A model generated the notes under the pieces. It worked only from the letters and a program-made list of their open reading frames with translations. It was not told the DNA's origin and ran no database searches. Shown piece by piece: positions 1 through 39,952 of a stretch of 39,952 nucleotides of DNA. Positions within the stretch are counted from its first letter, which is position 1. Every line of letters starts with the position of its first letter. Made by a program: the position numbers and the translations under genes. Source of the DNA: an uncultured Pseudomonadota bacterium (GTDB lineage Bacteria; Myxococcota_A; Bradymonadia; Bradymonadales; GCA-2716585). Location of the stretch: contig CALBXO010000838.1 in NCBI GenBank assembly GCA_937890335.1, positions 1-39,952 on the forward strand. Direction: 5' to 3'.

Positions 1-162
1 GCGTGCACGCGCCCGGATTTCAAGTCGCGCCTGTTCATCCAGCTTGGCGGGTTCGATCCCGGACGCAGCCTGACGCTTCGGTTGCGCGGAGCGAGTTGCC
101 ATCCGTACGAGGCAGGCCTTTCCCCGGCGAATGTGCCTCGGCCCAATCTACCCGGATTCTAG
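1..162 (+). CDS. 3' end of an unidentified gene (partial)
   Basis: Frame 1 is open from the window edge to a TAG at 160-162 and would encode about 53 residues ending VPRPNLPGF. It converges on the minus-strand gene ending at 222, leaving about 60 bases between them. The residues include two Cys and have ordinary composition, so this may be the C-terminus of a secreted or cytoplasmic protein. No domain can be recognised. Other frames here are also open because of the high GC content, so the call rests mainly on frame and gene layout. Confidence 0.35.
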   Translation, partial: ACTRPDFKSRLFIQLGGFDPGRSLTLRLRGASCHPYEAGLSPANVPRPNLPGF

Positions 163-221
163 CTCTGGCTCTGGGCATCGCCGCTGGCGGGACCGCGTTC
201 ATGGCCCGAGGCGGCTGTCTT

Positions 222-797
222 TCAGGACTCGGTCTTTTCGGTGGCGATGGGCAGACTGTCCAGAGCCTCTCGGGTGGCCTGCACGAGTCTGCCGCGTCCC
301 AGCTCGCGCCGCAGGCGCAACGCCGCAGCCAGGTCCTCGCGCGCGCGCGCGTTGTTGCCCGAACGTAGGTGGAAGGTGCCTCGGGCGTGGAGAGCGAAGT
401 CCCGGTACATTCCGTATTGTTCGGGCTCCGACTCGATCAGAGCGACGAGCGCATCGAGCAGCTCTGCCGCGCCCGCCGGGTCGCCGGTGCGCTCCGCGAC
501 GTCGGCGAGCTTGAGCCGCACCAGGAACGCCGGACGATCCTTGCCGACGGCGGTCCACAGCCCAAGCACCTCGGTGAGCACGGACTCGGCCTCCGGGTCG
601 TCGCCCACCCGCAGCGCGTCACCGAGGCGGCCGAGTTCGCGCCCGAGGATGCCTGGGTTGTGGCCGGTGGGGTCCTGGGCGTAGAGCGTGCGCGCCACGG
701 CGACCTGCCTGCGCGCGTGCTCGACGATCGCGTCCAGCTGGCCTGGGTCGCTCGCCCGCTCCAGGAACCGTTCGTCAAATTCGAGTTTCAACCGCAT
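222..797 (-). CDS. small TPR-like helical repeat protein
   Basis: This encodes a 191-residue soluble protein with no signal peptide or membrane segment. It is rich in Ala, Leu, Arg and Glu, with helix-pair patterns typical of tetratricopeptide repeats. Around residues 95-185, stretches such as GDPAGAAELLDALVALIE and NNARAREDLAAALRLR resemble the TPR A/B helix signature. TPR proteins usually act as protein-protein interaction scaffolds; the partner is unknown. The gene is divergent from the hybrid kinase at 887 across about 90 bases. Its closest neighbour downstream is the gene fragment at the window edge. The function is not recognised beyond the fold. Confidence 0.7.
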   Translation of the reverse strand: MRLKLEFDERFLERASDPGQLDAIVEHARRQVAVARTLYAQDPTGHNPGILGRELGRLGDALRVGDDPEAESVLTEVLGLWTAVGKDRPAFLVRLKLADVAERTGDPAGAAELLDALVALIESEPEQYGMYRDFALHARGTFHLRSGNNARAREDLAAALRLRRELGRGRLVQATREALDSLPIATEKTES

Positions 798-886
798 CTT
801 TCAAGCGTTCTCTTGCGCATGCCGATGGTTGTGCCGAGGATGACTCTGCCGTCGCGTAGCGTTCTGAAACCTTGCACCGAGCGCCC

Positions 887-2524
887 ATGTCCGCTCCTGT
901 TCTCGCCGATCCCGTGGTCCAGTCCAAGTCGGAACGCACGCGCGTTCTTGCCGTTGACGACGAGCCATCGATCCTGTCGTGCCTCAGGCGCGAGCTCAGG
1001 AGCGAGAACTTCGACGTGCTGACCGCCGCCTCCGGGCCTGAGGGCTTTGAGATCCTGCTGCAGTGCGAGGTGGACGGCACCTTGCCGGCGGTGGTCATCT
1101 CCGACTTCCGCATGCCAGGTATGGACGGCGTCCAGTTCCTGGAGAAGATAAAGGAGCGGTGGCCGCAGATTCAGCGCGTGTTGCTGACGGCCTTCGCGTC
1201 GCCGCACGTCCTCGAGGACGCGATCAACCGCTGCGAGATTCACCGCTTTCTCAGCAAGCCCTGGGACCGCGCTTTGCTGCGCACGACGCTCATGACCGCG
1301 TGCGCGCAGCACCGGCTGATGGTGGAGAACCTGCGGCTGACCGGGCAGCTCGCGGAGCAGAACCGACAGCTGAGGCAATGGAACGAGGATCTCGAGCGGA
1401 CCATCGACACGCGCACCCAGCAGCTCCGGTTGGCCAAACACGAGCAGACCGCGACGCTGGACGCGATTGACGACCCTGTCATTCACATCGACCTCGACTA
1501 CAACGTGAAGCGCGCCAATGCGGCGCTGGCGGTCCATGCGGGCGCGCCCATCACCGGGATGACCGGCCGCAAGTGCCACGAGCTCTTCGCGGGACTCCCA
1601 CAACCCTGCGAGGGCTGTCCCGTACCCACAGTGCGCGATTCGGGCGAGGCGAGCCTGTCGCGGGTGGCGGTGCCGGACCGAGGCATGCTGTTCTCCGTGG
1701 CCGCCTTCCCGTCGGGCGAGCCCCAGGGCACGCGGTACGAAGACGCCGAGCCGTGGGAGGACAGCGTCGTCTGCGTGCACCGCGATGTGACCGACGAGGA
1801 GAAGCTCCAGCAGAAGCTCTACCTGTCGCAGAAGATGGCGGCGCTCGGCGAGCTCGCCGGGGCGGTCGCCCACGAGATCAACAATCCACTGGGCGGCATC
1901 CTGGCCTTCGCGCAGATCATGAAGCGCGAGGTGCCTGAGGACGACGAGAAGCACGAGTTTCTCGTCTGCATTGAGGACTCCGCAAACCGCTGTCGCAACA
2001 CGGTCCGCAACCTGCTCAACTACGCGCGATTCTCACCGCGCGAGGAGCGTCAGCTGACCAATATGGGTGACGTGGTCCGAAAGTCGACGACCATCATCTC
2101 CAACATGCTGAGGATGGAGGGCGTGGAGATCGACTACGCCGCGCTTACCGAGGGCGCGGACCAGCTTCCACTCTACATCAACAGCAACGAGGTCCAGGGC
2201 GTGGTTCTGAACCTCGTCACCAATGCCTCTGACGCCATGCCCGGCGGCGGGTGTATCACAGTTCGTGTGCGCAGCGACGATTCGGTGGTGCCACCCGTGG
2301 TCATCACCACCGTCTCCGACGAGGGCGAGGGCATTCCGCCGGAGAACATGTCCAAGATCTTCGACCCGTTCTTCACGACCAAGGAGGAGGGCAAGGGCAC
2401 CGGCCTTGGCCTGTCCATCTCCTACCGCGTGATGCAGGACAACGGAGGCCTCATCGAGGTCGAGTCCACGGTCGGCGAAGGGACGACTTTCACCCTCACG
2501 CTGCCCGTGGACCAGGGAAGGTAG
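887..2524 (+). CDS. receiver-PAS-histidine kinase (hybrid sensor kinase)
   Basis: The protein has 545 residues from ATG 887; a TTG at 872 is an in-frame alternative. An N-terminal receiver (about 18-135) carries acidic DDE, the phospho-acceptor Asp73 in [10 protein letters not shown], and Lys in FLSKPWD, a form common in RpfG/HupR-type receivers. A coiled linker (about 150-185) leads to a PAS domain (about 188-303) with the Cys cluster [17 protein letters not shown] HisKA domain follows, with phospho-acceptor His in [12 protein letters not shown] (about residue 329). The HATPase has an N box ([14 protein letters not shown]), G1 (DEGEGIP) and G2 (GTGLGLSI). No transmembrane segment is visible, so it is probably cytosolic. 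It likely takes input from another kinase through its receiver and senses a ligand or redox state in the PAS. The partner regulator is unknown; the sigma54 regulator at 5039 is a nearby candidate. Confidence 0.9.
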
Positions 2525-2600
2525 CGGCCCACGCACGCCTGTCCGCGGCGACTTCCGTCCTCGATAGCGCCTTTCACCTGCCGTAGCCGGTGCGGGCGCT

Positions 2601-4943
2601 CTACCCAGCAAAGACCATCCGCCAGGTCCCGCCGCAGTTCTTGACCAGGTCTGCGGCCATGGCCTGCGCCACGTCTGTGAGGCGGTCCAACGGGGTGTGG
2701 GGGTTGCCCTGGATGCAGATGGCGCAGTCCGTGGTTTTGGTGGACACCGCGACGGCCTCGGACTGTTTGGATGCCACGCGGGTGATGACCATATTGGAGT
2801 CGTCGCGCAGGACCCATTCGCCGGGCTCGATGGTCTCCGGGTCCCGCCCCTTGACGGGAATGAAACGCTCCGTACCGCCGGCCACGGCGTAGGTGATGGT
2901 GCCGGTGATGACCTTCCGGTCGTAGGCGCCCATGACCAGACCCTCGCGCAGGGACCAGCCGTTGTAGGTGTCCACCAGCGAGTTGATGTTGGGCAGCTTG
3001 CCGTTCTCGCGGACGATCTTGATTAGATTGCCCACGCTGTGGTGGTCGCCCCTGTCGCGCTCGCCGAGGAGCTCGTCGTAGGCCAGCACATGAGGCTGCG
3101 CCGCGTGCACGTCCATGTCGAGGGCCTCAGAGACCTCCCGCTGCCAGCGGTTGATCGACTTGACCTTGCGGCGCACGTTCACGTCGTTGAGCTCCAGGAT
3201 GACGCACGGCCAGTCCACGCCGGGCTCCTTGACGAACTCGAGCGGTGTCAGCGTCGCTTCGGCATTCTCGCCGTCGTGCCTGGCGGCGAGGCCCGTGATG
3301 ACGTCGTCGTCGATCTTCTGGAACAGGAACTTCGGTTCACCGAGCTGTGTCCCCTCGCGCAGCGGCTCGCCGAGGCTGCCGCCGAGCCACTCGAGCACGG
3401 TCTCACAGCGCTCCGGCATGACCGGCCAGCAGATGTGGGCCAGCTCGTGCACAATGCGGCAGGCAACGTACAGGCTGGTCTCACACGCCGGCAGATCGTC
3501 GTTGAAGGTGCGCCACGGCTCGCTGAACTGGAAGTACCGGTTGCCGATGTCGGCGAGCTCGAGAATGCGTGTGGTCGCCTGGCGGAGCTCGAAGTCGGCG
3601 TAGGCTTCATGGATCTCTGCGAGCTTGGCCTCCGCGGCCGCCAGGGTCTCCCGGTCGTGGTCGGTCAGCTGCCGACAGTGGGGCACGTGGCCAAAGCGCT
3701 TTTTGACGAAGCTGAGCACCCGGTTGACCAGGTTGCCGATGTTGCCGACCAGATCGGTGGCCACCGTCGTCTGGAATGACTCGAAGCTGAAGTCCGAGTC
3801 GCGCCGCTCCGGGCGGTGCGCCAGGATGTAGAAGCGCCATGCGTCCGCGGGGAAGCCCATCTCGACGACGTCCTCGGAGAAGACGCCACGTCCGCGGCTC
3901 TTGCTGAACGCGCCGCCGTTGTAGGTCAGGTACTCGTTGGAGGCGATGTACGTGGGGAGGTTCCAGCCGTCGTCGGCGGCGAGCAGGGTCGCGGGCCACA
4001 TGATGGTGTGGAACGGCACGTTGTCTTTGCCCATGAAGTGGATGAGCTTGGCGCGGTCTCCCTTCCACCAGTCCTCGAGCGAGTCGCCGTCTCCACCGCC
4101 GTTGTCGATCCACTCCGCTGTGGACGCGATGTAGCCGATCGGCGCGTCAAACCAGACATAGAAGACCTTGTCCTCAAAGCCCTCTTTGGGCACTTCGACG
4201 CCCCAGTCCAGATCGCGGGTGATGGCGCGCGGAACCAGCCCCTCCGCGATCCAACCCAGTGGCATGTTGCGGATGATGCCATCCCAGTCCTTCTGGCCTT
4301 TGATCCAGGCCTCGATCTTCGGCGACAGCTCGTCGAGCCGCAGGAAGAGGTGGCGCGTGGATCGGATTTCGGGCGGGTCGCCGCAGGTCTTGCACCTGGG
4401 TTCAATGAGCTCGAGCGGGTCCAGCAGCTTGCCGCACTGGTCGCATTGGTCGCCCTGGGCGCCAGCGCTGTGGCAGTTGGGACACGTGCCGACCACGTAG
4501 GTGTCCGGCAGGAACATGTCGTCCCGCACGCAGAACAATTGCTCGATCGTCTGATCGAGCACCGCGCCTGCCTTGTCGGCGGAGCGAAACATGCCCTGGG
4601 TGATCTCGTGGTTCTGCGCGCAGCTCGTGCGCCCAAAGTGCGTGAAGTCCACGTGGAACCAGGAGAAGACCTTCTCCATGCGCGCGTGGATGCGCGCGCA
4701 GTACTCCTCCTCGGACAAGCCCACCTTGCGGGCCTCCGATTCGGTCCGCGTCCCGTGCTCATCGGTGGCGCAGATGTAGATGCTGGGGTAGCCGCGCAGC
4801 TTGAGCCACCGGCTGTACATGTCCGCCGAGAGGATGGGGACCATGTTGCCCAGGTGGGGCACGTTGTTGACGTAGGGCAGGGCGCACGTGACCAGGATGC
4901 GGTCGTTGTGCGCGTCGAACTCGTAGATGTCGGTCAGCTTCAT
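2601..4943 (-). CDS. metG: methionyl-tRNA synthetase with C-terminal B3/B4 domain
   Basis: This 780-residue class I synthetase charges tRNA-Met with methionine. The HIGH-type motif is HLGN (30-33) within ALPYVNNVPHLGN, and the KMSKS-type motif is FSKSR (346-350). Two zinc-knuckle-like pairs are present: C154/C157 with C167/C170, and C184/C187. The core resembles archaeal/eukaryotic MetRS (GRT after the FG turn, YVWFDAPIGY, GKDNVPFHT). The helical anticodon-binding domain has NRYF...EPW near residues 465-480. The usual EMAPII-type OB-fold tail is absent. Residues from about 577 to the end instead match the B3/B4 domain family (COG3382/PF03483 type), with LPNINSLVDTYN, GAYDRKVITG, RFIPVKG and SKQSEAVAV. 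Its start at 4943 is divergent from the sigma54 regulator. Confidence 0.95.
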   Translation of the reverse strand: MKLTDIYEFDAHNDRILVTCALPYVNNVPHLGNMVPILSADMYSRWLKLRGYPSIYICATDEHGTRTESEARKVGLSEEEYCARIHARMEKVFSWFHVDFTHFGRTSCAQNHEITQGMFRSADKAGAVLDQTIEQLFCVRDDMFLPDTYVVGTCPNCHSAGAQGDQCDQCGKLLDPLELIEPRCKTCGDPPEIRSTRHLFLRLDELSPKIEAWIKGQKDWDGIIRNMPLGWIAEGLVPRAITRDLDWGVEVPKEGFEDKVFYVWFDAPIGYIASTAEWIDNGGGDGDSLEDWWKGDRAKLIHFMGKDNVPFHTIMWPATLLAADDGWNLPTYIASNEYLTYNGGAFSKSRGRGVFSEDVVEMGFPADAWRFYILAHRPERRDSDFSFESFQTTVATDLVGNIGNLVNRVLSFVKKRFGHVPHCRQLTDHDRETLAAAEAKLAEIHEAYADFELRQATTRILELADIGNRYFQFSEPWRTFNDDLPACETSLYVACRIVHELAHICWPVMPERCETVLEWLGGSLGEPLREGTQLGEPKFLFQKIDDDVITGLAARHDGENAEATLTPLEFVKEPGVDWPCVILELNDVNVRRKVKSINRWQREVSEALDMDVHAAQPHVLAYDELLGERDRGDHHSVGNLIKIVRENGKLPNINSLVDTYNGWSLREGLVMGAYDRKVITGTITYAVAGGTERFIPVKGRDPETIEPGEWVLRDDSNMVITRVASKQSEAVAVSTKTTDCAICIQGNPHTPLDRLTDVAQAMAADLVKNCGGTWRMVFAG

Positions 4944-5038
4944 GCGGAGCGATTAGGCCCCACGGCGCAAAAAGGCAAGTCAGTTTCTCGGAGCAAAATT
5001 CACGGCGACCCGCGCGGGTGCCGAAGGTCTGGGTTGGA

Positions 5039-6487
5039 ATGTCGTCTCCTGCACCAGATGCGCGCGAGCGCTTTGTCCGCCCGGGTCGGGTCCTCATCGT
5101 GGATGATGACGCGACTCTCCGGCTGGCCATCTCCCATACGCTCCGGCGCCTCGGTCATGAGGTGGAGGTGGCCAGGGACGGGGTCGAGGGGCTGGACATG
5201 CTGCTGGCGGACGGCCCGTGGGACATGGCCCTTTGCGACATCCGCATGCCTCGCATGGACGGCCTCGCGCTGCTGCAGCGGGCATTGGAGGCCGATCCAC
5301 AGCTGCGCATCGTGATGATGACAGGGCACGCGACGGTGGACACGGCGGTGCAGGCGCTCCGACTCGGTGCCACCGACTATCTCACCAAGCCGTTCGAGGA
5401 CATCTTCGCGGTGTGCGAGGGCGTCGTCGCTGCCGCCATCGAGCAGAGTGTCCGGGCGCGCACAGGCCTGGTTCCGGCGTTGTCGGCAAGCTCCGTACGC
5501 GCCGGGCTGTTTGAGGGCATGATCGGCCGAAGCCTCCCCATGCGAAGGCTCTTTGAGATGATCGCCGAGGTCGGTCCGTCCCACGCCACCGTGCTGGTCC
5601 AGGGCGAGACCGGTACCGGAAAGGAGCTGGTGGCCGCAGCGGTGCACCGCCGGTCGCGGCGCGCCGAGGCCGCCTTTCTTCCCCTCAACTGCGCGGCGTT
5701 GCCGACGGATCTGCTCGAGTCGGAGCTCTTTGGCCATCGCCGCGGGGCGTTCACCGGTGCGGACCGCGACAAGGTCGGTCTGATTGAGGCCGCCGACGGC
5801 GGCACTCTCTTCCTGGATGAGATCGCGGAGATGCCGCTGGCGCTGCAGGCCAAATTGCTGCGGGTTCTGGAGTCGGGGGAGCTGCGCCGCGTCGGCGACA
5901 ACACGACGCGCAAGGTGGATGTGCGCGTGGTGGCCGCGACGCACCGGGAGCTGCGGGGCCGTGTCGCCGAGGGAACCTTCCGCCAGGATCTCTTTTACCG
6001 GCTCGCCGTCGTCACGCTGGGGATTCCTGCGCTCCGCGAGCGGCTGGACGATGTGGAGCCACTGGCGGCCCATTTTCTGGCGGAGCGGCGCGTGCGGACG
6101 GGTCACAAACTCACTGGGTTGACCCCGCGGGCGCTGGACGTCCTGCGCGCGCACCCATGGCCGGGCAATGTCCGCGAGCTTCGCAACGTCATGGAGCGGG
6201 CCGTCATCTTTGCCCGCGGCGCGACGGTGGACGTGGGCGACCTCCCCGACGAGCTCGTGCACGGTGGTGCCGATCCGGTGGACTCCGGCGAGCTGCTGGC
6301 GATCACCGGGGACCTGGGCGATCTGGATCGGTTCAGCGACGCCAAGAAGCGCGTCGTGGACGACTTTGAGCAGCGCTATGTCGAGGCGCTGCTGGAGTCC
6401 ACCGGTGGCAACATCTCCGCCGCGGCTCGGATCGCCGGCCTCGACCGCGCGAACTTCCGGCGCCTCCTCAAACGCACGAATTCCTGA
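5039..6487 (+). CDS. sigma54-dependent response regulator (NtrC family)
   Basis: From ATG 5039 the protein has 482 residues; GTG 5018 is an in-frame alternative. The receiver (about 17-130) has the acidic trio VDDD, phospho-acceptor Asp67 (LCDIRMPRMDG) and Lys117 (YLTKPFE). The AAA+ domain (about 160-395) has Walker A GETGTGKE (189-196), the sigma54-contacting GAFTGA loop (236-241) and Walker B GGTLFLDE (about 254-261). The C-terminus is a Fis-type helix-turn-helix (about 440-480, GGNISAAARIAGLDRANFRR). When phosphorylated, such proteins remodel RNA polymerase-sigma54 at -24/-12 promoters. No cognate kinase is adjacent, and I found no clear -24/-12 element in the non-coding gaps of this window. 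The gene stands alone, divergent from metG. Confidence 0.93.
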   Translation: MSSPAPDARERFVRPGRVLIVDDDATLRLAISHTLRRLGHEVEVARDGVEGLDMLLADGPWDMALCDIRMPRMDGLALLQRALEADPQLRIVMMTGHATVDTAVQALRLGATDYLTKPFEDIFAVCEGVVAAAIEQSVRARTGLVPALSASSVRAGLFEGMIGRSLPMRRLFEMIAEVGPSHATVLVQGETGTGKELVAAAVHRRSRRAEAAFLPLNCAALPTDLLESELFGHRRGAFTGADRDKVGLIEAADGGTLFLDEIAEMPLALQAKLLRVLESGELRRVGDNTTRKVDVRVVAATHRELRGRVAEGTFRQDLFYRLAVVTLGIPALRERLDDVEPLAAHFLAERRVRTGHKLTGLTPRALDVLRAHPWPGNVRELRNVMERAVIFARGATVDVGDLPDELVHGGADPVDSGELLAITGDLGDLDRFSDAKKRVVDDFEQRYVEALLESTGGNISAAARIAGLDRANFRRLLKRTNS

Positions 6488-6622
6488 CGCAAACCGCTGC
6501 GCGCCCTCGGTCGCCGGCTGCCGTTCCGGTCGCCCGGCGCTGTAGTTGCGCTGCATTGCGAACCTGTGCCAAAATCTGGACCTTTTTCAGTGTGGCCGTG
6601 GCGCGCCGAGGTGTCGCGTGTT

Positions 6623-6639
6623 AGGTTCCGGCCGAACCT
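6623..6639. promoter_or_regulatory. 6-bp inverted repeat upstream of the TSP3 lipoprotein gene
   Basis: AGGTTC at 6623-6628 and GAACCT at 6634-6639 are perfect inverted arms around a 5-base centre. They lie about 40 bases before the lipoprotein start. This could be an operator or a small mRNA hairpin; there is no T-run after it, so a terminator for the upstream regulator gene is unlikely. The rest of 6488-6678 shows nothing else that I can support. Confidence 0.3.
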
Positions 6640-6678
6640 GAGTGGATCAATCACACCTGTTAGGGGGCACTTTCGAAG

Positions 6679-8022
6679 CTGAGAATTGGAATTTTTTGTC
6701 TGGCGGCGGCAGCCACGCTGTTGAGCGCATGCGGTGAAGACAAGGAGGCAACGCGCGCTGTGGAAGGCGGCGTTGACCACGTAGAGGTCGAGCAGGCCAA
6801 CCACCTGGTGGGCGTCGATGTGCCGTCAAACCTCATTGTGCAACACGCAGGCTTGGAGTGGGCGTACGCAAGCCCGTGCACGCACGGCGGCTGCAGCACC
6901 GTGACGTTGCACAACGGCTGGCGGTTTGCGACGGATGCCGAGTGGGCGAACCACCCCGGTCCCGCGCCGTTCCAGAACAAATGTGCCTCGTCCTACTTCG
7001 ACAGCCGCTGGCACCACTGTGACTACGGCGACTTCAACAACGGTCACGTGACCTCGCACCCAAGCCAGCTTGAGCCGGGCCGCTCGACCTGTTGCTCAGA
7101 GACTCTCCTGGTGCGTGCCAACGCCACGGACACCGACGGCGACGGCACGCCGGATGACGACGACGCCTGCCCGCTGGACCCGTCCAAGGCCGCGGACGCA
7201 GGCCAATGTGGTTGCGGCAACGCGGAGACCGACACAGACGGCGACTCCATCGCCGACTGCGTGGACGCCTGCCCGGCCGATCCGGCCAATGACGCCGACA
7301 GCGATGGCCTCTGCGCCGGCGATGACAACTGCCCCGTGGACGCCAACGCCGACCAGGCGGACTTTGACGGCGACGCCGCTGGCGACGTTTGCGATGCGGA
7401 CGACGACAACGACGGCGTGGACGATGTGGACGACAACTGCCACTTCGTCGTCAACTCGGACCAGGCCAACAACGACGGCGACGCCGAGGGTGACCTCTGC
7501 GACGACGACGACGACAACGACGGCGTGGACGACGTGGATGACAACTGCCAGTTCGTCGCCAACACCGACCAGGCCAACAACGATGGCGACGCCGACGGCG
7601 ACCTGTGTGACCCCGACGACGACAACGACGGCGTGGACGACGTGGATGACAACTGCCAGTTCGTCGCCAATACCGACCAGGCGAACTTTGACGGGGACGA
7701 CCTCGGCGACGCCTGCGACCCGGACGATGACAACGACGATGTCGAAGACGGCGATGACGTCTGCGGCAACACCGACATTCCCGAGGTCAGCGTGCCGAGC
7801 GTCGAGCTGGGTACGAACCGATGGGCTCTGGTGGATGGTGACAACACCTTCGACACCACCGCCCCGCGCGGTCGCGGCAACAGCAAGCGCGGCTACACGA
7901 CCACCGACACCGGTGGTTGCTCCTGCGAGCAGATCATTGCCGCGCAGGGTCTGGGCAACGGGCACACCAAGTACGGGTGCAGCAACTCCGCCATGGACAC
8001 TTGGATCGCCAGCCTCCCGTAG
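6679..8022 (+). CDS. TSP3-repeat lipoprotein with conserved Cys-rich flanking regions
   Basis: The protein has 447 residues if translation begins at CTG 6679. That is the only codon giving the full signal MRIGIFCLAAAATLLSAC, whose lipobox is LSAC with Cys18. A TTG at 6721 is the nearest usual start but would delete the signal. An in-frame TAG lies at 6661. AGGGGG (6662-6667) sits 11 bases upstream of CTG. Residues about 45-140 form a Cys/Trp/Tyr-rich domain (GLEWAYASPCTHGGC) seen in other surface proteins but unnamed. Calcium-binding TSP3 repeats follow (about 145-365), with Asp-rich cores and DNC motifs. The C-terminus has TGGCSCEQIIAAQGLGNGHT and GCS. Probably exported to the outer membrane or surface. 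It shares repeat type with the giant protein at 28.3-36.5 kb. Confidence 0.85.
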   Translation: MRIGIFCLAAAATLLSACGEDKEATRAVEGGVDHVEVEQANHLVGVDVPSNLIVQHAGLEWAYASPCTHGGCSTVTLHNGWRFATDAEWANHPGPAPFQNKCASSYFDSRWHHCDYGDFNNGHVTSHPSQLEPGRSTCCSETLLVRANATDTDGDGTPDDDDACPLDPSKAADAGQCGCGNAETDTDGDSIADCVDACPADPANDADSDGLCAGDDNCPVDANADQADFDGDAAGDVCDADDDNDGVDDVDDNCHFVVNSDQANNDGDAEGDLCDDDDDNDGVDDVDDNCQFVANTDQANNDGDADGDLCDPDDDNDGVDDVDDNCQFVANTDQANFDGDDLGDACDPDDDNDDVEDGDDVCGNTDIPEVSVPSVELGTNRWALVDGDNTFDTTAPRGRGNSKRGYTTTDTGGCSCEQIIAAQGLGNGHTKYGCSNSAMDTWIASLP

Positions 8023-8060
8023 GTTGACGGTCCCGGCGCGTTGGGGCGCCGGTTGAGAAG

Positions 8061-8098
8061 AGGGCGATACCCGCATGGGTGTCGCCCTTTCTCTCTCT
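8061..8098 (+). terminator. intrinsic terminator after the TSP3 lipoprotein gene
   Basis: AGGGCGATACCC (8061-8072) and GGGTGTCGCCCT (8077-8088) form a 12-bp stem with one G-U pair and a GCAT loop. A pyrimidine run (TTCTCTCTCTC) follows. It lies 39 bases after the stop at 8022 and points in the gene's direction. It also separates this gene from the convergent Clp-type gene ending at 8165. Confidence 0.85.
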
Positions 8099-8164
8099 CG
8101 GCGGGTCTCGGCGGCGTGCGTGCGTGCGTCGCCGAGTTTCACCGTCGGTCGGGAGGCCGTGCGG

Positions 8165-11100
8165 TCAGCAGTCGGTGATGGTGAATTTGAGGGTGCCGCC
8201 CTCGGCGAAGGCCATGATGTGGTCGCCGGGGTTTGCGCTGCCGTCGAGGATGAGCTCGGAAACCGGCGCCTCAATGAGACGCTGGATGGTCTGGCGCATG
8301 GGTCGCGCGCCGAGCTGCGGGTCGTACCCGCCGTGGTCGATGAGGTGCTCAAGCACGCCGTCTCCGGTCTCGAGGTGCACCTCCCGCTCAATGGCGAGAC
8401 GCCGCGCGGAGTCCTGGAGCTGAAGGCGCGCGATGCACCCGACCTCCTCTCGGCTCAGCGGTCCGAAGACGAGGCGCTCCTCGATACGGTTCCACAGCTC
8501 GGGGCTCAGCGCCGATCGCGCGATGCTGACCACCTCCTGCTGGATCTCCGGCGTGAGCGTGGCGCGGTGGCTCGGCGCGATGACCTGAAGCCCACCAAAG
8601 CCGATGCGGCTCGTCGTGACCGCGGCCAGACCGGCGCTGAACTGTTCCGAGCCGAGGTTGCTCGTCAGGATGATGACGGTGTTGCTGAAATCGACCTTGC
8701 GACCGCGGCCATCGGTCAGATGGCCGTCGTCCAGGAGCTGCAACAGCACGTTGAGCACCTCGGGATGGGCCTTCTCCACCTCGTCGAGCAGGACGATCTG
8801 GTACGGCTTGCGGCGGACCGCCTCCGTGAGTTGGCCGCCGTGCTCGTACCCGACGTAGCCGGGAGGAGCGCCGATGAGTCGCGCGACCGCGTGGGCCTCT
8901 CGGTACTCCGACATGTCGATGCGGACCATCGCGTTGCGGTCCCGGAACAGAAAGTCCGCCAGCACCTTCACGAGCTCCGTCTTCCCCACGCCGGTGGGTC
9001 CGAGGAACAGGAAGCTGCCGATGGGCCGTCCCGAGTGGAAGCCCGCGTAGTTTCGGCGGATGACCTGGCTGACGGTCTGGATGACGTCGGTGTGGCCGAT
9101 GAGGCTCGCCGACAGCTGCTCCTCCATGCGCAGGAATCGCTCCCGGTCTCGCATGAGCAGTTTGTCCACGGGCACGCCGGTCCGGTCGGAGACGACCTCG
9201 GCCACGATGGCGCGGGTGACCTTGTCGGCGTTCTTGCGGCGCGCGCGGCTCCCTGCGGTGTCGAGCAGGCCAATGGCCTTTGCGGGGAGCATCAGATCTG
9301 GGATGTACCGCCGGGAGAAGTGCACCGCGGCGGCGATGGCCTCATCCTCGAATTCCACGCCGTGGTGACCGGCGTAGCTCGGCATGATTCCGCGGATGAT
9401 CTCCACCGCCTCTTCCGGCGAGGGCTCGCCCACCTCCACAAATTGGAACCGGCGCTTGAAGGCCGGGTCATTCTCGATGAAGCGGGTGTACTCCTGCGGC
9501 GTCGTGGCGCCGACACACGGGAACTGTCCCCGCGCGAGGGCGGCCTTGAGCTCGCCCGCTGCGTCGGCTCCGTCGCCGCTCGCGCCCGCGCCCATCCAGG
9601 TGTGGATCTCATCCAGGAAGATGATCACGCGACCGGCGGCCTTGAGGACCTCGTCCTTGATGCCAAGGAGCCTCTCGGAGAACGAGCCACGCAGTTGGGT
9701 CCCGGAGAGGATGCGTCCCATCTCCAGCTCGACCACGACCTTGTCGCCGAGTCCGGTGCCGTCCCCCATCCGGCCGACCAGGTCGACCGCGAGGCCCTCG
9801 ACGATGGCCGTCTTGCCGACGCCGGCCGGACCGACCAGGATCGGGTTGTTGCTGCGGCGGCGCCCAAGGATGTCGATGATCTGCTCGATCTCCTCGGCGC
9901 GGCCGACGAGACCGTCCAGCTTGCCACCGACAGCCTCGAGACTCAGGTTCCGCCCCAGCTTGGCCAGGGTCGGGAACTCCTTGTCGCTCAGTTTGTAGTG
10001 CTCGGCCAGACGACGCTTCTCGGCGTGACTGCGCTTGGGCGTTGTGCGGGTGGCCGCCTTGGGCCGCGCCTTCGCCACCGGCTGAGGTGCCGCTTCGACG
10101 GGCGCAGGTGTCGGGGCGGCCTCCAGCTCCTCGGCAGGCCCAGAGGCGTGTCGGGGTGGGCGCTGCGCGTCGTTGTTCTCGTCCCTCAGCTCCTGTTCGC
10201 GCCGTCGCCGGGCGGGTAGATCCTCACCGAAGATGCTGTTCGCCAGCTTCTTCATCGACGGCTTCTCCGTCCCATTGCGCCGTGGCTTTCGGCTGCCGAA
10301 CCGACCCTTGAGCTTGTCCTTGATGGCCTCCTGCTCCCCGGTTGTCGGGGCCTGGGGCGTGGACTTGCGGGGCACGCGAGGCGCGAGCGGCTTGGACTGT
10401 CGGGGGGTGGAGGATCTGGGCGCCGGGCGCGGTGCCTGCCGGGGCGCAGCACGGTTCACAGGCTGCTTGGGCGTCGGGGTCTGCGGCGCCGGGGGCGCAC
10501 CATCCAGGTGCTGCAGGTACGGGTTCTGCTGGGTCATCGGATGGTCCGGCGCGAAACCGTAGGGATTGGGTGCCGGAGGCGCAGGAATTGGAGCGTGCGT
10601 CGGCAGGACCACCCCGTGCACCGCGTCCACACGTGCGCCGTGCACGTGCGTGGGCACCTGCTCCAGGACCGGGTTCTCCTCGGTCTGGGGACGGCGAAGC
10701 GCCGGCATCTCCAGCGTGGTGCCCGGACTCATCTGCACCGCGCCCTCGTACCGCGCCATCGGACTTGCGACCGACTCCGCGACAGGGGGCTGCGTGATGC
10801 GACGCGGGGGGCGGCGCTGCGCTGTCAGGTAGCTGATGAGCGTGTTGCGCAGGCGATTCGTGTCGCACCCGGTCTGCCGCAGCGCGCGCACGGCGCCACT
10901 GGACGCGTGGTAGCGCAGCAGCCCGACCAGAAGGTGGAAGCTGGTGATGACCTTGCCCGGGCCAGTCCCGGCGACGGTCTGCGCGGTGCTCCACACAAGC
11001 CCGAGCACCCCGTCCGGCTCCTCCTCCTCGCCCCCGAACAACACCCGCTGCAGGCTGTCCGGGTCTACCTGGTGGTCGCGCAGGTAGTTTTGGGCCAGGT

Positions 11101-11236
11101 TGTCGACGCCGAAAAACGCCCACAGCAAATGCTCGCTCGTGAGCGTCTGTCGAGACTCTCTCGCGCGGGCAACCGCCAGATTGATTAATTGGTTCGCCTC
11201 TGAAGACAGAGGCGGGGCCAAGCGAGGCTGATTCAT
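8165..11236 (-). CDS. ClpA/ClpC-like double AAA+ unfoldase with long linker
   Basis: The protein has 1023 residues from ATG 11236; ATG 11254 is an in-frame alternative. A Clp N-domain (about 8-145) is followed by roughly 280 residues rich in Pro, Ala and Arg (about 146-430), predicted disordered. AAA1 has Walker A GPAGVGKT (469-476) and Walker B IFLDE (539-543). AAA2 has Walker A GPTGVGKT (746-753), Walker B VLLDE and pore motif GYVG (793-796). There is no ClpB-type middle domain. An IGF tripeptide (878-880, SRIGFGG) lies where ClpC/ClpA/ClpX carry the ClpP-docking loop. This suggests a protease partner rather than a ClpB disaggregase. The AAA1 pore motif reads GTQLRG where the family usually has a Tyr (KYRG). 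The C-terminus has the usual D2 small domain. Confidence 0.9.
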   Translation of the reverse strand: MNQPRLAPPLSSEANQLINLAVARARESRQTLTSEHLLWAFFGVDNLAQNYLRDHQVDPDSLQRVLFGGEEEEPDGVLGLVWSTAQTVAGTGPGKVITSFHLLVGLLRYHASSGAVRALRQTGCDTNRLRNTLISYLTAQRRPPRRITQPPVAESVASPMARYEGAVQMSPGTTLEMPALRRPQTEENPVLEQVPTHVHGARVDAVHGVVLPTHAPIPAPPAPNPYGFAPDHPMTQQNPYLQHLDGAPPAPQTPTPKQPVNRAAPRQAPRPAPRSSTPRQSKPLAPRVPRKSTPQAPTTGEQEAIKDKLKGRFGSRKPRRNGTEKPSMKKLANSIFGEDLPARRRREQELRDENNDAQRPPRHASGPAEELEAAPTPAPVEAAPQPVAKARPKAATRTTPKRSHAEKRRLAEHYKLSDKEFPTLAKLGRNLSLEAVGGKLDGLVGRAEEIEQIIDILGRRRSNNPILVGPAGVGKTAIVEGLAVDLVGRMGDGTGLGDKVVVELEMGRILSGTQLRGSFSERLLGIKDEVLKAAGRVIIFLDEIHTWMGAGASGDGADAAGELKAALARGQFPCVGATTPQEYTRFIENDPAFKRRFQFVEVGEPSPEEAVEIIRGIMPSYAGHHGVEFEDEAIAAAVHFSRRYIPDLMLPAKAIGLLDTAGSRARRKNADKVTRAIVAEVVSDRTGVPVDKLLMRDRERFLRMEEQLSASLIGHTDVIQTVSQVIRRNYAGFHSGRPIGSFLFLGPTGVGKTELVKVLADFLFRDRNAMVRIDMSEYREAHAVARLIGAPPGYVGYEHGGQLTEAVRRKPYQIVLLDEVEKAHPEVLNVLLQLLDDGHLTDGRGRKVDFSNTVIILTSNLGSEQFSAGLAAVTTSRIGFGGLQVIAPSHRATLTPEIQQEVVSIARSALSPELWNRIEERLVFGPLSREEVGCIARLQLQDSARRLAIEREVHLETGDGVLEHLIDHGGYDPQLGARPMRQTIQRLIEAPVSELILDGSANPGDHIMAFAEGGTLKFTITDC

Positions 11237-11270
11237 CGGCGCCCCCGTAACCATCGTCCTTGATGCGCTC

Positions 11271-11287
11271 GACACCCTCCTGGTGTC
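11271..11287. promoter_or_regulatory. inverted repeat in the Clp/kinase divergent intergenic region
   Basis: GACACC (11271-11276) and GGTGTC (11282-11287) are perfect 6-bp arms around CTCCT. The repeat lies just upstream of both candidate Clp starts and about 140 bases before the kinase. It could be an operator or a 5' leader hairpin of the Clp transcript. The remaining bases to 11426 show no other clear site. Confidence 0.35.
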
Positions 11288-11426
11288 TACGCGCGGTTCC
11301 GCCAGATCCGGTTGTAACACATGGGATCGCCGCTCGCCAATGCCTCGGCACCGATGCACACGGCGAGGGGTTGCCGGTCCTATGCCCACAGTGTAGGGTG
11401 ACGTGGGGGGCTCGGGCCAAGCTGGG

Positions 11427-13079
11427 ATGGATGACGCAAAACACATCCTCCTCATCGACGACGATGGGGAGGCGCGTGCCGCTTCGCGACTGGTGGTCGC
11501 ATCGCGCTGCGCAGGGGCGCGACTCGTAGAAGTCGCGACTGCGGTTGAGCTCGTCGACGCCTTGGTTCTTGGCGGGTTCGAGCTGGTCGTCGTGGAGCCC
11601 TCCGTGCCGTGGGCGGACGCCGATGACCTCGTCGGTTGCCTGGCGCGCCACCTTCCCGCCGCCCGCCTTATCATCTTCACGCGTGACCCCGATCCATTCG
11701 CCGACGAGCTCGCCGGCCGACCCGGCGTGAGCGCCTGGGTCCACAAGGACGGCTTCAGCTGTGTCACGGCGCTGGCGCAGGCGGTGCAGGTGGCGCTGGA
11801 TACGGCAGAGTCGCCAAACGGCCGGGTGTTCCCAGACCTGGATGAGCTGGAGTCGAGCCCCGGATTGATGCGGGTGACGCGGCCCTCGCAGCGCGTCAGC
11901 CCGCCGCCCGACGATCCCCCGGTGGTCCCGTCGGTCATGGAGCACACCGCGGCCCAGACCGGAGGCCACACGCCGATTCAGGAGCCGCCGCGCACTGACC
12001 TGAGCCATCGCGTCATCCGCAGCAACCCCGTTGCGGAGGACACGCCCGTGCCCGAGGCGCGGATTGGCGCCGTCGTGGGAATGCCCGAGGATCGCCATCC
12101 TGGTCTGCGGCTTTCGACGCCCGCGGCGCAGCAGGCGCCAGAGCCAATGCTCGAGACGCCGCTGAGTGCCGAGGGCCTCGAGGCGCTCGGGACGCTTCAC
12201 GATATGCAGGAGCCTCTGCGCACCGTCATCAACTACCTGACTGTGCTGCGCGAGCGGCACGGCGACGACATGGATGGCGTGGCTCCCTCTTTGATGGAGA
12301 AGGCGGAGGGTGCGGCCAGACGGATGCTCGATGGTCTGCAGCAGGGGTTGCCCACGAGCAAGACGGACACCCCTCGGGCCATTCCCTCCCGCCCGGGGAA
12401 GGCCACCGGGCGCTGGCGGGTGACCGAGGACGCCGACTTTCCCGCGCTGGAGCTGGGACCTTCCACTGAATCCATCGCGCTGCACAACGACGAAGATGTC
12501 GAGACCATCGACGTGCAGCGGGCGAGCATCGACGACGGCGTGACCCGACCCGTCGCGCCGTTGCCCGAGGACCTCGGCGACTCCGCACTGGACCTCTCCG
12601 ACCCGGAAGTGGCCATGCGGGCGACGTTGGAGAACCTGGAGTCCACGATCAGCCGTCACGGCGCCCTGATCACGTGGGACCCGCTGCCGGAGTCGCTGCC
12701 CCTCAGCGAGCTCCAACTCACCCAGCTGTTCCAGAACCTGCTGTCGAACGCGATCAAGTTCCGCGGTCGGAAGGCGCCGCGGATCCATCTGGGCGTGACG
12801 GATGTGCCAAACGGGTACGAGATCAGCATCGCCGACAACGGGGTGGGCATCCCGCGCGAGGCCCAGAAGCGCGTGTTCCGGATGTTCGAGCGTGCCCACG
12901 GATCCGCATTCCCCGGCACCGGTATCGGCCTGGCCATCTGCAAGCAGATTGTGGAGGGAGCTGGCGGCAACATCTGGCTCGAGTCCGTGCCCGGCGTCGG
13001 CACCACGGTGCGCTTTCGGGTCCCCCTGGTGTGGGAAAAGTTGACGGTTGGGGCCGTCGCTCCCACATTGTCAGGCTAG
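11427..13079 (+). CDS. hybrid histidine kinase with Glu-substituted receiver
   Basis: This encodes 550 residues from ATG 11427; GTG 11403 is an in-frame alternative. The N-terminal receiver (about 5-115) keeps the acidic DDD near its start, Thr in IIFTRDP and Lys in WVHKDG. The phospho-acceptor position reads VVVEPSV, so Glu replaces Asp. A Pro-rich linker follows (about 130-240). A dimerisation helix (about 245-310) has the phospho-acceptor LHDMQEPLR, like bacteriophytochrome-type kinases. An unusual spacer of about 130 residues then precedes the ATPase domain (N box QNLLSNAIKF, G1 DNGVGIP, F box MFERAHG, G2 GTGIGLAICKQ). No transmembrane segment is visible. The gene ends 32 bases before the GGDEF-EAL gene and probably shares its transcript. 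Confidence 0.88.
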   Translation: MDDAKHILLIDDDGEARAASRLVVASRCAGARLVEVATAVELVDALVLGGFELVVVEPSVPWADADDLVGCLARHLPAARLIIFTRDPDPFADELAGRPGVSAWVHKDGFSCVTALAQAVQVALDTAESPNGRVFPDLDELESSPGLMRVTRPSQRVSPPPDDPPVVPSVMEHTAAQTGGHTPIQEPPRTDLSHRVIRSNPVAEDTPVPEARIGAVVGMPEDRHPGLRLSTPAAQQAPEPMLETPLSAEGLEALGTLHDMQEPLRTVINYLTVLRERHGDDMDGVAPSLMEKAEGAARRMLDGLQQGLPTSKTDTPRAIPSRPGKATGRWRVTEDADFPALELGPSTESIALHNDEDVETIDVQRASIDDGVTRPVAPLPEDLGDSALDLSDPEVAMRATLENLESTISRHGALITWDPLPESLPLSELQLTQLFQNLLSNAIKFRGRKAPRIHLGVTDVPNGYEISIADNGVGIPREAQKRVFRMFERAHGSAFPGTGIGLAICKQIVEGAGGNIWLESVPGVGTTVRFRVPLVWEKLTVGAVAPTLSG

Positions 13080-13111
13080 CGCCTACATCTACACACCCTT
13101 CGGTGGCTGGC

Positions 13112-15253
13112 ATGGTACCTGACTTAGCTGAGAGTTCTTCCCCGGCGACGACGCGCGTGCTTGCGTTGGAGGACACGGAATCCGACGTATTGCTGCTCCA
13201 GGCGTACCTGCCCGAAGACGAGTACGAGGTCGACGTCGTCGGTACGCTCCGGGAGCTGCTCGCGCGGATACGTGGATTTTCGCGCGCGAGCGTGCTGCGC
13301 AACGGGATCGCGCCGCGCGCCTGGGATGTGCTGCTCATCGACCTCTGTGTTCCAGACAGTGAGGGCGTTGCCACGGTGGCGGCGGTTCGCGCCGCGGCGC
13401 CCTGGTTGCCCATCGTGGTGCAGAGCGCGTTTGGCGAGGTGGACATCGGTGTAGAGGCGCTGCGGGCCGGAGCGGAGGACTACCTGACCAAGGGGCGCTT
13501 TGACGCGGATCTGCTGCGCCGCGCGCTGCGGTACGCCGTGGAACGCAAGGCGGGCCAGCGCGCGCTTCGCGACAGCGAGGAGCGGTACGCGATCAGCGTG
13601 CGAGGCGCGAAGGACGGCATCTGGGACTGGGACCTGCGGGAGGGGACGGTCTATTTCTCGGAGCGGTGGAAGGCGCTGCTCGGCTACAGCAATGCAGACA
13701 TCCCGGGATCGCCCGACGCGTGGTTTGATCTTGTGCATCCCGAGGACCGCGAGCTTCTTGCCGCGGCGATCAGCGCGCATGTGGAGGGTTTGTCGGACCA
13801 GCTCGAGCACGAGTACCGCGCCCTGCACTGCGACGGCAGCGTGCGTTGGGTGCTCACGCGGGGTATGGCGCTGCGGACCTCCGACGGGCGTGCCTACCGG
13901 ATGGCGGGTAGCCTCACGGACATCACAGACCGGCGTCAGGCGGCCGATCGGCTGCGCCATGCGGCGCTGCACGACAAACTCACGGCGCTGCCAAACCGGG
14001 CGCTGTGCCTGAACCGTCTGGGACAGGCGATGCGCCGTTGCCGGCGCGACCCGACGCACAAATTCAGCGTCCTGTTCATCGACATCGATCGCTTCAAGCT
14101 CATCAATGACAGCCTTGGGCACGCCCGCGGCGACGAGCTTCTGCGCAAGTTCTCGCGGCGCATCGAGCAGCTGGTGCGGCCCGGTGACACCTTCGCCCGG
14201 CTGTCCGGCGACGAGTTCTGCATCGTGCTGGAGTCCGTGGGCAGCCTGGAACAGGCCGACGTGGTCGCGCAGCGCATCGAGCGTGCGCTGCGATCACCGT
14301 TTGATGTCCTCGGGCACGAGGTTTTTGTCTCTACGAGCATCGGGATCGCCGAGGGTTCGCCGAACCACCGCTGCCCCTCCGACATCATCCGGGACGCGGA
14401 CCTGGCGATGTACCGCGCCAAGCGCAACGGAAAGGCGCGTCACGAGGTCTTTGATGCCGGGCTGCACGACAAGGCAGTGTCCCGGCTCGAGCTGGACACG
14501 GACCTGCGGCGAGCGCTGGAGGGAGGAGAGTTCGAGCTCCACTACCAGCCGATTGTCGAGATGGTGGACGGGGGCCTCGTGGGTTTTGAGGCGCTGCTGC
14601 GCTGGAACTCCCCGACGCGCGGTCTGGTGATGCCAGATGTGTTTCTGGACGTGGCGGAGGACACCGGGCTCATCGTGGACATCGGTCGCTGGGTGCTGGA
14701 CCACGCCATCGAGGCGGTCGCGTGCTGTCCGCCGCTGCCCGGAGGCCGGCCATTGTCGGTCAGTGTCAATGTGAGTCCGCGTCAGTTCCGTCGCGCCGAC
14801 CTCGCCGACGCCGTGGAAGAGTCCCTGGCCCGGCACGGCCTCGCACCTGAGCGGCTGACGCTCGAGATCACCGAACACGCCGTGCTGGAGCACACGGAGA
14901 TGGCCGTGGAGACCTTTGAGCGGCTCAAATCCCTCGGCGTCTCCATCGACCTGGACGACTTTGGGACGGGCTGGTCGTCGCTGAGTTGTCTGCGCCAGTT
15001 TCGGTTCGACCGCCTCAAGATCGACCGCAGCTTCGTGGCAGGGATGTTGGCGTCCGCGAGCGACCGGGAGATCGTCAGGGCCGTCCTGGGTCTGGGACAC
15101 AACCTTGGGATGGAGGTCGTGGCCGAAGGCGTCGAGGACAGCATTCAATTGGCAGAGCTCCGATCGCTGGGCTGCGAGTACGGGCAGGGGTACCTCTTTG
15201 CCCGACCGCAATCCAAATGTGACAGCGGCCAGTGGCTCGCCCGGATCGCCTGA
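13112..15253 (+). CDS. receiver-PAS-GGDEF-EAL protein (cyclic-di-GMP signalling)
   Basis: The protein has 713 residues from ATG 13112; GTG 13103 is an in-frame alternative. The receiver (about 10-130) has phospho-acceptor Asp in LLIDLCVPDSEG and Lys in YLTKGRFD. A PAS/PAC domain (about 155-270, IWDWDLREGTVYFSERWKAL) follows. The GGDEF domain (about 285-440) has SGDEF as its active-site signature. The EAL domain (about 460-705) has GFEALLRW, DDFGTGWSS and the KIDRSF region with typical catalytic residues. Such proteins make and/or degrade cyclic-di-GMP. SGDEF variants can be active, and the EAL site looks intact, so either or both activities are possible. The position directly after a histidine kinase suggests that the kinase phosphorylates this receiver. 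Confidence 0.93.
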   Translation: MVPDLAESSSPATTRVLALEDTESDVLLLQAYLPEDEYEVDVVGTLRELLARIRGFSRASVLRNGIAPRAWDVLLIDLCVPDSEGVATVAAVRAAAPWLPIVVQSAFGEVDIGVEALRAGAEDYLTKGRFDADLLRRALRYAVERKAGQRALRDSEERYAISVRGAKDGIWDWDLREGTVYFSERWKALLGYSNADIPGSPDAWFDLVHPEDRELLAAAISAHVEGLSDQLEHEYRALHCDGSVRWVLTRGMALRTSDGRAYRMAGSLTDITDRRQAADRLRHAALHDKLTALPNRALCLNRLGQAMRRCRRDPTHKFSVLFIDIDRFKLINDSLGHARGDELLRKFSRRIEQLVRPGDTFARLSGDEFCIVLESVGSLEQADVVAQRIERALRSPFDVLGHEVFVSTSIGIAEGSPNHRCPSDIIRDADLAMYRAKRNGKARHEVFDAGLHDKAVSRLELDTDLRRALEGGEFELHYQPIVEMVDGGLVGFEALLRWNSPTRGLVMPDVFLDVAEDTGLIVDIGRWVLDHAIEAVACCPPLPGGRPLSVSVNVSPRQFRRADLADAVEESLARHGLAPERLTLEITEHAVLEHTEMAVETFERLKSLGVSIDLDDFGTGWSSLSCLRQFRFDRLKIDRSFVAGMLASASDREIVRAVLGLGHNLGMEVVAEGVEDSIQLAELRSLGCEYGQGYLFARPQSKCDSGQWLARIA

Positions 15254-15339
15254 CCTTGCGGCTCGTACCCCCGACCCAGAGTCCTGCCCTGGTCTGCGCT
15301 TCGCGCCAGCACGCCGTCCGCGACGCCCTTGGTCCCCCA

Positions 15340-15354
15340 CGTGTTCGAAACACG
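15340..15354. promoter_or_regulatory. palindrome in the gap before the secreted-protein operon
   Basis: CGTGTT (15340-15345) and AACACG (15349-15354) are perfect inverted arms around CGA. The site lies in the 229-base gap between the GGDEF-EAL gene and the envelope operon, about 130 bases before the next start. It could be an operator. No terminator with a T-run is visible in this gap. Confidence 0.3.
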
Positions 15355-15482
15355 CTCGGCCTGCAGGTCGCCACGGTCGACGCACCGGCACGACCGGTTA
15401 CCAGGACAGGACTTCGGGTCGGGAGTACTGGGCGGCGGCGGGGTTCTTGCGGACCGATCGCCAGCGACGTACCGTGCCTCCC

Positions 15483-16571
15483 ATGACAAAGACGTGGTTG
15501 CTGGTCGTGCTCGCCCTCCTTGTTCCCGTCACTGCCGTTGCGCAGGATGAGCCGGCTCCCCCCATCTCAGCCTGGGAAGTGTTGGACACATTCCCGTTTG
15601 ACCGCATGGAGGACGCTCCGCTCAACGGCATCGCGACCGTCCGACTCCGGCTGTGGTCGGGGTGGCCTGAGGACGAGCAGGTGCGCGAGACTGTCGCGCT
15701 GCGGCTCACCCGCGCGGACGACGAGGAAGTCGACGGGACCCTGGGCATCCGCCGCGACCTGGGGGAGGTGTTCTTCGAGACCGCGTTTCCGCTGGCGGAG
15801 GGCATCGAATACACACTGCACATTGAGCTCAACAACTCTCTGCTCGGTGGCGGCGGCGTGGACGAGACGTATCAGGTTCAGTTCACCACGGGCAACCGGT
15901 TTGACGAGGCCCCGCCGGCGTTTTCCGGACTCCAATCCCTGACGGTCACCGAGTTGGCCCGGGCCGTGAACGAGTGCTGCCCCGCCAACGAGGAGTACTG
16001 CGGTGGGCTGCCCCCGGCCCGTTGCCAGTGGTGCTGGATCGTGGACTGGGAGTACGTCCCACAGCTCGAGCTGCACTTTCGCGCCGTGGAAGATGAGTTT
16101 GGCGCCCGCTCCCTGCGGTATCTCGTGTACCGCGTAGCAGGGCCGGACGCCCCTGCGGAGGGTGCGCCGCGGATGGTGGGTCGTTACGACGAGGCCGGTG
16201 ACAAGACGGTCACACTGACCGAGCCGGACCCGGGGCCCTGGTGCTACCATGTGCAAGCCGTGGATGTCTGGGACCGCCCGGACGGCAATACGACGGTCGT
16301 GTGCGGCAACATCGACGATCTGGTCGCCATTGATCGCCTGGAGGTGCCACCCGAAGATCGTTCTTTCTGCGTCGACGAGGGCGGGGAGCCGGGCGAAGAC
16401 GTGGGGCAGGATGTGCCGGGTGACGGGGACGTCGCCGTGGGAGACGATGTGGGCCGCGATGTCGGCGCCGAGGACGAGGGTCCGGCAACGGTCACAAACC
16501 CGCCGGACTCCGGCTGCGGCTGTGAGACGCCCGCCCAGACTCTGTCCTGGCGCTGGATGTTCCGTCGGTGA
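15483..16571 (+). CDS. secreted Ig-like domain protein with short Cys/Arg C-terminal tail
   Basis: The protein has 362 residues from ATG 15483. A clear signal peptide runs MTKTWLLVVLALLVPVTAVA, with likely cleavage before QDEP. Residues about 30-150 resemble a bacterial Ig-like (SbsA/CopC-type) strand pattern. A second domain (about 150-300) has several Cys (NECCPANEEYC and CQWCW) and a fibronectin-like pattern. An acidic linker with DVG repeats follows (about 310-345). The end is GCGCETPAQTLSWRWMFRR, which begins like a MYXO-CTERM signal and ends in Arg but lacks a hydrophobic segment. Probably a periplasmic or surface protein. The stop overlaps the next gene's possible GTG start by four bases (GTGA), pointing to translational coupling. 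Confidence 0.85.
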   Translation: MTKTWLLVVLALLVPVTAVAQDEPAPPISAWEVLDTFPFDRMEDAPLNGIATVRLRLWSGWPEDEQVRETVALRLTRADDEEVDGTLGIRRDLGEVFFETAFPLAEGIEYTLHIELNNSLLGGGGVDETYQVQFTTGNRFDEAPPAFSGLQSLTVTELARAVNECCPANEEYCGGLPPARCQWCWIVDWEYVPQLELHFRAVEDEFGARSLRYLVYRVAGPDAPAEGAPRMVGRYDEAGDKTVTLTEPDPGPWCYHVQAVDVWDRPDGNTTVVCGNIDDLVAIDRLEVPPEDRSFCVDEGGEPGEDVGQDVPGDGDVAVGDDVGRDVGAEDEGPATVTNPPDSGCGCETPAQTLSWRWMFRR

Positions 16572-19126
16572 CTCCCTCCAACAATACAAATGGGGCTGGC
16601 ACAGCGGCCTCGGAGTCCCGCGCACGTCTACCTTGCCGCTCTCACTGCCCCCGCGGCTCCGCGCGGCGAAATTCTCCCTCGTGGATGGTGTGCGCGGCGC
16701 TGGTCGCGGTGGCTTTTTCCAGCCCTGCAGCGGCGGACACGCTGGACCTACGGCAAGCGTTTGGGCCAGACGGCGGTCTGATTCACGACGTCTCCTACGG
16801 CCCTGCCAAAGACGGTACCTGGGTGCCATTCGCGCTGACGGAAGTCGGCGTGTACGAGTTTGATGCGGCGGAGAACCTGTGGAAGCAGCTTCCGGTGCTG
16901 CCGCCCCAGGATCGGTTGGCGTCGCCGGTTCCCTGGCGCGTGGACTACGCGCATCTCGTGGCCGACGGCGGGCTGTATCGTCCGCGCGACCTGCAGCTGA
17001 CCATCACCACGAACCAGGTCTATGTGCTGGCCCAGGATGGCCGCCTGCACCGCGCGCCGCGCGCCGGGGGCTCGTGGGAGGCCTTTGCGCCGCCGGACAC
17101 CACGCATCTGGGCGCGCGGGCTTGGAGCAAGGCCAGCCGCTGGAGCGTGGCCGCCGGCCGCGTCGAGCTGGACCAGATCTTCGTCCTGCGCACGGACGGA
17201 GATGGAGCCGTCGAGAGGAGCAGGCTCTGGCGGTTTGATTCGGCGGCGGACGCATGGACGCACCAGGACATGCCCGGTCGGGCGGTGCTCACTGGCGTCC
17301 CGCGCGCCCGGACCGCCGGACGCTGGCGGCAGGTAGGGCTGACGCCGTCGCTGGCGGAGGGAGCGGACCGGTACCAGGTGGGGCATTTTCTGCGATTGCG
17401 CCTGACGGGCGACGACTCGACGCGGTTTCGTGACATCGCCTGGCGCGACCACCTGCGCAGCCGGAGCGCCGACACGCGGCGGGCATGCGCGGCGGCGACC
17501 GGGCTGATCGAGACCGGGACGGGCCTCGACGAGCCGCCGGTGCTCTTTGCGATTGGGCGCAGGACCGTGTGCATCTCCACCGACGGCGGGTCTCTGTTCG
17601 AGCCGCGCGCTGCGCCGGGCGACACGGACCGCACGGGCGACCTCACCGCTGCCGTGGCCTTTCCCATGCCGGGAGCCCCGGCTGGGGTCAGGCTGCTCGT
17701 AGCGACGGATGTGGCCTTTGATGTGGACGGACCCAAGACCCGTGCCCACGGCGGCCGACTGTTTCTGAGCGACGACGGAGGCCGGAACTGGCAGGACGCG
17801 ACCCCGGACATCGATGGACCGGGTGGCTTTCTCGGTCTCGCAGCGGGTCCAGGTGACGGCGAAAAAACAGAGATCTGGCTGCTGACCGGCCGCAGAGGTC
17901 TGTACCGTGGGACGGGGGGCCTTGGGTTTGTGCGCGCGTCGCGGGGTCTGAACGCGACCCCGATCCACGCCCTGGCTCGGGACCCCAACCAGGCGTTTGA
18001 CCTCCTGGCTGCGTCCCCCACCGGTCTCTACGACTGGTCTGGCGATTCGTGGGACCGGGCGTCGGTCATGGCGACGCGCTCGCTGGGCACGGCGCGGCGC
18101 GGCGCCGACGACAATGGGCAGATCTGGGCCGGGACCTATTGGGGCATCGTCCGATGGCGCAACCGCCACGGGCGTTGGCAGGACGCGAGGATTCCGCCGC
18201 CCGAGGAGGGCACCGCGCTGCGTGACATACGCGCCGAAACCGGGCGGTTGAGCAACCCGATCCCGGCGTCCGGCGGGATGCGGCCGGTGTCGCTGGTCGC
18301 CCCCACGGGAATTGACGAGCAAGGGCGGGACCGAGGCTATGCGTTGGTCGACGGTGAGGGTGTGTACCAGCTGTCGTACGAGGGCGTCTGGACGGCGCTG
18401 CCGCTGCCCGCTGCGCCGCCATTGCGCATCGTGGGCCTCGTCGCCGCACCCCTGCCCGATGGGACCTCAGGCGCGGTGGTGCTGACGCGGCGGACGTCAC
18501 CGGAGGGCTTTCTGGGGGGCGCCTACCTGCACCGTGGTAGCGGGGAGTGGGAGGCCTTGGACCTGCCGTCGGGCGCGGCGCCGCAGGCCGGACTGACCGG
18601 GGAGGACCGGGTCTGGATTGCCACCGTCGCGCGGGGCCTGCACGTGGCCTACACCAAGGAGACGGTGCCCAAGATCTCCCACATCGCGGACATCCCCTGC
18701 GAGCTGCTCGCGGACACGCCGGACGGCGAGGTGGCGTGTCTGACGCCCGAGGAGACCGGCGAGGCGGGTCCGGCCAGCCTTCGCGAGGGACGCAGCCTCG
18801 GCAAGGTTACCTTCCCGGCGGCCGATCCCCGTCCGTCCATGCGGCTCCTGGCCGCGAACCCGCGCGGGCGCAACTTTGCGCCGGCGGTGGCACTCACCTT
18901 CACCAAGAACCGCCTGGGCACCTGGCCATGGGTCAGTCCGGGCATTGCCGTGTATGGCCACGAGACAGGTATTGATCCCTTGTTGCCCGAGGTCGACGAC
19001 GCGCAGCCCGCGGACTGGACCTGGCTATGGGTGGCCACCGGAACCCTTGGCGGGCTCCTCTTGGCGTGGGTCCTGTGGCGGCTGTTTCGCCGCCGCAAGC
19101 GTCAGCTCACCGGGTCCAACGCCTGA
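16568..19126 (+). CDS. membrane-anchored beta-propeller (BNR/sortilin-like) protein
   Basis: There are 852 residues from GTG 16568, which overlaps the previous stop. ATG 16685 would start directly at the hydrophobic core of the signal (MVCAALVAVAFSSPAAA), without positive residues ahead of it. The start is therefore undecided. The mature region (about residues 60-810) consists of repeated beta-strand blades with Trp/Asp-rich turns. An Asp-box lies at LSDDGGRNWQD, as in BNR, sialidase and sortilin propellers. Near the C-terminus a single membrane helix (WLWVATGTLGGLLLAWVLW) is followed by RLFRRRKRQ, placing the propeller outside the inner membrane. No catalytic signature of a sialidase is seen. 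It probably acts with the secreted protein encoded by the coupled upstream gene. Confidence 0.85.
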   Translation: MTPSNNTNGAGTAASESRARLPCRSHCPRGSARRNSPSWMVCAALVAVAFSSPAAADTLDLRQAFGPDGGLIHDVSYGPAKDGTWVPFALTEVGVYEFDAAENLWKQLPVLPPQDRLASPVPWRVDYAHLVADGGLYRPRDLQLTITTNQVYVLAQDGRLHRAPRAGGSWEAFAPPDTTHLGARAWSKASRWSVAAGRVELDQIFVLRTDGDGAVERSRLWRFDSAADAWTHQDMPGRAVLTGVPRARTAGRWRQVGLTPSLAEGADRYQVGHFLRLRLTGDDSTRFRDIAWRDHLRSRSADTRRACAAATGLIETGTGLDEPPVLFAIGRRTVCISTDGGSLFEPRAAPGDTDRTGDLTAAVAFPMPGAPAGVRLLVATDVAFDVDGPKTRAHGGRLFLSDDGGRNWQDATPDIDGPGGFLGLAAGPGDGEKTEIWLLTGRRGLYRGTGGLGFVRASRGLNATPIHALARDPNQAFDLLAASPTGLYDWSGDSWDRASVMATRSLGTARRGADDNGQIWAGTYWGIVRWRNRHGRWQDARIPPPEEGTALRDIRAETGRLSNPIPASGGMRPVSLVAPTGIDEQGRDRGYALVDGEGVYQLSYEGVWTALPLPAAPPLRIVGLVAAPLPDGTSGAVVLTRRTSPEGFLGGAYLHRGSGEWEALDLPSGAAPQAGLTGEDRVWIATVARGLHVAYTKETVPKISHIADIPCELLADTPDGEVACLTPEETGEAGPASLREGRSLGKVTFPAADPRPSMRLLAANPRGRNFAPAVALTFTKNRLGTWPWVSPGIAVYGHETGIDPLLPEVDDAQPADWTWLWVATGTLGGLLLAWVLWRLFRRRKRQLTGSNA

Positions 19127-19156
19127 TCCACATCGAGCCCGCGGAACAATGGCGCC

Positions 19157-19185
19157 TTGACCTTCGCGGGTCCCGGGATTACTAC
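19157..19185 (+). promoter_or_regulatory. candidate sigma70 promoter for the fad operon
   Basis: TTGACC (19157-19162) and TACTAC (19180-19185) are separated by 17 bases and lie 41 bases before the fadN-type start. The -35 match is good and the -10 match is weak. The placement just ahead of the FadR-box-like palindrome supports the call. Confidence 0.4.
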
Positions 19186-19196
19186 TCCTTGGCGCG

Positions 19197-19214
19197 TGAC
19201 TGAATCCTCATTCA
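19197..19214. promoter_or_regulatory. FadR-box-like operator (TetR-family FadR type)
   Basis: The sequence TGACTGAATCCTCATTCA is an almost perfect palindrome with arms TGACTGA and TCATTCA. From memory, the Bacillus subtilis FadR box is TGAATGANTANTCATTCA, and all but two of the fixed positions match. The site lies 12 bases after the candidate -10 and four bases before the ribosome-binding site GGAGAGG. A repressor here would block initiation or early elongation of the fad operon. Such repressors are released by long-chain acyl-CoA. No fadR gene is in this window. Confidence 0.6.
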
Positions 19215-19225
19215 TTGGAGAGGCC

Positions 19226-21637
19226 ATGATCGATAAGATTCGTAGAGCGGCGGTCCTCGGGGCTGGTGTGATGGGCTCTGGCATTGCGGGACACCTCGCC
19301 AACGCCGGGATCCCCGTACTCATGCTGGACATCGTGCCGCCGAACCCCGGTTCTGGCGACGACACGAGCGACCCGGCTTTCCGCAACCGCTTCGCCGCGG
19401 GCGGGCTGGCGAAGATGCTCAAGCAGAAGCCGGCGCCCCTTTTCACCAACCAGGCGCAATCGCTGATCACCGTCGGCAATTTCGACGACGACCTGCACAA
19501 GATCGGTGACTGCGACTGGATCTGCGAAGTCGTCAAAGAGGATCTGGCGATCAAGCAACGGTTGTTCGCGAAGGTGGACGAGTTCCGACGCGAGGGATCG
19601 ATCATCTCCTCCAACACGTCGGGCCTGTCCGTGGCCGGAATGCTGGAGGGTCGCAGCGACGACTTCCGGAAGAATTTCCTCGTCACCCACTTCTTCAACC
19701 CCGTCCGCTATATGAAGCTCCTGGAGCTCGTGGAGGGGGATGAGACGGACCCGGCGGTCATGGCGTTCATGTCCGAGTTTGGGGCCAATGTCCTCGGCAA
19801 GGGCATCGTCTACGCCAAGGACACGACAAACTTCATCGCGAACCGCATCGGCGCCTACGGTATGTGCAAGACGCTGCACGTCATGGTGCGCGACGGTCAC
19901 AGCGTCGAGCTGGTGGACAAGGTCTTTGGGCCGGCCACCGGGCGGCCCAAGAGCGCGGTGTTCAAGACCGCTGATCTGGTGGGCCTCGATACGTTCTCGC
20001 ACGTGGCCCAGAACTGCTACGACTCGCTTCCGGACGACGAGGAGCGGGACGTGTTCCTGCTCCCGGACTTTGTCCACGGGATGATCGAGAAGGGCTACCT
20101 GGGGCGCAAAGCGGCCAGCGGCTTCTACAAGATGGTCAAGGAGGGCGGTGCGCGCACCGTCCTGTCCATCGACACAGACACGCTGGAGTACTCCGAGCAG
20201 GAGAAGGTGCGGTTTGCGTCCCTCGGTGCCGCGCGCAACGAGAAGGACACGAACAAGCGCCTCAAGGGCGTGATCAACGGCGACGACCCGGCTGCGCTGC
20301 TGGCCCGCGAGGTCACCTACGCGACGCTCGCATACTCGGCGCGACGCATGGGTGAGATTGCCGACGACGTGGTCAATATCGACCGCGGTTTGCGCTGGGG
20401 TTACGGCTGGGAGATCGGCCCGTTTGAGGCCTGGGATGCCATCGGTGTCAAAGAGGGTCTGGCCGGCATGAAGTCCGCTGGTGTGGACGTCCCCGCGTGG
20501 GTCGTGGACATGGTGGAGACCGGCCACGACAGCTTCTACAGCAAGGACGAAGCGGGCTACCCGACGTATTACGACATCGGCAAGAAGGCCTACGCCCGCG
20601 TGCCCCGCTCCGAGCGTGAGGAGAACCTGATGCTGCTCAAGAGCACCGGGCGCGCCACCAAGATCGCCGGCAACCTCAGCGCCAGCACCTGGGACCTGGG
20701 CGACGGCATCCTGGGGCTGGAGTTCCACAGCGCGCTCAACGCCAAGATGAACCCCATCGACGACGACATCGTCGGCATGATGGACTCCGCGTGCGACGAG
20801 CTGGAGAAGAACTTCGACGGCATGGTGATCTACCATGACGGGGACAACTTCTCGGCAGGCGCGAACCTGCTGCTGGTCTACATGCAGATCCAGCAGGGCA
20901 ACTGGGACGATCTGCGGACCATCGTGACGAGCTTCCAGGCGGCGAACCAGCGCATGCGCTACTCGTCCAAGCCCGTCGTGGCGGCGCCGGCTGGGCTTGC
21001 GCTCGGCGGCGGTGCGGAGGTGGTGCTCGGCGCCAACGCCATCCAGGCGGCGGCGGAGCTCTACATCGGCCTCGTGGAAGTCGGCATGGGGCTCATCCCT
21101 GGCGGCGGCGGGACGCTGAACCTGCTCAAGAACCTCTACGGACGCTACTCGAACGACCGGGATTTTGATCCTGCGCCGTTCATCAAGAAGGCGTTCCTCA
21201 CCATCGGAATGGCGCAGGTCGCCACGTCGGCGGAGCAGGGGCGCGAGTTTGGTTTCCTCCGGGAGACCGACGGCGTGTCGCTCAACCGCGACCAGCTCCT
21301 CTACGCGGCCAAGCAGCGTGCGCTGGGCATGGCCCGGACGGGCTTCACGGCGCCGCAGCCCAAGCAGTTCCGGCTGCCTGGACCCGACGGCGCAGCCACC
21401 GTGGACATGCTGCTGTACTCGATGGTGAAGAACCATCAGATCAGCGACCACGACCGGTTGATCGGCGCCAAGCTGGCCCGCGTATTGTGTGGTGGCGACA
21501 CCGGGCTGACCACGACTGTGAGCGAGGAGCGTCTGCTCGAGCTCGAGGCTGAAGCCTTCCTGTCCCTCTGCGGTGAGCAGAAGACGCAGGAGCGCATCGG
21601 TCACTTCCTGAACACCAGCAAACCCCTTCGGAACTAG
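19226..21637 (+). CDS. fadN: 3-hydroxyacyl-CoA dehydrogenase/enoyl-CoA hydratase (FadN type)
   Basis: The protein has 803 residues from ATG 19226, with ribosome-binding site GGAGAGG nearby. The NAD-binding domain is N-terminal (VLGAGVMGSGIAGHLA, about 9-24). The dehydrogenase C-terminal domains (about 190-430) include THFFNPVRYMKLLE and NFIANRIGAYG. The crotonase fold follows (about 490-720), with an oxyanion region (FSAGANL), APAGLALGGGAEV carrying a Glu, and GLVEVGMGLIPGGGG carrying the second Glu. This order, dehydrogenase then hydratase, matches Bacillus FadN and is the reverse of E. coli FadB/FadJ. It catalyses hydration and oxidation in the beta-oxidation spiral. The gene is followed by the thiolase after 12 bases and is probably controlled by the upstream palindrome. 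Confidence 0.93.
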   Translation: MIDKIRRAAVLGAGVMGSGIAGHLANAGIPVLMLDIVPPNPGSGDDTSDPAFRNRFAAGGLAKMLKQKPAPLFTNQAQSLITVGNFDDDLHKIGDCDWICEVVKEDLAIKQRLFAKVDEFRREGSIISSNTSGLSVAGMLEGRSDDFRKNFLVTHFFNPVRYMKLLELVEGDETDPAVMAFMSEFGANVLGKGIVYAKDTTNFIANRIGAYGMCKTLHVMVRDGHSVELVDKVFGPATGRPKSAVFKTADLVGLDTFSHVAQNCYDSLPDDEERDVFLLPDFVHGMIEKGYLGRKAASGFYKMVKEGGARTVLSIDTDTLEYSEQEKVRFASLGAARNEKDTNKRLKGVINGDDPAALLAREVTYATLAYSARRMGEIADDVVNIDRGLRWGYGWEIGPFEAWDAIGVKEGLAGMKSAGVDVPAWVVDMVETGHDSFYSKDEAGYPTYYDIGKKAYARVPRSEREENLMLLKSTGRATKIAGNLSASTWDLGDGILGLEFHSALNAKMNPIDDDIVGMMDSACDELEKNFDGMVIYHDGDNFSAGANLLLVYMQIQQGNWDDLRTIVTSFQAANQRMRYSSKPVVAAPAGLALGGGAEVVLGANAIQAAAELYIGLVEVGMGLIPGGGGTLNLLKNLYGRYSNDRDFDPAPFIKKAFLTIGMAQVATSAEQGREFGFLRETDGVSLNRDQLLYAAKQRALGMARTGFTAPQPKQFRLPGPDGAATVDMLLYSMVKNHQISDHDRLIGAKLARVLCGGDTGLTTTVSEERLLELEAEAFLSLCGEQKTQERIGHFLNTSKPLRN

Positions 21638-21649
21638 GAGAACGCAACA

Positions 21650-22816
21650 ATGACCCGAGAAGTCGTCATCGCTGACGCCCTCCGTACCCCGTTTGGGCGC
21701 GCTATCAAGGGCAGTTTCCGCAATACGCGGCCGGACACGCTCGCCGCCGTCGTCATCAAAGCTCTCCTCGAGCGCCTCCCGCAGGTGGACCCGTCCCAGG
21801 TCGAAGATCTGGTCGTCGGTTGCGCCATGCCGGAGGCCGAGCAGGGCATGAATGTGGCCCGTCTCATCGGGCTCATGTCCGGCCTCCCCGTGGAGGTCCC
21901 GGCCATGACCGTGAACCGTTTCTGCTGCTCCGGCTCGCAGACGATGGGCATGGTCGCCGACCGCATCGCGCTCGGTGGCTACGACATCGCCATCGCCGGC
22001 GGCACGGAGTCCATGTCCATGATTCCCATGGGCGGCAACAAGGTGTCCGTGAACCCTGAGCTCATGGCCAGTTTCCCGGAGGCGTACACGCCCATGGGAA
22101 CGACCGCCGAGATCGTGGCGCGGCGCTTTGAGGTCTCCCGCGAGGACCAGGACGCGTTTGCGGCCGAGTCCCATCAGCGCGCTGCAGCGGCCTACGAGAA
22201 GAACTTCTTCGCCGACGAGATCGTGCCCGTCACGACCACGGTCATGGGTCCCGACGGTGCCAAGGAGGTCACGGTCAGCCGCGACGAGTGCATCCGGCCC
22301 GACACCACTGCCGAGGGCCTCAAGCGGCTTCGGCCGGCCTTCGACCCCACGGGCTCCGTGACCGCGGGCAACGCCTCCCCACTGACCGACGGCGCGGCGT
22401 TTGGCGTGCTGATGGCCAAGGAGAAGGCCGAGGAGCTGGGTATCGACTACCTGGGCTACTTCCGCTCCTGGGTCGTGGTGGGTGTGGAGCCGGACATCAT
22501 GGGCACCGGCCCGGTCCCCGCCGTGCGCGCCCTGCTCAAGAAGACGGGACTGACGGTGGCGGACATCGACTGCTTCGAGCTCAACGAGGCTTTCGCGGCC
22601 CAGGGGCTCTACTGCATGCGCGAGCTGGGTCTGGACCCGGCGAAGGTGAACCCCAACGGCGGCGCCATCGCACTCGGACACCCGCTCGGCGCCACCGGCG
22701 CGCGCATGGTCGCGACGATCCTGCGGCACCTCAAAGCCACCGGCGGCAAGCGCGGCATCGTCACCATGTGCATCGGTGGTGGGATGGGCTTTGCGTGCCT
22801 GGTCGAGGCAGCTTGA
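21650..22816 (+). CDS. fadA: acetyl-CoA acyltransferase (3-ketoacyl-CoA thiolase)
   Basis: This 388-residue thiolase cleaves 3-ketoacyl-CoA to acetyl-CoA and a shortened acyl-CoA, the last beta-oxidation step. The nucleophilic Cys92 lies in VNRFCCSGSQ, where most thiolases read NRxCxSGLQ. The catalytic His is in LGHPLGATGAR and the second Cys in CIGGGMG near the C-terminus. AGGAGA lies eight bases before ATG 21650. The gap to the fadN-type gene is 12 bases, so the two form an operon. A strong hairpin follows the stop. No acyl-CoA dehydrogenase or ligase gene is present here, so the other steps must be encoded elsewhere. Confidence 0.95.
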   Translation: MTREVVIADALRTPFGRAIKGSFRNTRPDTLAAVVIKALLERLPQVDPSQVEDLVVGCAMPEAEQGMNVARLIGLMSGLPVEVPAMTVNRFCCSGSQTMGMVADRIALGGYDIAIAGGTESMSMIPMGGNKVSVNPELMASFPEAYTPMGTTAEIVARRFEVSREDQDAFAAESHQRAAAAYEKNFFADEIVPVTTTVMGPDGAKEVTVSRDECIRPDTTAEGLKRLRPAFDPTGSVTAGNASPLTDGAAFGVLMAKEKAEELGIDYLGYFRSWVVVGVEPDIMGTGPVPAVRALLKKTGLTVADIDCFELNEAFAAQGLYCMRELGLDPAKVNPNGGAIALGHPLGATGARMVATILRHLKATGGKRGIVTMCIGGGMGFACLVEAA

Positions 22817-22840
22817 TCCAACCGTAGTTCGTTTTGGTGG

Positions 22841-22872
22841 AGCGCGGTCCCGAAAACCATCGGGGCCGCGCT
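22841..22872 (+). terminator. hairpin terminator after the fad operon
   Basis: AGCGCGGTCCCGA (22841-22853) pairs with TCGGGGCCGCGCT (22860-22872) around AAACCA, giving a 13-bp stem with one G-U pair. It follows the thiolase stop by 24 bases. The sequence after it is T-rich but not a clean T-run, so termination may be partial. Confidence 0.65.
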
Positions 22873-22919
22873 TGGTCGTTCTTGCTCTCTGCGCTCAGGT
22901 GCGCATCATCGTTCCCGGC

Positions 22920-24038
22920 ATGTCCACCATCTCTACTGCTTCCTGGCGCGAGCAGCTGCGAAAGCGGCTCGGCGTTCAGCTCAAACCGCCACGGCGCCTG
23001 AAGTTCACCCGTGAGGGCAAGTACTTTACGGGTATGACGCTGTTGATCGGTTTTGGCGCCATCAACACCGGCAACAACCTCCTGTACCTGCTGCTCGGCA
23101 TGATGTTGGCGCTGATCATCCTCAGTGGCGTGTTGAGCGAGACCGTGCTGCAGAAGCTGCAGGTGCGTCGCAAGCTCCCGGACAGGCTGTTTGCCGGGCA
23201 GCCGGCGCTCGTGGAGTTGACCCTCACCAACAACAAGCCGCGGGCTGCGAGCTACTCAATCCAGGTGCTCGACCGGATTGAGGGTGTGAAGTCCGCGGAC
23301 CGGCCCGGTGTCTACTACATCCGTGTAGACGCGGGCACCTCCCAGAGCTCGCAGTACCGCTACGCGTTTGCGCGGCGGGGCCGCTTTCTGATCGAGGGGG
23401 TGGAGATCGCCACACGTTTTCCCTTTGAGCTGTTCCTCAAGAGCCGGGATCTCGACGAGCGTGACGTCGCCGTCGTGGTGTTCCCGGACCCGATTGACCC
23501 CCCACCGCTGCGCACAAGGGCCGCGGAGCTGACCGGAGACGTCTCGCGCCAGCGGGTGGGTCATGGTGGGGACTTCCACGGACTGCGCGACCACCGCGAG
23601 GGGGACGACGCGCGCAACATCCACTGGAAGACCACCGCGCGACGGGGCGAGGTCATCACCAAGGAGTTCGAGGAAGAGGAGGCGCGCTCAGTGACCGTGT
23701 GCGTGGACCACCGGGAGCGCTCCGAGGACGGCAGCGACGACGTTGAGCACGCCATCCGTGTCGCTGCGGGCCTGTGTCGCGACTTTCTGGCGCGCGGCTA
23801 CGCCGTGGGTCTGGGCACGCTTTCGGGCACGGTGCGACCGGGGACTGGACCCGGCCACCTGGACCGCATCTTCCATGAGCTCGCAGTGCTGGAAGCCGCG
23901 GACGACGATGGCAGCCCATTTGTGGTGCAGGGCGGGGCGAATTGCGTCGTCGTGGGACCTGTCGCGAACGCCCCGGCGGTCGCCGGAGGGCGCGTGCTGG
24001 AGCACCTGGTGGTGACGGCGCCGGAGGTGGACCCTTGA
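22920..24038 (+). CDS. DUF58 family membrane protein
   Basis: The protein has 372 residues from ATG 22920. Two adjacent hydrophobic segments near the N-terminus (about 33-66, GMTLLIGFGAINTGNNLLYLLLGMMLALIIL in part) anchor it. An Ig-like region (about 80-190) and the DUF58 signature FHGLRDHREGDDARNIHWKTTAR (in part) follow. The C-terminal part resembles a von Willebrand A-type fold, with VTVCVDHRE. DUF58 proteins usually occur with a MoxR ATPase and a membrane transglutaminase. Here the transglutaminase overlaps by four bases, but no MoxR gene is adjacent. The exact role of the family is unclear; envelope protein maturation is often proposed. The start has only a weak ribosome-binding site. 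Confidence 0.88.
   Translation: MSTISTASWREQLRKRLGVQLKPPRRLKFTREGKYFTGMTLLIGFGAINTGNNLLYLLLGMMLALIILSGVLSETVLQKLQVRRKLPDRLFAGQPALVELTLTNNKPRAASYSIQVLDRIEGVKSADRPGVYYIRVDAGTSQSSQYRYAFARRGRFLIEGVEIATRFPFELFLKSRDLDERDVAVVVFPDPIDPPPLRTRAAELTGDVSRQRVGHGGDFHGLRDHREGDDARNIHWKTTARRGEVITKEFEEEEARSVTVCVDHRERSEDGSDDVEHAIRVAAGLCRDFLARGYAVGLGTLSGTVRPGTGPGHLDRIFHELAVLEAADDDGSPFVVQGGANCVVVGPVANAPAVAGGRVLEHLVVTAPEVDP
24023..24037 (+). promoter_or_regulatory. strong ribosome-binding site fixing a TTG start
   Basis: GGAGGTGG at 24023-24030 is four bases before TTG at 24035-24037. It is the best Shine-Dalgarno match seen in the window. It makes the TTG, overlapping the DUF58 stop as TTGA, the likely start of the transglutaminase gene. 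Confidence 0.7.
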
Positions 24039-26377
24039 GGCGCCTCGACATCGACACGCTCGGGAAGCTTGGAATCTACCTGCTGGTTGCCGTGTCGTTT
24101 CTGGCGCTGTGGACCGGCGGCGCCTTTGGCGTGGCCATCGCCGGACCCATGCTCGCCGCGGCCGTCGTCAGCTGGTTCTGGGAGAAGCCGCGCGTGGACC
24201 CGGACAGGTTTGGCACCGCCTGGACGGTGCTCACTGTGGGTTTCATCGGCTTCTGTATCTTCCTGATCGTTGGCACAGACGAGGGCATCGTCCGCGTTGG
24301 CGTATACCTGGTCCTCTACCTGACTTTCGCGAAGCTCTTTCAGCGCACACGCCTGGTCGATGAGGTCCAGCTCCTGGCGCTGACGTTCCTTTTGATCGCG
24401 GCGGCGACGGCGTTCAGCGAAGATGTCGGCTTTGCACTCTGGTTTGGGCTCTACGTCGTGGTCGGGGTCGTGACGTTCGCGATCTACCACCTGCGCGTGC
24501 AGCTCGAGGAGCACCGTGCCCGCGGTGGACGCAGCCGTCGCCAGACGTTTGGCGCGCGGTACCTCGCCGTGCTCGTGCTGCTGGCGCTCGTGGCGTTCAG
24601 CTCTGCGGTGGTGTTCTTCTTTCTCTTTCCGCGGCTGGGTTTTGGCTTCTTTGTCCAGAAGAGTCGCGACGGTGTGCAGCAGACCGGCTTCTCGGAGAAC
24701 GTGGATCTGGGCAAACACGGCACCATCGACGACGACAACACTGTCGTCATGCGGGTGGTCGTGGAGCCGGACAAGCTCAACGCGCTGCGCGGTATCTATT
24801 GGCGGGGCATCTCGTTCGACAAATACGACGGCGTGGGCTGGTCCAGCACGCTCAAGCGCCGCCGTCCGATCCAGCCCAACCAGGACTACGAGTACAAGAT
24901 TGCGCAGCTGACGACAGAGGACCCGGCGGAGATCGTGGAGCAGACGATCTACCTCGAACCCATCGGGTCAAACGTCATCTTCGGGCTGCCGCTTATCCTC
25001 GAGTTTGGGCTGGCCGACAAGGACAAGAGCGTGCCTGCGTGGATCCAGGCGCGGCGCGGCATCACGATGCACGAGGGGGACATCTTCCGCGTGGCGCAGG
25101 TGCCCAAGACGGGTCTGCAATACAAAGCTGTCAGTTGGCCCGGCCAGTACGATCCCGAGCTGCTCAAGAAGCAGAAGTCGGGCGAAGGCATGCGCGAGCA
25201 CCAGCAGGTCGCCTACCTCCAGCTGCCCGCGATTGACCCCCGCGTGCGCACGCTTGCGGAGACGGTGACCGCAGGCGCGGGGAGCGACTGGGAAAAGGCC
25301 GTCGCCATCGAGAAGCACCTCAAGGAGAACTACACCTACACCACCGACCTGCCCGACCCGGGCGCCGAGCCACCGCTGGAGGCGTTTCTGTTCACGCACA
25401 AGCGGGGGCATTGCGAGTTCTTCGCGACGGCGATGGTGATGATGCTGCGCAGCGTGGGTGTGTACGCGCGCATGACCAACGGGTTTCTCGGGGGACAGTG
25501 GAACGACTTTGATGAGTTCTTCGCCGTCCGGAACCGCGACGCACACTCCTGGGTGGAGGTGCACCTTCAGGAGGCGTGGTGGGTGCGTTTTGACCCGACG
25601 CCGCCGACTGAGGACTACGAGGCGGGCCCCACCTTCTGGGAGCGGGTCTACTCGTTCTACGACTCGCTGAAGTTCAAGTGGGTCAAATACGTCATCGAGT
25701 ACGACCTGGAGACGCAGCTGGAGCTGCTGCGCAACGCGTCCAACGCGCTTGCCGGCAGCGACGACAAGAGCAGCGAGGTGTCGTCCGCGGAGCTGCGGCA
25801 GCGGTTCGCGGACGCCGTGTGGTCCTTCCGTCGCAATTTCTGGGTGGGGATGGGGGTGCTGCTGATCGGACTCCTTGGGTGGTTTGGCATCCGCATCCGC
25901 GGCCTGGCGCCGCTCGACTTCCGCGACGCCGCTGTGGGTGTTGGTGCGGTGGGGGCGGGGCTGGGCCTCGTGGTCTTGACCTGGCGGCCCGAGGCTGGCG
26001 CGTTTGCCCAGACCTACGGCGTCGTCGTGCCGCTGTTGGGGCTGTGGTTTGGGGTGGCGCGTCGCCGAAAACCGCGGACACGCCGAGGCACGTCCTATGC
26101 CGGGATTTCCAAGATCTACGCGCGGTTGCGCAAGAGTGTGGAGGACGACGGCGAGTTGGAATTCGGGGCCACCGAGGGGCCTGAGGCCTTTGTGCGGCGC
26201 GTCCGGGGGTCTCGGCTCCCCGAGCGGGACGAGATCGAACGCGTCGCGCTGCGCTATCTGGCGGTGCGCTTTGGCGGCGCGCAGCTCACCGACGCCGAGC
26301 TGTCCGGGCTCGGCAAGTCGGTGAAGCGCATTCAGAAGAGGTTGCGGGCGTGGCGAAAGGCCAGGACGTTGTCCTGA
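24035..26377 (+). CDS. membrane transglutaminase-like protein (TgpA type)
   Basis: There are 780 residues from TTG 24035. Several N-terminal hydrophobic segments (about 10-215) form a membrane domain. A large outside region follows, with a transglutaminase-like core. The triad is Cys460 (RGHCEFFATAMV), His504 (RDAHSWVEVHL) and Asp520 (VRFDPTPP). Two more membrane segments lie around 600-665 (FWVGMGVLLIGLLGWFGI and the segments after it). A cytoplasmic tail resembling the DUF4129-type end ends the protein. This is the usual architecture of TgpA-like proteins, which act as proteases or crosslinking enzymes at the envelope; the substrate is unknown. It is translationally coupled to the DUF58 gene. 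The seven-base gap at its end precedes the convergent HTH-receiver gene. Confidence 0.92.
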   Translation: MRRLDIDTLGKLGIYLLVAVSFLALWTGGAFGVAIAGPMLAAAVVSWFWEKPRVDPDRFGTAWTVLTVGFIGFCIFLIVGTDEGIVRVGVYLVLYLTFAKLFQRTRLVDEVQLLALTFLLIAAATAFSEDVGFALWFGLYVVVGVVTFAIYHLRVQLEEHRARGGRSRRQTFGARYLAVLVLLALVAFSSAVVFFFLFPRLGFGFFVQKSRDGVQQTGFSENVDLGKHGTIDDDNTVVMRVVVEPDKLNALRGIYWRGISFDKYDGVGWSSTLKRRRPIQPNQDYEYKIAQLTTEDPAEIVEQTIYLEPIGSNVIFGLPLILEFGLADKDKSVPAWIQARRGITMHEGDIFRVAQVPKTGLQYKAVSWPGQYDPELLKKQKSGEGMREHQQVAYLQLPAIDPRVRTLAETVTAGAGSDWEKAVAIEKHLKENYTYTTDLPDPGAEPPLEAFLFTHKRGHCEFFATAMVMMLRSVGVYARMTNGFLGGQWNDFDEFFAVRNRDAHSWVEVHLQEAWWVRFDPTPPTEDYEAGPTFWERVYSFYDSLKFKWVKYVIEYDLETQLELLRNASNALAGSDDKSSEVSSAELRQRFADAVWSFRRNFWVGMGVLLIGLLGWFGIRIRGLAPLDFRDAAVGVGAVGAGLGLVVLTWRPEAGAFAQTYGVVVPLLGLWFGVARRRKPRTRRGTSYAGISKIYARLRKSVEDDGELEFGATEGPEAFVRRVRGSRLPERDEIERVALRYLAVRFGGAQLTDAELSGLGKSVKRIQKRLRAWRKARTLS

Positions 26378-26383
26378 AGGGAA

Positions 26384-26956
26384 TCAGACGATTCCTTCGC
26401 GGACGCGGGAGGTGAGGGCGTCGATGCCGTCGGACTCGAGCACGTAGTTGTTCACGCCGGCGGCCGCTGCGGCCTCCTCGAACTTCTCGTCCGCCAGTCC
26501 GCGCCAGCCCACGATCCAGGTGCGCGAGAAGTGGTCGTGCTCACGGATTCGCTCCACCATCTTGAGGGGGTCGATGTTCGGAAGCTGCATGTCCATGACG
26601 AGGCAGTCCGGGCGCGCGTCGCCAATCAGCAACGAGGCCTCGATGGCGTCGTCAGTGCCGTGGACCACGTGGTTGCGTCCAATGGCGCGGCGCACGAGCT
26701 CGACGGTTCCCGGGTCCTGGCAGAGCACGACGACCGTGCGCTGGTCGCGCTCCACGAACGGGTTGGGCATTCCGTACCGGTCCAGGAAGTCTACGAGCAC
26801 AGACTTTTCGATGCGGTAATGGCCGCCAGGAGTCCGAAAGGCGCGCAGATTCCCATTCTCGATCCAATTTTTGATAGACGTAATGTTTGCATTGCAAACA
26901 CGTGCGACTTCAAAGGTCGTGAAGACCTGTTTGTCCAGGTTTGTTTTCGTGCCCAT
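26384..26956 (-). CDS. helix-turn-helix (MerR/excisionase-like) receiver protein
   Basis: The protein has 190 residues from ATG 26956; GTG 26965 is an in-frame alternative. AGGAG eight bases upstream favours ATG. The N-terminus (about 8-70) is a winged-helix DNA-binding domain of the MerR/BldC/excisionase type (TTFEVARVCN, SIKNWIENGNLRAFRTPGGH). A receiver-like domain follows (about 75-188), with phospho-acceptor Asp in LVMDMQLPNID. The conserved Lys is missing, as its region reads NYVLESDG, and the Thr/Ser site reads VGWRG. Signalling by classical phosphorylation is therefore uncertain. Having the DNA-binding domain first is the reverse of usual response regulators. It diverges from aroC, with a 7-bp inverted repeat between them that may be its operator. 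Confidence 0.88.
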   Translation of the reverse strand: MGTKTNLDKQVFTTFEVARVCNANITSIKNWIENGNLRAFRTPGGHYRIEKSVLVDFLDRYGMPNPFVERDQRTVVVLCQDPGTVELVRRAIGRNHVVHGTDDAIEASLLIGDARPDCLVMDMQLPNIDPLKMVERIREHDHFSRTWIVGWRGLADEKFEEAAAAAGVNNYVLESDGIDALTSRVREGIV

Positions 26957-27004
26957 TCGTGCCACTCCTCTCCTTGGGGCTTAGAAGTAGTATTCCCGAA
27001 GGTT

Positions 27005-27025
27005 TACTGTAGGTGCTTTACAGTA
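27005..27025. promoter_or_regulatory. inverted repeat between the HTH-receiver gene and aroC
   Basis: TACTGTA (27005-27011) and TACAGTA (27019-27025) are perfect 7-bp arms separated by seven bases, so their centres are 14 bases apart. The AT-rich stretch stands out from its GC-rich surroundings and lies 49 bases before the regulator's start. It is a candidate operator, perhaps for autoregulation. The rest of 27026-27183 shows no clear site. Confidence 0.45.
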
Positions 27026-27183
27026 TGGTGGTCTACGCGCCCCCGGGGCGGCTGTCAAGGCCCTTCTCAGGATCCCCCCTTGCGTCGGGTGCCCAATCTG
27101 GTGCACGTACTAGGGTTTGTCTCTTGCGCGGGCTGCTTGATTTTCGCGTCCAGCCGGCGTCCATCACCTGGATTGGAATTCCG

Positions 27184-28260
27184 ATGTTCTCGACCTTCGG
27201 TCATCTGTTTCGCGTCACGACGTGGGGCGAGTCCCACGGGCCCGCCCTGGGCTGCACGGTGGATGGGTGCCCCGCCGGCCTGCCGTTGGATCTCGACGCT
27301 GTCGGTGTTGAGATGGCTCGCCGGCGCCCGGGACAGTCCAAGCTGGTCACGCCGCGAAAGGAGCGCGACGAGGTCCAGGTTCTGTCAGGGCTGTTTGAAG
27401 GACGGACCACCGGCACCCCCATCAGCATGGTTGTGTGGAACGGTGACGTCGATTCAAGCAAATATGAAAAGTGGAAGCAAACCTACCGTCCGAGCCATGG
27501 CGATTATACCTACGAAAAAAAGTATGGTTTCCGCGACTGGCGTGGAGGTGGGCGTGCCTCAGCGCGTGAGACGGCCGCGCGGGTAGCGGCCGGAGCTGTG
27601 GCACGACAGTGGCTCGCGCACGAGTTTGGGGTTGATGTGATCGCCTGGGTGGACGCCGTCGCGGGGATGCAGGCCGCAGTGGATTCTGACGCGGTCAGCA
27701 GGCAGGACGTGGAGGCGCACCCGACGCGCTGCCCGGACCCTGCAGTGGCCGAGACGATGGCCGCGGCGATTCAGGCGGCGCGGGTGGACCGTGACTCCCT
27801 CGGCGGCGTGGTCGGCTGTGTTGCCCGCCACGTGCCCGCCGGGTGGGGCGAGCCGGTCTTCGCCAAAGCGGAGGCGCTGCTGGCGCTGGGCATGCTGTCT
27901 CTGCCGGCGGCCAAGGGGTTTGAGTCGGGCAGTGGTTTTGCGGGCACACTCATGCGCGGCAGCGAGCATAATGATCCGTTCGTCCTCGTCGACGGCGAGG
28001 TCCAGACGACATCCAATCACTCGGGCGGCATCCAGGCTGGGATCAGCAACGGGATGCCCATCACGATGCGGGTGGCGTTCAAGCCGGTGGCGACGCTGGC
28101 ACGTCCACAGCGCACGGTCACCAGCGACGGGCGTGAGGTGGAGATGGTGATGAAGGGGCGTCACGACCCCTGTGTGCTGCCCCGTGCGGTACCGCTCGTG
28201 GAGGCGATGACTGCGCTGGTGCTCGCCGACCTCGCGCTGATGCAGCGCCGCCAGGGCTGA
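27184..28260 (+). CDS. aroC: chorismate synthase
   Basis: This 358-residue protein catalyses the last shikimate-pathway step: 5-enolpyruvylshikimate 3-phosphate to chorismate, using reduced FMN. Family signatures are present: FRVTTWGESHG near the start, RPSHGDYTYEKKYG and RDWRGGGRASARETAARVAAGA (in part) in the middle, and the FESGSGF, SNHSGGIQAG and RHDPCVLPRAVP regions toward the end. ATG 27184 fits the usual N-terminus (MFSTFGHLFRVTTWG), although upstream codons are open for 57 more residues. It appears to be a single-gene unit. It converges on the giant lectin gene with only 30 bases between the stops. Confidence 0.97.
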   Translation: MFSTFGHLFRVTTWGESHGPALGCTVDGCPAGLPLDLDAVGVEMARRRPGQSKLVTPRKERDEVQVLSGLFEGRTTGTPISMVVWNGDVDSSKYEKWKQTYRPSHGDYTYEKKYGFRDWRGGGRASARETAARVAAGAVARQWLAHEFGVDVIAWVDAVAGMQAAVDSDAVSRQDVEAHPTRCPDPAVAETMAAAIQAARVDRDSLGGVVGCVARHVPAGWGEPVFAKAEALLALGMLSLPAAKGFESGSGFAGTLMRGSEHNDPFVLVDGEVQTTSNHSGGIQAGISNGMPITMRVAFKPVATLARPQRTVTSDGREVEMVMKGRHDPCVLPRAVPLVEAMTALVLADLALMQRRQG

Positions 28261-28290
28261 GGCGCCATCGAAGACGTCGCTCTCTGACGT

Positions 28291-31200
28291 TCAGGCCCTG
28301 CGTCGGGAGACCAGCAGGGCGGCGCCGAGGACCAGGAGGACCTGCCACGGCGGCGGCGGCGCGTGGGCGGGCTGGCAGGCGCAGTCGCCGGTCTCGGCGC
28401 TGCTGATGGAGGGGGTGTCGTCGACCTCCGGCATCTGCGGGTCACACGCGTCGCCCTGGCCGTCTGCGTCGAGGTCGAGCTGGTCGGGGTTGGCCACCTC
28501 GACGCAGTTGTCGGCGTCGTCGACAACCCCGTCGCCGTCGGCATCCTCACGGTCGTCCTGTGCGTCGCAAGGGTCGCCGACGCCGTCCCCGTCGAGGTCG
28601 TTCTGATCCTCGTTGGCCACCAACGGGCAGTTGTCGTCCTCGTCCGCGATGCCGTCGTCGTCGTCGTCCTCGTCACAGACGTCACCGAGGCCGTCCTCAT
28701 CCAGGTCGTCCTGACCCACGTTCATCGCCACCGGGCAGTTGTCCTCTGTGTCTGCGACCCCGTCGTTGTCGTCGTCCTCGTCGCAGACGTCACCGAGGCC
28801 GTCCTCATCCAGGTCGTCTTGACCCGCGTTCATCGCCACCGGGCAGTTGTCGTCTGCGTCCGCGACCCCGTCGTCGTCGTCGTCCTCGTCGCAGAGGTCG
28901 CCGAGGTCATCGCCGTCGGTGTCGGTCTGGTCGGCATTTTCGGTCAGTGGACAGTTGTCGTCGGCGTCGGGGACGGCGTCGCCGTCGTCGTCCGCGTCGC
29001 AAATGTCGCCGAGGCCGTCGTCGTCGGTGTCGAGCTGACCGTCGTTGACGTCGTAGGGACAGTTGTCTTCCCCGTCGAGGACCCCGTCGTCGTCGTCGTC
29101 CTCGTCGCAAGCGTCGCCGTCACCATCCGCGTCGGTGTCGGTCTGTTCGACGTTGGGTGTCCGCGGACAGTTGTCGTCGACGTCGGGGACGCCGTCGCCG
29201 TCGATCTCATCCTCGCACACGTCCCCGAGGCCGTCCGCGTCGGTGTCGAGTTGATCTTCGTTGGCGACGAGCGGGCAGTTGTCCTCGAGGTCGGGGATGT
29301 CATCGTTGTCGTCGTCGTCATCACAGGCGTCGCCAAAGTCGTCGTCGTCGCTGTTGATCTGGTCGGCGTTGGATGTCCGGGGGCAGTTGTCCTCCACGTC
29401 ACTGACGGCGTCTGCATCGTCGTCGTCGTCGCAGGCGTCGCCCAGGCCGTCCTCGTCCAGATCGAGCTGGTCTTCGTTCCCCAGCAAGGCGCAATTGTCT
29501 TCGGCGTCGGGAACGTCGTCGTTGTCATCGTCGTCATCACAGGCGTCGCCGAAGTCGTCATCGTCGGTGTTCACCTGGTCTTCGTTGTCGACCAGGGAGC
29601 AATTGTCCTCCCCGTCGCTGACCCCATCGCCATCGTCGTCGTCGTCGCAGGCATCGCCGAGACCATCCGCGTCCCTGTCGAGCTGATCGTCGTTGGCGAG
29701 CACGGGGCAGTTGTCGTCGCCATCGAGGATGTCGTCGCCATCGCGGTCGTCGTCACACAGATCGCCGATGCCATCGTTGTCGAGGTCGAGCTGCTCCACG
29801 TTTGCGACCAGGGGGCAGTTGTCCTGGTCGTCGGCGATGCCGTCGTCGTCGTCGTCGTCGTCGCAAGCGTCTCCCAGGCCGTCGCCGTCGGTGTTGGCCT
29901 GGTCCGGGTTGGCGGTCAGGGCGCAGTTGTCGTCTGCGTCGAGCACCAGGTCGTTGTCATCGTCCGGATCGCAGACATCGCCGAGGCCGTCGTCGTCGGT
30001 ATCGACCTGATCCGCGTTCGGAACGATGGGACAGTTGTCGTCGGCGTCGGGGATGCCGTCCCCGTCGCGCTCGCCTTCACAGACATCGCCGACGCCGTCC
30101 TCATCGAGGTCACCCTGGTCCTCGTTGGCGTCGAAAGGGCAGTTGTCATCGGCGTCGAGAACCCCGTCGCCGTCGTCGTCCGCGTCGCAGGCGTCACCCT
30201 GGCCGTCGGCGTCTGTGTCGGCCTGTGTGTTGTTGGCGTCCACCGGGCAATTGTCGTCGGTATCGGCGACCCCGTCCTTGTCGTCGTCGGGGTCGCAGAC
30301 ATCGCCCAGCGCATCCTCGTCGTTGTCGAGCTGGTCGGGGTTGGCGTCCGCCGGACAGTTGTCCACGTCACCGCAGAGGTCGTCCTGGTCCCCATCGTTG
30401 TCCGGGTCCTCCGGACAGGCGTCGCAGACGTTACCGAGCCCGTCGTCGTCGGTGTCGAGCTGGTCGGCATTCGCTTCCGCGGGGCAGTTGTCCACGTCGC
30501 CGCACACGCTGTCGCCATCCGCGTCGTCGTCGGGATCGTCGGGGCAGAGGTCGCAGATGTCGCCGACTCCGTCGCTGTCGGCATCGCTCTGGTCGGCGTT
30601 GGCGTCCGCGGGGCAGTTGTCCACGTCGCCGCAGGCGCCGTCCCCGTCGGAGTCGTTGTCGGCGTCGGCCGGGCAGGCGTCGCAGGCGTCGCCGAGGCCG
30701 TCCTCGTCGGCGTCTTCCTGGCCGAGGTTGGCGTCGCCGGGGCAATTGTCCACATCTCCGCAGAGACCGTCGCCATCCAAATCGTCGTCGGGATCGATGG
30801 GGCAGGCGTCGCAGAGGTCGCCCGCTCCGTCGCTGTCGCTGTCGGTCTGATCGGGACTGGGCAGCGGAAGCGTCCACGCGACGATGTCGTGGTGGTTGCC
30901 CGATCGTTTGCTCGCAGCGGTGAAGCCAATGAACGGCGCCTGGCCTGTGATCGCGGGGATGTCGATGGTGTGGGTCAGCGCGGCATCTCGAGGCTTGGGT
31001 TCGGTTGTGGAGACAAAGACTTCGAGCAGGTCTGTGCCCCCGTCGTAGTCCACCCACACGAAGAAGCCATCTGCGCCCACGCCATTGAAGTCAAAGCCTG
31101 GGTCGAGGTTGACGGCCAGGTGGTCGGTGACGTTGCCGCCTGTCAGGAGCGCCACATGGTTGCCGTTGGCATCGCCGTCGTTGGAGCTGGAGGTGTCGAA

Positions 31201-34200
31201 CTCGACGGCCACGCTGTTGGTGATGCCCTCGTACCCCAGTCCGCCCACTGCGCCACCCAACGCGCTGTCACCATCGCCATGGTTCTGGATGACGAAGGTG
31301 AGGCCGTGGGCGCCACTATTGCCCGAACCCTGGGCGATCCTGGCGTGGAAAGCCGTGGCAAAGTCGTCGTCGTCACCGAGCGCAATCGGGTCCGACAGGA
31401 AGACGCTGCCACGCCGTGTCCCGCCGCCGCTGGTGGGCGTGACGCGCAGGAAGCTGCCGTGGATCGCGTCGCCATTGGTGGTGAGCCGATCAAAGTCGGT
31501 GAAGTCGGTCACCACCAACCCCAGCCCAGAAACGCAGTTGTCACACACGTCGCCCACGCCGTCCCCGTCGATGTCGGTCTGCTCGACGTTGTCCTCGTCG
31601 GGGCAGTTGTCACAGAGGTCGCCGAGGCTGTCGTTGTCGGCGTCCGTCTGATCCTGGTTGGCAACCACCGGGCAGTTGTCGATGTCCCCGCAGATGGTGT
31701 CGCCGTCGGCATCGTCGGCGGGATCGTCGGGGCAGGCGTCGCAGACGTCGCCCGTCGTGTCGTCATCACGGTCGTCCTGGTCCGCATTGGCGTCGCCCGG
31801 ACAGTTGTCGCAGGCGTCGCCGACGCCGTCGTTGTCCCCGTCGGTCTGATCCGGATCCCCCTGCAACACGGTCCAGGCAAGCACGTCGTGGTTGTTGGCC
31901 CCGTCCTCGCGGTTGTCGTCGCTGGCGGCGGTGAAACCGACGAAGGGTGCGTTGCCCACAATCGCGGGGATGTCCAGGGTGTAGCTAAGCGAAGGGTTCG
32001 GAGGCTTCGTCTCGGCTGTGGAGACGAAGATCTCGAGCAGGTCCGCGCCCCCGTCGTAGTCCACCCACACGAAGAAGCCAGCATCGCCCCGACCGTTGAG
32101 GTCGAAGCCGGCGGCGGCCTGCGCCAGGTGGGTGAACGCGTCGCCGCGCGTCAGCAGACCGATCTGGTTTGACACGGTGTCGAACTCGATGGCGACGCTG
32201 TCGGTGATGCCTGCATATCCGAGCCCGGTCCGTCCGCCTCCGAGGGCGGCGGTCCCGTCCGGGTCGTTGTGGAGCACGAAGGTCAGGCCGTACTTTCCGC
32301 TGGTGCCACCCCCACCCGAGATCCTGGCGTGGAAGGCGGTGGCGAGGTCATCGTCTTCTCCGAGAACGACGGGAGCTTCCGCAAAGACGCTGCCGCGACG
32401 GGGGTCGAGGTTGTCGAAGGGAGAGACCCGCAGGAAGCTGCTCTGGCTGGCGTTCCCGTTGCTGCGCAGTCCGGGGAATCCGGTGAAGTCGTCGACGTGC
32501 ACTCCCTGCGTCACCGGGCAGTTGTCGCAGACATCGCCCACCCCATCGCTGTCAACGTCCACCTGGTCCGCGTTGGCGTCGTCTGCGCAGTTGTCGCAAA
32601 CGTCCCCCAGTCCGTCGTCGTCGGCGTCGCTCTGATCGGCGTTGACCGCCTGTGGGCAGTTGTCGTCGCGATCGATCGTCCCGTCTGCATCTGTGTCGTC
32701 GCAGACGTCGCCCACGCCGTCACTGTCGGTGTCTGTCTGTTCTGAGTCCCCCAGTGCAAGGCGCCACTGGAGGACGGCGTGCCGGTCGAAGTTGCCAGCG
32801 GAGGAAGCGCCGAACCCGATGAACACCTCCTCACCCACCTGCGCCGCTACGTCGATGCTGTGGCTCAGCATTGGCAGGGTTGGCCGTACGATCGTCTCGG
32901 AGACAAAGACCTGCAGGAGGTTGGTGGTGCCGTTGTAGTCGATCCACACGAAGAACGGCACGTCGTTGTTCATGTCGAAGCTGGGAGTCGCCGTCGCCAG
33001 ATGCCGGGCGACGTCGCCGTTCTGGAGCAGTCCGATGTGGTTGTCGTTGGGATCGTTCGCGTTGTTGTCGGTGGTGTCGAACTGGACCCCCACGCTGTTG
33101 ACGATGAAACGGTAGCCGGCCCCTCCGCCATCGCTCGTCAATGCGGCGGCGCCTCGGGGGTCGCTGTGAAGGATGAAGGTCATCCCGGTGCCCCGGGACA
33201 CGCCCCCCATCTGCACCTCGAAGAAGGTCGAGAACGACATCGTCTCCGTCCACGCCACCGGCTCGGTCAGCCAGGCGTTGCCCCGTAGGTTGGGGGCGTT
33301 GGGGATGAGTTGGAGCGCCGGGCCGTCCTGCGATGCGTCCCCGTTGAGCGTCAGCGCGGACACATCCGAGAAGTCTGCCAACCCGAAGGGGAGCTCGCCG
33401 GTGTCCGGGCAGCTGTCACAGACGTCGCCGAACAGGTCCCCATCGAGGTCCGCCTGATCGACGTTGACGTCGGTGGGACAGTTGTCGACCGCGTTGACCG
33501 CGCCATCGCCGTCGATGTCGTCATCACACACGTCGCCGATGCCGTCACTGTCGAGGTCGGCCTGGTCGACGTTGGCGATGAGTGGGCAGTTGTCATTGGC
33601 ATCGAGGAGCTCGTCTCCGTCGCTGTCGTCGCAGAGGTCGCCGACGCCGTCATTGTCGCCATCGGCCTGGTCCGGGTCGGCCACGGGCGGTACCGTCCAG
33701 GTCGTGACCGTGTGGCTGTTCGTATTGGTCAGGGAACGACTGTCGCAGCGATCCCGCAGACCGCCGCCGCTGGCGGCTGTAAAGCCGAGGAAGGGCCGGT
33801 TGCCGACAAGGCCGGGGAGGTCGATCGTGTGGCTGAGCAGGGGTGTCTCGGGCCGGACGTCCGCGGGCGACGCGAACACCTCCAGTAGCCGCCTACGCCC
33901 GTTGTACTCGAGCCAGACGAAGAAACCGGGGTTGCCGTTGGTGTTGAGATCGAAACCTGGACTGTCCGCGAGCGCCACGTGCTGGGAGACATCGCCGTTC
34001 GTCACAATGGCGACATGGTTGCCGTTGGGATCGCCCCCATTGGAGTTCGTGGTGTCGAACTCGATGGCCACGCTGTTGGTGACGCCTCGGTACCCGAGGC
34101 CGTCCCCTCCCGCTCCGAGAGAACCCGTGCCATCGTCGTGGCCCTGAATGACGAACGTCATCCCATGGTCCCCATCGGAGCCGTCGCGGGCGTTGATCAG

Positions 34201-36516
34201 GGCATGGAACGCCGTGGAAAAGGAGTTCTGGGCGTCCAGCGTGATGGCTGTCTCCAGGAACGCGCTGCCGACCTTCCTCTCAGCGGAGTACACGGACAGC
34301 CCCTCACACTCGTCCTCCTCGTCGAAGTTCGAGCCGACCTCGGCCTCCGGTGACACGACCAGACGCGCACCCCTCGTGGCGGCATCCCCGTTGAGCTCCA
34401 GCGCGAGGTCGCGCAGGTCGGTGACGTTCTGGCGGTCGGAGAGCAGGGTCATGGGGCAATTGTCGACCTCGTCCGCGACGCCGTCCCCATCGGCGTCGTC
34501 CTCACAGGCGTCACCGAGGTCGTCGCCGTCCAGGTCAGCCTGATCGGGGTTGTCGACCAGCGGGCAGTTGTCCTCGGCGTCAATGATCCCGTCGGCATCG
34601 CTGTGATCGCAGACGTCGCCGATGCCGTCGTCATCGATGTCGACCTGGTCATTGTTGAGGTCACCAGGACAGTTGTCACACAAGTCACCGACGCCGTCCT
34701 GGTCGCCATCCGTCTGATCCGCGTTGCCCAGCCTGGGGCAGTTGTCCTCCCCGTTGGGCACGCCGTCGTCGTCGACGTCCAGGTCGCAGGCGTCGCCGAC
34801 GCCGTCGTTGTCGAGATCAGCCTGGTCGACGTTGGTCACCAGCGGGCAGTTGTCATCGCGATCGAGAAACTCGTCGGCGTCGCTGTTGTCGCAAGCATCG
34901 CCGAGCCCGTCATGGTCGACATCTGCCTGGTCGGCGTTGGGAACGGCCGGGCAGTTGTCTCCAAAGTCGGGCACGGCGTCGGCGTCGGCGTCTTCGCAGA
35001 TGTCTCCGACACCGTCGGCGTCGGTGTCGGTCTGATCTGTATACCCAGGCAGCGTCCAGGCGAGTATGTCGTGGTTGTTGCTCTCGACCCCGATGAATTC
35101 GTCGGTGGCGGCTGTGAAGCCGACGAACGGCGCGTTGCCAACAAGGGAAGGGATGTCGATCGTGTAGCTCAGCTGCGGGGCCTGCGGTTTGTTGCCGGTG
35201 GTGGAGACAAAGACTTCCAGCAGGTCCGTGCGCCCGTCGTAGTCCACCCACACAAAGAAGCCCGCGTCGCCCATGCCGTTCAGGTCGAACCCCGGGTTCG
35301 CCTGGGCCAGGTGGGTGTCCGTGTCGCCCTGGGTCAGCAGACCCACATGGTTGGGCTGCGTGTGGAGCTCGATGGCCACGCTGTTGGTGATGCCCGAATA
35401 CCCGAGTCCCGTGCGGTTGGCGCCCAGTGCGTCGGCTCCGTTGGGATCGTCGTGCAGCACAAACGTCATCCCGTAGACGCCGAAGCTGTCACTGCCTCCC
35501 GCGATGCGGGCGTGGAAGGCCGTCGCGAAGTCGTCATCGTCACCGAGCCGGATGCGGGCCTCGGCAAAGACACTGCCGTGCTGCAGCTCGACGTCCTCGA
35601 AGGGTGAGACGCGCAAGAAGCTGCTCTGGCTGGCATCTCCGTTGGTCTTGAGCCCTGGGAATCCCGTGAAGTCGTTGATGACCGTCACGGGGGACTCCGG
35701 GCAGTTGTCGCAGACGTTGCCCAACCCGTCGTCGTCGGCGTCGGTCTGATCGGCATCCGCCACCATCATCCCCCATTGGTTGACGGCGTGCCGGTCCTGC
35801 AGATTCCCGCAGGATGCGCCAAAGCCAATGAAGACCTCCGGCCCCAGCAGTGCGGCCACGTCGATGGTGTGGCTCACCAGAGGCAAGACGGGCTGGACAT
35901 CGCTGTCGGAGACAAAGACCTGCAGCAGATCGCTGGCGCCGTCGTACTCGATCCACACGAAGAAGGGGGAGTCATCGTTCATGTCGAACGCGGGGACACC
36001 CGCCGCAAAGTGATCCACTACGTTGCCGCCGGTGAGCACGGCCACGTGGTTGTCGTTGGGATCGCCGGTGTTGTTGTCCGCGGTGTCGAACTCCACCACC
36101 ACGCTGTTGGTGATGCCCCTGTGGCCCGCCCCATTCTCGTTGGTGGCGACGGCCAACGCGCCGTCGGGGCTGCTCTGGAGGATGAAGCTCATCCCCGTGC
36201 CCTCGGAGGCGCCCCCCATCTGCGCTTCGAAGAAGGTCGAGAACGACATCGTCGCCGTCCACGCCACCGGCTGCGTCAGCCACGCGCTGCCCCGTACATG
36301 TTGTGCGTCGGGCGTCAGCTCCAGCGCGGTACCATCTTGGGAGGCGGACCCGTTGCGCGTCAGGGTCGACACGTCCGAGAAGTCGGACAGCCCAAACAGC
36401 ACGTCGCTCGAGTCGGGACAGTTGTCATCGCCATCGACGACCCCGTCGAGATCGGTGTCGTCCTGGGCCTGTGCGGATGGCGCCCCGACAAGGAGAATCG
36501 AGGATGCAAAGGCCAC
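28291..36516 (-). CDS. giant secreted six-lectin TSP3 surface protein with MYXO-CTERM-like tail
   Basis: There are about 2741 residues from GTG 36516. The signal core is AFASSILLVGAPSAQA, but its natural basic leader (IARRCLW) lies upstream in an open stretch that has no ATG/GTG/TTG and reaches back to TAG 36541-36543. Six L-type (legume-lectin-like) domains lie at about 41-252, 278-490, 697-943, 1043-1255, 1339-1550 and 1667-1885. They carry motifs such as NSVAIEFDT, NGNHVA and FFVWVDYDG. TSP3 calcium-binding repeats link them, and about 21 more form residues 1886-2690. The end has DCACQPAHAPPPP, a hydrophobic helix (WQVLLVLGAALLV) and SRRRA, a MYXO-CTERM-type signal for surface sorting. Very acidic. 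Likely a calcium-stiffened carbohydrate-binding adhesin. Confidence 0.93.
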   Translation of the reverse strand: MAFASSILLVGAPSAQAQDDTDLDGVVDGDDNCPDSSDVLFGLSDFSDVSTLTRNGSASQDGTALELTPDAQHVRGSAWLTQPVAWTATMSFSTFFEAQMGGASEGTGMSFILQSSPDGALAVATNENGAGHRGITNSVVVEFDTADNNTGDPNDNHVAVLTGGNVVDHFAAGVPAFDMNDDSPFFVWIEYDGASDLLQVFVSDSDVQPVLPLVSHTIDVAALLGPEVFIGFGASCGNLQDRHAVNQWGMMVADADQTDADDDGLGNVCDNCPESPVTVINDFTGFPGLKTNGDASQSSFLRVSPFEDVELQHGSVFAEARIRLGDDDDFATAFHARIAGGSDSFGVYGMTFVLHDDPNGADALGANRTGLGYSGITNSVAIELHTQPNHVGLLTQGDTDTHLAQANPGFDLNGMGDAGFFVWVDYDGRTDLLEVFVSTTGNKPQAPQLSYTIDIPSLVGNAPFVGFTAATDEFIGVESNNHDILAWTLPGYTDQTDTDADGVGDICEDADADAVPDFGDNCPAVPNADQADVDHDGLGDACDNSDADEFLDRDDNCPLVTNVDQADLDNDGVGDACDLDVDDDGVPNGEDNCPRLGNADQTDGDQDGVGDLCDNCPGDLNNDQVDIDDDGIGDVCDHSDADGIIDAEDNCPLVDNPDQADLDGDDLGDACEDDADGDGVADEVDNCPMTLLSDRQNVTDLRDLALELNGDAATRGARLVVSPEAEVGSNFDEEDECEGLSVYSAERKVGSAFLETAITLDAQNSFSTAFHALINARDGSDGDHGMTFVIQGHDDGTGSLGAGGDGLGYRGVTNSVAIEFDTTNSNGGDPNGNHVAIVTNGDVSQHVALADSPGFDLNTNGNPGFFVWLEYNGRRRLLEVFASPADVRPETPLLSHTIDLPGLVGNRPFLGFTAASGGGLRDRCDSRSLTNTNSHTVTTWTVPPVADPDQADGDNDGVGDLCDDSDGDELLDANDNCPLIANVDQADLDSDGIGDVCDDDIDGDGAVNAVDNCPTDVNVDQADLDGDLFGDVCDSCPDTGELPFGLADFSDVSALTLNGDASQDGPALQLIPNAPNLRGNAWLTEPVAWTETMSFSTFFEVQMGGVSRGTGMTFILHSDPRGAAALTSDGGGAGYRFIVNSVGVQFDTTDNNANDPNDNHIGLLQNGDVARHLATATPSFDMNNDVPFFVWIDYNGTTNLLQVFVSETIVRPTLPMLSHSIDVAAQVGEEVFIGFGASSAGNFDRHAVLQWRLALGDSEQTDTDSDGVGDVCDDTDADGTIDRDDNCPQAVNADQSDADDDGLGDVCDNCADDANADQVDVDSDGVGDVCDNCPVTQGVHVDDFTGFPGLRSNGNASQSSFLRVSPFDNLDPRRGSVFAEAPVVLGEDDDLATAFHARISGGGGTSGKYGLTFVLHNDPDGTAALGGGRTGLGYAGITDSVAIEFDTVSNQIGLLTRGDAFTHLAQAAAGFDLNGRGDAGFFVWVDYDGGADLLEIFVSTAETKPPNPSLSYTLDIPAIVGNAPFVGFTAASDDNREDGANNHDVLAWTVLQGDPDQTDGDNDGVGDACDNCPGDANADQDDRDDDTTGDVCDACPDDPADDADGDTICGDIDNCPVVANQDQTDADNDSLGDLCDNCPDEDNVEQTDIDGDGVGDVCDNCVSGLGLVVTDFTDFDRLTTNGDAIHGSFLRVTPTSGGGTRRGSVFLSDPIALGDDDDFATAFHARIAQGSGNSGAHGLTFVIQNHGDGDSALGGAVGGLGYEGITNSVAVEFDTSSSNDGDANGNHVALLTGGNVTDHLAVNLDPGFDFNGVGADGFFVWVDYDGGTDLLEVFVSTTEPKPRDAALTHTIDIPAITGQAPFIGFTAASKRSGNHHDIVAWTLPLPSPDQTDSDSDGAGDLCDACPIDPDDDLDGDGLCGDVDNCPGDANLGQEDADEDGLGDACDACPADADNDSDGDGACGDVDNCPADANADQSDADSDGVGDICDLCPDDPDDDADGDSVCGDVDNCPAEANADQLDTDDDGLGNVCDACPEDPDNDGDQDDLCGDVDNCPADANPDQLDNDEDALGDVCDPDDDKDGVADTDDNCPVDANNTQADTDADGQGDACDADDDGDGVLDADDNCPFDANEDQGDLDEDGVGDVCEGERDGDGIPDADDNCPIVPNADQVDTDDDGLGDVCDPDDDNDLVLDADDNCALTANPDQANTDGDGLGDACDDDDDDDGIADDQDNCPLVANVEQLDLDNDGIGDLCDDDRDGDDILDGDDNCPVLANDDQLDRDADGLGDACDDDDDGDGVSDGEDNCSLVDNEDQVNTDDDDFGDACDDDDDNDDVPDAEDNCALLGNEDQLDLDEDGLGDACDDDDDADAVSDVEDNCPRTSNADQINSDDDDFGDACDDDDDNDDIPDLEDNCPLVANEDQLDTDADGLGDVCEDEIDGDGVPDVDDNCPRTPNVEQTDTDADGDGDACDEDDDDDGVLDGEDNCPYDVNDGQLDTDDDGLGDICDADDDGDAVPDADDNCPLTENADQTDTDGDDLGDLCDEDDDDDGVADADDNCPVAMNAGQDDLDEDGLGDVCDEDDDNDGVADTEDNCPVAMNVGQDDLDEDGLGDVCDEDDDDDGIADEDDNCPLVANEDQNDLDGDGVGDPCDAQDDREDADGDGVVDDADNCVEVANPDQLDLDADGQGDACDPQMPEVDDTPSISSAETGDCACQPAHAPPPPWQVLLVLGAALLVSRRRA
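28681..28896. repeat. recent 108-bp tandem duplication within the TSP3 array
   Basis: Bases 28681-28788 and 28789-28896 are adjacent copies with only about seven differences by eye. Each encodes one 36-residue TSP3 repeat containing NCPVAMN and GQDDLDEDGLGDVCDE. The other repeats in the array are much more diverged, so this pair is probably the youngest. The period keeps the reading frame. Confidence 0.75.
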
Positions 36517-36679
36517 CCACAGGCAACGTCTGGCGATATCCTAGGAGGCCTCGTAGCATTATGGTCGTCGGGGTCTGCAGCCATTGTCCGTGCAGACGCC
36601 ATTCACGGCAATCGTCGTCGGCAATGAACCCGCCCGGGCCACCGCGCACGATAGCGCACCCGGCCACATTTGCGCGAAT

Positions 36680-36708
36680 CCAAGCCCCGCCTACCTGCGG
36701 CGGCTTGG
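36680..36708. other. stable hairpin between the amidase and lectin genes
   Basis: On the minus strand, CCAAGCC and GGCTTGG form a 7-bp outer stem. An inner CCGC/GCGG stem sits next to a one-base bulge. It is 46 bases after the amidase stop. There is no T-run on either side, so it may be a weak or Rho-assisted terminator, an mRNA end stabiliser or a leader element of the giant lectin gene. The remainder of 36544-36753 shows nothing else that I can support. Confidence 0.4.
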
Positions 36709-36753
36709 CCCGGACAATTCAAACAGTGTGGAGAGGGGGGGGCGGTAGAGGCG

Positions 36754-38403
36754 TCAGCGGCGTCGCCAAATGTGCCACTGCGGGGTTGCTGCTCCCGCAG
36801 ACTGACAGCCCTTGGTCTGTACGGCGACGCGCTCGGCGCCGCCTGCGCGGTCGGAGGGCGCGACCGGTTCGTCGTCGTTCGGGTCCGGGCGCTGCGGGTC
36901 CGGGTTGGGCAGCGGGTCGCCGTCCGGGTTGGGCTCGATGATTGGCTCCGGCTCCGGCTCCGGCTCCGGCTCTGGCTCCGGCTCCGGCTCTGGCTCCGGC
37001 GCTGTCTGCAAGGCAACGGAGGCCCAGGTGTCGCCGTATTGAACCTCGAGGGTGCGCTCTTTGCGCTCCGTCGCCCAGCCATCCTTGCTCACTTCCAGCG
37101 TGTAGCTGCCCCACTCGAGCCCGTCGATGCGGTAGAATCCGCGGTCGTCGGTCGTGACGGCCGGACCGCCGACGACTTTGACCCTGGCACCGGCCACGGG
37201 TTGCTCGGTGTTCATGATGTCTCCGGCGCGGACAAAGCCGACCAGGTTGCCCGTGACGGCACCTCCGTCCTCGCCGCGCACGTAGCGCATGTACCGGTCC
37301 CAGTCCCAGTGGGGTCCGGGGTCGGTGTGGGTCTGGTTCCTGAACTCCACGTGGCCCTTGATGTGCGCCCGGTCGAGGGGCACGCCCCAGGTGTCGGCGA
37401 TGTGCCGCACCAGGCGCGCGGACGAGCGGTACATATCGTCGGTGAACCACCGCGGTTGCGAGACCCAGCCTTCGTGTTCGATGCCGATGGTGTAGCCATT
37501 CTCGGAGCCCACATGCCAGCCCATGTCCTTGTGTTGCACCATCTGGGTGATGTCGCCGTCGGAGGACCGGATGACGTAGTGGGCGGAGACGTTGGAGCTG
37601 GGGTTGCGGAACCAGGAGATCGCGCCCGCGTAGGAGCCCTGGGTGACGTGAATGGCGATGTGGGTCACGTCACTCGGGCGCCGGTTGCGCGCGCTGTAGT
37701 TGCTGGAGTGGGCCGGGTTCCAATGTGCGCTGGGGTACTCTTGCATGGCCTGGGTGCGCACCTCATGCGTGGGCAAATCCACCCGGTCGTGGCCGGCCAC
37801 CGCCATGGGGAGCCCCTCCTCCGTGTAGTCCGTCATGCCGGTGTTCAGCAGGCTGAAGACGTCGGCCGTGTAGCGCCGACCGGCCCGCTCATCGCCCGCA
37901 GCGCCGTAGACAGCCACCGCATCCTCCCAGGCCTCCAACGGGAGGTCCCCGTCGCCGGCGAGGTGGCGAAGCGCAGCGGCGGCGCCGCGGATGTTGGTCG
38001 CGCGGTCGTAGACCAGGTCGTGCTCGGCCGCGTCGGTCAGGCGCACGGCGAGCTCCATCGAGCGCCACGGCGCGCCGCGCAGGGCCATGATTCCGTAGGC
38101 GGGCGGGGCGTGGTCGTCGTCGAGCCCAGCGGTGTCGGGGAGGGGCGGTGTCTGCCAACGCGTCTCGACCCAGGCCATGGCCTTGAGCAGGTCCACGGGC
38201 ACGCCAAACTCGCTGGCGGCGAGTTCGAATTCGTGTTCGAGGGGGCTGCGCCTGGCCTGGGGAGACGGGGCGTCGTCGGAAACCGCGGGAAGCGGCGGCG
38301 ATACGTCGGCCGTGCAAGCGCACAAGAACACGCACGCCCAGACCGTCCATCGGAGCGGGGACACACCGGCGAACCGGCCATGACCAGAGTCAGAATGTCT
38401 CAT
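36754..38403 (-). CDS. lytic-transglycosylase-like plus AmpD-type amidase lipoprotein
   Basis: There are 549 residues from ATG 38403. The lipoprotein signal ends in LCAC (Cys30), which is unusual in having Cys at the -2 position. Residues about 55-190 resemble a lysozyme-like SLT domain: Glu80 in AMAWVETRW, AYGIMALRG, NIRGAAAALRHL and AVYGAAGD. Residues about 225-377 form an Amidase_2 domain with zinc ligands H252 (IAIH), H361 (KGHVEF) and D371 (HTDPGPHWDW). A carboxypeptidase-regulatory-like beta domain follows (about 386-467), then an EP-repeat linker and the tail GCQSAGAATPQWHIWRRR. It should cut both glycan and peptide parts of peptidoglycan, at or outside the outer membrane. It lies directly upstream of the giant lectin gene on the same strand. 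Confidence 0.9.
   Translation of the reverse strand: MRHSDSGHGRFAGVSPLRWTVWACVFLCACTADVSPPLPAVSDDAPSPQARRSPLEHEFELAASEFGVPVDLLKAMAWVETRWQTPPLPDTAGLDDDHAPPAYGIMALRGAPWRSMELAVRLTDAAEHDLVYDRATNIRGAAAALRHLAGDGDLPLEAWEDAVAVYGAAGDERAGRRYTADVFSLLNTGMTDYTEEGLPMAVAGHDRVDLPTHEVRTQAMQEYPSAHWNPAHSSNYSARNRRPSDVTHIAIHVTQGSYAGAISWFRNPSSNVSAHYVIRSSDGDITQMVQHKDMGWHVGSENGYTIGIEHEGWVSQPRWFTDDMYRSSARLVRHIADTWGVPLDRAHIKGHVEFRNQTHTDPGPHWDWDRYMRYVRGEDGGAVTGNLVGFVRAGDIMNTEQPVAGARVKVVGGPAVTTDDRGFYRIDGLEWGSYTLEVSKDGWATERKERTLEVQYGDTWASVALQTAPEPEPEPEPEPEPEPEPEPIIEPNPDGDPLPNPDPQRPDPNDDEPVAPSDRAGGAERVAVQTKGCQSAGAATPQWHIWRRR
36944..36998. repeat. hexanucleotide repeat coding for an EP linker
   Basis: About nine tandem copies of GGCTCC/GGCTCT (plus strand) encode Pro-Glu pairs in the amidase. 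Length changes by slippage would stay in frame and change only linker length. Such linkers often span the periplasm or wall. Confidence 0.8.
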
Positions 38404-38510
38404 CGGATGTCCCAATCGGGGCGTATCGCCGCCGTCCCGGGCCACATCACCAAGCCACGCGATGTTGAAGTATCAACCGTCGTCGACTCTAGGCAGCGGG
38501 TCGTTGCGTG

Positions 38511-39071
38511 TCAACGCTGCGGGAGGTCGCCAAAGTAGCGGTGCATCCCGGCAGTGCCTGCGGCGCCGTTCGCTACACACTCGTCGTGGCGGACCGCGTC
38601 GATGCCGCCCAGAGCCAGGACGGGGATGGGGCTCGCGGCGCAGATCGCGCGCAGCTGGCGCAGCCCGAGCGTGGGTCGGCCGTCGTTGGGTTTGGATCGG
38701 GGCGCGAAGACGGGTGCGAGCAGGGCTGCGTGCGCACCGCGGGCGGCGGCCCGGCGCACGTCATCGGACGTGTGGCAGGCCTGAAAGACGCGCAGCCCGC
38801 TGGGGCAGCGCGCTGAAGTGGCGCGCAGATGGATGTGGACGCCCAGACGCCGTGCGAGGGGCTCGGGACCGTTGAGGATGAGGCGTTGGGCCGCGATCTG
38901 CGCGAGGTCGGTGGCGGCTGCGGCAAAGACGTCTGGCTGAAGCTCGTGGGCGCGCAGCTGCAGAAACTCGACAGCGTCGTCGCGCAACAGCTCGCGGGCC
39001 CGTTCCAGCCAGCCGCGCCGCGTGGGGTCAGTGATGGCGATGCGCCAAGGCGTGGCGGGGAGGGGGAGCAT
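38511..39071 (-). CDS. thiamine phosphate synthase/TenI-like protein
   Basis: The protein has 186 residues from ATG 39071. The fold signature fits the ThiE/TenI TIM barrel: RIAITDP at the first strand, FLQLRAHEL, LILNGPEPLARRLGVHIHL, LLAPVFAPRSKP and LALGGI near the end. ThiE proper usually has INDR, GVHLGQ and a TxTK phosphate region; here these read LNGP, GVHIHL and RSKP. A TenI-like role (thiazole tautomerase or unknown) is therefore as likely as thiamine phosphate synthase. The start lies 17 bases after the stop of the repeat-protein gene, so both probably share a transcript. No other thiamine genes are in the window. A GCAGCG/CGCTGC repeat (38493-38520) overlaps its stop, without a T-run. 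Confidence 0.75.
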   Translation of the reverse strand: MLPLPATPWRIAITDPTRRGWLERARELLRDDAVEFLQLRAHELQPDVFAAAATDLAQIAAQRLILNGPEPLARRLGVHIHLRATSARCPSGLRVFQACHTSDDVRRAAARGAHAALLAPVFAPRSKPNDGRPTLGLRQLRAICAASPIPVLALGGIDAVRHDECVANGAAGTAGMHRYFGDLPQR

Positions 39072-39088
39072 GGCGGCCGCGCGCGTTG

Positions 39089-39952
39089 CTACTGCGCCAG
39101 CAACGCCTTGAGCAGCCGCACGGCTTCGCCCTTGTTGCCCGGCAGAACCACGGCGAGGATCTTGTTGCCGGACCGGATCACGGCGGCGTCGGACTTGGCG
39201 CGAATCTGCCGTTCGAATGCGTCGGCAGATCCTTCGTCGTTGAAGACCTTCAAGGACGCCGCTCCGCTGATGACGCCGCGGTTGATGGACAGCGTGATGG
39301 AGCCGCCCTGCGTCTGCGGCTTGCCGAGCAGGTTCCACCCGGCGCCCTCCAGCTTGCTCTTGAAGGACTCGGGCGTGATCTGATGGATGCGGAACGCGGC
39401 GACGCCGGACATGGCTACGTCGTCCACGCCCGCGTCCTCCCTTGGGCGCCGGTCCACGCTTGGCACGGAGCCGGCCGGCGTTCCGCCCGTGAGGCCGGCG
39501 AGCACTTCGCGCGCGAGCTGGGCTTTGCCGGGCAGCACGACGACGAGGGTGGCGGAGCCACCGATGTTGAGCCAGGCCGCGCCGTCTTGCTTGGCGATGG
39601 TGTCCACAAAGGCCTTCACCGCGATGCGATCGTCGAAGTAGGCAAAGGAGGCGGCGCCGCCGACGGGACCCTTGGAGATGGGCAGGGTGAGCGACTGGGG
39701 GTTGAACTCCTGGGCGTCGCCGACGCGCTTCCAGCCCAGAGCGGCCAACCTGGACTCGAGGTTGGCCTTGGTGACTCCGCGGACATCCTCGGTTCCACCG
39801 CGGCCCACCGACGGCGCGACGGCTGCGCTGTTGCCGCTGTTGAGGCCGGCTCGGTACCGGGCGGCGACCTCGTCAAAGAGAGTGGCGGATTGGCCTTTGT
39901 CGTTGGGGCAGATGGCGGCGAGGACTTTCGCGCCCTTGCGCACGACCACGCC
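39089..39952 (-). CDS. tandem-repeat protein, 3' part (runs off the right edge)
   Basis: The frame is open to the window edge, giving at least 286 residues. Two full copies and the tail of a third copy of a repeat of about 130 residues are seen. Each copy has a helix start (ANLESRLAALGW or ESFKSKLEGAGW), a strand pair (SLTLPISKGPVGGAAS or SITLSINRGVISGAAS), a helix, and an end (LVVVLPGKAQLAREVL or LAVVLPGNKGEAVRLL). The first visible piece, VLAAICPNDKGQSA, matches the end segment. Pro/Gly/Ser-rich linkers separate the copies. I do not recognise the family. No membrane segment is visible in this part; the N-terminus is missing. It precedes the TenI-like gene by 17 bases. Confidence 0.8.
   Translation of the reverse strand, partial: GVVVRKGAKVLAAICPNDKGQSATLFDEVAARYRAGLNSGNSAAVAPSVGRGGTEDVRGVTKANLESRLAALGWKRVGDAQEFNPQSLTLPISKGPVGGAASFAYFDDRIAVKAFVDTIAKQDGAAWLNIGGSATLVVVLPGKAQLAREVLAGLTGGTPAGSVPSVDRRPREDAGVDDVAMSGVAAFRIHQITPESFKSKLEGAGWNLLGKPQTQGGSITLSINRGVISGAASLKVFNDEGSADAFERQIRAKSDAAVIRSGNKILAVVLPGNKGEAVRLLKALLAQ

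Follow-up and report, generated by a model that had tools for sequence, protein, structure and literature searches.

The locus studied here raises the question of what an editing-type B3/4 domain does at the C-terminus of a methionyl-tRNA synthetase (MetRS). In the window, the 39,952-nucleotide stretch of DNA that was analysed, positions 2601 to 4943 of the minus strand form one uninterrupted open reading frame of 780 amino acids with an ATG start, for which the following features were obtained.

2601..4943, minus strand: metG, the MetRS-B3/4 fusion, 780 amino acids in a single open frame (NCBIfam NF001100, TIGR00398).
3714..4898, minus strand: MetRS catalytic core, residues 16–410 (PF09334, tRNA-synt_1g; 479 bits, E = 1.2e-143).
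3264..3686, minus strand: anticodon-binding domain, residues 420–560 (PF19303, Anticodon_3; 49 bits).
2604..3215, minus strand: complete B3/4 domain, residues 577–780 (PF03483, 52–56 bits; AlphaFold model; Z of 22 with CtdA).

The protein exceeded the equivalog cut-offs of both NF001100 (605.5 bits, cut-off 587) and TIGR00398 (525 bits, cut-off 336), and the metG product is therefore named methionine--tRNA ligase. The PHLGN and FSKS signatures were found in the catalytic core, and an intact core and anticodon domain precede the B3/4 tail. Pfam B3_4 matched residues 635–746 of the full protein (52.4 bits, E = 6.4e-14; gathering cut-off 29.3), and the 204-residue tail searched by itself matched B3_4 (56 bits, E = 5e-15) and no other Pfam family. 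A C-terminal EMAPII tail is common in MetRS, though not universal; no Pfam match to EMAPII (tRNA_bind, PF01588) was found in the window MetRS up to an E value of 1. The first-pass annotation had described a MetRS with a B3/4 domain in place of EMAPII, quoting four motifs that were all found in the window protein. The HMM search it proposed bore this description out, with PF03483 above the Pfam cut-off (6e-14) and no better-scoring unrelated domain in the tail; the fusion is real, being a single frame that two other genera also encode. When the genome was searched, this fusion was the sole full MetRS core, and the only other B3/4 domain was that of PheT, a separate gene on another contig. As far as the 91%-complete assembly shows, the fusion is the cell's working MetRS, with no ordinary MetRS as a fallback.

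The metG gene sits between, and opposite in strand to, two regulator genes (872–2524 and 5018–6487, both plus strand), which encode a hybrid receiver–histidine kinase and an NtrC-type sigma-54 regulator. Positions 6721–8022 (plus strand) encode a protein with three stretches of thrombospondin type 3 repeats of the Asp-rich, calcium-binding type, and 8165–11971 (minus strand) a double AAA protein resembling ClpA/ClpB, with a long additional stretch at its N-terminus. Such a protein is also found near metG in locus L013 (8204–11416, plus strand), where the genes are arranged differently. No methionine-gene neighbours of metG were seen in the window.

Two other genera of the same family (CAKZKQ01 and SYOX01) encode the same fusion, with 61–63% identity to the window protein end to end and 56–57% over the tail alone. 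In a sample of the phylum, the fused domain was present in 3 of 282 genomes, all of the window's family, and the possibility that it is a general feature of the phylum was rejected on this count; one further weak match in the sample (L019) lies in a frame that reads as PheT. In a further genus of the family (G001), MetRS is of another kind and has an EMAPII-like tail; the MetRS proteins examined from relatives in the order and class likewise ended in such a tail, each as read from the translations. No MetRS core was found in the fifth genome of the family, which is 65% complete. Ordinary bacterial MetRS with an EMAPII/Trbp111 tail thus shares the catalytic core and anticodon domain with the window protein but has EMAPII where the latter has B3/4. 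The window core is itself more closely allied with archaeal-type MetRS (L015, L113) than with the EMAPII-bearing enzymes of its relatives.

To characterize the tail, we obtained an AlphaFold model of residues 577–780 (mean pLDDT 76, pTM 0.75). The model adopts a B3/4 fold over the whole domain and matched CtdA, a canavanyl-tRNA-Arg deacylase (PDB codes 9f7e and 9mkl), with a superposition of 201 of 204 residues (Z 22.2, rmsd 2.5 Å). The tail therefore corresponds to one whole domain, whose start coincides with the boundary at 3215 drawn in the first-pass annotation. The B3/4 region of the phenylalanyl-tRNA synthetase (PheRS) beta chain ranked after CtdA in the model comparison (Z 14–17 over about 159 residues), and CtdA-type entries ranked first in a PDB sequence search with the tail. 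A full-length model (pLDDT 64, pTM 0.50) was too poor to place the B3/4 domain against the core.

The domain had been labelled as being of the PheRS-beta editing type. The assignment to the B3/4 family holds, but PheRS beta is not the closest relative: sequence, structure, and active-site residues (VDxYN plus Gly versus VDxTN plus His) all place the tail nearer to stand-alone deacylases of the CtdA/COG3382 type. The B3/4 domain of PheRS beta, which hydrolyses Tyr-tRNA-Phe, shares its fold and the water-site Asn with the window tail, but it belongs to another synthetase and has Thr and His where the window has Tyr and Gly; the remaining domains of PheT are absent from the window protein. Origin from the genome's own PheT was considered and rejected, given that PheT is a separate gene and that the tail is more like stand-alone B3/4 proteins. 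CtdA has the whole fold in common with the tail, as well as the VDxYNxxS motif, Gly at the PheRS His column, and Gln at position 727. It differs in being a stand-alone protein with Glu at 674 and 745, whereas the MetRS-fused window domain has Tyr674 and Gln745, and it falls in another B3/4 clade, together with ArgRS-fused domains.

In PheRS, the catalytic water is held by Thr249 and Asn250 (Thermus) or Thr263 and Asn264 (M. tuberculosis), with His275 stacking on A76 and Glu334/Glu344 and Gly315/Gly325 recognising tyrosine (PMC12447630). The corresponding region of the window domain contains the following elements.

2961..2996, minus strand: LPNINSLVDTYN motif, residues 650–661, with Tyr660 and Asn661 and then Ser664; a putative water-positioning site (alignment).
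2919..2930, minus strand: GAYD, residues 672–675, with Gly at the PheRS His261/275 column and Tyr674 at the position that is acidic in CtdA/ArgRS types.
2763..2765, minus strand: Gln727, which is Gln in 23 of 23 MetRS-clade domains, Asp in 10 of 10 domains of the LysRS-C clade, and Glu or Gln elsewhere.
2709..2711, minus strand: Gln745, which is Gln in most MetRS-clade domains and acidic in Lys, Arg, and CtdA types.

In the alignment, Tyr660, Asn661, and Gly672 occupy the PheRS Thr, Asn, and His columns, and the same three residues are present in CtdA. The window domain thus has a site other than the VDxTN water site of PheRS beta with its Thr249 and His261 (Thermus numbering), with the Asn being kept. 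Asn661 was found in 100% of MetRS-type, Lys-type, and other B3/4 domains and is retained in PheT, and Tyr660 was found in 100% of MetRS-type domains. At column 674, MetRS-clade domains have His or Tyr, LysRS-C domains Phe or Tyr, and most others Asp or Glu; window-type domains differ from archaeal members of the MetRS clade at this column (Tyr for His) and at 721 and 724. Column 745, which by a count on the alignment is some two residues away from the position that holds Glu334 in PheRS beta, is Phe in four and Glu in one of the MetRS-clade domains that depart from Gln, and Asp or Glu in the Lys, Arg, and CtdA types. We infer that columns 674, 727, and 745 line the pocket. As we read it from the sequences, such a pocket would be devoid of acidic groups for basic side chains and would suit a neutral one.

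Phylogenetic analysis of 68 B3/4 domains placed 17 of 17 MetRS-fused domains together with six stand-alone ones in a single clade (support 99/97), and this clade was recovered (100/98) in a second tree from which long branches had been removed and to which plasmid-borne stand-alone proteins had been added. Trees in which the three domains of the window's family were forced into either of two alternative groups were about 18 log units worse (AU p values of 0.059 and 0.066), so that placement of these domains inside the MetRS clade appears strong by bootstrap and borderline by the AU test. MetRS is free of B3/4 in all six genomes that encode a stand-alone clade member. In one of them (G352), the stand-alone gene (L142:928–1617) is accompanied on the same strand, within 5.4 kb, by genes for a methyltransferase, a MetE-type methionine synthase (PF01717), and MetRS. 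This gene run (L142:928–6320, plus strand) is of DPANN-type archaeal origin, its MetRS carries EMAPII, and a divergent gene for an AsnC/Lrp-type regulator lies beside it. Inspection of other genes of either kind, stand-alone or fused and the window's included, showed no methionine-gene neighbourhood, which was therefore rejected as a rule, being seen with one stand-alone relative.

The first-pass annotation knew of no published MetRS of this kind. Searches of the open-access PMC literature for MetRS with B3/4, PF03483, or COG3382 returned nothing relevant (the slash in "B3/4" is unsearchable), which fits that claim, but the architecture is not unique, and the search for it in other MetRS sequences showed that it recurs beyond the window's family in DPANN archaea and CPR bacteria. 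A scan of a genome collection of 85,000 species with the three tails of the window's family revealed further relatives in one Nanoarchaeota archaeon and three Gracilibacteria, each a MetRS with B3/4; in the Nanoarchaeota enzyme, B3/4 is followed by EMAPII. Wider sampling of these two phyla (327 and 379 genomes) added one CPR fusion and nine from DPANN genomes, of which L057 is a fragment. Several archaeal MetRS proteins have B3/4 and EMAPII together, and the backbones of B3/4-fused MetRS are of two deep types, with or without EMAPII. No viral carriers were found among the viral contigs scanned. On a tree of MetRS cores, the distribution of the fusion required at least five gains or losses across well-supported branches. 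The window core grouped with the Nanoarchaeota enzyme, the unfused archaeal L113, and one CPR enzyme (99/99), away from the enzymes of its relatives, which suggests that the whole metG gene was acquired laterally.

The same searches detected B3/4 domains on LysRS class I, LysRS class II, ArgRS, and TyrRS-type synthetases. With near-copies removed, the partner amino acid required four changes on the tree of fused domains, the minimum, compared with a mean of 12.1 and a lowest value of 9 for 500 shuffles; MetRS-fused domains had served as the seeds of the survey, and this result carries that bias. LysRS-I and LysRS-II are unrelated enzymes, and most of their B3/4 domains, all of these C-terminal, formed one clade (98/92). 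The domains fused to ArgRS in L104, L105, and L111 were nearest to CtdA (86/89), for which canavanyl-tRNA-Arg deacylase activity in trans, independent of ArgRS, has been demonstrated (PMC10018355). Together, the partner matching, the common LysRS-I/II clade, and the position of these ArgRS-fused domains suggest that B3/4 clades correspond to amino acids or tRNAs rather than to synthetase folds, as expected of an editing domain.

Like the window protein, these LysRS, ArgRS, TyrRS, and TrpRS fusions of CPR and DPANN genomes have an editing-type domain appended to a synthetase; they differ in B3/4 clade and partner and in having mostly acidic pocket columns. No publication describing them was found in the open-access PMC literature. 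LysRS-I fusions were seen in L069, L094, L103, and L107, with an N-terminal B3/4 domain in L079 and L083, and LysRS-II fusions in L078, L088, L093, L096, and L098; these are CPR and DPANN genomes, and most of the domains belong to a single B3/4 clade that has Asp at two pocket columns. ArgRS with N-terminal B3/4 occurs in CPR genomes (L099, L101, L106, L104, L105, and L111), and the proximity of the last three to CtdA suggests built-in canavanine editing. B3/4 domains are N-terminal on TyrRS-type (W/Y family) synthetases of CPR genomes in L087:187–2160 (minus strand) and L112:1294–2499 (plus strand). A 753-residue frame, L102:397–2655 (minus strand), has tRNA_edit (YbaK) and B3/4 followed by a W/Y-family synthetase read as TrpRS, and L075:1–2061 (plus strand), a cut locus, encodes a PheRS beta chain with a C-terminal B3/4 domain.

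The first-pass annotation had proposed either post-transfer editing or an added tRNA-binding role for the tail. The former is the better supported, and we consider it probable that the tail acts in post-transfer editing on tRNA-Met, a reading that draws on the conserved fusion, the MetRS-specific clade, the retained active-site residues, and the stand-alone relative whose gene neighbours those for methionine synthase and MetRS. According to this model, the MetRS core would charge tRNA-Met, the aminoacylated CCA end would move into the B3/4 pocket, and a water molecule positioned by Tyr660 and Asn661 would hydrolyse the ester if the amino acid were a neutral analogue of methionine, with Met-tRNA being spared. 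Homocysteine would be the first candidate substrate, given the methionine synthase neighbourhood and the known weakness of MetRS for this amino acid, and norleucine, ethionine, or another analogue is possible. The residues Tyr15, Asp52, Trp253, His301, and Trp305, which we take to be those that serve editing in E. coli MetRS, appear to be kept in the window protein, so that the tail would supply a hydrolytic site in addition to the pre-transfer editing of homocysteine at the MetRS active site, rather than replace that step. Known MetRS editing is a pre-transfer reaction in which homocysteine, once activated, is cyclised at the catalytic site (PMC7373986, PMC11004401). That homocysteine editing thus appears to be provided for already speaks against the editing reading. 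S-nitroso-homocysteine evades much of this pre-transfer step and can enter protein (PMC11004401), the kind of gap that a hydrolytic domain would fill.

A B3/4 domain whose hydrolytic function was lost or never used might instead act as an additional tail for tRNA binding or docking in place of EMAPII. This possibility, which we regard as unlikely, accords with the location of B3/4 at the position of EMAPII, which it replaces in the window lineage, and with the presence of EMAPII instead in G001. It sits poorly with the archaeal enzymes that have both domains, with the existence of stand-alone members of the clade, and with invariant hydrolytic-site residues that mere binding would not need. 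Less likely still is an editing role in trans, either against methionine misplaced by MetRS on non-cognate tRNAs or on behalf of another tRNA. Mis-methionylation of other tRNAs by MetRS is known from yeast and from mammalian cells (PMC7373986, PMC4179492), and CtdA works in trans, but Met-tRNA-Met would have to be spared, the domain, being fused, lies close to the tRNA that the anticodon domain holds, and the common LysRS-I/II clade points to a cognate tRNA/amino-acid pair as the link. Hardly any credence attaches to an assembly join or frameshift that put two genes in one frame, the artefact against which the first-pass annotation had cautioned: the assembly is fragmented (972 contigs), but the orthologous junction in two other assembled genomes, with 61–63% identity through the join, refutes it, and archaea and CPR bacteria show the same domain order.

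The combination of MetRS with a CtdA-like editing domain is thus made of known parts; it is real, is conserved and recurs, and is undescribed in the open-access PMC literature searched. With somewhat less confidence than for the editing role itself, we favour a joint reading in which B3/4 domains are general, modular factors for post-transfer editing, each clade devoted to an amino acid (Met, Lys, Arg, or Tyr), which occur free and have been repeatedly fused to the matching synthetase, even where, as with LysRS-I and LysRS-II, the enzymes are unrelated. The window MetRS would be the methionine member, with a previously unknown post-transfer site gained together with the archaeal-type MetRS. 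In the current view, editing of homocysteine by MetRS takes place solely before transfer and at the catalytic site (PMC7373986), and a separate hydrolytic domain on MetRS would, if confirmed, change this view. The role of B3/4 proteins outside PheRS, answered only for canavanine in the papers found, becomes testable for Met, Lys, and Tyr, and amino-acid-matched clades would provide the poorly understood PF03483/COG3382 family with substrate predictions, each open to assay.

Follow-up and report, generated by a model that had tools for sequence, protein, structure and literature searches.

Our results revealed, in the 39,952-nucleotide stretch of DNA analysed here (the window), a chain of six L-type lectin folds that appears to be kept under selection and in which the classical sugar-binding residue has been lost from every copy. 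The chain is encoded by a single open reading frame (28291–36516, minus strand; 2741 aa; GTG start, as read from the window), which comprises the six L-type lectin-fold domains (D1 to D6), TSP3 spacers, a C-terminal TSP3 stalk and a MYXO-CTERM tail. We propose, with moderate confidence and from sequence evidence, that the product is a myxosortase-sorted, calcium-dependent surface stalk whose degenerate lectin modules serve adhesion or recognition by a route other than the canonical monosaccharide site. It presents a testable case of a maintained fold without its classical ligand-binding residue, and adds multi-lectin TSP3 chains to the range of MYXO-CTERM surface proteins.

The six lectin domains, originally predicted at 30862-36396, were recovered by profile searches. 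Specifically, a Pfam scan of the whole protein returned six stretches for PF00139 (Lectin_legB; 489.7 bits against a cut-off of 26.3, E 2e-147) and six for PF18483 (Lectin_L-type_dom), and an HMM built on the six copies, from which the domain borders were taken, placed D1–D6 together at 30856–36399 of the window, on the minus strand like all features below. D1 (residues 40-254; 35755–36399; HMM iE 1.6e-103), assigned to class A by the domain trees, has a full metal loop and Thr for the loop-A Asp. D2 (277-493; 35038–35688), a class B lectin-fold domain identified by HMM, AlphaFold and Foldseek, has an eight-residue metal-loop deletion, His for the Asp of FDT, and a loop-A Tyr, and D5 (1338-1554; 31855–32505), of class B by HMM and tree, shows the same deletion and the same Tyr. 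The trees place D3 (695-946; 33679–34434), which has a loop-A His and a pair of Cys (C737, C924) located in two inserts, in class C. D4 (1043-1257; 32746–33390), a class A lectin domain identified by HMM, tree, AlphaFold and Foldseek, has a loop-A Thr and a Glu-to-Gln change in the metal site, and D6 (1666-1887; 30856–31521), with a loop-A His, keeps its metal loop, is B-like outside it and is not the partner of D3. The TSP3 spacers between the domains are, as predicted, of unequal length: 22 aa (35689–35754), 201 aa (34435–35037), 96 aa (33391–33678), 80 aa (32506–32745) and 111 aa (31522–31854). The first three have counterparts of 22, 199 and 97 aa in a paralogue on contig C655 of the same genome; every one of them aligns best with the spacer in the same position, and the second pair has 124 of 201 residues identical.

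The profile of these domains matches PDB entry 7elv (E 7e-25), annotated in Foldseek as a legume lectin domain of Methanocaldococcus jannaschii, as well as many plant lectins. AlphaFold models of D2 (pLDDT 92.3) and D4 (pLDDT 95.1) both led Foldseek to legume lectins, for D2 with a best E of 5.9e-15 and a TMq of 0.82 to arcelin-5, and for D4 with an E of 1.4e-16 to pea lectin. As modelled, D2 and D4 have the L-type (legume) lectin fold, on the presence of which the original prediction had depended.

Beyond the lectin array lies the C-terminal TSP3 stalk of about 813 aa (28417–30855), with 51 Cys and 41% Asp+Glu; TSP_3 (PF02412) matched 28 stretches of the whole protein (615 bits against a cut-off of 25). 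Adjacent TSP3 units at about 28671-28854 (minus strand) are nearly identical (NCPVAMNAGQDDLDEDGLGDVCDEDDD and NCPVAMNVGQDDLDEDGLGDVCDEDDD), and the number of repeats may be distorted by the assembly of such near-identical units. The protein ends in a MYXO-CTERM sorting tail (28294–28392) with a GDCACQ signature, a hydrophobic helix and an RRRA end. Scanned alone, the tail scored 22.5 bits for TIGR03901 (cut-off 20) and 20.5 bits for TIGR03382 (cut-off 15.85), the full-length protein reaching 14.8 bits for the latter, slightly under its cut-off. Further, the same genome encodes the myxosortase MrtP (NF040674, 340.9 bits against 250; Mrt_core, 147.7 against 100), and MYXO-CTERM proteins of M. 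xanthus reach the cell surface via myxosortase-dependent sorting (PMC11980579). The predicted combination of a multi-lectin TSP3 protein with a MYXO-CTERM-like tail is therefore borne out.

At the other end of the protein, a hydrophobic stretch ending ...GAPSAQA/Q (36463–36516), aligned by eye with the signal-peptide regions of the paralogues on contigs C655 and C473, represents a signal peptide that is only probable, because the N-terminal start is uncertain. Read from the listed GTG, it is without a basic n-region. The in-frame codons upstream (36516-36541, minus strand) read DIARRCLW after a stop, and translation may in fact begin at a rare codon, or at a start affected by a base error.

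TSP3 repeats are abundant elsewhere in this genome, where a genome-wide PF02412 search gave at least 150 matches (150 of 891 candidates were scored, and all matched). Among 17 TSP3-containing open reading frames from 14 of 15 further contigs (L148-L162), about 10 end in a MYXO-CTERM-like tail, as judged by reading their ends for short, Cys-containing, hydrophobic and/or Arg-rich sequence, and the rest run off the contig or end otherwise (e.g., L154, L156 and L162). Such a tail thus appears to be common, not general, among the TSP3 proteins of this genome. Six of these proteins were scanned with Pfam; one has FG-GAP repeats, and a lectin domain was found in none.

The history of the array departs from the one first proposed, in which a three-lectin A-B-C unit was duplicated whole, with D1 matching D4, D2 matching D5 and D3 matching D6. 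A domain-level tree, named at the time as a check, agrees for the first two pairs and not for the third. D1 and D4 are 63% identical and D2 and D5 68%, the remaining window pairs lying at 39-59%. Class A, composed of D1, D4 and the first and fourth C655 domains (d1 and d4), received starred support of 100/99; within it, window D4 sits with the C655 domains (97/93, starred), and a group of D1 and D4 alone was not excluded (p 0.305 and 0.117 in two constraint tests). D2 and D5 form a clade in both trees (91/93, and 95/97, the latter starred) and have the metal-loop deletion in common. D3 and D6, however, are 51% identical, against 59% for D6 with each of D2 and D5, and the sister of D3 in both trees is C655 d3 (99/96 and 98/95, both starred), the only other domain with Cys at both of these insert positions, a pair that D6 lacks. 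D6 itself has no starred partner and, by path and identity, lies nearest to D2/D5. Silent-site distances were 0.71 for D1–D4, 0.79 for D2–D5, 0.86 for D6–D2, 0.89 for D6–D5 and 1.15 for D3–D6, the last at the between-class level and its excess over D1–D4 and D2–D5 absent in 2.6% and 3.8%, respectively, of 500 codon resamples, although between-class values of about 0.9 to 1.8 make this comparison of ages marginal.

One could still suppose that the triplet was copied whole and that D6 is a strongly altered class C domain, its Cys inserts lost or never had. The positional order of the domains would then follow, as would a TFVIQ-x-H-x-DG stretch shared by D3 and D6, and a forced grouping of D6 with D3 and C655 d3 was disfavoured without being rejected (p-AU 0.07 and 0.22). 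Yet that stretch is absent from C655 d3, D3 and D6 as forced sisters were rejected in both trees (p-AU 0.0065 and 0.043), and the proximity of D6 to D2/D5, like the silent-site distances, points the same way; we hold this history to be very unlikely. The full DPNGNHVA or DANGNHVA loop, previously read as a mark of the D3–D6 pair, has no bearing on it, because the DPNGNH loop is ancestral and is also retained by D1, D4 and most homologues. Whole-triplet duplication was hence set aside, as neither the two trees and their AU tests nor the segment identities and silent-site distances support D3–D6, leaving position-matched relatives for A and B only. On our reading, the array is best described as A-B-C-A′-B′ followed by a sixth domain that is B-like and for which a remote class C origin is possible. 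It would have grown by duplication of modules A and B, which were probably copied together, and by a separate B-type duplication, with no copying of the triplet as a unit.

Paralogous arrays place this history in a wider frame. A search of the class with the A1 profile gave 15 lectin matches in the window genome (G000; 8.6 Mb in 972 contigs), spread over four contigs, with six in the window, four on C655 (the last truncated where the contig ends), three on C94 (the first likewise truncated) and two on C473. Since the C655 domains (locus L031) run A-B-C-A, with spacers that match those of the window, the A-B-C-A layout is common to two paralogous genes. The available part of C655 d4, 52 residues long, is 96% identical to d1 (173/186 bases match), which may reflect recent copying or homogenization, or an assembly repeat boundary. 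The idea that C473, C655 and C94 form a single paralogous gene was considered and rejected, there being no exact end overlap of C473 or C655 with C94; C473 and C94 may be parts of one gene.

The search for further multi-lectin TSP3 proteins that the original prediction had called for thus yielded such chains on three other contigs of G000, and in one other genome of the same family (G002). Of 379 genomes of the phylum, 27 have a lectin match at 1e-8, and G000 and G002 alone showed strong multi-lectin TSP3 chains; a third genome (G003) has a TSP3 open reading frame with one strong lectin match plus weaker ones. A scan of the genome collection with alignment A2 gave 57 named loci, and the same scan with D6 alone gave no matches. 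Among the 57 loci, four strong lectins in one open reading frame occurred, besides the G002 contig (L093), only in Rhodopirellula maiorica. These genome sets are samples, in which absence does not amount to proof.

The ligand-binding features of the six domains bear most directly on function. Loop-A Asp and loop-C Asn are parts of the canonical monosaccharide site of L-type lectins (PMC5008829). In D1 to D6, the loop-A residue preceding the invariant Gly reads T, Y, H, T, Y, H, and the Asp is also missing from the domains of the paralogues on C94 and C473, whereas homologues outside these genomes have Asp at this position in 57/67 cases and Glu in 7/67 (D/E in 64/67). At this position, 6/6 domains depart from sugar-binding L-type lectins. 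The Ca/Mn site (E, D, N, D, H) is complete in D1 and has E replaced by Q in D4; D3 and D6 keep E, D, D and H, with Ser at the +4 Asn position, and eight residues of the Ca/Mn loop are missing from D2, D5 and C655 d2. In G002, the pattern is reversed, with the loop-A Asp kept in 4/4 domains and the metal loop lost in 3/4. Values of dN/dS of about 0.30 (D2–D5) and 0.38 (D1–D4), rough figures as dS is near its plateau, are low, which argues against simple decay of the domains and for a lectin fold maintained under purifying selection. Loss of the loop-A Asp is not proof of lost sugar binding, because lectins can use non-canonical residues; nevertheless, sugar binding through the canonical site appears unlikely on sequence grounds, and altered binding sites are probable, since the Asp is lost in every domain and the metal loop in two. 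The earlier suggestion of polysaccharide recognition is accordingly weakened as far as ordinary lectin chemistry is meant (Asp gone 6/6, metal loop gone 2/6).

Several explanations can be weighed against these observations. The L-type fold, the low dN/dS and the metal-site residues mostly kept in D1, D3, D4 and D6 would all suit a conventional glycan-binding adhesin, in which these four domains bind prey or matrix sugars with His or Thr for Asp and the B domains serve as spacers; set against a loop-A position that is acidic in nearly all other homologues, this appears rather unlikely. That all six domains have lost sugar-site residues would fit a structural role only, with the lectin folds as inert beads in a calcium-dependent coat or scaffold and the TSP3 stalk as the functional part, and the genome does hold many other TSP3 proteins, with no lectin in the six scanned. 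However, classes A, B and C and their matching spacers are conserved in order between two paralogues and dN/dS is low, which suggests domain-specific roles, and we consider inert beads unlikely. The near identity of C655 d1 and d4 over 52 residues hints at copying or homogenization between positions, and, on that basis, the proteins could form a recombining family of surface chains whose modules, devoid of the sugar-binding residue, are exchangeable recognition units on a calcium stalk (for example, in cell-cell or kin recognition), copied and homogenized between positions, an idea we rate as quite improbable.

The explanation we prefer, a sorted surface stalk with altered lectin modules, would operate as follows. 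The protein would be exported by the Sec route, its MYXO-CTERM tag processed by MrtP, and the product presumably anchored on the cell surface, where the long TSP3 stalk, probably stiffened by calcium, would hold out the six lectin-fold domains on their shorter TSP3 spacers. The modules probably bind oligosaccharide, nucleotide or protein surfaces via altered sites, and would act through multivalent adhesion or recognition. Surface display, adhesion and self or prey recognition are plausible roles.

The protein is a new architecture variant assembled from known parts. A literature search found no paper on bacterial proteins combining L-type lectin and TSP3 domains, so that the original remark that no described family of this layout is known holds within that search; it found none on MtsC either. 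With the legume/L-type lectin family (PF00139 and PF18483; 7elv, DB58 and pea lectin), it shares fold, core residues and, in D1, D3, D4 and D6, most Ca/Mn-site residues, but it differs in lacking the loop-A Asp throughout, in the metal-loop deletion of D2 and D5, and in its six stalked copies. L-type folds with altered sugar sites also occur in the arcelins and in DORN1, a plant L-type lectin receptor: in arcelin-1, a truncated loop C appears to abolish monosaccharide binding, and DORN1 is an ATP-binding protein in which His99, beside loop A, is a predicted ligand contact (PMC5008829). These are plant proteins without TSP3 or MYXO-CTERM, and we do not suggest that the altered sites are related by descent. 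If the modules of the window protein do bind something else, they would mirror, in a bacterium, the plant L-type lectin receptors whose ligands are not sugars.

Among MYXO-CTERM proteins, the TraA type (PMC11980579, PMC6372800) resembles the window protein in its Cys signature, hydrophobic helix, Arg end and genomic myxosortase, but combines a PA14-like variable domain with Cys-rich repeats where the window protein has L-type lectins and TSP3 spacers. The cell-cell cohesion MYXO-CTERM protein MtsC (NCBIfam NF047638) shares TSP3 repeats and the MYXO-CTERM tail, and its model gave a whole-protein score of 980 bits against a cut-off of 350, summed over 19 stretches. The best of these covers positions 88-266 of the 428 in the model and corresponds to the TSP3 stalk of the window protein, the lectin arrays being without evidence of belonging to MtsC. 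The protein of Rhodopirellula maiorica SM1 (L098) has four L-type lectin domains in a 1947-aa open reading frame, but no TSP3 motif was found in it, and it keeps the loop-A Asp and has Glu at the usual metal-site His.

An operon with the neighbouring upstream gene was also considered and rejected, as the orthologues of that gene in G002 and in a further genome (G004) are without an adjoining lectin gene. The neighbour, at 36754-38445 on the minus strand, encodes an N-acetylmuramoyl-L-alanine amidase (Amidase_2) with a Pro/Glu-repeat region.
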